This document shows, one piece after another, positions 1 to 64,000 of a stretch of 64,000 bases of DNA; the stretch's first letter is position 1; every line of letters begins with the position of its first letter. The notes under the pieces are model-generated. The model did no database searches, was not told the DNA's origin, and was given only the letters and a program-made list of their open reading frames with translations. Source of the stretch: Darksidea phi (Eukaryota > Ascomycota > Dothideomycetes > Pleosporales > Lentitheciaceae). A program made the translations under genes and the position numbers. Location of the stretch: NCBI GenBank assembly GCA_030770425.1, contig JASJFT010000036.1, forward strand, positions 124,001 to 188,000, given 5' to 3'.

Positions 1-17
1 ACGAGTCGACGGCAATT

Positions 18-956
18 ATGAAACGCATACTAGCCTTCATCGCCGGATTTCTCGCACACCGAGCTGGCGCGCATGGCGGATGCTTGAACTACACCGTCGG
101 CGATACCTGGTATCCAGGGTACGCGTATACTAAGCTCCTTCACTTCACCCTATCCCATCCACTACAAACGCCTGCCTCTGCCATCCTGCTAACTAAACCC
201 AAGCTACTCTCCCTACGACGACGCTTCCTTCCAAGACGATGCCCCCTGGATGCCCCAACGAAAATGGATAACAGTCGACCCCATCTTCGAGACCAACAAC
301 ATATCGCTCTCCTGCAACGCGCCAGGGAATCCAGCGCGAGCATACATCCCTATAAAAGCCGGCGAGAACATCACCGCAGTCTATGCCTACTGGGTGCACA
401 CCGTCGGTCCAATGATCGTTTGGATGGCGCACTGCCCCAATGACAACTGCTATACTGCCAACTCGTCTACCCTTGACTGGTTCAAGATTGGACAAAAAGG
501 ACTTGAGGAGGGTACTATTGAGCTGGGGACTTGGTTCCAGAAGAGCTTTTCGAGATGGGATGGTATGCCGAGTTTGTGGAGTGAGACGGTGCCCAAGGGG
601 CTGAAAGCTGGGAGGTATCTGGTTAGACATGAGATTATCAGTTTGCACAGTGCGAATAGGCCGCAGTTCTATCCGGAGTGCGCCAATCTGGAGGTCAGTG
701 GGGCGGGGGAGAGGTATCCGGATGCTAGGTATATGGCCAAGATTCCAGGAGTGTGGAGTATGAATCGTGAGTTTTCACAGCTAGAGAAGAGACATATGAG
801 ACGTGGCTAATGCGGTGTAGAACCGGAGATCAATATTGATCCTTATGCACCAGGGGTTTCGAATAGCACGGTAAGCGTTGAATAGTTTGGAGAAGGGATA
901 CTGCTAATGCGGTGTAGATATACAACATTCCAGGGCCGCCGGTATGGACGGGTTAG
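18..956 (+). CDS. AA9 (former GH61) lytic polysaccharide monooxygenase, secreted
   Basis: Copper-dependent oxidative cleavage of cellulose or related beta-glucans outside the cell. Four exons join in frame: 18-118, 204-766, 821-870, 918-956 (250 aa). An 18-residue signal peptide ends just before HGGCLNYTVGD, leaving the N-terminal His of the AA9 copper brace. The second copper His lies in WVHTVGPMIVWMAHC. The third site, with the axial Tyr, is the HEIISLHSANRPQFYPEC region (His, Gln and Tyr all present). The C-terminus IYNIPGPPVWTG is a family hallmark and supports the last two introns. There is no CBM1 after the catalytic domain, so this is a single-domain form. Only 17 bases precede the ATG, so no promoter can be read. 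Introns 2 and 3 end in the same 15 bases. Substrate and C1/C4 preference cannot be told. Confidence 0.93.
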
Positions 957-1697
957 CAACGGTCGAATATTTCACACCTATTTTCTTCCAAAAATGTACT
1001 TTAGTCTCAGACTTACATCTTCAATGCCGCATCAATATGATGTGTTACAATACCCAAATCCTACTGCGCCCTAACATAACTATAGGTACAGTTTACCAAA
1101 TAGGTCTGGCAAAAGCGTTCACAAACTCGGGCCGTAGTAGTGCTAGGCTTCGTATTCGTGTTTTTGCCCTGGCGTCTAACAGCGCGGCGTGCATCAGGAT
1201 GAGATGCTCGGTGGATATTTTTCTTCATCCTCGTGACGAAACTTCTTGGCATACATCTATAATATGAGCGGGTTTGGAGCCTGTTCTTGAAGAGGAGACC
1301 AGGTCTGAAGGGAGTCTAAGAAAACTGGCACAATGACGTATTGCCTCTCGTGTATTGTCTAATCTGACTACAGAGATCTCTCCCCGATGTGTGCAAGCGT
1401 GACCCGCTGACGGTCCGTTCATGCTCCCCCCTTGTATGAAAAATTGCCATAGCAAAACAACCCACTAACGATCCGTTCATGCTACCCCCTTGTACTTTCC
1501 ACGCGTTGTCTAGGAATGGCTACACCCCAACAGGTGATGGACCCACCCTGTTAGCGTCTGGCTTTTTGAACGATATTTACCGGTACTTTTTGGACAACCG
1601 TCTTCGTTGCGCTAAGTTATGGATTGCTGCCTAGTACGTACCCACGCTCAATGTCCGTCTTCGCATTGACATCGTCTACCTCTAAGCTCTCGAAACC
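957..1697. other. Intergenic, one short imperfect direct repeat
   Basis: No gene recognised. It contains a direct repeat of about 35 bp (listed separately) in which the copies differ mainly by G-to-A changes. The remaining open frames are short and resemble nothing known to me. Confidence 0.5.
1401..1494 (+). repeat. Imperfect direct repeat, two copies 58 bp apart
   Basis: Copy 1 is about 1401-1436 and copy 2 about 1459-1494. Both contain TCCGTTCATGCT followed by a C-run and CTTGTA. Ahead of that core, copy 2 has A where copy 1 has G at three positions (CGCTGACGG versus CACTAACGA). This one-directional transition pattern is compatible with RIP-type decay, but the copies are too short to be certain. 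Confidence 0.6.
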
Positions 1698-2710
1698 ATG
1701 GCTTCCGAAAACGCTGCAGACGGTGCGCAATCGCCAGAGCACAACATTCGAAACAAATCTCCCGTAGTAGTCACACCTCCCTCCAAGAATGCCGGGTTTC
1801 TGGGCGCTGTTGTCCGCTTCCCAGACGGTCCGCATTGGAAGTTGACAACGGTGTTGTCCTGCACCAAGTACCAGGACACAGGTCCGCCATACGAAGCAGT
1901 ACAGGTGTTCGCATGCACTCGCCTTGAGGATTCGAGTCACCAGTATGACGCCATGCGTTTGCATTTCCTTCCCGCTTTCTAAGGCAACCTCTAGGGTCGT
2001 AGGCAATTGGTACGGTCTTCGTTGACCGAGAGAAACGGGTTCTCTCATGTGAAGCTCAGTTAGCAAAGTCTCTGGAATCTGAACGCGCATTGGGCTTTCT
2101 CGAGACCGCACGGAAAAAGCTGTATAATGCCACGCATCCGGTGAAGGTGCCACATCACTACAAAGAGAACGAAATCGCTGCCTTGGGCCACCTTCGTAAG
2201 GCCAATTGCGCCAACGCCCCACAGCTCCTAGCTACGGTTAGGGACTTTCTGGAAGATGGTTTGCCTGACGTAGACAAGACGGCCATTGCGGGGGGCTACG
2301 TCGTTTACCAAAGCTCCCGGGAAGCGACTCGTTGACGAGGAATACTGGAGTCTTTCTGTTACCGAAAGAGATGAGATCCGGCCTGCATTCAAAGTCGCAT
2401 TAGAGTGAGTTATGCGATCTACGGCTTTTACACTTTATCGCCTCGCTGACATGTATGTAGAGAAGTCTGGGACTGTCGCATCTGCCCCAATGACTGCGCG
2501 TTGCGCAACATAATAAGGGATAAATCGGAGCGTAAATGGTATGCCGCACTTTCCCATCGCGGAGATCATCTAATATTTTCGGCTAGTTACATCGTCGACT
2601 TTGAAGATATCGCCGCCCTGAGCGCTACGGAATACGAGCCCGCTGCACAGTGGTCCGACTACGACCGGAAGAGGTGGGAGCTTGCGGAAGAACGCCGTAG
2701 CGAGAAATAA
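1698..2710 (+). pseudogene. Fungal kinase-like (PKL fold) gene, frameshifted
   Basis: The reading frames together resemble uncharacterised fungal kinase-like proteins with a late CRICPNDCALRNIIRDKSE segment (catalytic-loop-like, D..LRN) followed by YIVDFEDI (DFE, metal-binding-loop-like). From the ATG at 1698 one frame runs to about 1950. A second frame carries AQLAKSLESERALGFLE and, near 2300, GGYVV. The expected continuation KAPGKRLVDEEYWSL is in another frame, with no room for an intron, so I infer a small out-of-frame deletion near 2310. Plausible introns are 2405-2460 and about 2540-2588. The junction near 1950-2030 could not be fixed. The 3' end abuts a MITE-like element. Function unknown; probably a pseudogene, though a sequencing error at the shift is possible. 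Confidence 0.55.
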
Positions 2711-2715
2711 TTGAT

Positions 2716-3052
2716 ATGGATGTTCATAGCGGAGTCTCTTTTGTAGGGTCCGCATGAATCCCAGTACGAGTTTTTACACAGTAGAGGTATCCATGTATCT
2801 ATATTCCCCAAGCACGGCGTGTTAACTCATCGCTACCGCTATTGGAGTCTCCCAATGCTCTGCGGCTCGGCAGCACATGTCATTGCTCGTTGCCTTTCAA
2901 CATTCGAAAAATCACCTCATTGGTCTTACTATGGATAGCTCTATAGCTATATTATCGCGTACAAGGTGCAGGTATAGCACCTCTACTGTGTACGAACTTC
3001 TAGTGTGATTCGTGCGGACCTTGCGAAAGGAACTCCCACTATGCAAATCCAA
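2716..3052. mobile_element. MITE-like non-autonomous element with ~74-bp terminal inverted repeats
   Basis: The left arm 2716-2789 and right arm 2979-3052 are inverted copies. Both contain GGTCCGCA(T/C)GAATC and ACACAGTAGAGGT in matching order when one is reverse-complemented. The roughly 190 bp between them encodes nothing. The left arm begins 6 bp after the stop codon of the decayed kinase-like gene. A third arm of the same family is at 38725-38850. The superfamily is not clear from the termini and no target duplication was confirmed. Confidence 0.72.
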
Positions 3053-3233
3053 CCCAAATACAAATCTAAAACAAATATTGCCCAAGCTTAATTATCACGA
3101 ATGGAGATCTGTGTTTTTTGGTACACCAACCGACCGTTATGTGTAAGTCTCGCAAAAAGTCGTAGCTTTCCATGAACGTAGTTAATGCTAATTATACGAT
3201 ATGCCCTAAATACGCCAACCTCCTTCCCATTCT

Positions 3234-4654
3234 TCAACAGATTGTATCAGACCTTCTATCCGTAAGAGGTTGCGGGAATACTCCAGCATCGATAAGGGCA
3301 AAAAGGTCCCATTCATGCGCTCCATCTGTCTTGAAATTCCACCAAATCCACCCCTGCGTTCTCGCTTCGAACACACTCATTTGTGTCTCGATATACGCTC
3401 GTGTAGCCTCCTTATACTCGTCGCTCCATTGCCCAACATCATTCTGCCAGCCACATTGGCCCACAAATGTGCTTCCAGGGTATGTACCATCATATCTAGC
3501 ACCAACACCAAGCCCGTTGAGATACTTCGCGCAATCCGTCATAGCGCCTGTCCACTCACCAACAAAGGTCCATTTATCGCCGTTGGTATAGGCTGCAGCG
3601 GCGGTGCACACTTGTTGGCGGTGCTGCCAGGGCTGCATGGCGATGAGGCCGGTGTCGAAGACTTGATATTCGTGGTGGTCGATAGCGACGTTTTGCGCGT
3701 CGTTGTCTGAGGGGACGAGGAAACCGTTCCAAGCACCAGGTGTTTGGAACCCATCATGGAGAATGACAGGAATATCTGAAACATTGCGCACCTGGTTGAA
3801 ACCGTCACGGTAGAACTGGCGCGTTACTTCATAGCTCAGTTTGGGGTTCAAAGGCTCATTGAGTAGTTGAATCCCGATGACCACATCTTGGTAAGAGGGC
3901 TGCGCGTACTTGTTCGAGATAGTCTTGAGGACTTGAAGGGTTTGTTGTACAGTATTTCCACTTTGCCAGCCAGGCTGACCAACTCGTTGGCCGGAATTAT
4001 CGAAGCCGTTTTGCGAGCCGGGGGCACCGTGCAGGTCGATGATCACCTTAAGCCCAAGGCCTCTCGCCCAGTCGATGGCGGCATCCATGTAGGGCGCTGC
4101 ACCTTTTACATAAGGAGAGCCGAAAGTATCATATGCCCAATACCCGATTGGTATACGGACGAGATTGAAGCCTGAGTCAGCGATCTTTTTAAAGTCGTCC
4201 CATCTTGCCCAGGAGTTCCAATGTTGGGTTAGGATATTGAGCGCTGCGGTATGGCCGAGCTTCTCTCCTAGGGTATATTCGTCGATGATGTCATTGCGGC
4301 CAGTTTGTTCGAACAGCGAGGGTGTGATCCAGCTGGATATAAGGTTAGTACTTCAGCCAACAAGTCTGTGATTCGCGTACATACGGCTCTAGTACCAGCC
4401 AGCCTCCGATGTTGACGCCTCTTAGTTTCTCAGAGCCCCAGGCGAAAGCGACGCTTCTCTTTGTCCTACATGAAGTTAGCCGAGCCGTTTTGTGGCACTC
4501 GTGGCGTTCTAAAAGAAATGTCTCCGACTGCAACAAGCCCAACTCCTCTCCAGTCATCTGGGCCTCATCTTCCTACAATGAAACAGACTTACGCAGGAGC
4601 AGCGAGCGCAGATCCGCAGGCCAGAGCGGTAACCAAGATGCGTTTCAGTATCAT
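3234..4654 (-). CDS. GH5 exo-1,3-beta-glucanase, secreted
   Basis: Hydrolyses beta-1,3-glucan in cell-wall remodelling or nutrition. Three exons on the minus strand: 4654-4593, 4465-4385, 4332-3234 (413 aa). The ATG at 4654 gives a signal peptide MILKRILVTALACGSALAAP, and the next exon supplies a Lys-Arg pair suited to Kex2-type processing. RGVNIGGWLVLEPWITPS is the conserved N-terminal block of fungal ExgA/EXG1 enzymes. The acid/base Glu is in IQLLNEPLNP, the nucleophile Glu in FVGEWTGAMTDC, and WIWWNFKTD is the conserved C-terminal aromatic block. Both splice junctions restore these blocks exactly. Length is normal for the family (about 400 aa). The enzyme appears intact. Confidence 0.93.
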
Positions 4655-6305
4655 AACTGCTCTATTGTACTTCTCCGGATAGTAGGTTGACAGATGCGAG
4701 GGGAAAAATTTGTGGCAGCACAGAAACGAAAGCGGAATGTAGAAGACCAAAAGACAAAGAATAAAAATGTGAACAGAATGTCTCGGTAGCGACGCTCGCG
4801 TCGGGCAATTCAAAGTGATAGCGAACCGTGGGAACGAGGGACAGGGTCTGAATTAAGGACCGTGATGATCAAGGTTTGTTGCAGGTTTTCCCACGACAAC
4901 TGTTCGATTGACGTTGCCCGAGAAGAACGCAAGACAGTAAATTAGTTGGGTAAAATGATCTTATTGAACCACGTCGCATATCTTCATGACCACTGCGTTG
5001 GCGATAATGTGCGGTTAGACAAACGAAAAGGAGGATGCTTGCGTCGTGTTATGAATGTTGACCTACACCCTAAGGTTGCATTAATAGCATTCCTACGTGG
5101 ATTAGACCGGCGATGCCGATGGAGATAGTGGGTCGGCAAAACCATGCGGTCTGCACCTGGTAACCGTGAAAGAATCCGTGAAGGGGCCGAAAAAAGGGAC
5201 TACGCCGGCCTCGATAGGTCGGTGAACGGTCGCTTGCATCAATCTGAAACGCTTACAAGCATACGCCGGCAATAGGCTGATTGTCCGAGGGGCGGTTCCA
5301 AGATAGCAATCAAAAGATCGCCTCCACAGTAGAAAATTATGCTCAGGGAAAACGCGCATGCAAACTTGAAGCATGTGTTGTCGCCGGCAGATGTGGTTCA
5401 GGCACCGTCCATACCAGATACCCAGCTGCAAGTCAATCGTGACTTCTCCTGCGTGACATCATCAGATAACAATCCGTCTAATCGATATTTGTCGCATCAA
5501 GCAGGGTACTGTTGTTAGAGCGATGGCGTGTCATGTCTACGCAATTGTGGTGTTCGAGCTGTATGCCAACGTTGCACGACACCATACTACGCACAGTTCC
5601 CCCTGCCCCCTCCCCCACATACTCTACCCCCCATTTTATTTACATGGAGGAGGTAGGCCTAGCTGTAGCTATACTTACCATTAACGTTGTTTTTAGGTGT
5701 CTGATACGATCATGCGATGCTCGTATTCGTCGCCGGTAACCGAGGAGGGGGCTAGTTGCTGTAGGAGCTCGCTATTTATAGGGTGGGAAGGTTCATGGAT
5801 GCAAACGAACGACGAACGAGAGCACGAGAGCACTTCGCAAGAGCGTCAGGGACTGGACGACGGACTTGATGGCTGCGAAGACGAGAAGAGGTTGCTGGAA
5901 AATTGCGACAGCACGATGGAGCGCAAACAGGCACCTGCGCAGCTGTGGCTGGTGCCGTCGCACCCAGGCCCGAAGACCCTCAACTAAAGCTCAGTTTCGG
6001 CATCTACCTACTAGATCAAAGGTGAACGAGTTATTTTTTACATAGCTCAGCAACTTTGTCTCTGTGTGTCATCATGCTCAAACTCTTGGTCTAGAAATAC
6101 ATGCATGCTAGAAGAGAAGGGGCAGTTTATATGATCTACCCCAGATGTGCCAAGTATCTAGCATTGGGCCCCAATACCTACAAAACGCCTATCGAATGCT
6201 ATCTCGTCTCCGAGAACTTGGAAATAAATACTTTGGTGACGTCCTCGTTTGCCGTGCCGCTATGTTATCATGTCCTCAATCCCGTGTCCAAGGAAATTCG
6301 GTTGA
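4655..6305. other. Intergenic, 1.65 kb, no gene recognised
   Basis: This holds the 5' flank of the GH5 gene and the 3' flank of RAD50. There is a C-rich tract near 5600-5635. Several open frames up to about 110 codons exist on both strands, but none has a recognisable motif, a signal peptide or supporting splice signals. Confidence 0.5.
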
Positions 6306-9300
6306 TCAAGATACCTGTAAGCAGTTAGCAAATCTGACCCGGTTCCTAACTTCCAACCGCGAACAGGGTATACTCATGTGGGAGTGTAGTTACCTCAGAT
6401 ATATTTTGCATTTCGATGTACGACTGTTGATTGACATCTCGGCCTACACGCCAATATACATCCGTGTAGTCTGCGCAGTTCATCTCACGCAAGAACTGCT
6501 CGTCGTGCGTGATAACCAGGAGCTGGAAGTTGGCCTGCTTACGCCGAATCTGAATAATCTGGCTGAGGGATTCAGCGAGTCCCTTAATATTTTGCTGGTC
6601 GAGGTTGGTGGTAGGCTCGTCCAGCGCGATGAGGCCGCAATTGGTGCCGAAGCATTCTGCGAGCGCAAGGCGAATCACAATGCTGGCAAGGACCTTTTGG
6701 CCCGCACTGCAGCGACCGCGCATGTCCATTTCTGTCTGGTTCTTTATCATGACGACGCGGTAATTGTAGGAGCGGTTGCCGCGGCCAGTCTCGTTGTCGG
6801 AGCGGATGCGGACTGTGTCAACGTCAGTGCCCTGGTATGCGTTGCGCCAAAGCTCCTCAATGATGCGGTTGATCTCCTCCATTTTGAGCGAGTGATACTT
6901 CAAGATAGCTTGGTCAAGAGCACTTGCATAGCGCACAAGATCTTCGCAGGCGGCCTTTGTGGTTTCGACCTTGATGTGCATTTCACGGTACGTGCTCGCG
7001 GCGTCCTGATACTCCTGTTTATACTCCTCGATAAGTTCATTTAGCTGAATGTCCTTCTGCTTCAGGGTAGAGCTGAGCTCAATCCGCTCGGCGTTCAAGC
7101 GATGGTGTTCGTCAGTCCAGTGCTGGCCTTGATTTTGCCAGTGTGTTTGATCGTTTTCCGCATTCTGATCCTGCAGTTCCTGGATCTCCCTCTCGAGCGT
7201 TTCCAGAGCTCGCTTAGCCCTCCGGTACCGAAGGTTGTCGAAGATTGACTGCTTCGTGTGCTCGGTGCTGCTCAGAGTGTCCTCCATTTGCTTGACATCG
7301 CGTGCGACTTGCGACATGTCTTTTTCAATACGCTGGATTTCCTTTTTAAAATCCTCCATTTCTTGCCGAGTCTGAGCTAGGCGGTGGGGCCCACCTTTGT
7401 TGATGTATGCGGTAATCTCCTCCTCTGCACTGGCGAGCTGACGGACACTGTCCGAGAGCTTGGAAGATTGCTCGTGCAAGCTCTGTACCTTTTCAACGCC
7501 GCGACGGTTGACGGCGTCGTAGTTGACTTGCGCTTGCTCCATCTGGGGAAAGAGAGATTCAATTTCCGCATCCACACCACGAATCGCTTCCCGCTGCTTT
7601 GTGTTCTCAGCTCTATATTCCTCAATGCGCACCGCTAATGCTTGTTTCTCCTTCAAGCTAGCCTGTGCAGCACTCAGTTCAGCATTGATGTCGCGAACAC
7701 GAATCTCAAGCGTACTTGTGAGCTTTCGCGACTTTTCTCGCTCACTGGTAAGGCTTGATAGTGTCGCTTTGATACTGCGACTCTCCTCAGTGGCCTTCTG
7801 GAGATCGTCTCGGATAGCGTTGATTCCTCTAGAGAGCCCACCAGCTTTCTGCTTCTTTTTAAGACCATCGATCTCAGTCTCGAGTTCGCACACTTCGTTG
7901 TAGTATTTGAGGATGGACCGTACGTCCGCAGAAAGAGTATCGACCTCCTGCTTCGAGCTTTGTAGCTCATAGATGATGGCATCATGCTCCTCCAGCTCTT
8001 TGTTGATCACTTCACGCTCTGATATCAATCTCTCAAGCTCATTCTTGAGGGCGGGCAGTTCCGTGTCTCGCGCACGTACAGCCAACTCGTAGCTGGGTTT
8101 GGCATTTCGCACTGCCTCGAGCTCGGCGAATAGCTCGTCCGCGTTCTCTGCTGCAGCATTTTTTAGGGCTTTGGTGACAGTGTTCTCGAGACCGGAAATG
8201 AATCCAGCCCTTGTGAAATGTTCTGCTTTATCATCTTTCAAGGTACGCTTGCAGAGGCGGCATTGGTTGTGATCTTTTGCAACCTTTAAGCAGGCTTGCA
8301 TGTACTCCAGCTGAGCCTCGATCTTGGCCTGGTCAGAAGACGTCAACTCGTAGCTTTCTTCAAGCTCTGCTAAAGTTTCGTCAAAGTCAGAGATGTCGTC
8401 CTTTGAGATGGCATCTAATATAGTCTTCTCGTATTTCTGGAACTCTGCGCGCTTCTTCTTTTGCTCTGATTCAACATTGGATAACTTATATTTGAGGTTC
8501 TCGAGCTTGCTCAGAGCAATGTCACGTCGCGATTCTGCCTCCTTGACTTTGGTAGTCTTCTCTGATACAGCTCGCTGGAAGGCGTTTTCAAGGGTCGCAA
8601 CGTCCCAATCGGGGTCGACAAGCTTCGAGATGCGGGCGTCATGCACCTTCTTCATTGTTCCAAGGCTGTGCTTTGCTCCCTTGAGCTTATTCTGGGCAAA
8701 GTCGACCTGAGCAGTCTCGGCTGCAAGCTGGGTAGCCTCGACAAGCTCAGTCTCCAAGCGCTCCTTCTTTCCATCCACCGTCGAGACCATCCTGTCAGCA
8801 TCGTGTATCCGTTCGTCGTACTGACCATTGGCAGCAACAGAGATGGCTTTCCTCAGCTGCTCTTCGGTCTCTTGCTTCCGGTCCAAGAGAATCGCTTCAG
8901 CGCCTTCGTCGGTATGGATCTTGTTCATGGTCGTCTGCAGCTCAGATATTCGCTGGTCGTTTGCTGTAATTTGACTCTTGCTGATGTCCTTGCGTTGTTT
9001 CAAGCCCGACCTCTTTTCACCAAGCCGGTTAACCTCAGCCTGTGCCTGCTGGAGTTCTTCCTGGGCCTCTTTACGAGCACGTTCGAGGGCCTTGTCCTGC
9101 TCGCGCGAAAGCTTTCCTAGGAGCTGCTGAAAGTCGGCAATTTGATCGGCGGTGATATCGTGCTCAAAGCCGCTGATATTGTGGCGCATAGCAGTCTCCT
9201 TGATGAGATTCTCACGTTTCAGCAGATTACGCACGTGCTGGTCCTGCTCGGCCTCATGCTTGCCAACCTCACCCTGTTTCGCGCCAAGAGAGTTGCGGTA

Positions 9301-10409
9301 ACCCTGAAGGTCCTTTTGCAGCGCAAGATACTCCCCTTTGCGCTCGTCATGCTCTTCCTCATAGTGTTGCACACGCTCTTGATACTGCTCCAGCATCGTC
9401 TCGAGCTCTTCATCGGTCTCGGCCAGTATCTTCAAATTATCCTCTAGCGACGTCACGTTCTCCTTGTTTGTCTGGAATGCGACACGCTTCCCATTCAGTT
9501 GCGCGATGAGTTGCTCAAATTTGGCGGCATGCGTGTAAGCCTCCGTGGCTCTCTGTTGCGCATCGTTGCACTCAGATTCGATGGCTTCAAATTTTGTCCT
9601 CAGCTCTTCCATCTCATCAAAGAGCTTGGCTTGTTTCTTCTCGCTATTTTCGCCTCTGATCTTATTCTCCTTGGCGTGCTTCTCATTGGCCTGGTAGGTA
9701 GCCAGCTCGTGAACTTGCTGCTTTCGGATCGCTCTGATGTTGTCGATGGCCTTGGTGTACTTCTCCGCCTCGAAGATGGAATCGAACTTCTTCTTCAAGT
9801 TGGAAGGCTCGCTCATGGGCCACAAGCTATCGTCCTGATGGCAAAAGATGACGTTCTCTAGGATGGCTTTTGACACGCCAAGATACTGCGGTAGAATCTG
9901 GTCCAGCTCGGCGACGCGAGAGGAGATGGTCTCCGTGAGACCGTCTCGCTTCATCTCCAACGAGCCCTCGAGGGTTTTTTGACTCCGCGTCGTCTTCTTC
10001 AAGGTGACCTGCAGGCTGCGAGTGGCGACCATGCGGACACCAGACGTGGACTGGAAGCCGAGCTTGACTTGGGCCATCGTCTCTTTCTCACCCACCAACT
10101 TCGGATCGTGGATGAATGCACCTCCGGTCTTGCTGTTGGACGGTAGCTCACCGGTAGTCGCAAACTTGAGGCATTCGATGATGGTCTGGCGCAACGTTAG
10201 TGACGTTTAGCTCCTGTGCCGGATGCCGCTTCTTACCGTTTTGCCAGAGCCATTCCAACCGACAATGAGAGTCAAGGGCGCATTGAATCGTATCACCTCG
10301 CCATGTGTGGGCCCGAATGAGCGGATGCTACACCCGTCAGCATGTGACAAGCTACACAGGGGCGGAACGAGACTTGCCCCATGATCTGCATGCGATCGAT
10401 TTTCGACAT
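6306..10409 (-). CDS. rad50: DNA double-strand-break repair protein Rad50 (SMC-like ATPase)
   Basis: ATPase of the Mre11-Rad50-Nbs1 complex in the nucleus, for break sensing, end resection and telomere upkeep. Four exons: 10409-10378, 10327-10237, 10185-6394, 6314-6306 (1307 aa, normal for the family). The start reads [17 protein letters not shown]. Walker A is GWNGSGKT (about residues 34-41). Next come long heptad coiled coils interrupted by the zinc hook CRLC (about residue 681), then the ABC signature [10 protein letters not shown], and Walker B with D-loop [11 protein letters not shown]. Intron 1 uses a GC donor (GCAAGT) and is needed to join MQIMG to IRSFGP. The last exon is only 9 nt, adding Val-Ser-stop after NISE; read-through of that intron would add about 14 residues instead. 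Head to head with WC-2 at a distance of 524 bp. Confidence 0.96.
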
Positions 10410-10933
10410 GTTGGGGTATGCGCTGTCCGCCGCGCGCACTTCCCCAGTGACTGGTGGCTTGCTTGCTATTTACCACCCCTGAGAATGGAGCATCTGGTGT
10501 TCCGCGGTGTGTCGTGGGCAGGAGTTTGGTGGGCTGCGGCCTGATCAAGACCTGACGCGAGCGCACGGACCTATCATGACGCCTGCTCACGTGTGCATCT
10601 AGATCTGTACTAGGGGTGAGGGCACCAATCGACGCGCCGTGATTGGCCCGGAGCCGAGCCATCGGATTTGCTGAAATGCGATGATGAAAGCTCCGTCATG
10701 TAGGTGCACTTGTGCTGATCCGGTCCGCAAAGGCGGTGAACGCTCGATACTGCTCCTCCACCCGTCCCGACATCCCGCGCAGTCCACGGTCGTAGGAGCG
10801 GCCGTGGGAATCGTCCGCCATGTACCAGAATGGCGGCTCCCTCCGCGCTGAGGTTCGCCCGTGTCCCCGCATGCCAGCTCCTCACAAGGGTCCGGCCACA
10901 GTTGTACGATGAAGCTAACACACTCCGATCTAG
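10410..10933. promoter_or_regulatory. Shared divergent promoter region, RAD50 / WC-2
   Basis: 524 bp between the two start codons, which point away from each other. Just before the WC-2 ATG the sequence reads GCTAAC, then CTAG. That is a branch-point and acceptor pair and suggests the ATG sits just after a 5'-UTR intron. No clear TATA box was seen. Shared regulation is an inference from the arrangement only. Confidence 0.45.
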
Positions 10934-12384
10934 ATGGCAGGCCTCGCGCCGATGCCAGGTCTGCCCGCCGACCAAGCGCCCGACCTCAATATGGGCCTGG
11001 ACGACATAATGCCCATGGAGATGGACCTCTCTCAGCTCGACGCCGACGGCCCACCACCCAATGCCACCCCCACGACCTCGTTCGCACCCTTCGCCCAGCA
11101 GCTGCAGCCGAGCGTGCCCCCTCCACCGAGCGATGTCTACACACACGTACTCGCCCAGGAAAACATATTGACGGGCGCCGGCGCCGGTCCGCTACCCACC
11201 GGCTTTGGCGCCCCCAATCTGAACCCGGCCGGCAACGTATTGACCGAATTTACCAAGCGGCGCAACTGGTCGCAGCGCGTGCTCGAGGAGCTGTGCGACT
11301 TCCTGCACATCCTAACGCCAGATGGCAGAATCCTATATGCCTCACCCTCGTGCAAAACCCTCACCGGCTGGGAGCCCGGGCAGCTTATCGGACACTTCGC
11401 TGGCGAGTTCATCCACCCCGACGACAGCGGCATCTTCGTCAAAGAATTCAATGAGTCGATCGCATCGGGGAACCCGCTTCGTTTCTTCTACCGCTTCCGC
11501 AAACCCGACGAGACGTGGGCCATCTTCGAGGCCCACGGCCATCCGCATCTGAGCCGCGACACCAGCGCCTACGCACCGCCCAGCAGCATGAACTGCCGCG
11601 GCTTCTTCATGATGGCCCGCCCGTACCCCAGCAAAAACGCTGCCCTCCTCGACTCCTTCCTCGAGCACAAGATTGAGAACGAAAGGCTCATGAAGCGGAT
11701 AGCGGAGCTCAAGCGCGAGGAGCAAGAAGAGCAGGACGCGTTAGATAGACACTGGCAGCAGAAATCTGAGGCCGTGTCCTATGTTCCGAAGTCGGAGACG
11801 CCGGGACGCTCTGAGAGCGAGAGTGCTGTTGCCGCGTACAATGCCATGCCACCGCCTGCGAAGCCTGTCATATCGAACACAGCTCTTACACGCCAGAACC
11901 TCGACGAGGCGCTGGCCGCTAGTAAGCCCGACAGCATCAATGACAAAATGGCACGCTATGAAGGGGCGACACATCTGGAGACGATCGAGATGCTGACCGG
12001 CTTGCGATACCGGGACGGCGAACGGTCTCAAGGCATCAGCACAGGAGAGCACAGTCCAATGTTGATTCGAGGCGACGCCGGTATCCAGATCTCGCTCGAT
12101 CGCGACGTGAGGACGTCATTAGACAAAAAGAAGAAACTGAAGATTGCAGACGAATATGTTTGTACTGATTGCGGCACCTTGGACTCCCCGGAATGGAGAA
12201 AGGGTCCCAACGGCCGGAAAACGCTTTGTAATGCTTGCGGCTGTAAGTCCTCCCTTTACTTTACAAAAGAGTAGCACTGACCTCGGCAGTACGCTGGGCA
12301 AAGAGGGAGAAGAAGATGAGGCAGAGCCAATCGGGTGTCTCGCAACCCCTAGCTCTGTCGATGGAAACGAATTCTGATAGCTGA
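10934..12384 (+). CDS. wc-2: White collar 2: PAS and GATA-type zinc-finger transcription factor
   Basis: Partner of the blue-light receptor WC-1 in the white collar complex, acting in the nucleus on light-regulated and clock genes. Two exons: 10934-12242 and 12290-12384 (467 aa). A PAS domain begins near residue 115 ([18 protein letters not shown]) and continues through [10 protein letters not shown] and the [11 protein letters not shown] region. A charged helical stretch follows near residue 240. The single GATA finger starts near residue 410 as CTDC-(18 residues)-CNAC and is completed in exon 2 by LRWAKREKK; the intron splits the finger after CNACG. One finger with one PAS and no LOV cysteine signature distinguishes it from WC-1. 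A 5'-UTR intron is likely. Appears intact. Confidence 0.93.
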
Positions 12385-12966
12385 TTGCTTTATTCCTCCT
12401 GAATACCAGCCAACCGGGGAGATCGTCGTGCAAATACCGCAGGCGAGCTTACTCCTATGTGGCTCGCGAGTGTCCATCGTGGATGCTCAGAGATGTTTGC
12501 AGTGGCCATGTTGATTTACGAACTGATAGTGAAAGTGACCTTTTGCTATACTTCCGAGTTATGCAGTACGATGTAAAGGGCATCAATAAAAATCATGAGA
12601 ATATCGGTAACCCCGGATGCATATCTACTCAAATTTGGTGCAAGGTTGGTTAGCCCTTAGCCCATGCCGTTTGACGGTATACATAAATAGGTAGACGATA
12701 CCCACCCAGGCGCTTGACCTGATTGAAGCCACAACCACGATGCCTTCCAAGAGAGCTCTTCGCTGTGGTTGATGCTACGTGACCCGCCTGAATGGCTATG
12801 TGATAACTCTCCTGCACTACCATGGATCACAGGTAAGTGTTTCTTTAATCCATTCCAACCATGTTAGTTCTGGATCGCACGTGCCACTCACACCATTGCC
12901 ATCGCCATCTAACCACAGACCAGAGGATACCAAGGCCATAGAGACCCACACCAAGAACGCTCACCA
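12385..12966. other. Intergenic, nothing recognised
   Basis: Downstream region of WC-2 and upstream of a weakly supported gene. No motif, RNA or repeat could be supported. Confidence 0.5.
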
Positions 12967-14651
12967 ATGTCTCCCCTTACAACTTCGTCGACGCGTCTCA
13001 TTCTGCCGAGCGACGACCAGGGCATGCCGCACGTTCATTTCATAAAAACCGGGGACGACCGCGAGCCCCGGTTCCATATTTGCACTGTTAATTTTACGGT
13101 ATGAGCATCTGGGGTATATTATGTTGGCACTTGTAAGTTTGGCTTCGGGACGACTGAGCGTGCAAGGCAGGGTTGCTGCACCTCTTAGTGAGCAAGGACG
13201 AGCGAATGCGAATCTTCCAAAGGAAACTCAGATTTGTTTTTACCATTGAGGCGGTGTAACCAAAATGTTCGAATAAGCGGCGCGCTTGAAAATCCTGCCA
13301 TCCCCAGCGAAAGCACAGCTTCCAATGACGACTCCAAACCATATATCCCGTCCGAAGCTAGCTCATCGCAGCATAATTCTAGGAAACCTCTGACTCCTAC
13401 CTCCTCGGAGCCTCCCGTGCTCCGTCAAGTCGAATCGCTTACACCTCATGATGAAACATAAAGTAGAAAGAAGTTGGCCTATACAAGATAACCAAGCCGC
13501 TGACGAAGCTTTCAATCACCACGGAAGCAGACATGCCCGTGTGTGGAGAAGGGCCACTGGAACGCGCTTCTACTGCGCTTGAAGAAAGAGGGTGCGGAAG
13601 AGAGTGGGCCATGTAGTGCACAAGTGAGAGCCTACACGATAACAGCAAATGAAGCGGAATATGACGAAGGAGAGAAACTGGCACTTATGAGTAAGAATAA
13701 AGGTAAGCAGGAAGCTGTTTGCGAAAGTAATACCCCGGTACGAAAACTCTACCCCCCACTCTCTCCCTCTGCATGGAAGCCTTACCCGCGCGTGTAACCC
13801 AGACCCTCATTTCCCTCTCCTTCATCGATGCCGAAAATAGATCATACCATCATTGGCCGCATGACAGGTCGAAGAGAAAATTTACAGCTACGGCATGACA
13901 ACACCTTGATGGAAGGATGTGGACCCACACAGACAGATCTCGAGGGTCTGTACAGGAAGTTGCACGTGCATGGATATGTTACAGGGAAGAGTATAGGAAG
14001 AGGCTAGGAGATCATGATTACGTGAGGGATGAACGGATTGCCAGTCTTGGGAGGAAATCGGACTTGCAGTGGGATTCTGGTCGTTCTGAAGAAAAGCTTG
14101 TGGGGGTGGAGTGCCAGTCGCTTCTTCGGGACAAGTCCAGCTTGAACTTCGTCACGCCTGCTGCTGCAGCGCTGAGAGCGCTCTTCGAAACTCCTAATAT
14201 TGGTCCATACGACGACGCCTCATTACAAACGCCGTCATCCTCCTACTTAACCTTTGGACCACAATCGTACACAGCGACCAGTTCGGAGCCTTGCACCAGG
14301 TGTACGAATCCAGCTAGCGATTTTATGTGTGAAACTTACCGTTCCGCCCCCGCTCTTTTAAATCTCGGAGAGGTGGAGAGCTATGGTAGTGACCTATGGG
14401 GAAAATTCGCTAACGCCTCCGAGTCTGGTGAGAATAGTTTGCAGCGCAATAGGTGGGTAAGATCGCTAGCAAACAGTATGAGTTGGAATGCAGACGATGG
14501 TACTCGTGACTCTTCTACTAGCCTAGTGCGAGAATATCAGACTATACAATCGATTGCCCAAGAGCAAATGCCCTACAAAATGTCTGGAACGAACCCGAAC
14601 CTACCTTCAAGCTCACCACAAATGCCGCCCGAACAACATCAATACCGATGA
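12967..14651 (+). CDS. Possible multi-exon gene of unknown function
   Basis: Not recognised. The ATG at 12967 opens MSPLTTSSTRLILPSDDQG and a charged stretch ending in HICTVNFT, followed at 13099 by a good donor (GTATGA). Downstream open blocks at about 13234-13461 and 13917-14651 read as Ser/Thr/Pro-rich, low-complexity protein with some charged residues. The last block, 244 codons from an ATG at 13917, is the longest. I could not join the blocks into one model with confident splice sites, so this may be one gene, two genes, or a real first exon followed by decayed sequence. No domain, signal peptide or membrane segment was seen. Confidence 0.35.
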
Positions 14652-15079
14652 TCACATACACCGCTGCCTTTCCTCCGCCGAAATCACATCTCCACCGCTC
14701 TCCTCCGATTACTCCCTACTTAGACCAGCTCGCACAGATTACAGATGAGGCGCCTTCGCAACAAAACACTCCACGTGTTCCGGTTTGGTAGTGTGATCTG
14801 AGGGCATTACTAAACGGTAGTCCGAAGATTTTACCACGAAGATAGAGGTAGGGGTTGGTGGGACATATGGTTGGTATGACATATGCTGGTTTACAGGCGA
14901 AGATTGGTAGGAAACTTATAAGTAAGGAGGGGGATCATCTAAAGACTTACAACTAGGGAATCTACAATGACCTATCAAAGGAAATCACCGAGTTGAAATC
15001 TAAGAGTGGGCTTCCAGATAATTGCTCATCATCCCTTCTTTTCTTGGTCGGATTTTTAGATCTAGATTGGTATTATGAA
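14652..15079. other. Intergenic, nothing recognised
   Basis: Flank of the transposase relic, with repeated ACATATG words near 14865-14885. No gene was supported. Confidence 0.45.
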
Positions 15080-15690
15080 ACACACCATCTAACGCACGCC
15101 TACCAGTTCTAATACACACCCATCATGCTGCAGCTAATAATAGTTATGTTGGTTTCCGATTATCGACTAGGGCTATGCCAGTCACATCCATATTCCATAT
15201 ATCCTCTGCCTGTATACCCAGCCGTATTCGAACCTCGAATCGCTCTATAACCGCGCGTATCTGCGCTGGCGTAAGGGCCTCAACTCGGGTACTCCTAGCT
15301 TTCTATCAATAACTGATGCGACACGTGGATTCCGCTTGATGAAGCTGGGGAGTTAGCGCTTGCCTAGAGGCTCGAGATCGCCGTTCATCTGTAGGATTCG
15401 GATGGCCATTTCTCGAGAGCGCGCGTATGAGGAAGGGTGACCGTTCATATCCTATTCGAGTATTCAGTCTACTAGGAAGCTCTCTTGCTCCGGCGTCAAT
15501 CGCTGCTGAGCCGGGTGAGCAGTGCGGCGGCTCGTTGTACCGTTGATTCGCGTTGATAGGGTAGACTGAGGGATGCCGTACGCTCGAGCGGCCACGCGCT
15601 GGCTCTTATGAACACCAGAATTGAGCTCGCTGATAGCTGATTGTATAGTCTGTCACGGCCATCCATATTGAAAGGCGTGGTTGAAAGTTA
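15080..15690 (-). pseudogene. Relic of a pogo/Fot1-type (Tc1-mariner superfamily) transposase
   Basis: Reading the minus strand gives, in order: an HTH_psq-like block SQRVAARAYGIPQSTLSTRI; then AQQRLTPEQESFLVD and the CENP-B-type block EMAIRILQ...GDLEPLGKR.LPSFIKRNPR; then, after a frame change, a segment with EDIWNMDVTGIAL, the usual region of the first catalytic Asp. Several in-frame stops occur where the family normally has Trp (after SFLVD and after LGKR) or Gln, i.e. TGG to TGA/TAA and CAR to TAG. These are the transitions expected of RIP. The rest of the DDE domain is missing. A dead N-terminal fragment lying just upstream of a broken EthD gene. Confidence 0.75.
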
Positions 15691-15891
15691 TGGTGTCTTT
15701 TAGGGTGGCGACGCGTTTCGGTGGGGTGATCAGCTTCCGGGGCCGATCAGGTTCTAGGGCCCTGAGCTTTATTTACTAAATCCCATCATCTCCATCAGCC
15801 GCCGTCCGCCATCGCAAACCCTCTATTTGTGGAGACTTCTACACAGTACTTTCAATTAACTTAACTTCTTCCGGCCATCTGTACGAGCAGG

Positions 15892-16471
15892 ATGAACATT
15901 TCCGGGCCCGACTGAAGTGTGGGTGGCGAGCTCAGCTTCCATACTCCACCCTCCAAGCGCAACCTAGCGTTGAGCCCTGCGCAATTCAACGAGCACTGGG
16001 AGAACGTACACGCACCGAAGGCCATATCTTGGGCTGAAAAGCACGGTATCAGCAGGTATCAGCAGGTAGGCTCCCCTTTTCACCGGCCCATTGCATCGCG
16101 CTAGCTCGTTAACATCACCTTCAGAATCATAGAAGCCGACAGTATCGTCCCCGTTCCCGCCACCGAGTCCGCCCCCGACGTGATTGGCCGAGGTGAGCTT
16201 CCCACCAGGCCAGTCGAATTCGATGGTATCGCGCTCTTTCTCGTGGCGTCACTAGAACAGTTCAATGCCGCGTTTGGAAATCCCTTATTATGTGAAGGTG
16301 ATTGAGATCGACGAGAGGGTTATACTTGATGAGGACAAGCTAGAGAGCGGGTTTATTGCAAGCTTCAATGGCAGAATGGTTGATATGATGCAGCTTGGTC
16401 GGTCTACGATTGGTGATAAGGCAAAGGAGTACCGTGAGGTGTGGGGGAAATGGGAGAAGGAGAAGGTCTAA
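15892..16471 (+). pseudogene. EthD-domain protein gene, frameshifted
   Basis: EthD proteins are small dimeric alpha-beta-barrel proteins, often near oxidative or polyketide-type enzymes. The block ALSPAQFNEHWENVHAPKA is the typical EthD signature, and HGISRYQQ is spliced over 16065-16125 to IIEADSIVPVPATES. The frame then runs through FDGIALFLVASLEQFNAAFG. The expected continuation YYVKVIEIDERVI is one base out of frame near 16286, where removing one T from CCCTTATTAT would restore Pro-Tyr-Tyr-Val. No credible ATG leads into the first block, because the in-frame ATG at 15892 hits a stop after seven codons. The 5' end may be lost; a transposase relic lies immediately upstream. A sequencing error could account for the single-base shift. 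Confidence 0.6.
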
Positions 16472-17253
16472 GCGTACGCAGTCTGCCCCGGCTCTCACAA
16501 TGAACACTGTTGACGGCTCATTGCATTTTCGTCTCCTTTTTTCCCTACAAGTCGCAGTATCGCCGATGCTTGTAATGACGGACGGCTTCTTAAAGAGCAC
16601 GAGGGACTTTCCCTTGGCGAAACCCGTTCCGACTGAGCGGAATCATCCCTCAAATGACACTGTTCTGCAATGCTTCGGACAGAAATACGAAAGACATTTG
16701 GGTGGTCAGAGCGGAGGCAGTCCCTCCAGCCTCAGACGGTGCATAATTACGCCGTGGGTCATGTGCGACGCATATCCAGCTGCAGGTCAGAGCATAGGCT
16801 GTCCACTTCTTCTGCCCAAGTCCAGCGTGCACATGATTGAGGCGCCTCTAGTTCTCCAGATGTCGGCATTAGCCGACACTCTTTGTGGTATAAACCATGT
16901 CTCGACCACTAGGATTGGCTGAAAATAGCAGCCACCGCGGTTATCACGCGCGACTAGCTTCAGCTGCCAACCCACAAACTTCAGCCTGGCCGTCCCTAAT
17001 ATTAACCGTGCTGTTCCACCGCCACAAGCCCCTATTCCTTTACATGTTGTTGCCGTGAGCGTTCCGACGAGTCTGCCACCCGGCGGAGGATGAACAACCG
17101 CGACCATATTGCAACAGTGGAATTTCACCTCTATTGCGGCCACTTTGGCGGTCACCTGACTTTACGGTGGGCCAGGCATCCTTCAACATACTCGATTTCT
17201 TCGCACTGTGTCGAAAGCGCATCTCAAACCACGACCTTGATCGGCTACTCTCC
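16472..17253. other. Intergenic, nothing recognised
   Basis: Between the EthD relic and the membrane-protein gene. An open frame continues upstream of the ATG at 17254, but it has no other ATG nearby. An upstream exon carrying a signal peptide is possible but not demonstrated. Confidence 0.45.
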
Positions 17254-18249
17254 ATGTCTATCACCACTCGGGCAGACGTGCTTAGCGCTTCCACGGCCTA
17301 TCCTTTCGCAACCGCCAGCACCACGTTTGCAGCATGTACTTGGACAGGTCACTGTCTTGGAGCACCCTGTTCAACCTATAATGACTGCGACAATGACTGG
17401 ATCTGCTCAAACAAGGTATGCAGTCCCTGCTGCGAAACCTTGAGCACGTCCAGCGCGACAGCGTCACCTTCCTTGACACAATCTCAGCCAGCATCCAAAG
17501 GCAGCTTGAATACAGCAGCCACGATCGGAATCGGTGTTGGCGCAGTTGTGCTAGTCGTAACATGTATGGCAGTAGGCTTCTGGGTGTGTCATGGGAGACG
17601 AAAGAGAAGGATACTAGCCGAAGCGCCGGATACGCAGTGTACAGAATTAGAATCGGACGGCACCGACCATTCCGCTGCGCACGGTGAGCGTAAACGTCTA
17701 TTCAGAACAACTGCGGCAGAGCTACCATGCTCAGCAGCGCCTACGGAACTGTCCTCAGTTGGACTAGTAGAACTGGAGGGTAGCTCATCTCCGAAAAAGT
17801 CGCAGCATGACGGTGAAGATACAGGTGCGGACTTTAACGACGCGAAAACGGACTGTTTCCTCCCGCATCATGGACAAGGTGCGACATTGAGATCTCGTCA
17901 AGCCAGGTTCGAAGAATATGCGCTATCCCCCGGCTGTCCCACATCGCCTCAGTGGACCTTCTCTCCTATTACTCCGGAAGAGCAGCTCTACCCTCCTTTG
18001 AGTGAGACGAATACGATTTCCGATTATAACCCGCATTGCAGAACCAACTCTTCCGAAAAAGATGCTTTATCGGGCGGTCCATACCGGTCACTACAGAATG
18101 AGAACCCCGCGCCTAGCCACATGTCGCACCTTCGACCTGACCAAACCCGTACCGTAGCGCCAGAAATCTCAAAGCATGCATCATCAACAATGCCACCAAA
18201 CCCCACTCAGAGATGCAAGCAACATCGTCTCTTGCATTCGCAAACTTGA
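17254..18249 (+). CDS. Cysteine-rich single-pass membrane protein, unknown function
   Basis: Starting at the ATG at 17254 the product is 331 aa. Residues about 28-60 carry eight cysteines (CTWTGHCLGAPC, then YNDCDNDWICSNKVCSPCC), followed by a Ser/Thr-rich stalk. One membrane segment lies at about 89-112 (IGIGVGAVVLVVTCMAVGF), followed by a basic stop-transfer CHGRRKRR and a long low-complexity tail. That layout (small disulfide-rich ectodomain, stalk, TM, disordered tail) is common in fungal surface or sensor-like proteins. There is no clear signal peptide at this start, so an upstream exon may be missing. Near 18213 a second frame reads NLTPSNWSRRSHYPSEST and GPYTLSRWPSS and looks more natural than the end of the called frame. 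A short intron or frameshift around 18165-18215 may change the C-terminus. Confidence 0.6.
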   Translation: MSITTRADVLSASTAYPFATASTTFAACTWTGHCLGAPCSTYNDCDNDWICSNKVCSPCCETLSTSSATASPSLTQSQPASKGSLNTAATIGIGVGAVVLVVTCMAVGFWVCHGRRKRRILAEAPDTQCTELESDGTDHSAAHGERKRLFRTTAAELPCSAAPTELSSVGLVELEGSSSPKKSQHDGEDTGADFNDAKTDCFLPHHGQGATLRSRQARFEEYALSPGCPTSPQWTFSPITPEEQLYPPLSETNTISDYNPHCRTNSSEKDALSGGPYRSLQNENPAPSHMSHLRPDQTRTVAPEISKHASSTMPPNPTQRCKQHRLLHSQT

Positions 18250-19347
18250 CTCCCAGTAATTGGTCTCGTCGCTCTCACTATCCATCTGAGAGTACCAGCA
18301 GTCCCGGAGAGGACGGAATGTTCGTTGGCGGTGAAGATGTAAATGGACCTTATACGCTCTCTCGCTGGCCGAGCTCAGTGCGTTATAAGTTAGTAGTAAT
18401 AAGCTATTATAGATTAATTTTTTTAACTTTTATTTTATTAAGTATCGGAATAGACTCTAGTGGTTTGTACTATATCTTGAAAGGCTTTTTTTTTTAGAAC
18501 GTAAGCTATGTTATATAGCTATATCATTCTTCTAGCTTCAAAGTCCTTTGAAGGTAGAAAGACAGGTCCGGTTGTTCCGACATCCATCCAATCGCTGTTT
18601 GTGGGCGCCGAGATATTATTAGTGGAGCTTATCAAAATCTTGATACTGTCGTTCCGACATCTGACCAACCATCAGCCGCCACTCCAAAAACATAGATGGA
18701 GCCTGCAGAACCCATGTCCTCATCCCTCGTCATGGCCTGCATACGTTGAGATGCAGAGCTACTGTATGGACGGGACTGAGAGACAGCGAGTGACCTGCAA
18801 ATTCCTTCAATGAGCAGTCGAATCGGGAATGGGCTAAAGCCTTAGCATGCTGGCATGCTATCTTATTACTAGATATATAGTAACTACACATCCAGTGCAA
18901 GAAGCTGTCTTCTCATGTAGAATCAAATAGAAGGCGCGTTGGAGCGTTTCCGTTGCCGAGGCTTAAAGCTTCGAGAAGTCTATATCGACGCACCTGGTAC
19001 CGCTTTCCGAACAATCCTGGTGGAAGGAAGATCAGCTTCACATATCCGACCAATGGCGGAATCAAAGCTCACATTCGCCGTCGCATGCGCATCTACGGCC
19101 AGGCTTCAACGGGCAGGTATTGAGTTGCTCGCTTATGCAGGCTGCACCTCTTCCTTGTCTGTGTTCCTGGCACCTCCAAGCTCTTGAAGCAGCTTAGAGC
19201 TCGAAACCAATATATGTACTTTGGCTGCAGCCATGAGTTTCTGCACGAAGCTTCACTCCTCAATTGCGCCCTTGGAGCCCTCCTGAAGCACAACAATCAG
19301 GCAATTCAACCGAGTTGCAAACTTGCGGTTCGAACAATCAAGCCGTC
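18250..19347. other. Intergenic with an AT-rich patch
   Basis: Bases 18375-18530 are strongly AT-rich with T-runs, out of keeping with the gene-rich flanks and possibly RIP-decayed repeat DNA. GTTCCGACATC occurs twice (about 18576 and 18652). This region also holds the promoter of the alpha-glucosidase gene. No gene was recognised. Confidence 0.45.
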
Positions 19348-22300
19348 ATGGCTCACTCAACCTGCTTAAAGGCTTATTCCATATTCTTGGCTTTTCAGAC
19401 GTTGATCAATGGACAGATAACGTCAGATACACCAACCTCAGTCGTTACACCAGAGATTGATGGCACGCCAACCACTTTCCGCGACGTTTTCACCATCCCA
19501 GCATCTGCTGATCGGGGCCAAACCCTTCTACCCAATATACAAGATCCGGAGGCTGTCGACGCTCAGGATGTTTGTCCGGGATATTTAGCTTCACAGTTAC
19601 AACAGAATGAGAGTGGGTTGGGTGCGGTTTTGACCCTTGCGGGGCCTCCGTGCAACGTTTATGGTAATGATGTTGAGACTTTGAATCTCAGGGTTGAGTA
19701 CCAGTCTGCGAATAGACTTGCTGTCCAAATCAGTCCAGCGAATGTAGTAGGTCTTCACGACTGTTTCCCATGAGAATAGGACAAGGATACTAACACTAAC
19801 AGGACTCGTCCAACTCGTCATGGTACATTCTCCCGGAGGAGTGGCTTCCACGTCCCCATTCGGAATCTTCTAACGGAAAATCAGATCTTGAATTCGAATG
19901 TTTGTCTTTATGCACGTCCTTTTAATACGTCTTGTCGCTAACAAAGCGTCAGGGGCCAATGAACCCTCTTTCTGGTTTAAAGTGACGCGCAAATCCACCG
20001 GCGATATTATCTTCACAACCGAAAACACAAAGCTGATATACGAAGATCAATTCATCGAGTTTGTATCGCACCTACCCGAAGACTACAATCTCTCTGGTCT
20101 CGGCGAGCGCATCCACAGTCTGAAGCTGAACAACAATTTCACGGCCACTATCTACGCTGCAGACGTAGGTGATCCGATCGACAGGAATATATACGGAAGC
20201 CACCCCTTCTATCTCGATACGCGGTACTTCGAGAAAGATAGTAATGGAAAGAAGAGGCCTCTCAAGGTGTCCGAAATTGTAGATCGCGCGTCCGAGCAGC
20301 GCCGTGACCACAGTTCAGGGAACCACAGCTACGGACAGAGAAGCGGTGGCTCCCCATATGAGTCTTACTCCCATGGTGTCTACTTGCGAAACGTGCACGG
20401 GCAAGAAGTCAAACTTGAGAGCGAAAGCCTCACCTGGCGGATTCTTGGGGGCAGCATCGACCTCTTCTTCTTCGATGGTCCCACGCCAGCGGACGTCACA
20501 AAGCAATTTGTCATGTCCGCCGCTGGGGCTCCCGCAATGCAAAACTACTGGGCGTTTGGCTACCACCAGTGCCGTTGGGGCTATCGCAACTGGACCGAAA
20601 CTCGCGAAGTCGTCGAGACGCTGAGGAATTTCGATATTCCCATGGAGACCATTTGGCTTGACATCGACTACATGGACCAATACCGCGACTTCACGCTCGA
20701 TCCCGTGACTTTTCCGTCTTCTGGTGTTAAGGAGTTCTTTGACTATCTACATGGCAACAATCAGCATTTCGTTCCGATAGTTGACTCGGCCATCTACATT
20801 CCGAACCCTATGAATACTTCGGACGCGTATGATACCTATACTCGCGGCAATGAATCAGGGAGTTTTTTGACAAACCCAGATGGAAGTCAATACATCGGTG
20901 CTGTGTGGCCTGGTTATACTGTCTTTCCAGACTGGATGAGCCAGAATGGCATACAGTGGTGGATCGATGAGATGTATGTGTCTGCCTGCTTACCTCCACT
21001 TTGTTGTCAAGGTTCTTGCTGACTGTCGCTATCAAGGGCCGAGTGGTATAAAGAAGTCCCCTACTCCGGCTTCTGGATCGATATGAACGAAGTCTCGTCT
21101 TTCTGTGTCGGCTCTTGTGGTACGGGAAACGTCACTTTAAACCCCGTCCACGTTCCTTTCGCCCTGCCCGGGGAACCAGGAAACGAGATCTACGAATTTC
21201 CCGAAGCGTTCAATATTACGAATTCTACAGAGGCTGCCTCCGCTTCCGCGGCACAGTCTAGCCAAGCTGCTTCACTTAGTACTGCGTCGGCATCTTCAGC
21301 TTCAACCACATATTTACGAACGAAGCCAACGCCCGGAGCGAGGAACATCAACCATCCGCCATACGTCATTAATCATGTGCAGGGTGACTTGGCAGTGCAT
21401 GCTGTCAGCCCTAATGCAACTCATGCGAACGGAGTTCAGGAATATGACGTCCATAACATTTGGGGGTGAGTATCATTGCTCGTTGAGGCTTTCATTTGAC
21501 TCATGTTCGGACAGACATCAAATTCTCAACGCTACATACCAAGGCCTCCTTTCCATCTTCCCAAATAAACGCCCATTCCTCCTCGGACGCTCCACGTTCG
21601 TCGGCTCAGGGAGGTGGACTGCACACTGGGGAGGCGACAATGCGTCAAAGTGGTACTACATGTACTTTTCAATTCCTCAAGCATTATCATTCTCACTTTT
21701 CGGCATCCCTATGTTTGGGGTTGACACTTGGTAAGCCTTGTGACCCTCCTCCGCCATCGTTCGGCTATTGACCCTTATCATAGCGGCTTCAACGGCAACA
21801 CAGACGCCGAACTCTGCTCTCGCTGGATGCAACTCTCCGCCTTCTTCCCCTTCTACCGCAACCACAACGTCCTCTCCGCCCTCCCCCAAGAGCCTTACCG
21901 CTGGTCCTCTGTGGCATCTGCCACCCGTACAGCAATGCACATTCGGTATTCCCTCCTACCATATATCTATACACTATTCTACGAAGCACACACCACTGGG
22001 TCCACTGTCATGCGAGCCCTTGCCTGGGAGTTCCCTAATGAGCCACAGCTTGCGGGCATCGATACCCAGTTTCTGCTCGGCCCAAACCTACTTGTTACGC
22101 CTGTGTTGGTACCACAGGCTGACAGTGTAAATGGCGTGTTTCCAGGGGTGGTGGACGGAGAGGTTTGGTATGATTGGTATACTGGCGGGAAGGTGAATGC
22201 GCAGGCCGGTGTCAACACTTCCATTCCGGCGCCTCTGGGCCACATCCCAGTCTTTGTGCGAGGCAGATCCGTGTTGCCCCTTCAAGAACCGGGATACACG

Positions 22301-22672
22301 ACTACTGAATCGCGGAACAACTCTTGGGGTCTCATTGTCGCCCTCAGTAATGATGGCGACGCGTATGGGTCGCTATACATTGACGATGGAGAGTCGCTCG
22401 AACCTTCGGAGACACTAAACATCGAATTTAGCGCTCAGAACGGTACGCTGAGGGCAGAGGTGAAGGGCAATTATGCGGATACGAATGCACTGGGTAATGT
22501 TACGGTGATGGGTGTGTTTGACGGGGTGATTGGCAACGTCAAGTGGAACAATCAGGCTGTTGATAAAGGCAAAGTGGAGTATAGCCAAGAGACTGGCGTG
22601 TTGAGGGTGGTGGGATTATATGACTTGACTAGTGGCGGCGCGTGGAGGGAAAGCTGGTCACTGAGCTGGTAG
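19348..22672 (+). CDS. GH31 alpha-glucosidase, secreted
   Basis: Releases glucose from the non-reducing ends of maltose and starch oligosaccharides outside the cell. Six exons: 19348-19743, 19803-19899, 19953-20973, 21037-21465, 21515-21730, 21784-22672 (1015 aa). The signal peptide ends near LINGQ. The GH31 N-terminal domain is followed by the barrel blocks WAFGYHQCRWGY and PMETIWLDIDYM. The catalytic nucleophile Asp is in GFWIDMNEVSSF and the acid/base Asp in GRWTAHWGGDNAS. FGVDTCGFNG and LCSRWMQLSAFFPFYRNHN are further family blocks, and intron 5 splits the former. An Ala/Ser-rich insert after EAFNITNSTE (about 55 residues) is normal in fungal AgdA-like enzymes. Many N-glycosylation sites. 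Appears intact. Confidence 0.95.
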
Positions 22673-23076
22673 TAGTTACTGTGTCTACCCCCTAAGCCGT
22701 TGGGCAAGGAATAAATGCACAAATAGTCCACGCGTTGCTGAACATGTTCCAGATGGAATATGACCGATTATTCCGTCCCTGAATTATGTGTGGAAAGTGA
22801 AGCATGGGCTGTTATATGTTGAATAGAGTATGTAACACGAAGCTGGCGCAGCTTGAATTGAGTTTATATCCTATATTGATAAGGTGTTGTTTTTTGGATC
22901 ATGAAATGTGCAATTGTGTCCTGCCCGGTCAGCTGTGCGACTACTAAGGTAATTGCGGGTTTAGAAGCCAACTTACAGCCGATATCGAAATGCCCACGAG
23001 TGCCATGTGCAGCTCTTTCGCCTCACGCCCATAGGCTACGGTCTCGATATCATGAACTGCGACCTCTCTGCCACGC
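22673..23076. other. Intergenic between convergent genes, nothing recognised
   Basis: A 3'-to-3' spacer between the alpha-glucosidase and the Mei5-like gene. No structure was supported. Confidence 0.5.
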
Positions 23077-23901
23077 TTATCCGTCCCACCGCTGTGCCTC
23101 TTTGTTGTAGCCTATGAGCTCCAAATCGATGTTGAGTGCCTTGAGCATCATGTCCATCGTGAATGACTGCTCTTGGTTAATACATGACTTTCACCCGCCC
23201 CTAATGAAGACGTTCGCACTCACGTCATCATCCGCGCACCTGAATGTCTCCTCTTCCTCTCTCTTCTCTCCCCCTCCATCTGCATCCCCATACTCATCAT
23301 ACTCCCCCTGGCCTTCTTCACTGTCTTCTCTCGCCATCATCAGCTTCTCTCTCTCCGCTTCCATTTCTTCCCTGTTAGCTTTCCTCCTCCACTCTCCCTG
23401 CTCTTTTTCCCTGTCTTTCCATGCACCGACACCGCCCATTCTGTTCACCCTGTCTCTTGTGGTCGCAAACAACTCCTCGGCTGCAGCCCGACTCGCCGTC
23501 CTCCACCGATCAATTAGCACGGTCAAATCGTCATCTTTGTTTGATGTAGCCAATGCATGTGCCTGGGACAGTAGCTGAATCTCGTTGCGCAGCTGCATGA
23601 TTTCGCGTGTCAGGCTGGGCTTTGGTACCGTCTTCTTTGGGACGGTGCGGGTGGGGGTTGCAAGGCTCGGCCGTGGGAGGGGTTTGGCTACGTTGGTAAG
23701 GTGGGGCCCGGCGATTGTGGACGTAGTGGAAGGTCCAACCACAGTGACCAATACTGGCGCGCTGATATCTGGTGGGTCGGAGGATGGTGGGTCAGAGCCG
23801 AAGGTCTGTTTCAGCGGCGTGCGGAAAGGTGATTTGAACGGCTTGTGGAGAGTTTTGGCGGCGTTGCTGAGCCGACGGCGTTTCGCTTGGGGCGTCGACA
23901 T
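23077..23901 (-). CDS. Mei5/Sfr1-like recombination mediator subunit
   Basis: By family, Sfr1/Mei5 (Dds20) pairs with Swi5/Sae3 and helps Rad51/Dmc1 form filaments in the nucleus. Two exons: 23901-23224 and 23169-23077 (256 aa). The N-terminus STPQAKRRRLSNAAKTLHKP with FKSPFRTP is the conserved entry motif. Residues about 105-190 form a predicted coiled coil (LRNEIQLLSQAHAL and following). Exon 2 encodes SFTMDMMLKALNIDLELIGY, the conserved C-terminal block; the intron has a GTGAGT donor and must use the AG of AAGAG to keep frame. An in-frame ATG at 23937 would add 12 residues. The family assignment rests on the two conserved ends; the middle is low complexity. Confidence 0.72.
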
Positions 23902-24196
23902 GCTTGCTGTCGCATGCGTCTGAATGGTTTCTAGCAAGTGGAGTGCGGTGCTGTGTTCACACGATTGTTGAGTTCGGGTATGATATCGGCTTCGTCAAAA
24001 GTGGGGAGTCTACTTTTGCAGAACACGCTAGCTCACGCTATCACGTGTACAGCTCCTCCAGCACTCGGCTTACGGCATCCGCTGCTCCCCGCTTTTTGCA
24101 GTCACGAATATCCATCTCACATATAGGTTGTGTGTTTGCTATAGAGATGGATTGATGGGGCGAGGCAGCGAGGTATTGGGTTCACAACCGGCGTCT

Positions 24197-25724
24197 CTAC
24201 AGTTTAATGGAGACGTCTAATCGGTCCAATGCAACTGCAACTCCTGCTAGCGTAGCCATGTAGCCCACTAAAACAACCATCGTCTCTAGGATGCCCATAT
24301 GCAAGGTTGGCATAGTCATGTTCACGAGCCCTGTAAGCAGGTTCGCCAGCAAGAAGACGGCCAAACCATTACGATTGATGGCATACAGCATCTTACTCGT
24401 TGCGTCCTTGCACTTCTGCTTTTCCTCTTCTTTCATAGTAACTTTGTGTATGTTTGGAAACAACACAGTTTCAATAGCGCAGCATATCGCGATTTGGTAA
24501 CTGTTGAAGGAGCAAACCCACAGAAAGTAGGGCAGGTTGGCCAATCGTCGCGAAACACTGAGCCCAAGACCGTAGTAGCTAATAGAGAAGTGGAACAGGG
24601 CCGTCCATGAAAGGGCAGTGATGACAAGCTTGCCCAGAATCGATTGCCGAAATCTTGCTGCTGCTGATGTCGTCTTGGGAAGCGGCCGCTGCCTCGGTAG
24701 CGCAATTGAGCCTAGAGATTGTCCGGCAAGGAAGATTGCGAGATAACCGAACAAGGAGAAGATTCCCTCCCGGTTTTTTGAGATCAAGTCGGTCCGAGGA
24801 GCGGTTAGAATAAAAGCGCTGAGCCTAGTCTTGTCCAGAGCTAGCTCGTAAGCCGCGGCTAGAATGCAAGATAGAACCGCATAGGACGGTATGAGGGCAA
24901 AAGCTGACTGGAACAGCGCGACAAATGGCGGTAGAAAGCCAAGCGTGAAGAAAAAGTTCCAGTGTACGCCATATTCAGTAACGTGCTCTGCATAGTCCAG
25001 TCCTTTGACCGAAACAAGCCTTACAACACCCAGGACCAACAGCGGCAGCGCATGCCTCATTGACGCAACCAAGCGCTTCGAAAGCGGCGGAAGCTTCCCA
25101 CCCTGCGTTTTGAGGGAGGACCGGACAGACACGACGCCATTCGTGAAGACGAAGGATCCAACTCCCATGTCCATCAGCGATGTTCCCCAATTCTCGACTT
25201 TCGCAAACCGTCGGGGAAAGACGCGAAAGTCCACAGCCAGAATGGCGATGCATGTTATGACCATCATGGAGCCGCGATAGTGTGTGATGAAGGGTTTCAT
25301 GGGTAGCGGGTCGAGAGTAGTATCTCCGCTGTTACCGGTCTTCTTCGGGGGTCGCAGTGCATTCCGCCTCGCGGCGGCTTGCGGTGTTGAGGCGTAGAGG
25401 AAGGCGGCGGGGAGCAGCAGGAGTGCATTCAGGATCCATGGTGACGACGAATAGACGGTAGTCGCGCCAAGCGTCACTCCACAATTGAGCAGAAAATCGA
25501 CGAGAAAGGCGCTATGCGTGTACGGCACAAATTGTCGCGTACGCGACTGAAGGACAGACCACAAGAGTATCGTGAACTACCAGCGGTTAGCATAGGCAAA
25601 GCGTGAGGCCATGGGCCATGTACGGTACAGGCATTGCAAGAGAGACACTGTTGATGTCGAAGAGGGAGCTCCCCGTGAGCCCGGAGACATGCTCCATCTT
25701 TAGTTGCTTGTAGTCTTTCGCCAT
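24197..25724 (-). CDS. gwt1: GPI-anchor biosynthesis inositol acyltransferase Gwt1
   Basis: Acylates the inositol of GlcN-PI in the ER membrane, an early step of GPI-anchor assembly (PIG-W in animals). Two exons: 25724-25629 and 25576-24197 (491 aa). The start reads MAKDYKQLKMEHVSGLTGSS and the intron joins INSVSLAMP to FTILLWSVLQSRTRQ, as in Gwt1 homologues. The body is a multi-pass membrane protein with about a dozen hydrophobic segments. Conserved blocks include KPFITHYRGSMM, DFRVFPRRFAKVENWGTSLM, DMGVGSFVFTNGVVS and EYGVHWNFFFTLGF. NREGIFSLFGYLAIFLAG and ANLLTGLVNMTMPTL near the C-terminus are also typical. Appears complete. Confidence 0.95.
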
Positions 25725-26368
25725 GACGAGTAACAGGCGTTCAACATTGAAGGTCGGGAGGTTCCAGTGTTGCGCGAAGGTGTCTTTCCAAGTCGGCCCG
25801 AGCGGTTATTCCGGGGCCGAGCGGCTTCACTGCACCGCTTCGCGACTTCCTCGCAGTCACTGTCAGTCTCCACATGCAAACGTGGAGTAGAATTCACACG
25901 TAGGCCCTACAGATGTACATTAAGCGAGTTCTCGGGGCAGAAATCCATTACTTTATTCTCCAAGGGCTGCCATGATACACACACAGTCTGAGTGCAAGCG
26001 CAAGTGCAGGCGCAAGAGGTAATAGAGCGATGACTTTCATATCTTCAGCAGGTAAGGTAGTCGACCCAGGTGCGGTATACGCTCTTTGCGCTCGCGTACA
26101 TGTTGTCGGTCTTGTTGACATTTCGTAATCTGCCTTCACTACTTGTTCCTTGTTCCTTTCACTGCCCGTTTTCACGCGTTTCTCGGGCGACCACACCCTC
26201 CAGAGCTGCAATGTTTCTGCCCGAGGCCGGTTTAGATGCAGCCGTTTGCTGTGGCTCCGCGACCTTGTTGACGTTCGCTGTTCGTGTTGGCTTCTTTATA
26301 AACAACCCGTCCGCCCACACCCGCGCCCTCTTGCTCCTCGCCCATCCCACGCAAGAGGCTACCACACC
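25725..26368. other. Divergent intergenic region between GWT1 and a serine-rich gene
   Basis: Both flanking genes point outward, so this holds two promoters. CT-rich stretches occur near 26130-26200 and 26310-26365. A short purine-rich repeat lies near 25990-26015 (GCAAGCGCAAGTGCAGGCGCAAG). No gene was supported. Confidence 0.5.
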
Positions 26369-29300
26369 ATGTTCCGTCCGCTCGTCGATATCGACGCCAA
26401 CTCCCGCCAGATTGGCGTCAAAGCATCACAGCTGCCGGCCAAAACACATAGTCCCATGGCACCGCCATCCGCGGGCAGCGAGCATCGTCGCAACCCCTTC
26501 CGCGTCAGTGCATCTGGGTCGCCGCGATACATGACGCATAAAGCGTCACCGATGGCTACCTTGACACCGACAGTCGGCTCCAAGATTCCTCGCAAGGCCG
26601 GTACCCCTACCTTACCCAGGCGATCTCAAATGGGAGCAGGTGCTACATCGCGTGCAGGGACAAAGACAACCGCAGGAGGCCCCTCGGCAATCCCAGTAAG
26701 TTGCACGGGTTGTTTGGCTCGAACGAAAAAGTGCTAACTCGCGCATAGAAGCCGGCATACAGCCCGCCTGTCAATCGACACAAGCCTCTTCCGAGTCCAC
26801 CCGTTGCACAATATGTGAACCCAGCGAGCCCTCCCAAAGCGCAGCGCACACTGGTCGATGCCGAGGTCGCTGGAACTCCCACATCGGAGGAATGGCCAAT
26901 ACTGTCTCCTGAGAATGTTCCGTCCGAGAAGTCTTCACCCATGAGCGCCGCTAGCTCGAGGTACTCCAAGGACGACAGGACTCCACAGTCCGCGCAGCGG
27001 CAAGACGGTGACCACAACATAGAACTTCCCTCAACCGCCCCGCTGGAGATCCGCTACAAAGGCGCCGCGAGCCCTGCGCCAGAGTCTTCAACCGATCGCG
27101 GCTCTCTCACCAAAACTGAGCGGGCACGCGTATGTGGTTCCGACATTTTGGGGTCGCCGCTAACGACTGTGCATGCTATCACCACAGCTCATGAGGAAGC
27201 CTTGGACAGCCCGATCACCCGCAAGCTAGCTGTCCCTCCTCGTATCAGCTCACAGCGGAGATCCCTTCCACTACCTAACAAAGGGCATCAGCCATCCCTA
27301 CATACAGTCGCGCTTGCTACCACATCTTTTCGGCAGCAAACGAAGCCAGGTTCGACAAAGTGGCCATTACTTGATGGTAAAAGGAATAAAGAGTCCCCAT
27401 CCGCGAGTGTCCCACTGATCGCTGGAGACGAGGTAGCACTTGATGTGGAGAACAATGGGCCCGATGCCATTGGCAGTAAAGCTCATGGCGTACCTGAGTC
27501 GGCAGACACTTGCCACCCTTCACTCACGCAGCAGGCTTCACTGCCTTCAACGTCCACTTGCAGCATGGCGACCGGATCTTCTCTAGATAATGAGCTGCTC
27601 CAAGACCCTAAGCCTGGCGACCGTGTAAAGCGTCTTTCAGGGTATGCGACCGGCTACGGTCTTGGTCCGATCCTAAGGATCGCGAAAAATGCAGATTCGG
27701 TCCTGCTCGGTCAAGGGAATTCCACCCCAGATGTCCCTTCCGTTGCAGATGCTGATCCCAGCAAGACCGCCCAGGAACGATCTCTGAGCGCACTGGCTGG
27801 TCGAATTTCTCGGCAAACTATGACACGCATGTCAATTAGTATAGGCTCGCGCTCAAGCACACCGCAGCTCGTTGAGAACGAGACGGATGCGAACTCAATA
27901 ATCAAGATTGAACCCATCCGGTCTATGCAACCGCCAAGAGAAGTTGTTGCTGATCACCATCTCAGAAGCTGCTCATCCCCTGTTCCCCTACCATCTCAGC
28001 TCTCCAGAAAGCACAGCAAATTGCCAACATCTTCATCGAATGGCAAGCGAGGTGCTCTCGCTACATCTCACACCATAGCACCATGGAAACATGAGGATTC
28101 CGAACGCCGAAGTTTTCACATTGGAGGTTTACCAATCGGACTTCAAGAGGTTGGGAAGGTTAGTATTAGGAGCCACTTAGGGGATGAACGAGGATTACTG
28201 ACAACCATAATAGGGCGAGTACAGAGTAGAAGTGCGCCCATCGAAAGCAATCCCCCCCAAAGCAAGTCAGGTGCTTGGGGTTGACGCCAATTCTCCAGAT
28301 CCAGTCATCACTAAGAACTCTCCTAAGAACAACCCGTTCAAGGCGAAGAAGGCGACTGCGGATCGACACGGAACGGGCGCCTCACTCATCCGACCAGCGC
28401 ACCGTAACAGTTGCAATGTAGCTATCAAGAATGGCTCCCCTGGCTCTAGGTCATCTCCAGCATCTCGTGCCTCGCGATACCGCGGCGAGAACTCGCCCCG
28501 CTTAAACAAAGCTGGCTCTAGTAAGAGTGCTACGCCAGGGCTAGGCGTCGCAACGCCGGAGCTCCGCGAGCCATCCATGACTGCGGAGAACAAGACGCCC
28601 GTGCACTCCAGGTCAAACACCCAGTCCTCGCCCAAGTGCCAAGGTGGTAGGGACTTCCTTCGCAAGAATGACGGCAACGCAAAACAAGCAGCTGCCAAGG
28701 TCAAGGCCAAGCGCAGCTTCCGAGACTTCTTCCACATACGCGATGGCAAACGCACTGAGAAGACCCCCAAGCCTGCTGAATACAAGCGGTCATCTTTGAC
28801 AGTAACTGGAAACACCCTGGCCAAACGCTTTAGGCATTCCGCGAATTTTTCCAAGCCGAATCTGCCAAAGGCATCTGAGTTTGAGGCACCGGTACACCGC
28901 GAACCGGAAGCCAAACCTCGCACACATGATAGGGACCATCAGGAGATTGCACCCTCGAATGCTACGCCAGAAGCACCACCAGCAACATGTTCAGAAACGG
29001 CCGTCATTGTCAATAACATTGTCAACCACGTCTCTTCGCTCCCCAATAACTCACCGGACCGTTTGCGTGGCCTTGAGATTGCAGAGGTCTGTAAAACCAT
29101 TCACATTCGATCGTTTATGTTACAAGAACTCGTTCTGACGGTACAAATCAAACAGATACTCCTCAATTCCGTGGACGCGTACAAGCAAGCCAAGATCTCG
29201 GCAACGAAGGCGAAGAAGCACGCTCGCCAGGCCGAACTGAACGCGGAACGGGCGGGCGTTGAGCTAGAAAGATTGCAGAAGCTGTGCGAGCCGGACTTTG

Positions 29301-29407
29301 ACCATGAGACGGTGCAGACGATCAAGGAGCTGGTCAAGTGTGTCGACTCGATTGGACGTCCGGAGCAGAGCTCGCACTCTTCGGGAAAAGCTACGCCTAC
29401 GCAGTAG
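26369..29407 (+). CDS. Long Ser/Pro-rich protein with C-terminal coiled coil, unknown
   Basis: Not recognised. Three exons: 26369-26695, 26749-28158, 28214-29407 (976 aa); both junctions keep frame and have good donors and acceptors. The first ~800 residues are low complexity, rich in Ser, Pro, Thr, Lys and Arg, with many SP/TP sites, as in disordered cytoskeletal or signalling scaffolds. A short basic block KRSFRDFFHIRDGKRTEKTP lies near residue 725. The C-terminus (about residues 860-960) is predicted helical, with KAKKHARQAELNAERAGVEL and ERLQKLCEPDFDHETVQTIK. No membrane segment. A phospho-regulated scaffold is a guess from composition only. Confidence 0.8.
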
Positions 29408-29928
29408 CCGGTGTATCAGACGCGACGTTGACAGAGAGGTATGCTGTGGGTGAAGTGATCTCCGCGCCGTTGCCGCTAACATTCCCAAGGAGCTTTTGAA
29501 TGTCTGTTAATCAGCGAAGCCGAGCCGTTCAATGATGCGAGGAGCAGTTTCCCTTGGTTTCACGACGGATCTCCACCAGGATGATTGGTATAATGTCAGA
29601 GGTTTGATCTGGGTTTCGTGCAAGATACGTGTAGAGTGTGTCATGTCGGTTTGATTTTGGAGTTGTGTATAAGTAGCGTCGTCCTATAGGCAGGCAAGGG
29701 AGCCCTTTTGCTTGATAACAAAACTTAAATCATTCGGATACCATGACCAAGCAATACCGCTGATTTAGACGTCACGTCCCATGCTCCCAGCCCGCCCAAA
29801 TATTCTTACAAGTCCTAGGACCAGCAATCATCCAGCGCCGAAAATATGAAGCGGGGATTGTCGTCACATATCTGGCCCATTAACCTCGATTCCTGTTGCT
29901 CTTGAGTTCCCTAATGATTCCCGTCGCC
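29408..29928. other. Intergenic between convergent genes, nothing recognised
   Basis: 3' spacer between the serine-rich gene and TIM10. No repeat or RNA was seen. Confidence 0.5.
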
Positions 29929-30298
29929 TCACATGCCCCCTCCAAACATAGCGCCACCGGCGCCGCCCTGCCTGTTCTGCGCCTCGCCCTGCATCTTCTC
30001 GCTGACCTTGACGTTGACTTCAAAGAATTTTGCAACGCAGCGGTCGAGGCAGACGGATTCGCCTTTGTTGAGGTCGGGCTCGCGGTACGTGTTGTCGATG
30101 CATTTTTTGCTGCAGGATGCGACAAGCCTATGCGCGCCACCATCAGCAGCTGTCTAGGTTGGCGAGACCGAGGGAATGCGGCCGCGAAGGCATGACGTAC
30201 CGTGAATACATGTCCGAAACCATGTCTATTTCTGCCTCTGCTTGGGCGATCTTTTGCTCCGAGGAGACTTGTGGTTGGCGGCCGAAGAGAAAGGACAT
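29929..30298 (-). CDS. tim10: Mitochondrial import chaperone Tim10 (small Tim)
   Basis: Works with Tim9 in the mitochondrial intermembrane space, carrying hydrophobic carrier proteins from TOM to TIM22. Two exons: 30298-30201 and 30127-29929 (98 aa). The N-terminus [20 protein letters not shown] and [11 protein letters not shown] are Tim10-like. The twin CX3C motif is present as CSKKC and CLDRC, 16 residues apart, with [13 protein letters not shown] between. [10 protein letters not shown] distinguishes it from Tim9, Tim8 and Tim13. The C-terminus is a short Gly-rich tail. The intron (30128-30200) falls just before the first CX3C. Complete and of normal size. Confidence 0.95.
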
Positions 30299-30608
30299 TC
30301 TGGGTGATTGGCGAGATTTCTCGGAAGCGGTTTGTGAATGAAGGAACGATGGAGAGGTTTGCGTTTAATGTTGTGTGTTGGTGTCGCAATGGGGTTGTGG
30401 ACGATGATGAGAAGGAGAAAGTTTCGGGAGCTAGGGGCTGTTCGTGGCCTGTGCGACGCAGACACGAACCAACACTTCACGTCGCGATGCATTCCTGACG
30501 ATTCCACTCAAATGAGCATTGAATTGTGCAAACTATGTCGGATGGTTTTGAACCACGTCGGAGTGAAAAAGCTACTTTTCTAGTACGCCAATACAGCTTA
30601 ATCAACCC
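30299..30608. other. Spacer upstream of TIM10, nothing recognised
   Basis: TIM10 promoter side and 3' side of the MYND-finger gene. No motif was supported. Confidence 0.45.
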
Positions 30609-31343
30609 TTACAGCCCCATCATCGACAAGACTTGCCCATTGCCTGGTCCTCCACTCTCCATAGTCGCCATCATCTTCCTCATTTTCGTGCCCGGCCCAC
30701 TGCCAGCCGGCGGGCATCCGTAGACCCCTTCTGCAAGCATACGCAACTGCATGGGCATCTTTTGTTCCCCATAGTGGGCGATAATGGCATCCTTGTCCAC
30801 TTTGGTCCTCAGACTGCTCCAGTTGCCGCCATCATGGCCAAAGTCTTCGCATTCTTTCTGCTTCTCTACGGTCCACCAAGGAGGAAGAAGGTTGCGACGG
30901 CTGGAGGCAAGACGCATAAAGTTGCGGAAGCCTTCGATGCTAGAGGAGGCCCCTGTGTAGACACTATTCGGGTCCCTCTTGCCCTCGTACTGAAAGGCGT
31001 CAGCTTGGCGCATGCGGAACGCGTCGATCAACAGCTTGAACACGTCCTTCTCAGTCCTCTCGTGCAGATATGTTGCCTTGTCGAGACGCGTGAACGGGTT
31101 CGATATGTGCGTCTCTAGATTCTTGGCACGTGCGGTCCGGTAGTTGGAGCTGCTCTCGATCTTTGGCGCATTGGACGAGGTGTTGTCGGCAGTATTTGCA
31201 GTACAGACTTTCTTGTGCGTTTTCCAGTGCGCGCGTTGGCATTCGCGGGAGCAATATAGTGTTGAGTGGCATTTCGCGCAGCGCTTCATGTTGGGGACCT
31301 CAGCCGCCGTTTTGTGGCATTGGGTGCAGGCCGTGGTATCCAT
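30609..31343 (-). CDS. MYND-type zinc-finger protein
   Basis: Single exon, 244 aa. Residues 6-47 form a complete MYND finger: CTQC, then CAKC, YCSRECQ and HWKTHKKVC, giving the C4-C2HC zinc pattern used for protein-protein contacts. The rest is mostly helical and charged, with FTRLDKATYLHERTEKDVFK followed by LLIDAFRMRQADAF and a C-terminal GNWSSLRTKVDKDAI region. This arrangement, a short N-terminal MYND followed by a conserved 190-residue tail, is common in small uncharacterised filamentous-fungus proteins. There is no SET domain. Partner and role unknown. Confidence 0.85.
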   Translation of the reverse strand: MDTTACTQCHKTAAEVPNMKRCAKCHSTLYCSRECQRAHWKTHKKVCTANTADNTSSNAPKIESSSNYRTARAKNLETHISNPFTRLDKATYLHERTEKDVFKLLIDAFRMRQADAFQYEGKRDPNSVYTGASSSIEGFRNFMRLASSRRNLLPPWWTVEKQKECEDFGHDGGNWSSLRTKVDKDAIIAHYGEQKMPMQLRMLAEGVYGCPPAGSGPGTKMRKMMATMESGGPGNGQVLSMMGL

Positions 31344-31812
31344 GTTGATGACTGATGAGAATGTGAAGTGTGAGTCTAGTTGTTTCGGAGGAGTATTGGG
31401 CTTGAGTTTGTCTAAGGAGATAGCTGAGAAAAGGATGCAAGGGATGCACCCTTACCTGTTTGGACGGGCGGGGAAGGTTGCGCGGCAAACGTCATCGACT
31501 TTGTGACGGGCCGTGTACCACCAGGTCTCTTTATGAGATTCGCTCACGTGATCTGGCTGTACTACATAAATGCTAAAAGCGCACGGGCCGTATACATTAT
31601 GTGAGCGAATCTCATCCCGAGAACCGATGGTATACACGCGTCGAGCTGCATGACTCGGCCCACGATCCCTGCTCGGCGAGACATGGACCGACCAACCCTC
31701 CCATAGCCATCGACAGCTGTCTATAAGATGGCACTGGCGCTGATAAGACCGCGGACAGTTCGACACTCGATTTCCATCTACGACTTGAGGGAAGTCTCTC
31801 ACCCCATCCTCT
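31344..31812. other. Divergent intergenic region containing a palindromic element
   Basis: Lies between the MYND gene and the dehydrogenase, whose starts face away from each other. It contains the inverted-repeat element at about 31512-31638, listed separately. No gene was recognised. Confidence 0.5.
31512..31638. repeat. Palindromic (fold-back) element, perfect 15-bp arms in longer imperfect arms
   Basis: ATGAGATTCGCTCAC at 31533-31547 is exactly inverted at 31601-31615. The imperfect arms extend outward to CGTGTACCACC on the left and its near-inverse GGTATACACG on the right, giving arms of about 37 bp around a 53-bp centre. ACGGGCCGT also occurs twice in the same orientation (about 31505 and 31583). 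It could be a tiny MITE or a regulatory palindrome between two divergent genes. Confidence 0.7.
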
Positions 31813-32950
31813 ATGCAAAACCCTTCCATTGTGCTGTACGGGCCGGGCAAGGCCAGGCTAGAAGACAAGCCGGTACCTGAAATAGTCGACAGCCATGATG
31901 TGATCGTCCGGATCGCTTTTGTAGGTGTCTGCGGGAGCGATGTTAGTCTACTCTCCACTTAAAAGCTTGTTTTGACGTAGTCAGACGTGTGCTGACTACG
32001 ACTAGGTCCATTTCTGGAATCATGGCGGCATCGGCAAAGTCGTCGACCCAGAAGCCGGCATCGTGATGGGCCACGAAGCTTCCGGGACCATCGCCTCCAT
32101 CGGCCCTTCAGTGACGCGCGTCTCGGTCGGTGACCATGTGGCTATCGAGCCTGGGGTTCCTTGTCGGTATTGCAGCTTTTGTAAACTAGGATCGTATCAT
32201 TTATGTAGGGACATGCGATTTGCCGCCGCGCCTGGACCACCTGATACGCAAGGCACGTTGTGCAAGTACTTCAAAGTCGCTGAGGATTTTGTGTATAAAG
32301 TCGGCGATAAGATGAGTTTAGAGGAGGCGGTGCTGGTAGAGCCCACGAGCGTAGCCGTTCACGCAGCCAAACTCGCAGATGTGCGGCCTGGCGAAACGGT
32401 GGCAGTGATGGGGAGTGGGACGATTGGGCTACTGTGCGCGGCTGTTGCGAGAGAATTCGGTGCCCATCGTATCATCCTCGTCGACATTCTGGACCAGAAA
32501 CTAAACTTTGCGAAACAGTTTCTAGACTGCGAGACCTTCAAGCCCTCCACCACCTCTTCCGCCGAAGAAAATGCCGCATCCCTCCTCTCCACTCTCAATC
32601 TCTCGCCAATGACCATCGATACCGTCATCGAAGCCTCTGGTGCCGCTTCGTCCATCGAGACGGGCATCAGCATCCTCCGGCCCGGGGGCAAGTACGTGCA
32701 AACGGGCATGGGCAGGCCGAAGATTGAGTTCCCGATCGGCATGATGAGTGCGAAGGAACTGATGGTTAGAGGCTGCTTCCGGTATAGCGCGGGCGACTAT
32801 GAGCTCGCTGTTAGTCTATTGGCGAGGGGTAGGATTGATGTAAAGCCGCTCATTAGTTCGACGACAAGGTTTGAGGACGCGACGGTTGCGTGGGAGAAGA
32901 CGAGGAGGGGGGAGGGGATTAAGAATTTGATTAAAGGGGTAGAAGTTTGA
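31813..32950 (+). CDS. Zinc-dependent polyol dehydrogenase (xylitol/sorbitol dehydrogenase type)
   Basis: NAD-dependent oxidation of a sugar alcohol to a ketose, as in pentose catabolism, in the cytosol. Two exons: 31813-31941 and 32006-32950 (357 aa, normal for the medium-chain family). Catalytic zinc ligands are Cys in VGVCGSDVHFW and His-Glu in GIVMGHEASG. The structural zinc loop is CRYCSFCKLGSYHLC with all four Cys, followed by EPTSVAVHAA. The cofactor fold has GSGTIGLL with VDILDQK at the end of beta-2, and the Asp there fits NAD preference. Xylitol versus sorbitol or L-arabinitol cannot be separated by reading. A palindromic element lies about 175 bp upstream of the ATG. Confidence 0.9.
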
Positions 32951-33034
32951 TCCGAAGCACAATACATAGTATGATGTTTAAGTAAAGGTCGCGTACTCTA
33001 CATGCACAGCAGCAATGCAAATCTAATTGCTGCC

Positions 33035-33697
33035 CTACGGATAGCGATCGCTCACAAACACCGTCAACGCCTGCCCAATCCAACCCCAAGCCCTCGCGTC
33101 CTCAAGCACCCTCCTCGCAATCTCCCAATCGCACTCAGTCGTATCCAGTCCCGCCATCGCCCTTGCTTGCCTCTGCTCCACTAAATCCCTTCCGTTCCAC
33201 GCATCAAACGGACCAGACACCCCTAACGCCTCGCGGCGGGCCATGTCACCCAGCTCGGCTCGGTACCGGCGCATTCTTCGTGGTTCTGATCTTGCGAGCA
33301 CGTGCGGCCGGACGTCGAAGTCGAAGTGCTCGCAGCGGCAGTACTCGCCTTCAAGGGGGAGTTCGCGGACCGGACAGTAACCATTGCGGCCGAACCTGGA
33401 GCGGCAGTGGCGCTGGCCGCCGGCATAGCGGATGCGTTGACCGCGGCTGCCTTCAGTGATGGAGTCGTACGTGTCGTCGATGCGCGGGACTGGGTTGTTA
33501 TTGCCAGCAGTAGTGGCGGTGCGAATGGGAATTGTGTCAAGCAAGGCACCAGCCCCAAAGAGGAGGAAACCGCCCCTGGATTCCGTCGTCATTCCCAGCG
33601 CCTCCGTGATATGCTGTCCTGTAATAGAGTCCGGTAAGCCTCCGTCTCCGAGTCCCCGCGTAGTCGATTCGGTTAGTTCCTGATATCGAGCGGACAT
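33035..33697 (-). CDS. Hypothetical protein
   Basis: Not recognised. One open frame of 220 codons from the ATG at 33697, without introns. The C-terminal half is charged with regularly spaced aromatics (RRYRAELGDMARREALGV, GLDTTECDWEIARRV, RAWGWIGQALTVFVSD) and reads like a folded helical domain. The middle has a Cys-containing stretch (CRSRFGRNGYCPVRELPLEG and EYCRCEHFDFD). The N-terminal ~80 residues are poorly ordered, so an upstream exon is possible. Convergent with the dehydrogenase (84 bp between stops). It could be a real lineage-specific gene. Confidence 0.55.
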   Translation of the reverse strand: MSARYQELTESTTRGLGDGGLPDSITGQHITEALGMTTESRGGFLLFGAGALLDTIPIRTATTAGNNNPVPRIDDTYDSITEGSRGQRIRYAGGQRHCRSRFGRNGYCPVRELPLEGEYCRCEHFDFDVRPHVLARSEPRRMRRYRAELGDMARREALGVSGPFDAWNGRDLVEQRQARAMAGLDTTECDWEIARRVLEDARAWGWIGQALTVFVSDRYP

Positions 33698-34300
33698 CAC
33701 CTCAAGCCGGGCTAGGCTATCGTTTGCTGCGCGTGGCGTGTTGTTCGTTCGTTGGGTGTCTGAATTATTGTTTGTGGGCGGTCTGCGTTGATCACCGTGT
33801 TTGGTGGATGTGGTTGAGCTCTGTTAAACGCGTATTTGGTGAAGAGCCGTGTTAACAGGCGAAAATTGACTTTTTGTAACGAATGCTAACGCGATTCGTT
33901 TCCGCGGCCAGCAGCGTTTACTGCTGCAGACCCTATCCCTTGCAATGCGCTGTTGGAAAGTCATGAGCCAAGGGAAATGAGCATCGACTGCGGCGTAAGC
34001 TTGACTGGGAGCGTGCGATCGCATTTTCCTACTAGAAAGAGAGCTGGGTGCCACAGCTTTTCGTAGAATAATGGGGACTCCACATGGTCAGTCTACATAT
34101 TCTACTTTACACATCACACTCCCGGGGAAGATGGTTTGATCAAGTACAGGCATTCATAATAAGCCAAAATATTTGCAGGTCCCAATCAGAAGTAACCCGA
34201 AAACCATCATGACTCATCCATGGACCCTAATTCCGCCTAGAAGAACTGATGTTCCACATGTAGTATTTCCACCCCCGCGTTGTAAGACGCAACTTCATCC
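33698..34300. other. Intergenic, nothing recognised
   Basis: No conserved frame, RNA or repeat was found. Confidence 0.45.
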
Positions 34301-34636
34301 TTAATAGAAGATATTTTCCACATCATTCTCCAATTTGGAGTCGAAATCAGAGCCTTCCGCCTCCTCCTTTAATATCCAGTCCTCGGGACATTCATCGCGC
34401 TTGCTCAAGGACGCAGATTCTTCCCTCACGACCAACTTAGCGCTACGCTCGAAAATGGTCTTCTTCTCGTCGAAGTTTTCAGAGTTCAGGAGAGTGACCT
34501 TGGTGGCAGCGGGGTTCTCCTTGAGCGTCGGAAACTCAACACGGATCCATACCTTGCAGTCGGCAACCTCGTCGTTGAACGGGGCGACCACATATTCCTC
34601 CCCCAAAGCTTTCTTAGCGAAGACGCTGGAGATGTG
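34301..34636 (-). CDS. Possible small acidic protein, 3' exon only
   Basis: Not recognised. An open block of 112 codons ends at 34301 and begins at 34636 directly after GCTAACTCCGGTAG, a clear branch-point and acceptor. It therefore looks like a last exon. It reads GEEYVVAPFNDEVADCKVWI followed by an acidic Glu/Lys-rich tail. An upstream exon from the ATG at 34717 using a GTGTAT donor would give a short hydrophobic start (MVFSFAASIAAA). That would overlap the start of the ankyrin pseudogene on the other strand, so I treat it as unproven. Confidence 0.35.
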   Translation of the reverse strand, partial: HISSVFAKKALGEEYVVAPFNDEVADCKVWIRVEFPTLKENPAATKVTLLNSENFDEKKTIFERSAKLVVREESASLSKRDECPEDWILKEEAEGSDFDSKLENDVENIFY

Positions 34637-34691
34637 CTACCGGAGTTAGCAAGAAAGAAAGAAAGAAGCTTGCAGATACACAGCCGCAGCA

Positions 34692-35476
34692 ATGGATGCC
34701 GCGAAACTAAAGACCATGCTCAGCCACGAGCTCTGGAATGCACCCACCTCAGACTCAGTCGACCATGTTCAATCCTATATCTCTCAACAACAATCGCACG
34801 ACACACCCTACAAGGCCCCATTCCAGCACATCATGGGCGCGGCAGCAATGAAAGACCAGGTCGACATTGTCAAATACTGCCTACAACAAAGCCCAACAGC
34901 CGACCCGAACGTCATGTCCTTCTTGATAACCAACGAATCCATCGAAACACACAGAGCCCTCGTTAAAGCCAAAGCAATATCGATCAACTACTACATTCCT
35001 TGTTTCGGCACCGTACTCAGTGTAGCTGCGACGGACGGGCTCTACGAGTGAACCGAGTTCTGTCTAGAGGCGGGAGCACACCCGAACAATGATAAGGTTG
35101 ATGGGCACTTGAGCGTTCTAGCATCCGCCGCGGGAAACGGCCATCTCAACATCATACGTTACTTCTAGAAAACGGGGCGGAGCTGAAGGGTAGTGGTGCC
35201 ATTGTTCAAGCAGCCGAAGCCGGTGAAAAAGAAGCAGTAATGTTGCTTTTGAAGAAGGGTGCAGATATCAATGAGATTGGGGTGGAGCATCAGACCGATA
35301 AGAGAGTAACTGCAAAGATGGGTCGTGCGTTGCACAAGATGGTCCGAGCCGGCCATTCCGAGGTCATAGAGTTATTGCCGGAGAAGGGGACCGAGATTGA
35401 TCTCCATGACGTACAAGGACGAACACCGCTGGATTGGCTAAAGAGGAAGGCCGGGCGGACAGGGTACAGGTACTGA
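34692..35476 (+). pseudogene. Ankyrin-repeat protein gene, broken by a stop and a frameshift
   Basis: Ankyrin-type repeats are readable across the whole stretch: MKDQVDIVKYCLQQSPTADP, then HLSVLASAAGNGHLNIIRY, LLENGAELKG, EAVMLLLKKGADINEIG, GHSEVIELLPEKGTEIDLHD and QGRTPLDWLKRK. The frame from the ATG at 34692 stops at TGA (35049-35051) inside LYE-stop-TEFCLEAGA, where a Trp codon is likely ancestral (TGG to TGA). Near 35160 one base is missing between IIRY and LLENG. Two independent lesions make a pseudogene more likely than error. Original role unknown; fungal ankyrin genes of this size are numerous and often expendable. Confidence 0.75.
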
Positions 35477-35518
35477 ATCATATGCGTAGCTTTTCTTGCA
35501 TGCATTGTTCTTCGGTTG

Positions 35519-37981
35519 CTACTCTCCTTCCCTCCCCCCACTTCCCTCCAGAATACCCACGTCACGCTTGAACCGCCACAACCACTCCAAATTATCCGCA
35601 ATAGTCTGGTTCCAGGGATCATCGCTGCCACGTCAATTTCAGCAAAGTCACGTTACCCTTTGGCCCTATAGCGCTGCCCGAAACCACCAAAAAAGTCGTA
35701 TCCAATATGGGGAATAGTAGACTCACCAATCATATATTATCCACCGCGCTTGGTGCTGAATCTCCTCGTCGGACGGAACATGGCAGTTTGGATTATGCGA
35801 CGATGTGGTGGCGGCGACCCAGCGCGTGAGGTCGCGCACGAACCAGGGATAGAAGTTTGCATCGCCAGGGAAGAAGGTTGCCGGGCGAGTTGGAGGGTTA
35901 AGCGGAGATTGATCTGTTATATATGAGGTCTTTAGTTGTTGGAAGTGAGAGCATGGGTCGTGGCAATGCTCAGCCCTTGCCATATACGGTTCGAGGGTCT
36001 GAGCATCTTGGTTGCTGGGTTTGGTAGTGGGTACGATATGTAATTGTGTGACGGTCCCCGTGCGCTCCTTGAAGTTGGAAAGCCAGTGCACATCCGAGAC
36101 GATGAGTTTGATTAGCCAGTTGGCGAAGAGGTCATTCGGGGTGGTCGATTCCTTTTCCATCCGGCGAACTATTTCGCAAGCCATTTCCTGCATCTTTTCT
36201 TCTTGAGCCATGATCCCTGCTTGCTTTTGCAGCTCGAAAAATGCGCAAAGCTGCGTCTCAAGTGGACACTTCTCAAATATATTGTCTTGACCCTTGATTA
36301 TCAACTCAGGAAGTCTGCCCTCGCTGCACAACCGTAAAGGTCCAAACTGAGCTTCGTGCTTAAGATGCGCAGAAGACATGATTAAATCCCGCAGCCATGA
36401 AGAGGATGCTGGTAGTTGCATGCTACACATAGTATTATCAGACGAAGCGTCGGATGCAAATATTATGCGGCAAGCCTCACGCTGCAGGTCGTCGTCTGAT
36501 GGCAATCTCCCTTTCTTATCGAAATAGTTCTGAATGAAACATTCTAACTCGATCTTTAGGAGCTCGTAGGCATTGAGTGGGGAGCACAATAGAACGTTAC
36601 TGGCCGCGAATGGCACAGCGCTGGCTCGCTCAATGTCGATAAAGTATGGGGGTACGGCACTCTCCACTATGTTCAGAATAGCGGGGTCAAAGCCCCATTC
36701 ACCCTGCCAGTCAGCCATCGTCTTCCCCGCTTTGAAGTGTTCAGCAAGGTGTTCAGTCCGTTCCGACCATGTGTTCATTTCCAATCCGCAAAATCCGCAT
36801 CGTGATCGAACGTTGGGCAGAGACCTTCTCCAATGGCTCATTGACCATTCTGCGTACTTAACACCATGAAATAACCGCAGGTGCTGACTGAGATGGTCTT
36901 TCCTTTGAAAGGTACGCTCTTCCAAGCTTCTTCCCTGGCAAGTAGAGTAATAGTGAGACTCGATGTGGGCATCGTTTGGGTCATCTCTGCTACAGAAGAC
37001 GCAGCAGGGTGTTCCGGTCCTATCTTTGGGAGCACGAGGTCCATTTAATGCGCAGACCCAATGCTCAAGAGGGAGATGAAGCGACTTCTCGTGGCGCTGC
37101 CAGTCGTACTTGGTCTTGAAAGTCTCTGTACAGAAGGTACACTGGTATGTCATCGTAGAAAGTGCGATATATCCGTTCTCGGTACGTCTCTGTCTTCGCA
37201 CGCGTCTTCGACGCGGTGGATGAGAGCTCTTCAGAGAGGATTGCGACCCTGAGGAGTGGAAGCCAGAAAATTCACTGGAGTTTGATGTTCTCACGCTGCT
37301 CGCTGAGGACATGCCATACGGAGATTGTAATGTGTGGTCATGTGTATAGTCGAGAGAATGAGAAGTACTGCGTGTCACGGCGCGGGCAATTGCGCCGACG
37401 CTTGCTGGTTCATTCTCCGGCGGTGAATCAACCCAGCGCTCCAAGGGGGTCATAAGACACGAGTTCTGCCTGACTGCTGGTGTTGCCGGGCGTGGAATAA
37501 TGTCCATGGGCTTCGTTGACGAGGCCTGAACTTGTGGTGTTGTGGGTCGAGTGCCCCGCACACAGCCACGGCGACGGGCATTCGCGAACCAGTTTGTGAT
37601 CTGCGTCCTGTTGAGACCAGTTTGGTTCTGCAGGAGCTCTAACTCGGTGGGATCAGGGTAGGGACAATGTGCGTGGGAAGCGAGCCATTTCCTCAATATA
37701 CCAAGGACGTGTCTTGAGAATCGGCCACACAACTTCGGTGGGATTACCGCATCGCCTGAGGATGGAGTCGACGGGACGGTGGAAGAGAATTGGGACGGAT
37801 TCTGGGGTTCGATTTCGAGGAACGGTACATCACTGGAACCGAAGGGGGTAGCAGGCAAAGCTGTCGCTAATTCAGCCGAACCATCATCGCCCAAAGCATG
37901 GTCCAATTCGATAGCGTCTTCCCAAAAGGGCAACGACGGAAAAACGATAGATTCGTCCCAGGAAGCACTCATCAAGCTCAT
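35519..37981 (-). CDS. Homeodomain (KN/TALE-like) plus C2H2 zinc-finger transcription factor
   Basis: Likely nuclear DNA-binding regulator. Two exons: 37981-35727 and 35624-35519 (786 aa). The homeodomain (about residues 84-142) includes RHVLGILRKWLASHAHCPYP and TQITNWFANARRRG; the proline-containing loop and WFANARRR are typical of KN homeoboxes. An SP-rich linker and a very basic block PPRRRRVRRQRRTENG (probable nuclear localisation signal) follow. Then come a clear C2H2 finger YQCTFCTETFKTKYDWQRHE and at least one degenerate finger CGFCGLEMNTWSERTEHLAEH. The C-terminus is helical and conserved. Splicing out 35625-35726 replaces an early stop with CDDPWNQTIADNLEWLWRFK, a typical ending for this fungal family, so the short unspliced form is unlikely. 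Target genes unknown. Confidence 0.88.
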
Positions 37982-40900
37982 TATAATGATGTTACTTATG
38001 GTCGGAGCGGTCGAAGGGAAGGTGGTAGTTCAACTACTACCAGCGCCTTGAGGCTATCTTCATATGTTTACGTACGTATGTAGGTAGTCAGCACTAACCG
38101 GATTCGGCAAAGTGCGTGTCAAGCACGCCTTTCGCTTCCGACACCGGTATGTAATACCTCCTTCTCGGGATCTGATGGCAAAAACTTTTGCCAGCGAATT
38201 TTCGACATGATTACATTTGTATAAGCCCGCTGAATGCCGTTCTCGTGCGCCAAGGTCGGAAGACGCTCTACCTTGAGGTGTACATGACATGGGCGTCTGG
38301 GCCATAAAATCGATCTCATGTATCAGTTGACGCGGTGGGTTTGAGAAGTCTTACAAATCTACAAGAAAGCTGTCTTTTAGAGCGAATATCCGTCAACTTA
38401 CGAGGACAGCAGCAGGAATGATGCCGACAACAGTCATGCTCGAAATAGAAAGAACAGTGAAATCAGTGTTCAAGCATGGCTTTGCGTGTTGGACTCCTTA
38501 CTATTTCTAGCAATTTGCACCATTCTTTTCACGGTCTTGTTCGAGTTTGCAATCATTGGCACCAGCGGGCTTTCCCCTCTTTGGCTACTACAGCTGGCTT
38601 CCCTAATGATACGGGCTTTGCACTAAGCGCCGTTCTGAACGGCTGCGTGTGTATTGGGTGGATAGTACTCGAAAAGCAGGTGACCGGTTTGGCCGTCTTA
38701 GGGTCAAACTGTGATTTTTTTCGTTTTGGATTTGTACAGTGAGAGTCTCTTTTTCAAGGTCCGCACGAAATATTGTAGGAATGCATACGTAGTAGAGGTA
38801 CTATTATACACGCTAATAGAACTGTAGAGCTATATATAGTAAGATGATTCGTTATTAGATATCATTACTACAATAGTATAGTCGCGCCAACATCATGGTA
38901 CGCGCGACGCCCTCTTTATGGGGCTAGCTCCTATAGCTACCCCTGTATATGCTCCTCACACCCGTATATAAACGGCTCTCCTACAGAGTTATTACGATCA
39001 ACTCAGTGCTTCACATCTACACCCTCACAGTGATACACTGTGATACTCTTTTATGAGGCTCGGGCCGTTGCCTCGCAGTCATGCCGTGACGTGATCCTCA
39101 GGCAACGACTGCAACCCCCTTTGATTGTAACCAATAACCTTGCGTTTCAAAGTATTCGGGACGAAATATCTTTTTATGTCACCTATTCGAGTTATTCCGC
39201 GAGTTCGACGACGCGATGGCTGCTACTCATTCGATTCTAGTGATCAAAAAAAATTGAACCTACCGGAACTCTGCAAATGCAGTAATTGTAGCTGATGATA
39301 GCATTACCATGTTGGGTTGGATGCCAGAGGTCTATATAGACACCTCCGGTGCATGTAATGGGCGCCGAACCGAAGAAACCTGTGAAGAAGCGAGCTATCA
39401 AAAAGGTTGAATATCTTTTGCGGTAGCTGTTTCAAACGACATGACCATGGATATTAAGAAAGATATCAAGACGGGCCATTTGCGTCCGTAGACTTCAGAT
39501 AGTGGAGCCCACAGAAGTGGGCCGAGCCCCATCTAGCGAGGGGAAGTCAGCAACAGGCGAACGCAGGTTAGCTTGACACACGCACCCTAGCAATAATAGG
39601 CTCATCCCAATCAAGGCTATCTCGGGGCCGGTACCGAATCGCTCTGATAGGCTGGTGCGTAGACAGTTTTTTACTTAACAAGACGATGTAGCATAATGCG
39701 TTCGGTGAAACGTACACTGTGCTGGTCCAGACAGACCCCAAACTCTTCAGACTATAGAGAAGAGTGGTGGAGACTTTCTTGGGAAAAGGCCAGTTGACGG
39801 GGTTGGATATGTCTTTCGAGTCGTCGAAATCGATATGTTACCCGGCGTCGGTCGGGTATCTGTACCGTCCGATGGCAACAATTGCGAGGAGCTCTTTTCT
39901 CGAACCGAGAATGCCGTCATCGTCTGTTGGTCTTGTTTCGTTGTGTCGTGCCCACAAGATGGCGCATGGAAGCAAGCATGCAGAAGAAAGAAAAGCCAAT
40001 CTAGAGAGCGTATGCGATGCCTCGCATAATCCACACCGCCCTTCTACGTCACAGGCCAACAAGGATACCCAAGCTCCTTTCCTTACGAGATCGGACTACA
40101 GTCAATCGCCAATGAGTGGTGAGAGGTTGAAGTGGCCGAACATTCAATACATGCTTTGAGCCGGGGCGCAGGGAAGTAGTTACGGAAGTTGGCACATTTC
40201 CGCTTTAGCTCTAACCCCGGGATTCTCTCTAGGCTAGCGCAGATAACGCTAGGTAAGTGACCAGGCTGCAGTACGCCGCCTTCTTACAGAATGCTTATGC
40301 TTGCCTAGGGCAGTGCGGTCAGAAATCTATGGAGTTACAGGAAAGGAAGATGCAATTCTTAGTAATAATAATCCAATCAGAGCCTTTATTTTTCGACAAA
40401 AGTGGGTTCGGTCGTAGTAAAACTGAGTAGTAAGTTCCGTAACTCCATGGAACCCGTACGCTTTAGTGGGCAAAGTAGTAGCTATAAGGTTTATTAGCTC
40501 GTCTGTTAAAGATTGCCACACGTACGTGAAAAGAAAGGACTGGATGCTTGGCGTCTTGTCGGTGATTGCGCAACGGCGCGAATGAAGGCTACCCGGAGCG
40601 GGTTAGAGTGGAGTTTGATTATGGCTTGCGTGCGAATAGACCACGCGATGGTTGTTGACGGTCGGTTCATGGATCAGGTCTGAACCGTAGGGGTAGAAGT
40701 CATGCTTTTTCCCAGTTGTAGTTCGATATGATGACCAGTGTATAGCACCAGTTTATGAGAAGCGCATATGTAGCCTACCCGATACGAATGACGCGCAGCT
40801 ACCCTAGAATTCCATTCGGGATACGTCGTGGAGTACTTCAAGGGCTAATATGGTGAGTTGTGGACCGCACGAGGGGCACCAGTTGTTTCTCGAAGCCCCT

Positions 40901-41351
40901 TCGTCAACGTATTAGCTCTGAACTCGATCCTACGTCAACTCTCCCACCTACCCCACTTCATATACCTTTCTGCTTCCACGTACATTGCTGTGGTTTTCGC
41001 TGGAGTGGACATCGGCCTCTTACTGGTGAAGACTTGAAATTTCATGTTCGGCAAGCGATGCTATGAAACATATCGCGGCCATCTAATTGGTTGAGAAGGC
41101 GCATGGATATAAGCAATTAAGCTTCAATATACGGCAGTTCCTCGTGCTTCTTCCGATACCCAATGCATCTACAATCGGCAATCAAGGCGGGGGGGCTTGT
41201 TTATACTACCACGGACATCGGCAGTGCATGTGTGTGCATGTGTTAGACAGCCAAGTCAAAAGTCATCCAGTCACCCCCTCCTCTTTCAGCCCGGAGTCGT
41301 CCACCCATTGCTTTACATTCCCGCTAGGAAGAAGGCATACTACAGTTCACT
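37982..41351. other. 3.4-kb gene-poor stretch with repeat remnants
   Basis: No complete gene was recognised. It holds one arm of the MITE family (38725-38850) and a following AT-rich block with a TATATAAA box near 38971 and a short inverted repeat CAGTGATACACTGTGAT near 39028, which may be LTR remains. A small minus-strand frame at 40327-40521 contains YGFHGVTELTTQFYYDRTHF, which I cannot place. Probably accessory, decayed DNA. Confidence 0.5.
38725..38850 (-). mobile_element. Single-arm copy of the 2716-3052 MITE family
   Basis: It contains TTGGATTTG, GGTCCGCACGAA, AGTAGAGGTACTAT and TAGAGCTAT...TAGTAAGA in the same order as the reverse complement of 2900-3052. It therefore matches one terminal repeat plus some internal sequence. 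No opposite arm was found within the next 500 bp. Either it is truncated or the other end has diverged. The flank is AT-rich. Confidence 0.7.
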
Positions 41352-42802
41352 ATGTACTGGAAATTTCTGGCCCTCGCCTTCGCCGCACACGATGCTCAAG
41401 CGGCTCCAGTGAACGGCCTAATGGCCCGTCAGTTTGCACAAGCGGCTATGATGCGCTTTCAGTGCTCGCAGCTCGTCATCGACCGCATCGATCCCTTGGT
41501 GCAACCAGGAATTGCGCCTTCCACCCATATGCATCAGGCAAGCCACAAGAGCGTAGTTTGAAACTGCATTCTACTCTAGATGCTAACACATTAAAGATCG
41601 TAGGAGGAAATAGCTTCAATGTTACGATGAAGCCTATCGATTTTGACCCGGCCAAGAAGGCCACGTGCACGACTTGCGATTACGCGGAAGATTTCTCGTT
41701 AGTGACTACATGCTTGTTATGGGAAAGAAGGGCGGTGAAGAACTGACGTGCAAAAGCAATTACTGGACCGCAAACTTGTACTTCAAAGCCCGGAATGGGA
41801 CGTACAAGCGCGTACCGCAGATGGTTAACCTTGGCCTTTCGGGCAAGGAGGGGGTTACCGTTTACTACATTCCGCCTTATGATGGCAAGAGCAAAGTCAC
41901 CGCTTTCCCCAAGGTGCGTTTACTCTACCCTAAGAGAAATTAGCGAACTGTCTAAGATATGTATAGGGCTTCCGGATGCTAGTAGGCGACCCGGGTCTAC
42001 GCTCCAAACAGGGTCAGCAGAAGCAGCTTTGCCACCGTTGCTTCTCCAACAAGAAGCAGGATCCCTTTGGTGGCGCGCCATGCACAGGCGCTGATACGTA
42101 TGATTTGCCCAAGAAGCAGTGCGGAGGTGGAATTCGCACGACGATTACGTTTCCCACGTATGTTTCTGCCCTATAGTCAATACATGGGAGTCTGGTGTGA
42201 GCGTGAGCTGATGATCGGCAGATGCTGGAACGGAAAGGACCTCGACAGCCCTAACCACAAGGAGCACGTCGCATACCCCAGCAGCGGTTCCTTCGAATCT
42301 GGCGGTCCTTGCCCGTCCACTCATCCTGTGAAACTTCCCCAGCTGATGTATGAGGTGATGTGGGACACCACTGTGTTTAATGACAAGAATCTCTGGCCTA
42401 TAGATGGCTCACAGCCTTTTGTTTACTCTATGGGCGATGGGTATGTTCCCCTCCCTGCTACTTGCGGTATATCCAATGGAGTGGATGGCATGATTGCGTG
42501 AATGGTGTATATCGGTACTAATTATGCAGATCCGGATACGGCCAGCATGGAGATTACGTCTTCGGTTGGAAAGACGGCGTCTTACAGAAGGCGCTTGATG
42601 CTCGCTGCAGTGGCAACAATTGTAGGACGCTTAAGACGCAGAGTTCGTCCGTTTCTACGGCATGCTCAAAGGGACAGGCGGTTAAGGAACCTGTTGAAGG
42701 ATGTAAGTTGTTCATCTACTGTTTAAGGTGGAATGAAATGCTAATGAGAGACTTCTAGGGCTCACTGAACTTCCAGGTGGCCCGGCGATTACGTACGCTT
42801 AG
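41352..42802 (+). CDS. Secreted DUF1996 protein
   Basis: Seven exons: 41352-41537, 41597-41697, 41757-41913, 41967-42157, 42222-42440, 42530-42702, 42759-42802 (356 aa). After a signal peptide (cleavage after AHDAQA) the DUF1996 blocks occur in order: FQCSQLVIDRIDPLVQPG, MHQIVGGNSFNV, NYWTANLYFKARNGTYKRVP, VTVYYIPPYDGK, GFRMLVGDP, HRCFSNKKQDPFGGAPC, CGGGIRTTITFPTCW, HVAYPSSGSFESGGPCP and VMWDTTVFNDKNLWP. SGYGQHGDYVFGW closes the domain. All junctions reconstruct conserved blocks. Intron 1 has a GC donor (GCAAGC). Function is unknown in the family; it is extracellular and common in wood- and plant-associated fungi. Here it lacks the extra C-terminal WSC or CBM modules some members have. Confidence 0.92.
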
Positions 42803-43387
42803 CCTCGTGTACCGTTATTCCCTCGGTGTTCCGATGATGGTAAGAATCTTAAAGTAATTCGGAAGAGGGCATCGGATGGAGTGGAGCTGGTTTTCATGAT
42901 GACGCGATGTCGCTCATTCTTAACGTACAGAATTTGATCGAAATACTGCTCCGCAATGCATCCTCTTTCTGTCGGGTTGGCCACTACATCGGCAAAGATC
43001 TGTCCGCCCCAGGTGTCGAAGCTCTCTTACTACGATGCGATTTTGCATTTTCCGTGTCTTTGCCCTAGGTACATCAAGAGTCGTCAATGCGGATTTCATA
43101 GAAAACCCACCTCGCGGTGGTGTAAAAACCTCATCCTCCCCACCAATCAAGGAATCACGCTAAAAATAGCTTTCGCACCTGCTCAATAGCGCGATCGTAT
43201 TCCTCGCAACCCCACGGCTTACCCCTTGCATGTGCGATCATGGAATCTCCATTGTGCTCGTATTCACGTTTGTGCCGAGAAAAACATGTAATTTAAAAGT
43301 TCAGCCGCACGAAATGGACGGCGTATATAAGGACGATGCGGAACGGGTACAAAAGCAGTCTGAAGTTCAAGCGCAGAAAGAACGAAA
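42803..43387. other. Intergenic with a possible SnoaL-like remnant
   Basis: On the minus strand, 42799-43018 contains DTWGGQIFADVVANPTER and EQYFDQILYVKNER, which loosely recall SnoaL/NTF2-like fungal proteins. There is no ATG in frame and a stop directly precedes the block. It may be a decayed fragment; the similarity is weak. A TATA box near 43324 belongs to the next gene. Confidence 0.35.
43323..43331 (+). promoter_or_regulatory. TATA box of the following secreted-protein gene
   Basis: GTATATAAG lies about 57 bp before the ATG at 43388, a usual spacing for a fungal TATA element with a short 5' leader. Confidence 0.5.
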
Positions 43388-44568
43388 ATGTGGGCACCTA
43401 ACGTCATTTTGTTTGCTCTTGCAGCGTTTTGGCATCCTACTCTTGCCGTCTGGAACAACCTCACGCTCTCTGATTACAAGCTCAAACAAAGCGGCTACTC
43501 TACCACCATCGCCGCCCTCGACAAAGCGCTCCCTATCGTGAATGTTAGTGACATACTTGCCGATCTCAATCACGCCAATCCCGCCACTTCTCCCAACATC
43601 AAGAACCTTGTGGCATCGACTGCCTACCGCTGGGAGGATACCGCAGACTTCAATGACCAAGATACCGAAAAGTGGTACCCGCAAGGCATTACCACGTCTG
43701 CGGATGCCTACTCGAGCGGCGTATACGAAAGCCAGAAGGTGCAGCTCATAACTTGGCACTCTGACCACTATGACGATGGAAAGAGAGGGGCGAGAGTGAG
43801 TTTTGTGAGCCCTGGCGGGAAAGGAAGCGGGAAGAGATATAGACATGTGCTTTTGGTAGAGCCAAAGGGCGATGATGATTTTCAGGCCATCAAGGGATTG
43901 CATGCGGGCGGCGTGGCTTGGTATGGGAGTCTGATATACGTGGTTGACACAACTGGTGGTCTGCGTGTTTTTGACCTTGATCATATCTACAAGGTTGATG
44001 CCAATATCAAGGAAGATGCTGGTAGGGTAGGCAGCAATTACGGCGCTTACGGATATAAGTGAGTTATTCGTCCGTTAACTAGGTGGATGGCGCACTGACA
44101 CTGCAAAGATACGTACTCCCGCAAGCCCGAACCTACAACTGGCAGAGCAAACCCGGCCTTACTGATCTTCGATTCTCCTTCATTTCTCTCGACCGCACTA
44201 CGACTCCCGACTCTATCCTTGTGGGCGAATACCATGCCACAAGAACGGATTGCCGTCTGATCCGCTGGGACATCGACTACACGAATCGCCTTCTAAAGAC
44301 AAGCAATGGCATTGCAACAGCGTCTGAAGCTGTATCTCACGGCAACACGAAGATTCAGGGTGCTGTATCGATCAACGGTAAATGGTTCCTAACGCAGAGT
44401 GGTGGGGACCTGATAAGCTATAGTTGGAAGGGCGGGAAGAAGACGACGGAGAACACGTTTACGAAGGTTCCAGAGGACTTGAGCTACGAAAAGGGAGTTG
44501 GGCTTTGGACGCTGCAAGAACAGCCGGGGCATAGACACGTTTTTGCTGTGGATCCGGCAAAATTCTGA
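43388..44568 (+). CDS. Secreted protein of a conserved fungal family, unknown function
   Basis: Two exons: 43388-44058 and 44109-44568 (376 aa). The signal peptide MWAPNVILFALAAFWHPTLA is followed by a globular domain. It is recognisable as a widespread ascomycete secreted family by YPQGITTSADAYSSGVYESQ, VQLITWHSDHYDD, YRHVLLVEPK, LHAGGVAWYGSLIYVVDTTG and LRVFDLDHIY. The repeating GG...W....LYVVDT and GLRVFDL pattern suggests a beta-propeller-like fold (inference). The C-terminal half has ISINGKWFLTQSGGDLISYSW and the closing GLWTLQEQPGHRHVFAVDP. No catalytic motif was identified. A TATA box lies upstream. Convergent with the DUF8021 gene, 89 bp between stops. Confidence 0.82.
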
Positions 44569-44657
44569 AGAAGAGTTGCACTGTGGATTATGTATATGTA
44601 TTGCCTTGAGGCAAATCAGTCCTCATTTGCTTTGGTGGAAGTACTGCCAGACAGCAT

Positions 44658-45482
44658 TCAATGCCACCGCCGGAGGATACTCGTCGAGTTAGGAAGCCCG
44701 CAGTTTGGCGTCCCGCAGTGCGTCAACGTGTGCACATACCTAATCTTCCCATTCTCGACCCTAAACTGATGGCTGTCCGGCCACTTGCTCTGCCCAAAGT
44801 CCAAAAGCACATCCACAGATCCCAAAGTTTCGTCGATGACGTAGCGGCGGTTCGTCAGCGGAACACCGGACGGGACGCCCACAGCACAAGTACCGCTTGG
44901 CCCAGGATCGCCATACAAGCCCCCCTCAAGACGTACACAAGGTGTTCCCCACGGTACCGTAACGTTAGGATTGTTGAAGAGATCGAGATAAGCATCTGCC
45001 GCTTTTTTGATGATGTCGCGGGTGTCGCGCTGGGATTCGGGGATGGTGTCCCAATCTTCAAACGCAGTCCAGTACGCAGTCCCTGTGATGTTGAATAGCC
45101 AGTCGCCCGGCTTGGTGATGATCATATCAATCTTGTTGATCTTGTGGTTCGTAAAGCGCAACTGCGTGCCGATAACGTACGGATCCGTTGTAACATTCAC
45201 CACAACTTCGGTGTAAGTAGCGCATGCTGTCGTATCGACGATCGAGCGATTGTGCGTGATGGCGAGCGCTTGGTTTATAATGCCCTTGTTCACGTCAACC
45301 TTTTGGGTGTTTTCGTAGTAACCCAGCCAAGTTGAGTTGTCGAAGCGGGTTTTGAGGGTGGCAGCTTGGCCATTTGTCTGTGTGAATAGATAGGCATCGA
45401 CAGCCTCAAAGAGTTGAGAGCGGGTACAATGTGCTGTAGCGGATGCTACAAGAGCGAGCGTGGCCACGAGGTGTTGGAACAT
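44658..45482 (-). CDS. Secreted DUF8021-type protein
   Basis: One exon, 274 aa. The signal peptide MFQHLVATLALVASATAHC precedes a helical start (LFEAVDAYLFTQTNGQAATL). The C-terminal part carries the family blocks: AYLDLFNNPNVTVPWGTPC, RLEGGLYGDPGPSGTCAVGV, TNRRYVIDETLGSVDVLLDF and PDSHQFRVENGKIRYVHTLT. These match the fungal secreted domain of unknown function DUF8021. Several N-glycosylation sites (NST, NRS, NVT, NIT). Six or more cysteines, probably disulfide-bonded. No enzymatic motif. Function unknown; members are frequent in plant-associated Dothideomycetes. Confidence 0.82.
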   Translation of the reverse strand: MFQHLVATLALVASATAHCTRSQLFEAVDAYLFTQTNGQAATLKTRFDNSTWLGYYENTQKVDVNKGIINQALAITHNRSIVDTTACATYTEVVVNVTTDPYVIGTQLRFTNHKINKIDMIITKPGDWLFNITGTAYWTAFEDWDTIPESQRDTRDIIKKAADAYLDLFNNPNVTVPWGTPCVRLEGGLYGDPGPSGTCAVGVPSGVPLTNRRYVIDETLGSVDVLLDFGQSKWPDSHQFRVENGKIRYVHTLTHCGTPNCGLPNSTSILRRWH

Positions 45483-46706
45483 GGTTGTGGGATGTTACCT
45501 AAGGTACCTAAGTAGTTTGCGACTCACGCCTGTAGGGGGACGTCGATTGCGTTTTATCTGGTGCAATTGAGGAGACCAGGCTTGAATGGCCCTCTTCTTT
45601 ATTACGGGATGAAGAGCTCATATGAGTGCGTTCATGTGTCTTTTGTTGGGCAATATACGCAATCAATCTGCGGTTGAATAGTTGTTGCAACTGCAAGTTG
45701 ATAGGTGCCCCACATCAGAATTAATTGCGCTTTGGTCGAATGCCTTATCCATCACCCTGAGATCATATTACTACTCCGATGTCTTACTTACTACCTCACC
45801 GCGAGAGCAATCCAGCCATAAATTCTTCTCGGCTTTAAGTACCGGTGCCTCTCTGATCCAGCTTCTTGGGTGCAAATTGATTATTTTGCTGGCCCTTATG
45901 CAGCCCGCGCTCCTCTTGTTTCCCTCGCATCTGTAACTCGAAATCATGTCCTCTACACTCTCCACCAGCGCTCTGTCCTTTGAATGAGCCATTCAAGTAG
46001 AACGCAATCCTCGAGGCCACCCTCGGACGTCTCCGCAGGAGGCGCCGCGAATATCTTGCCGTAGCTAAGCCAGCAGCGCAAAATTAGATAGGCGATTTTG
46101 AGATCGGCCCATAGGGGGGAATCGGTGTTGAAGTTTTTAAGGTCGGAGAAGACGGCGTAGAGGCGCAGAATGCACGTCACTGTGCTGCTACCTTGTGTCA
46201 CCATCTGGAACTGAAATGGCAAGATGCGGACCTCCGCCGAAGCCGTCAAGAATGTGAGAACCAGTCCCATTTGAAGCGGTGCCGGTATAGGGAGCACTAG
46301 CATGACCAGTGCCTGCACATTTCGGTAACAACCTTATCCACAACACAAAATCATACTAGGCCTTTTAGGGTTTGCGATACTAACTGACACTAGATTTATT
46401 ACAATTCCCCTTCAAATACCATAGGCAGGTTCCTCTCCGGACTGTGAAGGTAATAAATTTACTGTTACACTTTAACAACTAAGTTGATGTTCCATGTATA
46501 GTTCTTAGATCCGGAAGCTGGGATTACGTTGATCAAAAGCCGTGAAAAATTGAGTACCTACCGTTAAGGTCACTTACAAGACGTTCCGCTTCGCTATTAA
46601 AATATCCTAAAAATTTATACTCCGCTCTACCAGTCACCCAACTTTTAAATATATGGTCCAAAAAAAGTACTACTTTTCTCAGGAATTGCGACCGAGGCGT
46701 AGAAAC
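45483..46706. other. Intergenic, partly AT-rich
   Basis: A minus-strand frame (45953 to about 46300) contains SPLWADLKIAYLILRCWLSY but has no clear start, and I cannot assign it. From about 46350 to 46720 the base composition becomes AT-rich, as in RIP-affected repeat DNA, without a recognisable element. Confidence 0.4.
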
Positions 46707-46720
46707 AAAAAAGAAAAAAA
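46707..46720 (-). terminator. RNA polymerase III terminator of the tRNA-Gly
   Basis: On the minus strand, 13 nt past the discriminator base, the sequence reads TTTTTTTCTTTTTT. This is more than enough for Pol III termination and indicates that the tRNA locus is (or was) a genuine Pol III unit and not only a fragment. Confidence 0.7.
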
Positions 46721-46733
46721 GTGAATGTGCTTC

Positions 46734-46864
46734 TGCATCGGCCGGGCTGTATTCAATATTAGTCAACTTATATCATAACATATTTGGCGGTACTTACAAT
46801 CGAACCCGGGGCTAGCCGATGTTGCTTTTGGCAACGGCTAATTTTACCACTAAACCACCGATGC
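46734..46864 (-). tRNA. tRNA-Gly(GCC) with a 9-nt anticodon-loop intron and a 51-nt spliceosomal-like insert
   Basis: The minus strand starts GCATCGG, which pairs perfectly with CCGATGC at 46741-46735. The A box TGGTTTAGTGG is present. The anticodon stem AGCCG/CGGCT encloses TTGCCA (anticodon GCC), then nine extra bases AAAGCAACA at the usual 37/38 intron site, with GTTGC/GCAAC pairing. The T-stem CCGGG and loop TTCGATT are then interrupted by 51 bases (46797-46747) before the 3' T-stem CCCGG. The insert begins GTAAGT, has TTGACTAAT near its end and finishes ACAG. Removing both segments leaves a normal 71-nt tRNA with every stem intact. The insert splits the B box (GGTTCGATT|CC). Whether this locus makes functional tRNA is unknown. 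Confidence 0.85.
46747..46797 (-). other. 51-nt spliceosomal-intron-like insert inside the tRNA-Gly T arm
   Basis: 5' GTAAGTACC, branch-point-like TTGACTAAT with its A about 12 nt before the end, and 3' ATACAG. Length, donor, branch point and acceptor match the short protein-gene introns elsewhere in this window. It sits exactly between tRNA positions 60 and 61. No target-site duplication was visible, and no second copy was noticed in the window by eye. Confidence 0.75.
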
Positions 46865-47729
46865 TTGACGTTGGTTTCTTTTAATTATGGACGAATTGTT
46901 CGGAATGTACCTTGATATACTACTACTGGAAATTGCCACCACCACTGGGGATATCAAACGGGGGATCGCAAAAATTCCGTACGGCAAATGCGTCTGGAAC
47001 TGGTTTAGTAGGTGTAGTGGGGCAATATATACTAGGTAGAATTGAATGCGGAGCTAGTGGGGTGGCGGGAATACAAGTAGTTATAATCGGCAGTAGGTTT
47101 AGAGCGAGCTGTGACAGACATTTGGGAGAGAAGTGAAGTGCAAAGATAGCAGAAAGTCCCTAAAGACGTTCGTAGTGGCAGAGCTCCTATTTAAGAGAGT
47201 TTAGAAAGCATTCTAAGCCCTGGTAATCGGGCTTTGATGCTGTCTTGTATAGCTAGGGATGACGCAATGTGTGTTCAACATTTGAAGTGCAGTTGATAGC
47301 AGGAACATGAAATGTGCTTATTTTGGGTTGCTAATTGGTATTCACTTTGGGCGGTAGCAGTAGGATGTGATGGCGAGGCCTGAGAAGGCGGATGAGTGTG
47401 CTGACTCGAGGAGCGGAGAACTGGCTAAGCGCGACCATGTGCCATCATCCCCAGAACAAGTGGGCGGGGAAAGAGTCTCTGAGACGCTCAGTGCAGATCA
47501 ATGATAGGTGAGATTCAACGCAGAGTGGGGCCGAGAAAGGAGCGACATGGGTCCTCTGCAAGCGAGCCAATTGGCGAGAGGCCGTTGTCCATTGCGTCGA
47601 TGACGTATCCCATCTGCGTTGTTGCGGCCGAACCCGAGCGAATAACAGGCCGCCCAAAGACAGACGTCGTCAGCTGCAGCATTGCACAGCTCATATACTC
47701 CAACCCCACCTCCTCCTGCGCGTGGTTCT
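46865..47729. other. Intergenic, nothing recognised
   Basis: Upstream side of both the tRNA (minus) and the AIF-like gene (plus). The first ~150 bp are AT-rich, then composition returns to normal. No gene was supported. Confidence 0.45.
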
Positions 47730-49629
47730 ATGCAGTCCTTCCGCCGTTTCACACCTCTGCGAAGCTTCCTCAAGCTCCAAGCACACTTTCAGTCCAATTT
47801 CCTACAGACAGCTCGGTTCAGCACAAGCATCAGAGCTATGACGCAAGAGTTTAAGCTCAAGGGTTTAACATCCCTTAATCTGAAGAACGGCGAGAAGCAA
47901 GAGGTGGAAGTAGAAGGCGTTGAGGGCGGAAAGGTGCTTCTTCTCAAGGTGCAAGACAAGGTACACGCTACTTCGGCGAACTGCACCCATTACGGCGCGC
48001 CGTTGAAGGCCGGCGTTCTTACGCCAGAGGGACGACTGACTTGTGCGTGGCATGGAGGTGAGTACTGGTCTCGCAGACCTAGAGGCTTCGTCTAATAGGG
48101 CGCAGCATGCTTCAATGTCGCAACGGGGGACGTGGAGGATGCCCCTGCGCTCGACCCGCTTTCGAAGTACGACGTGTTCGAGAGGGACGGAGCTGTTTAT
48201 GTCAGGACCGACAAGGATACCATCAAGGCAAACCGGAGGTTCCTCAACCTCAAGTGCTCAGCAGCGAGCAATGATAAAGTGCTCGTCATCGGAGGGTACG
48301 TATGACGTGATCGTCAAGTAGGGTCGATGGACTAACTATTCGCAGGGGCTCAGGCACCCTGGGTGCAATTGAAGGCCTTCGGGGTGGGGGATACAAAGGA
48401 GCTATTACCGTGATTTCCAAAGAAGGTTACCAGCCCATTGACCGAACAAAGCTATCAAAAGCCCTACTCGCCGATATTTCCAAGGCTGCATGGAGACAAC
48501 CGGAGTTCTACAAGGACGCATCGATTGAAATTCTCGAGGACGAGGTGAAGAGCGTAGACTTCTCGGCGAAGAAAGTATCAACCAAGTCCGACAAGGTATA
48601 CGAGTACACCAAGCTTATACTGGCGACTGGCGGTACACCAAGATGGTTGCCGTTGGAAGGTTTGAAGGGAGATCTGGGCAATGTCTTCTTGTTGCGGACT
48701 TTACCGGATGCACAGAATATTCTCAAGGCGGTTGGCGACAATGGCAAGAAAATCGTCGTGATCGGCAGCTCCTTCATTGGCATGGAGGTGGGCAACTGTC
48801 TAGCGAGCATGAAGAACAATGTTACCATTGTTGGTATGGAAGAAGGAAAGTCTCCCATGCCTCTAAATGTTGCCTCAGCTAACCATCCACAGCTCCGATG
48901 GAGCGCATCATGGGCAAAAAAGTCGGACAGATCTTCCGCGGACTCCTTGAGAAGAACGGGGTCAAGTTCAAGATGGGTGCTAGTGTCGACAAGGCAACAC
49001 CTTCTAAGAGCGACTCGTCCAAAGTGGGAGCGGTACACCTCAAGGACGGTACCACACTGGAGGCTGATCTGGTTATCGAAGGTGTTGGTGTTGCACCAGC
49101 AACCGAATACCTGAAGGACAATCCAAGCGTACAGCTTGAAAAGGACGGCTCGTTGAGCACGAACGAGGCGTTTGAAGTCAAGGGCTTGACCGACGTCTTC
49201 GCCATCGGCGACATCGCGACATATCCCTACCACGGCCCAGGCGGAAACGGTTCGCCTATCAGGATCGAACACTGGAACGTAGCGCAGAACGCCGGTCGTT
49301 CGGTCGCCAACACCATCAACAACCCCGGGTCGGCGCCTAAGCCCTTCATTCCTGTCTTCTGGTCAGCACTTGGATCGCAGCTGCGATACTGCGGCAACAC
49401 GGTTGGGGGTTACGACGACGTTGTCATACAAGGAGACTTCGAGAAGCCATCGTTCGTCGCGTACTACACCAAAGGCGAAGAGGTGGTAGCTGTGGCTTCG
49501 ATGATGAAGGATCCGCTTATGACGCAGAGCGCGGAGCTGATGCGGCGGAAGAAGATGCCCAGCAAGAGCGAGCTCCAAAAGGGCGTTGACATTATGGAGA
49601 TTGGGGTGCCGTCTGAGATCAAGATCTGA
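47730..49629 (+). CDS. AIF-like Rieske / FAD-NAD(P) oxidoreductase (AIFM3 type)
   Basis: Probable mitochondrial flavoprotein of the apoptosis-inducing-factor family with an N-terminal Rieske domain. Four exons: 47730-48057, 48106-48295, 48346-48845, 48893-49629 (584 aa). The first ~36 residues are Arg/Phe/Ser-rich and resemble a mitochondrial presequence; a second ATG at 47838 (MTQEFKLKG) would give a shorter cytosolic form. Rieske ligands: CTHYGAP (C85, H87) and CAWHG (C105, H108). FAD-binding VLVIGGGSGTLGA, the ATGGTPRWLPL motif, NAD(P)-binding VVIGSSFIGMEVG and C-terminal TDVFAIGDIA follow. Exon 3 must end at a GA donor (G|GAAAGT) to give VGMEEAPMERIMG; the nearest GT donor, 12 bp upstream, would delete four residues in frame. 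Confidence 0.9.
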
Positions 49630-50141
49630 GACTTGAAAGGCTAAGGCAGATGGGACCATGGTGTCGCCGTAGAAAGGCCACTACTCTGAAAGACATTCTT
49701 GCCATGACGTCAAGTGTGCTTCCCCTTTCCTGTGATACCGCGTACCCTTGACTTGTCTCCGAACTCAATTGACAGCTGGCGAAAAGACCTCCCCCCTCCC
49801 AGCACCACCCGCGCACATCTAACCATAATCTAAGAACAGTCACCATGTCTTGGGCAGGGTGCCACGCGGTGGTAAATCCGGGCGACCCGAGCGCCCAGGT
49901 AATTTCCGAACTCGCCCAATTCGCCCAGCGCTAGTCACTGCAGGCCTAAAAAAGTAAATTGTAGAAGACTGTGCAAAACCTCACGGGACGACAGCGGATC
50001 CCGTTCTATTCCACGAACAACGGCGACGCCGCTCGGAAGCTTCCTAGCGGCCCTCTGCAGGCGAGCCGGAAGCTGATTGGCGCGGCTGGCGAGGGCGGTG
50101 GCATGCAGGGCGGATCCCTTACAGATGTATGTTGGTGCGAA

Positions 50142-50276
50142 AGATGAAGATGGAGATGGAGACGGAGACGGAGATGGAGATGGAGATGGAGATGGAGATG
50201 GAGATGGAGATGGAGATGGAGATGGAGATGGAGATGAAGATGATGATGAAGATGCAGATGCAGATGAAGACGATGG
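50142..50276 (+). repeat. GATGGA hexanucleotide microsatellite
   Basis: About 22 units, pure GATGGA in the centre with GACGGA and GATGAA/GATGCA variants at the edges. Because it is a multiple of three it stays open in several frames (Asp-Gly, Glu-Met, or His/Ile-Ser on the other strand). It is probably a length-variable locus. Confidence 0.95.
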
Positions 50277-50740
50277 AGCGCACAGTCACGGCTGGCGATG
50301 GCGGTTGGGACGATACGGGCTGTTTGATGAGTAGATGGTGCATAAAGGACAATTTGCGCAATCCCGGCGGGCCAGGTCCCAGGTTGCAGGGCGGCGTCGT
50401 GGGGTCGTGAAACAGCCACACCTCTGGCCGGCTAGGAAAGGAGACGGTGCATTCGACGCAGCAGCAGGCGCTGTCGCCCACGGCGCGTCTGCAGTGCACA
50501 ATTATCCTGCTCCCGCGCGTTGCTGTGGCCCATGCCGGGCGTGGAGTGGCATGCTATGCGTCTAATGCCGGCGGCACGCTCCCCTTTTGCTACCCGCTAT
50601 CCTTAAGCCACACCAAGCGAGATTGGCCCGTCGCCTCAGCCGCTCCTTCCTGTGCACTCGACCCACGTCAAGAACTGCCCTCCGTCACCCTCCAGCTCTC
50701 GAGAGCCTCGACGTCGCCCGTTGAGCCCGGCGGTCCGCGC

Positions 50741-50772
50741 TGCCTCTGTCTCTGCCTCTGCCTCTGCCTCTC
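50741..50772 (+). repeat. CTCTGC short hexanucleotide repeat
   Basis: Five imperfect units (CTCTGC/CTCTGT) in a pyrimidine-rich leader about 400 bp before the kinase start codon. Confidence 0.85.
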
Positions 50773-51030
50773 CTCTCGACCTCCCTCCCCCCTCGCGCCC
50801 ACCCCGAGACACGTGCAGCCTGAGATTGCCCGCCGGACACGCTCGCTATCCCGCGCGCAGTGCATGTGAAGGGGCTCCAGGGCAACCGCACGCCCACCCG
50901 CCGCCCGTCGACGGTCGCCCACCCGCCATCGCAGCCATCACCACATCCCAATTGCCTCTGCTCCGCCGTCGTGTGCGCCGACAGCAAGAGCGCGAGCCCC
51001 CAGCCAGCGTGACTCTCGCGCGCGCCTGGA

Positions 51031-51061
<31 letters not shown>

Positions 51062-51066
51062 TCGTC
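51031..51066 (+). repeat. TCTGCG short hexanucleotide repeat
   Basis: Five to six units of TCTGCG ending in TCTTCG, about 90 bp before the kinase start codon, probably in the 5' leader. Confidence 0.85.
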
Positions 51067-51153
51067 CTGCCGTAGCGAACAGCTCTCCCCGCGACAACCC
51101 CCCGACGCGGTGCCTGAGTACCGGCCGCCCGACAGACGGCACCTCGCCAGGAC

Positions 51154-54100
51154 ATGTCTTCTGCCGCCGTGCAGCAGAGCGGCCCCGCCCTATCCAGCCG
51201 AGCGCCGCATTCACAGCAGCAGTACTACTCGCAGCAGTCGCCCGCCGCCGCCGCTTCACCGGGCTCCACAAGAAAGCACTCGCGACGGCCCAGTAATGGC
51301 GCGTCGCCCAATCCGCCAACCACGCCCCAGACCCACCACTCTCCGGCCGTGTCTGCCCACTCCAACGTGAACACTCCACGCGCCCCGCCGACGTCTGCAC
51401 ACGAATCTCCCGCCATGGCCACGGCCGCCGCCCCCTCTGCCAGCGCGCCCATGCCCCCGCCGCGCACCTCGTCCCATCGCCAAAACAGCCCGTCCGCACC
51501 CCGCGCACCTCAGGATGCCGCCCAGTCCCGCAGGAAAGGAAAGGACGGCCCGCGACACCAGGGGAGCTCCAGCAGGTCGAAGCCCTCGCAGCCTACACAC
51601 AGTCGGTCTGCGTCCGCGGTCGGCCAGCCCCCAGCAGGCACAAGCCTTCCCCGCGAAGAGAGCACAGTCATCAACAGAATCGTGGTTGCAGACCCGCAGG
51701 AAGACATTGCCCGCGAACAGGCCCGGCAAGCCGAGTCAGTCCCCGCAGCTTCCGGCGCCGATCTTACTCCCATCACCGGTCTTGGCCTTGTGGGCAGCGA
51801 GGGCGTAGATGATGGCGGTCGCGGCGCAGGAAGGAGCCGCCAGGACCACTCCCAAGGCTCTGGGAAACGCTCACGCTTTGGCAACTATGTGCTAGGGCAA
51901 ACACTCGGCGAGGGTGAGTTTGGCAAGGTCAAGATGGGCTGGAAAAAAGACAGCAGCGTCGAGGTGGCCATCAAGCTGATACGGAGAGAGACGCTCGGGG
52001 GCAACGCAAACCGCCTACAGAAGATCTACCGCGAAATTCACATCCTCCGCGGACTCGAACATCCCAATATTGTCAGACTCCACGAAATGGTGGAGACGGA
52101 GCGTCACATCGGCATCATATTAGAGTATGCGTCGGGCGGCGAGCTCTTTGACTACATCCTCAACCATCGATACCTGAAAGACGGCGCAGCACGTAGACTG
52201 TTCGCCCAGCTCATCTCTGGGGTGGGCTATCTCCACAAGAAGGGCATTGTGCACCGCGACTTGAAGCTGGAGAATCTGCTGCTCGACCGCAATAGGAATA
52301 TCATCATCACCGATTTTGGGTTCGCCAACACCTTCGACCCGGACGACGAACTGGGAGAGGACATAGAATTCAACCTCTCGAACAAGGAATTCGTGAAGGC
52401 TATGGGACTGGAGGGCGGCGAGGGTGTGCGTCGCGGCGATCTCATGCAGACTAGCTGTGGCAGTCCCTGTTATGCAGCCCCAGAGCTGGTAGTCAGCGAC
52501 TCGCTATACACTGGTCGCAAAGTTGACGTATGGAGTTGCGGAGTCATTTTGGTACGTCGTATGTAGACCCACGTCTCTACACATGCTGACAACCTGTAGT
52601 ACGCCATGCTAGCCGGCTACCTTCCCTTTGACGATGATCCAGCCAATCCCGAAGGTGACAACATCAACCTTTTATACAAGTACATCGTATCTACTCCGCT
52701 CACATTCCCCGAATATGTCACACCGCATGCTCGCGATCTGCTCAAGCGCATTCTCGTCCCGGACCCCAGAAAACGTGCAGACCTGTTCGAGGTGGCCCGG
52801 CACAGCTGGCTCAGCGACTTTGCGCACGTGGTCAGCTTCATTACTTCTAGCGCCACTACGTCTAACGACATGCAGAAGGCTGCGACTATCAATAGTATGT
52901 TTCATGCAATCTGCTCTGGCTATTTGCGTGCTAACTCTGAACAGAAGATCCGCTCGAAGCACCGCCAGCATTAGCAAGAAGCGCCTCTGTTCGTGAGCCA
53001 GGGAAACCGCATACCGCAGTCGCTCCTACACATGGCGGACTTACGGCGAAGCGTGAACAGATCAATCAGCCGCCAACAGACAAGTCGAAGAAGGATCGGG
53101 ACAACAAACGAAGAACTGTTCAGGTCGAGTACGTGGCACCTCAATCGCAGACTGCCCGCGGCGAAGCTTCGCCCCCAATTGTCCCAACAACAACCTCTAA
53201 GGCACGGGCCAAGGAACAGGGTCCAACCGAAGTGCCGTCCACGGATGGCTACAACGCTCGGCCCAGTCGTACCACAGCTAGCACTACTGCAGGGGCTGCT
53301 TCGCGACCTGGCCGGGAACCTCAAAGATCCGTTTCGGATTACACTGCCTTTGGTACGATGCCTCCAACTTCTGCTGCCCGTCCCTCAACCGGTGGGACGC
53401 TGGGTGCAAGCTCTCGTTTACCATCAAGAGGCAATTCATATAGTCAGCCTGCGACTGCTACCGTTGCCCAGACTAATGCGGAAGGCCGCTTCTCGCAACC
53501 AAAGGGCAAACAATACTCCATTTCCTCGCCCGGTGCTCAGCAAGGATCTGAGATGGGTCAACCAAGCATTGGACAGCCAAGTGCGCAACGAGTGCATTCA
53601 ATACAAACCGAGCAGAAAGGGCATAGGCGCTCGAACACGGTTAGTGAGACCCTAGGCAGGGTGACGTCGATGTTTTCGAGCCGTCAACCGTCCTATCCGC
53701 AAGACCCCAAAGAATCTTCCACTACCCAAAACTCGAACTACGCGCATGAGAAGCTCCAGAAGTCCTATCCTCCCACTTCTATGCCTGGACCTATTGCTAA
53801 TGATAATGCTCCTCGGCAGAGCAACGAATCGAGCAGGCGAACATCATTCGGCTTCTCGCGTAAGACTACGAATGAGTCGAACAACACTGGCAAATCAAGT
53901 AGAAGGTTTTCACTCATTCCGTCTTCGCTTTCCAAAACATTCTCCTCTAATCAGAGAGAAAGTATGCCGGCGACGACGCATTCAGGTCGCCGGGGCTCGT
54001 CGACTGCTCCTAGCCGCCCCCGAGCCACCTCTCGTCCTGGCCTGGGCTTTGGCCACGGTGGCGGATCCCGTACTCCTAGTCAGAGTACTACGGGAAGCAA

Positions 54101-54539
54101 TGTCGCCGGCTTATACGACGGGCCTCGTGATAGCTCTAGAAGCCGGCCGGGTCCATCTTCAGCACCCGCCAACCAGACACAATTCGACCACCCACCACCT
54201 ATCGGTGACGAGAAATTCCCAGGACCTCGCGAACCGCATCCATCCATGCAGAACCCTAATAGGCCCTACCGTCACCACAACAACGACTCTGAAGCCAGTG
54301 AGCCCATGGCGCAGGCTCCGAATCGCGATCATCGACCGCAGTATCCACAAGGTATGAGTGGTAATGAGACGGCACAGGGGACTCCGGATGTGCCGAGGAA
54401 GGGCGTCCTGCAAAAAAGCAGGAAGTTTGCGGATGCGTATGATGAAAGTGCGGGGAACAAGGGGAGTAGCGGGAGCTCGAAGCGAGTTATGGACTTCTTC
54501 AGACGGATGGGGAGACAGAGGGGGAGAGAGGATCGGTGA
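51154..54539 (+). CDS. Ser/Thr protein kinase, Kin4-like (CAMK/SNF1-related)
   Basis: Three exons: 51154-52551, 52600-52894, 52945-54539 (1095 aa). A ~240-residue Ser/Pro/Gln-rich N-terminus precedes the kinase domain. Motifs: Gly loop [12 protein letters not shown] (about residue 249), VAIKLIRRE (catalytic Lys), [12 protein letters not shown] (about 366), [10 protein letters not shown] (about 386) and [16 protein letters not shown] (about 440). An insert of about 30 extra residues ([20 protein letters not shown]) lies between DFG and APE. Together with the T-loop [13 protein letters not shown] it is typical of Kin4-type kinases, which in yeast act in the spindle-position checkpoint. Exon 1 ends at VIL and exon 2 resumes [13 protein letters not shown]. 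The ~500-residue C-terminal tail is disordered and Ser-rich and ends [15 protein letters not shown]. Role inferred from family only. Confidence 0.85.
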
Positions 54540-55597
54540 ACAGGAAGCCAAAAGAGAAAGTGCGTTTCTGAGGGCTATCGTTTGGGCTATCGTTTGTCTA
54601 TGAAAGCGGGCGTATTGATAGCGTAACACAGCTTCGGGTGTAGCGAAAGAGCATAGGGCGATGTGTTTGAAGGGCGCAAGATTTATTTTGTTCCGAGTCG
54701 AGTCGAGTCCCTAGCGAAAGGGCGTTGACACTGCGAGGGAGGGGATAGTATTTGCATTAGCAGGCGTTTCTTCGCACGGTGCTCGATGGTGTTCCTACTG
54801 CTGTATTTTGGAGGAGCGAGCAACTCGCCTCTTTTGGTAATTTTTAGTCATTCTCGTTGGAACCCCTTGTTTCTCTCCTATTTTCCGCAGTCGTATACAC
54901 CGGTGTCGCGAATGTTCTCGGTCTGATCTCGGGTTAGGAGATACGTAGGATAGTGTAGGTGTAGGCTAGATGCGAAAGGAGCCAGAAGGAGGAGGAGCGA
55001 ATGCGAAGTCGATGAATCGGGGATTTTGGTGTGCCGGCTTCGATATGGTGTTGATTGTCTTGCCTCGTGCTAGCTGATAACATCTGGCATCTCTCTCTCT
55101 CTGCAGATACAGGCCAGAGTGCCCTTTGTCGATTAAGCAGTTCAAAAACATCGCCTTGTTATTTGGCACTGCTCCTTCGGAAGGGACTACTAACAGTACT
55201 GTATAGAACTTTTATACGGCTGTGATCATGGATATGAGTGTGTAAGGTGTAGGTACATATTAATAAAGCCGGGTATCGAGGATCAACATGCCCATCTCGA
55301 ATGGCGGTCACGGTATCTTACATATCAATCTCAGGACTAGGAATCAATTTCCTTCTTATGTCCTTGATTTTTACCGAAATGGTTATGTGAAGCAGCGAGT
55401 GGAGGAGAAAAGGGTATCGCATTTTGTATGCCTCTGGAAATAAAGAAGATCTAACATCGCCCTCACATGCCGGTATATACATCCAGGTATCCCCCCCAGT
55501 GCCTCCATGCCCAAATATGGCTCGCCGATATAGTTGTGCACTCTCTCGTCCGTTGTGCTTCTCGCGGTGGGTTCTGTCATTAACAGAGCCTGAAAGT
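54540..55597. other. Intergenic between convergent genes, nothing recognised
   Basis: 3' flanks of the kinase and the Mpv17-family gene. A short (TC)n run lies near 55088-55102. No gene or RNA was supported. Confidence 0.5.
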
Positions 55598-56573
55598 TTA
55601 TGAAGGAGGCAATTCTCCACCCTCCTTGCCCTTGGGCTTCTCAGTCCCCTTCGCCGCGGAGCTACCGCTCGAATTCAGGTAGCTGAGATAGCAGTTCCAG
55701 CCTGATTTCACTATTAGTAAAATCCACGCCAGAAGCCATGTCATCCTGGAAGCTGGTCGGTGCCTGCCGCCTGTAGAAGTTCAACTCACCCAGCGCCACG
55801 AAATTTACGACCAGAACCCTAAATTCCAGCGGCACAAACTTGAAATTCACACCCTGCACCCATGGCCACAGCAGGAAGTTGTTCACCATCCCTGGAACGT
55901 ATGCACTCCGTAATCTCTCCCGCGGACTTGCGCCTTCTAAGTACGCCATCGAGGAGAGGAAGAGAGCCATATTGACGGGGGCGAAGACGAATTGGTCGCA
56001 GGCGACACGGGCAGCGATTGTTCGGTTCGTAGTAGACATGTGGATGCGCGAGGCGAGGAAGGAATACCATTTTGTAGCTGCCGGGCCGAAGATGGCTAGG
56101 TAGGTATTAGTTTCTTGCTGAGGTCTGTGTAGGTACGGGATGAGAGAGGAGAGACGTACCACCGCCGTAAGCAGCCATTCGTCCTGTTCGCGTGAGGTCG
56201 TGCTTGTCTAAGCCCTTCTTTTCTACGCCTTGCTGTGCCATCACATCGCCAGTTGCGAAGAGGACCTGTTTCAGCTTAGCACGTGTCGAGAAGCTCCCCT
56301 TCCTTTGCGCCGGTTCTCTTCGCGCCCATTTCTTCGCGTAGACCTCCATCAATGCATCACGAAGCTCTAGACAAGCTCCGGCGAACGATGGTCGACGGCG
56401 TAATCGAGAAAGAAAAGACTTTCATACAGCCGTAGTAATACTCTGCGTAAGCAGTGGCGCGCTCTTCAGCTTCGCTTGATACCTGTCCACGTCTCCATTA
56501 GCTCCGTCTGTCCCCTTGCACTCCCTTTTTCTTTCCTGACCCATGCTCGGACTACTCACCATCTAAACGCCAT
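55598..56573 (-). CDS. Mpv17/PMP22-family inner-membrane protein (Sym1-like)
   Basis: Small integral membrane protein of mitochondria or peroxisomes; yeast Sym1 is needed for growth on ethanol at high temperature. Five exons: 56573-56560, 56482-56428, 56265-56160, 56095-55790, 55701-55598 (194 aa). The reconstructed start [20 protein letters not shown] and [18 protein letters not shown] are typical. [20 protein letters not shown] is followed by WYSFLASRI. The signature region [19 protein letters not shown] and [13 protein letters not shown] confirm the family. The first exon carries only 14 coding bases. The C-terminus adds a short Lys-rich tail. Complete. Confidence 0.92.
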
Positions 56574-57286
56574 TTTCGTGACTGGCACACTTTCGCGAAA
56601 CGCTGGACAAGCAATGTGTAGGTTTCCGGACAACGGCCAGTCAATTTTGCGCTAAGGCAATTGTTTGGGTGGAAGAAGAACAAGCTGCCACTTGCAAGGT
56701 GGGCGCTACCGATGATGTAGTTGGTAAACGGACCCTGCGCGCCGAAGCTTGGACCCACTTGATGGCATCGCATAGGCACGCGCGTCGTCGCGATCCACAG
56801 AAATGACGCCTTCGAGTCTGAACCTCCGCATTGGGATATTCTGCTCACGCAGATGCTTTCTCTAATTGTCGCCTCATCACACGTGTACTCAGAAACACAA
56901 ACATGTTTATTGAAAGCACCAGATTTCGACTCGTAATACCTCAATCCTCTGGGGCCAGTGCATCTGTGACAAAAGGCCTGATGAGGCTGTTATACAGCGG
57001 CCGTTCATAATAATAGAACGATAATCAAAAGGAAACATGTGCATGCGCAGTGGTATAGAGGTCAGTCTGTCCAAAGGCTGAGCCGAATTCAGCTCCGGTA
57101 TTTCCAACCTCCTCCCTGACCAGTTCCTCCTACAAACAAGTAGCCTTTGCATGCTCCAAAACGCCAGTGGCACCGATCGTATCCGGACCAGGGCTATGCA
57201 CGCAAAACGCATCCGAAAGTCGCGAGCAGTTTTTTAAGGTATCGAGAACAAGAAAAAAAATCCGAACATGGAACAACTCGCTTTGT
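56574..57286. other. Intergenic, nothing recognised
   Basis: Spacer between the UPF0658 gene 3' end and the Mpv17-family promoter. Only short open frames without motifs. Confidence 0.5.
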
Positions 57287-58479
57287 TCAGTCGATTTCCA
57301 TCCGGGAGGAAGGCGTCGGACCGCTGAGCGAAGGCATTTCGTTGCTATATCCAGTCTTGTTGTTGTTGTTATCGACACCACCCTTTAAGCTCTTGCTGTT
57401 GACGTGCGGCTTCAAGCCTTTGTTGAAGTTGTGGGTGCAGATGCATGCAGTGATGATGGTTACTATCACCAGCAGAATGGTGAGAGCAGCAAAACTGGTG
57501 AGCGACTTCCGAGCGGGCTTATAGTCGTCGAGGCGGACTTTGTCAGCTGCGTACATGCGGACGAGCTTGAATAAGAAATAGGCGAGGGCACAGAAATAAA
57601 CGGTGATGACGAGAATCATGCCTGCAACAGATTCGCGACGGACCCAGTAAGCGGCCAGGAAGAGAAGGATGAAGGTGATGACAAGCGCGGCTGCGGTGAG
57701 GGCAAGTTCGACGGTGGGGGTGTTTTCGACGACAACGAGGAACTGGACGGTGAAGGCAAGGAAGAAGAAGAAATCGAACTTTAGAAGAGCGATGTAGATC
57801 TGGCGCCGTCAGTATTGGTTATCCGCGTTTGGCAGTCGAAGCGTACCTGGTATGTCAAATATCTCCTCTTCAGACGCAAATCGGCACTGATATGTTTGTA
57901 AATGGTCCAGGCAAATTCGTCGTATAGCTTCCAAGCAATAAAGGCGAGGACAAGGGTCGCGACGGACATGAGGATGGGGTGAGTGATCAGCTCGACGCGG
58001 ATTTCTTGCCAGACTCCGTCCTTGACCACGTAGCCGTCTCTCTTGAGCACTTGGATAGCGTCATCAATCTGGTCGAACTGGATACCGGCATAGATAAGAA
58101 TGCCGACGTTGTAGAGAACGAGCCCAATGACCTGAATAGTGTTCTTCTGACTCAAGGCATCGTAGACGAGAATGAGCTGGTAGATGAAGCCGAACATGAA
58201 GACGGCGAGATAGGTGGGAATGGTGCGGGCCTCGTTATGGTGCTCGGGAATGTTGTCTTTCAGACTGGTTTGGAATTTGGCGAAGACATAACTGTGCGCG
58301 GAAGGTCAGCATGCGACAGGGGCGCGATGGAGCGACAGGGCAACGTACGATTCGAGGGTGAGAGCGATGATGGCCTGGATGATGGCCGTCAACATGAAGG
58401 CCCATGTCCACCTTGTGTTTGGGATATACTGGCGACGCGATCAGCAATGGGCAGCGTGGGTGGAGGGGCCACTTACCAT
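57287..58479 (-). CDS. UPF0658 Golgi apparatus membrane protein
   Basis: Multi-pass membrane protein of an uncharacterised fungal Golgi family. Exons from the only ATG available: 58479-58477, 58428-58349, 58291-57847, 57799-57287 (346 aa). Blocks: YIPNTRWTWAFMLTAIIQAI, ESYVFAKFQTSLKDNIPEHH, FGFIYQLILVYDALSQKNTI, YVVKDGVWQEIRVELITHPI and RRYLTYQIYIALLKFDFFFF, then four further hydrophobic segments and an Asn/Ser-rich tail. About seven membrane segments in all. The first coding exon would be just the ATG, directly followed by GTAAGT. In frame upstream, a proline-rich open stretch (RPFPTPYQPYPTQGPGYHQR, ending TRRSRRM) looks coding but has no ATG, as no CAT occurs on the plus strand for about 500 bp. 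A non-AUG start or a distant first exon is possible. Confidence 0.87.
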
Positions 58480-59578
58480 CCTTCTGGAGCGTCGCGTGGG
58501 CGGCGGAAGCTCTGTGGGAAAGCCCTCGCGCTGGTGGTAGCCCGGGCCCTGGGTGGGATAAGGCTGATATGGGGTGGGGAAGGGGCGATCGAGCGGCTGG
58601 CCCCCCAAGAGACTCGTCCTGGCCTCGTGTGAAGAAATTTTGGCGACAAAAATCAGCCGCGAGGCGGCTGGAGTGGGTGGATGACGGGCGGTCGTCTGCG
58701 CTGGTGGTGGGTCGCGAGGGGTGGCAGCGATGGGGAACGGTTGAGAGTACAACTGAGACTGAGGCGAGGCACTCTGCTACGTCGTCCAGGTGCGGATGCG
58801 GACAGCGAATGGGGACGGCGGGAGGACGGCGATGAAACCAACCAGCAGAGCACGAGTTATGCTGGGGCGCTCTGAAACGTCGACAACTGGGCAGAGCAGG
58901 CGTGCAGACGTGCAGCGGGGAACGACGGCGGTGCAGCGGGTCGCGACAGAGAGGGCGACGGGCGATGGAAGGCGGACGAATGGAGAGTGTGGGTGTGAGG
59001 GCGAGGTTGGGGAAAGCAGGCTGCGACGACGTGGACCGGCGATGCGGGAGGTAGGTGGATGGGTTGGTGGGTAGGTCGGTGGGTATCTAGTGCTGATGAG
59101 GGTGCCGGGCTGAAAAGGGTCGCGGCGGGCTGGCGTTCGTGCGTGGTCCCCGACCTTGGTGCCAGAGTCGACCCGGCAGCACGGAGAATTCGACGGGCAC
59201 AATCAATAGATGTGGTGATGATGATGATGGTTGCGCATGGAAATGGCTGCGGCGGCGATGGTGGTCTTTGCTCCTATTCTCAGCCGGGCTCGAGGGCTCG
59301 AGGGCTGCACTGGAGAGCAGGTTAGGGGGAGGACTGCGCCTCACCAAAGTGGCCTGCCAGCCCAGCCCGCCAAGCCCGCCCAGCCCAGCCTCAGCAGCTC
59401 CGCCATGCACAACCCGCCCGCACTGCCATGCACAACCCACTCGGCCCTCCTCCACCGCCGCGTGCGGACGCCCCTCCGATTGGCTCGCCCCCCGATACCC
59501 CGTCTCTCCCTCTGTGTCTGCTTTGCATTCCATCACCGCTTCCCCGCCCTCGCCAGACTGCACACTGCACACTGCCTC
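58480..59578. other. Divergent intergenic region, GC-rich
   Basis: Holds the promoters of the UPF0658 gene (minus) and PP4R2 (plus). Bases 58480 to about 58640 may be additional N-terminal coding sequence of UPF0658. A purine-rich tract dominates 58640-59110 and a pyrimidine-rich tract 59335-59575. GATGATGATGATGG lies near 59216-59230. Confidence 0.5.
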
Positions 59579-60937
59579 ATGACGTCCGGCGCCGCAGAAC
59601 TCGTCCTGCGCAAGGCCGCCGAGGACGGCACCGTCGACCCGTACGTGCCCCTCCACGACCCGTCCTCGCCCGCTGCTGACCAGCACTCGCAGCGCCGAAT
59701 GGCCCCAGGCGTTGCAGTACATCCTCGCTCGCCTCGATGAGGTAAGGCAGGATATATAAAGACGGCCTTTCTGAAACGCTGACGTGCGTAGATCATCAAC
59801 GACTTCCCCAAGCCGCCCCAGACGTCCGATGCCTCGTCGAGCACCCACACCCCGTCGCGCCCGCAGCCCACAACCTCGAGCCAGGGGTCGCTGGCCGGCG
59901 ACAAGGAGAATGCAGCGCCAGCTACCCCCCCACGGCCTCCCGTCCCCGCCTTCACCAACTCGGAAGCGACCAGTTTCCCCCAGGAGACGATCGATTTCTA
60001 CGCGTCAATACGCCACAGCCTCTCGACGACCTTCGCAAAGGATGCCCCACACACGGTCCAGCGTCTGGCCGAACTGATACTCGAGCCTAAGCAAAGATAC
60101 AGGTTTCTCCCCCCCTACCTCAAGGCCCTCGACCGCGTCGTCTCTGTCTCCTCGCCCAATGCCCTCTTCCCCCTTCCCCAGGCCGTCCTCCCCACCGCGC
60201 CGGGCCTACTCAACGGCACTGTCACATCCACACCACAGACCGCATCACTGGGCTCTGACGAGTCGCTCGGCGGCGCTTTGCTCACCCCCATACCATGGCT
60301 GCAAAACCGCGGCGCACAGAACGAACTCATATCGGAGAGCACCGAAATAGTGGATGGACCCAACGGTGCTGGTAGGATCGAGACGGTGAGCGTGGGCATG
60401 GGCGTGATGAACGGCAATGGCATTGGGAACAGCCCGACACAGCCGTCCGCCTCAACGCCAACTGCGGTGTCGCAAATCGCTTCATCGCATCCCGATGGAG
60501 AAACACTGCCCTCCACAGGTCCTGTCACACAAGGCCAAATACTGCGACAAGAGCAGGAAGCAGGGGTCGTCCTCAACAACCCGCACTCGCTCACTTCAAA
60601 TCCCAGCCGCACCATGGTTAGCGAGATGGAAGGCGGAGGCTCAGTCATGGAAACTGTTGAAGGTGAAGAAGAAGTGCCGCACGCGCGCGGCCCCGAATTG
60701 ATCGGCATGGAGGACACCGGGCCGCAGAAGACGTCTACCGGCGGACTTGATATCGAAGGGGCCGTGGGGCGACCTAGTATTGAGCGCTCAAGCAAAAGTC
60801 CCGGGCTTGCTGTCGAGCCAAAAGACGAGGAGATGAAAGATGCGAGTGAGAAGAACGAAGACCAGAATGAAGAGAAGAACGTCGACGGGGGCAAGGCTGA
60901 AGAGAAATCAGACGAGGTGATGAAGACCGATGAGTAG
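59579..60937 (+). CDS. Protein phosphatase 4 core regulatory subunit R2 (Psy4-like)
   Basis: Targets PP4 to nuclear substrates, including gamma-H2AX after DNA damage. Three exons: 59579-59640, 59693-59741, 59792-60937 (418 aa). The N-terminal PP4R2 domain includes AEWPQALQYILARLDEIIND, then after a Ser/Pro loop ETIDFYASIRHSLSTTFAKD, HTVQRLAELILEPKQRYRFL and PPYLKALDRVVSVSS. ALLTPIPWLQ follows. The C-terminal half is acidic and disordered, ending in Glu/Lys/Asp-rich sequence. The two early introns are needed to join TVDP to AEWPQAL and ARLDE to IIND. Complete. Confidence 0.88.
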
Positions 60938-61344
60938 CATGTGCTGGACCATTGACCGCTACTCCAAAGTCTACGTGCCCGACACGTAGCCGACCGAATT
61001 TACTTGTCCAAGCTTTCCCAGGCTCGGTCTGTAAATGGTCGAGGGAAATCTTGACTATGGTCCGCCAGCGATGTTCTTGTCTTGAACTTTCTGGATGGAT
61101 ATGGCAGGCTTAGGATATGGGTATGGCGTTGGCCTACAACGGGATATGACACGACGCTGCTTCAACGCAGTTTATATAGATACCAATGATAACATCACCA
61201 TGAACAGTCAGTTTCACTAGCCATGCTTCCTCTGTGTTTGTTTCATTCCTTCATTTTTGGACTACTGTACATATGAGGACCATTTCAGAGATCCACATTC
61301 GTGCATTCAGGACATGGACATCGTGAACCCCGTCATCAGTCGAA
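60938..61344. other. Intergenic between convergent genes, nothing recognised
   Basis: 3' spacer between PP4R2 and Clr2. No structure was supported. Confidence 0.5.
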
Positions 61345-63456
61345 TCAATCAATCACGACCATGACCTTGGCCTTTTTCTGCTGCGACATGCTAGGCGCAT
61401 CGTCAACAACACGGGTCTGCTGACGAATCCACTTTTCATTCTCATCATCATCATCATCGTCGTCGTCGTCGCCTAGGTCGATGAGCCCACGTCGCTTTTG
61501 TCCCGGTCTAGAACTCTCACCACCCTGCTCGCGCTTAATGGGCGTTCTCATTGGAAGCATCGCTGCGGCTGGTGCCATGAAAGCCCTGAGGCCGCGAGTA
61601 TCGCCGGCTGACACTCTGCTGTCCATATGCGTAAGTCCTTGGCTGACACCTTCCATGATTTTGATCTTCTTGCGCCATTCTCGTGGGTTGCGCTCAGCAT
61701 CATACCTGCTTGTTTCCAAACCGTTCACCGTCTGCAGATCCAGAGCCTCCGACCGACTATCACCCCAGAACCATGTAGCATCAAAGGATGACGTGATGCG
61801 GTTATCATTGGCTCTTGCATACTCTCTAGCTTCTAGCAAGCCTTCGCGACCCTGGTCAAGATCTTGTGCCTCGGTGGAAGGAAGCCATAAATGCATAACG
61901 TCATTCTCGAACAGGCGCCCCAGAATGCGAGAGAAGGGCACGGCAAGCTCCTTGTCCGGGGGGTGGAGCGGATACCACTTTGAATAGCCCGCTGCCGATT
62001 TCGGCGTTTCTGCATTTGTAGCACTGAACCACTCTTTGCTAGAGCGAGAGCTATCTGTCGAGTACGCGGAACCGAAAATCCAGCCTTCAGAATTGTATGG
62101 TCTGCCCTCGTCGTAGTCGTTCGCGGAAGCCTTGTCTAGACTTACTAGCTTGAGCCGGATAGATTTAATTGCTAAAATGTCCGTACAGGCTGACTGCCCA
62201 GATTTCGGTAGAAGGCGAACTGTATCGCCAACAGCCAACATTTCTGATCCGATATAAATACCGTGGCAATATATTTGTGCTTCTGGCCATTGTCCACGGA
62301 AGCGGTGTTTGCCCAGCAATGACATAGTCGCCATGACCGTCAATGCATTCTTGATGGTGGGATGCCAGCGCTCCTCTGGGATGCGAAGGTACTGTTTCCA
62401 CAGGACGAATGGCCGTGTTTGATAAATAGGGACATACTTATACCGCTTCGATATCGATTTGTTGGTATCGTTGGGGTTTGGCAATGGTTCAACTCGTACC
62501 CCAGATAGGCTAACATTAGTGTCTTTCTCACCTTGGAAAGCCGCGTCTTCTGTCGTGACATTCTCTGCAGGAGCCTGGCCAACTAGTCCGGCTTGCCACG
62601 TAGGCTCCCCTATGAAGGTCTCCGTATCGGGATCCCAGAACATATGCTCGCCGGTAGTCTCGTGCTGGAGCAAGTCGAGACCCTCGGGCACCTCCGCTAT
62701 ATATAGTACAATGTCTCCCACCCGGGGCACCCATTGTGGTGCCGCCAGAGATCGGAGTAGACCCGGCAAAATCGACTGCTCTGCCCGCCAGTCCAAGCTC
62801 ATAGGCTCGACGATCGCTTCATCTAACGTTTTGTGCACCCTCAACTTGTCGATCAGATTGCGATAGACATCAGGTGTCCCTTCCTCATCCACACGACTAG
62901 CATCCATGCCTGCCAACACCTTAGGTCTGCCTTTCTGCTGGACTGGGGTCGGCACAAAAAAGGGAGCAGAGGCGGGCGTAGGCTCAGGGCCTAATTTTCG
63001 TTTAGGTGTAGATTTTGGGGAGCTGGCTCCGCTTGAGCTTCTCTTCGACGAGCTGCCGGAGCCTTCCATCTTGGGCAATACCCCGCCTTTAGTGTTGCAA
63101 ACGGTGCAGGGACAGCCAATACTACTCCCCTCATTTTCCATGAGGTACTGGAAGTGCGGAAAAAACCGATTTGGTGAATCGAAAGGCTTGTGGTCGGGAT
63201 GTCCATAGAGCCATTTATCAACATGGGAGGGTTTCGAAACACGCGGCTTCTGAAAGAGAGCGTAGCCTGCTGGTAGGCCTTCGAGAACGTAGGTTACGCC
63301 GGGTCGGGCTTCCCCTCGAGCTTTCATCCATTGCTGGCCCAACTTCTCAAGATAGAGGGTTGGCGGGTCGACGCGGGTATACGCATTGCCCACTGGTCGG
63401 TGGGTCGCATCTGCATCTGAGCCTGGCTTGAGCGGAACGACAATATGGCGTGCCAT
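61345..63456 (-). CDS. clr2: Transcription-silencing protein Clr2 (SHREC-type complex subunit)
   Basis: By family, Clr2 is part of the Snf2/HDAC repressor complex that silences heterochromatin and mating-type loci in the nucleus. One exon, 703 aa. The N-terminal block WLYGHPDHKPFDSPNRFFPH followed by GCPCTVC is the conserved zinc-binding region. The central domain has QWVPRVGDIVLYIAEVPEGL, RIPEERWHPTIKNALTVMAT, GIYIGSEMLAVGDTVRLLP and LAIKSIRLKLVSLD, matching the Clr2 transcription-silencing domains; WFWGDSRSEALDLQTVNGLE follows. The C-terminus has nine consecutive Asp (repeat GATGAT on the coding strand) and a Lys-rich end, probably nuclear. The absence of introns over 2.1 kb contrasts with its neighbours. 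Complete. Confidence 0.9.
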   Translation of the reverse strand: MARHIVVPLKPGSDADATHRPVGNAYTRVDPPTLYLEKLGQQWMKARGEARPGVTYVLEGLPAGYALFQKPRVSKPSHVDKWLYGHPDHKPFDSPNRFFPHFQYLMENEGSSIGCPCTVCNTKGGVLPKMEGSGSSSKRSSSGASSPKSTPKRKLGPEPTPASAPFFVPTPVQQKGRPKVLAGMDASRVDEEGTPDVYRNLIDKLRVHKTLDEAIVEPMSLDWRAEQSILPGLLRSLAAPQWVPRVGDIVLYIAEVPEGLDLLQHETTGEHMFWDPDTETFIGEPTWQAGLVGQAPAENVTTEDAAFQGEKDTNVSLSGVRVEPLPNPNDTNKSISKRYKYVPIYQTRPFVLWKQYLRIPEERWHPTIKNALTVMATMSLLGKHRFRGQWPEAQIYCHGIYIGSEMLAVGDTVRLLPKSGQSACTDILAIKSIRLKLVSLDKASANDYDEGRPYNSEGWIFGSAYSTDSSRSSKEWFSATNAETPKSAAGYSKWYPLHPPDKELAVPFSRILGRLFENDVMHLWLPSTEAQDLDQGREGLLEAREYARANDNRITSSFDATWFWGDSRSEALDLQTVNGLETSRYDAERNPREWRKKIKIMEGVSQGLTHMDSRVSAGDTRGLRAFMAPAAAMLPMRTPIKREQGGESSRPGQKRRGLIDLGDDDDDDDDDENEKWIRQQTRVVDDAPSMSQQKKAKVMVVID

Positions 63457-64000
63457 GGTGACTAGACGTTGTTGTCAAGGACAAGGCTGCTGTTCGGTGA
63501 TAGCTGTCCGTGTCGTTGACAGCCGAGGCAGTAGTCCGTCGGTGAAGTTGGAAGGTGAGTTACAACAGGCTGGGTGTCTGGTCGATATGGGCTACCGTTA
63601 AGTATCTGTTAAGTATCTTTGGGTATCGTTTAGGTATGCTAAGTGTCGCTGGCAGGTGAGTCCATAGCCAGTGCCAAGAGTGTTCATTGGACAAAATGTG
63701 TGACTGTGTAGCGTGAGGGCCGGCGCGTGGTCGTTGCGTTTGAACACATCGGGACCGACTGTGAATGTAGAATGCCTGCGGTCATGTACCTTTACTGTGC
63801 GGCGACAGCACGTGAGTGCAGCGCTGCTCCCATTCCCATTCCCATTCCTAAGAGAGAACGCACTTTGGGCAGTTGGGCTTGGCAAAAGCATTTGCTGTTA
63901 GCGAGTGGGGCCATCAAACATCGAAGCCCCTGCATTCTCCATCCCAGTGCATGCAGGAACAGCGTTTGAACGAGTCGTGAACCCTGTGGCATGATGGCGT
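63457..64000. other. Upstream region of clr2, nothing recognised
   Basis: Contains a short CCCATT tandem (four units near 63828-63847) and repeated GGTATC/TAAGTATC words near 63600-63645. No gene was supported up to the window edge. Confidence 0.45.

Follow-up and report, generated by a model that had tools for sequence, protein, structure and literature searches.

An interrupted tRNA-Gly(GCC) gene

The window, by which we mean the whole 64,000-nt stretch of Darksidea phi DNA that was analysed, carries on its minus strand a tRNA-Gly(GCC) gene (G000:C290:170734-170864 in the assembly) that is interrupted twice, by a canonical anticodon-loop intron and by a longer insert in the T arm (Table 1). 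The sequence-only reading had placed the gene and its 51-nt insert here, and sequence, coordinates and boundaries all proved exact. Excision of both inserts leaves, as that reading held, a 71-nt tRNA with anticodon GCC, and its minimum-energy fold closes the acceptor, anticodon and T stems. The D stem is absent from the fold; by eye it is possible as GTTT/AAAT, three of whose four pairs are A-U and the fourth G-U. On inspection, no shifted excision of the 51 nt yields the same spliced product, so the boundaries of the insert are unique. Rfam and ARAGORN at default limits reported no tRNA in the window, as expected of an interrupted gene; run on the gene itself, ARAGORN returned nothing before excision and tRNA-Gly(GCC) once the insert was excised.

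Table 1 Features of the window gene, the set of interrupted tRNA genes and the protein genes used for comparison or lying nearby. Positions are those of the window unless an assembly location is given.
Feature	Position	Strand	Details
tRNA-Gly(GCC) gene, entire	46734..46864	-	G1 = 46864, C72 = 46735, discriminator A73 = 46734
Exon A, tRNA positions 1-37	46829..46864	-	GCATCGG...GTTGCCA
Canonical anticodon-loop intron (37/38), 9 nt	46820..46828	-	AAAGCAACA; bulge-helix-bulge register with TTGC, 4/4 central pairs
Exon B, tRNA positions 38-60	46798..46819	-	TCGGCTAGCCCCGGGTTCGATT; 3' end TTCGATT
Spliceosomal-type intron, 51 nt, tRNA position 60/61	46747..46797	-	
5' splice site GTAAGT	46792..46797	-	
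Branch-point motif CTAAT (in ACTAAT)	46758..46762	-	A = 46759, 12 nt from intron 3' end
3' splice site CAG	46747..46749	-	insert ends ACAG
Exon C, tRNA positions 61-73	46734..46746	-	CCCGGCCGATGCA
B box	46796..46806	-	GGTTCGATT plus GT; first nine bases = consensus; at the last two, intron GT replaces CC
T7 run, Pol III terminator-like	46714..46720	-	starts 13 nt past A73; plus T6 at 46707-46712
Gly(GCC) x3	window, C437, C79		insert 60/61
Ala(AGC)	C79		insert 52/53
Glu(CTC) x2	C335, C440		insert 52/53
Glu(TTC)	C445		insert 51/52
Lys(TTT)	C436		insert 28/29
Arg(ACG) x2	C9		insert 30/31
Leu(AAG)	C34		insert 15/16; GC-AG intron
Val(CAC)	C78		insert in D loop
Leu(TAG)	C190		insert 9/10
Ile(AAT)	C177		insert 25/26
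Arg(TCT)	L191, G000:C432:65530-65810		5-nt exon TAGCG with a spliceosomal-type intron on either side (51 nt, 53 nt)
Leu(CAA)	L177, G000:C85:54238-54700		two inserts: inside the anticodon (between C34 and A35), beside a canonical-type intron; and in the T stem
Arg(ACG), decayed	L170, G000:C124:230628-230908		spliceosomal-type insert in variable loop
Kinase intron, 48 nt	52552..52599	+	spliced product agrees with homologue P0207 at 40/40 residues over the junction
GWT1 intron, 52 nt	25577..25628	-	GTACCG...TGCTAACCGCTGGTAG; exons set by homologues P0002 and P0011
Gene matching SbcC/RAD50-like AAA domains	6346-10194	-	
Gene matching a PAS + GATA protein	10934-12274	+	
Gene matching a homeobox-KN + C2H2 protein	35723-37981	-	
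Clr2-matching gene	61345-63456	-	

Three copies of tRNA-Gly(GCC)

With the 131-bp gene as query, a search of the assembly (51.35 Mb, 477 contigs) returned three loci, namely the window gene and one gene each on contigs C437 and C79. All three are interrupted at 60/61, the site named in the sequence-only reading, by inserts of 51, 53 and 51 nt (window, C437 and C79, an order kept for the signals below), and all carry an anticodon intron of 9-10 nt. The inserts start with GTAAGT, GTGAGT and GTGAGT, and their branch motifs are CTAAT, CTAAT and CTAAC, whose A lies 12, 10 and 10 nt from the intron 3' end; those of C437 and C79 follow the plan GTGAGT...CTAAY...CCAG. The mature tRNA is identical at 71/71 positions in all three pairs, whereas the inserts align with 38/59, 33/57 and 40/56 identical columns (58-71%; shuffled mean about 50%), and the 100-bp flanks on the three contigs are 46-57% alike in alignment. 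Two of the insert pairs exceed their shuffles. The window/C79 pair reaches 58% against 59% for the best of 300 shuffles, so that a common origin of these two inserts rests on their position. Exons under strong constraint beside introns that drift save for their signals point to a working spliced gene, neither a fresh insertion nor a dead one. The proposal of a recent insertion is accordingly unsupported, since all three copies found have diverged inserts at the same place around an unchanged mature tRNA.

A genome search for an uninterrupted copy found none. An exon-joined Gly(GCC) query with E up to 1 found the same three loci, and a pattern for the intact T arm and acceptor with up to 3 mismatches found 8 sites, comprising tRNA-Gly(TCC), tRNA-Thr(CGT) and six sites that yielded no tRNA, with Gly(GCC) absent among them. 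The T-loop junction pattern with 1 mismatch gave 48 matches, compared with 64 for a control pattern, and among the 30 matches read by eye the three Gly genes alone were tRNA-like. The same junction had 0 matches in prokaryote and viral contig collections, as expected of collections that should not contain this fungus. The codons GGC and GGU require tRNA-Gly(GCC); if the assembly is complete here, removal of the insert must be within the cell's ability.

Interrupted tRNA genes across the genome

Further tRNA genes were drawn as a sample, not a census, from the top RF00005 matches (best 50; 63 of 1735 candidates scored) and from two exact B-box patterns (77 and 52 matches; control patterns 99 and 66). 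The stretches around all sites were read, and B-box sites that had no ARAGORN call were read by eye, a procedure in which genes can be missed. Sixteen loci on A+T-rich contigs were excluded by eye as mitochondrial before counting, and four tRNA-like elements (L104, L105, L106 and L130) and a decayed intronless Arg locus (L190) were kept out of the tRNA counts. The total came to 17 interrupted tRNA genes, one of them decayed, with 19 inserts of 47-57 nt. Their hosts are Gly, Ala, Glu, Lys, Leu, Val, Ile and Arg genes, and the inserts fall in D, anticodon, variable and T arms, with tRNA position numbers besides 60/61 assigned by eye. The decayed Arg gene on C124 is included in the 17 and the 19 and stands outside the 16 genes that we call sound. 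By hand count, 36 distinct nuclear tRNA genes have no such insert, in a sample biased by how it was drawn.

With introns of up to 60 nt allowed, ARAGORN reported no tRNA at 13/17 loci before excision; the remaining four were called as Lys with a 50-nt intron, as Thr twice (Arg genes) and as Ala (the Val gene). After excision 16 of the 17 loci were called, all but the decayed Arg C124, and the isotype was as assigned in 13. For Ala C79 and both C9 Arg genes the placement of the canonical intron led to another anticodon, and their isotypes are by-eye assignments. One T-stem mismatch is left in Ile C177 after excision (by eye).

If the interrupted genes were pseudogenes, the tRNAs would come from intact copies. 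According to passages of PMC4090602, D- or T-arm insertions in single copies are usually read in this way; Arg C124 has indeed decayed, and intact paralogues are present for Ala(AGC), Glu(CTC), Leu(AAG) and Ile(AAT). Yet 3/3 of the Gly(GCC) copies found are interrupted around an unmutated mature sequence, exon-joined BLAST of the genome with Gly(GCC), Val(CAC), Lys(TTT) and Glu(TTC) turned up no intact gene, and the splice signals are conserved though the interiors drift. As an account of the set, pseudogenes are very unlikely; the decay of Arg C124 suggests that some interrupted copies may be dying. A second decayed Arg(ACG)-like copy, the intronless L190, lies at G000:C423:524380-524660.

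Splice signals and the nature of the inserts

Eighteen of the 19 inserts have GT-AG ends and one has GC-AG, and every one contains a [CT]TRAY motif with its A 9-12 nt from the 3' end. Sequences obeying this rule for ends and branch point arose in 87/380,000 insert shuffles and in 35/127,898 51-mers of the window, which lends strong support to the spliceosomal type first assigned to the window insert. The base preceding the intron is G in 13/19 cases. Splice signals also guided the reading of the inserts, so the motif-free evidence consists of the comparison with intact paralogues and of the Gly boundaries. In 5/6 paralogue comparisons 3-4 shifts of the boundary are allowed, each time including a GT-AG or GC-AG one; the sixth comparison, of Leu(TAG) with Leu(CAG), produced no exact match.

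Protein-gene introns served as a yardstick. A frame-based scan of the window that demanded splice motifs and a length of 44-79 found 14 candidates of 47-64 nt, overlapping alternatives included, and 0 in the reversed sequence; here too the branch A lies 9-12 nt from the end in 10/14. Comparison of 7 candidate junctions with homologues supported one, in the kinase gene, and did not support 6, of which 52895-52944 lies in the kinase region, where homologues were compared, and the others lie in genes outside the set of homologues used. The GWT1 intron was located outside the motif scan, through homologue exons, and the spliced product agrees with P0002 over the junction save for one residue (F for L). 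Among the 120 matches listed for the window's GWT1, the best with a name is GWT1 of Lentithecium fluviatile, at 85% identity, and nearly all the other named ones apparently belong to Pleosporales. Judged by their letters, the tRNA inserts match the architecture of this genome's protein-gene introns.

The tRNA splicing endonuclease might instead remove the inserts, as it does the ectopic bulge-helix-bulge introns of Cyanidioschyzon merolae, which passages of PMC3978253 place at D, anticodon and T-loop sites. In the exact register, however, the Gly T-loop inserts form 1, 2 and 2 of 4 central pairs where the anticodon introns of the same genes form 4/4 each (one G-U), and 0/19 inserts have all 4 central pairs, the best having 3. 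Shifts of up to 2 nt bring the window and Ala inserts to 4/4 (2/19). Canonical introns of other genes are a poor yardstick for this pairing, as ARAGORN sets their ends only roughly. This pairing test alone is not decisive, because the eukaryotic endonuclease does not strictly require the motif (passages of PMC4090602). The signals and lengths also speak against such removal: bulge-helix-bulge introns need no GTRAGT, CTAAY, AG or uniform length of 47-57 nt. A canonical tRNA intron would lie at 37/38, and the window insert lies at 60/61. We regard endonuclease removal as highly improbable.

The sequence-only reading had also raised an introner-type insertion. If introner-like elements had lately been copied into tRNA genes in a burst, this would have a background in the Dothideomycetes, where passages of PMC4457414 report such elements. 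Across 171 intron pairs, though, clear likeness was confined to the two introns of the near-identical C9 Arg genes (score 75, shuffled maximum 23); in four other pairs the lead over 200 shuffles was 1-3 points, and the part compared still included the branch motif. Nor did the 131-bp query, with which other copies of the insert were sought, match anything beyond the three Gly loci. Since interiors show no clear likeness between sites, the duplicated C9 genes apart, there is no sign of a family that has recently been copying itself; the introner label fits these introns poorly, and a burst of this kind is exceedingly improbable.

A group I core needs more than 51 nt, and the ends and branch motif of 19/19 inserts are foreign to group I introns. 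A tiny remnant of one would share the exon end U and insert end G seen here, and passages of PMC3160393 describe group I-like introns of 56-81 nt in fungal rDNA; we nevertheless give this origin almost no credence.

Transcription signals

Four or more Ts occur within 20 nt downstream of 15/16 sound interrupted genes (window background 5.5%) and a TATA-like element within 60 nt upstream of 15/16 (background 3.8%), both backgrounds including coding DNA, so that the fairer comparison is with uninterrupted nuclear tRNA genes, which have a T-run in 13/13 cases and a TATA-like element in 8/13 (14 loci given, one uncalled). The sole sound gene with no TATA-like match is the window Gly gene, and the sole one with no T-run is Leu(AAG) C34 (none within 30 nt), whose intact paralogue also has a late T-run. 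Scored against the familiar B-box consensus, the Gly genes keep 9/11 bases; the B box of the non-Gly genes is no independent evidence, since an exact B box is what led to them. In Leu C190, Leu C34 and Arg C432 the A box is split by an intron (by eye), and transcription could suffer from this. An upstream TATA perhaps eases the loss of a compact A box, by analogy with what has been proposed for C. merolae. Taken as sequence features, the T-runs, the TATA-like elements and the near-whole Gly B box fit Pol III.

Splicing by the spliceosome is as a rule tied to Pol II. The inserts could be spliceosomal introns in Pol II transcripts, with the tRNA processed out of a capped transcript, and besides the usual coupling this would suit the window copy, which has no TATA-like match in the 60 nt upstream. 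Against it stand the T-runs within 20 nt in 15/16 genes and the close upstream TATA-like elements in 15/16, as with uninterrupted tRNA genes, together with a precedent cited in passages of PMC5832005, the U6 gene of fission yeast, a Pol III gene with an intron. Pol II transcription is in our judgement quite unlikely. The sequence-only reading had offered a combined Pol II/spliceosome route; the spliceosomal type of the insert is strongly supported, and the Pol II part is unneeded given the signals just described.

U6 and SRP RNA, the two other small-RNA families examined, have no intron, so some small RNAs are unaffected. Several other loci came up beside the tRNA genes. The tRNA-like elements L104, L105, L106 and L130 (GGGATGGTCGAGTGGTG...) are dispersed, two copies have an encoded CCA end, and they are perhaps SINE-like. 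L160, L174 (these two near-identical), L184 and L193 combine a B box with an upstream TATA-like element, are unrecognised as tRNA and are possibly unknown Pol III RNAs; Rfam gave no match for L160, L184 and L193. Among ten odd loci submitted to Rfam, U6 alone scored above the cut-off.

Proposed pathway

On these grounds the window insert is very probably a U2-type spliceosomal intron that interrupts a functional tRNA-Gly(GCC) gene read by Pol III, and it belongs to a set of such introns in the fungus's nuclear tRNA genes. We infer from the sequence that the insert is excised in RNA, and transcription, splicing and the order of the steps would run as follows. Pol III would transcribe the precursor with the aid of a B box that is largely whole and, in the majority of these genes, of the upstream TATA-like element, and would stop at the downstream T-run. 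On the uncapped precursor, U1 would pair with GTRAGT and U2 with CTAAY, and the spliceosome would excise the 47-57-nt intron in the nucleus, after which the T arm, or elsewhere the D, anticodon or variable arm, could fold. With the cloverleaf restored, the tRNA endonuclease would then cut out the anticodon intron and the ligase would join the halves. Spliceosomal removal is placed first because a split T, D or anticodon arm would block the fold that the endonuclease measures; in Leu(CAA) a spliceosomal-type intron splits the anticodon itself and adjoins the canonical intron.

Taking the set as a whole, we think it likely that in this ascomycete lineage spliceosomal introns have invaded nuclear tRNA genes broadly. 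Fifteen isoacceptor-site combinations are counted to date, with positions set by eye; among them are the two introns around the 5-nt exon of Arg(TCT) and the one inside the Leu(CAA) anticodon. Several indispensable tRNAs are found interrupted only, so that translation would likely rely directly on spliceosomal processing of Pol III transcripts, and two different splicing machines would work one after the other on a single tRNA. The introns may stem from several independent gains followed by drift, or from old gains.

Conventionally, tRNA introns are assigned to an endonuclease and a ligase of their own, and those of the spliceosome mainly to Pol II transcripts. Essential tRNAs that require the spliceosome on Pol III precursors would, if the reading is true, break that division of labour and tie translation capacity to the spliceosome. 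Such precursors would offer very short substrates, checkable by their structure, for studying spliceosome recognition where cap, poly(A) tail and long exons are all missing; the shortest exon noted here measures 5 nt. Tools that find tRNAs can miss genes of this kind, as the 13/17 loci left blank by ARAGORN illustrate. Where one paralogue has the intron and another lacks it, intron gain in non-coding RNA can be tested directly.

Comparison with known systems

Among the matches listed by a full-text search of open-licence literature, none reports a spliceosomal intron in a tRNA gene; two phrase matches were a cited title on tRNA splicing of the non-spliceosomal kind and a virus meta-analysis. 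As far as searched, spliceosomal-type introns in nuclear tRNA genes are thus an undescribed set. Genes for rRNA, unlike the tRNA hosts here, are transcribed by Pol I and present in many tandem copies. The spliceosomal introns of ascomycete nuclear rRNA, cited in passages of PMC11889510, are similar in being of mRNA type and in residing in a non-coding RNA that is not a Pol II product. Closer in the size of the host are the introns of fungal U6 snRNA and U3 snoRNA, which according to passages of PMC5832005 are GT-AG (some GC-AG) with RCTRAY branch sites and lie in small structured RNAs; for U3, copies with and without introns and two-intron genes are described, as here. By the same passages, frequent interruption among small structured RNAs is known for U3 and U6 alone. 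In contrast to these, the hosts in D. phi are tRNA genes, the sites are many, and many inserts sit beside a canonical endonuclease-type intron.

In C. merolae and the nucleomorph of Guillardia theta, tRNA introns likewise occur away from 37/38, in D and T arms among other places, and some genes have two or three, as passages of the sources describe; for C. merolae, TATA-driven transcription from upstream has been proposed (passages of PMC3978253). The ectopic introns of C. merolae are assigned in those passages to bulge-helix-bulge cutting by the tRNA endonuclease, whereas the signals here are spliceosomal, and those of G. theta are given as 3-24 nt long, with the route of their removal stated to be unknown. 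Canonical 37/38 introns, removed by the Sen endonuclease, are present in the same Gly genes and differ from the T-arm inserts in position, signals and presumed machine. The introner-like elements of Dothideomycetes resemble the inserts as spliceosomal introns gained in the same class of fungi (passages of PMC4457414), and differ in forming repeated families, which the tRNA introns described here do not.
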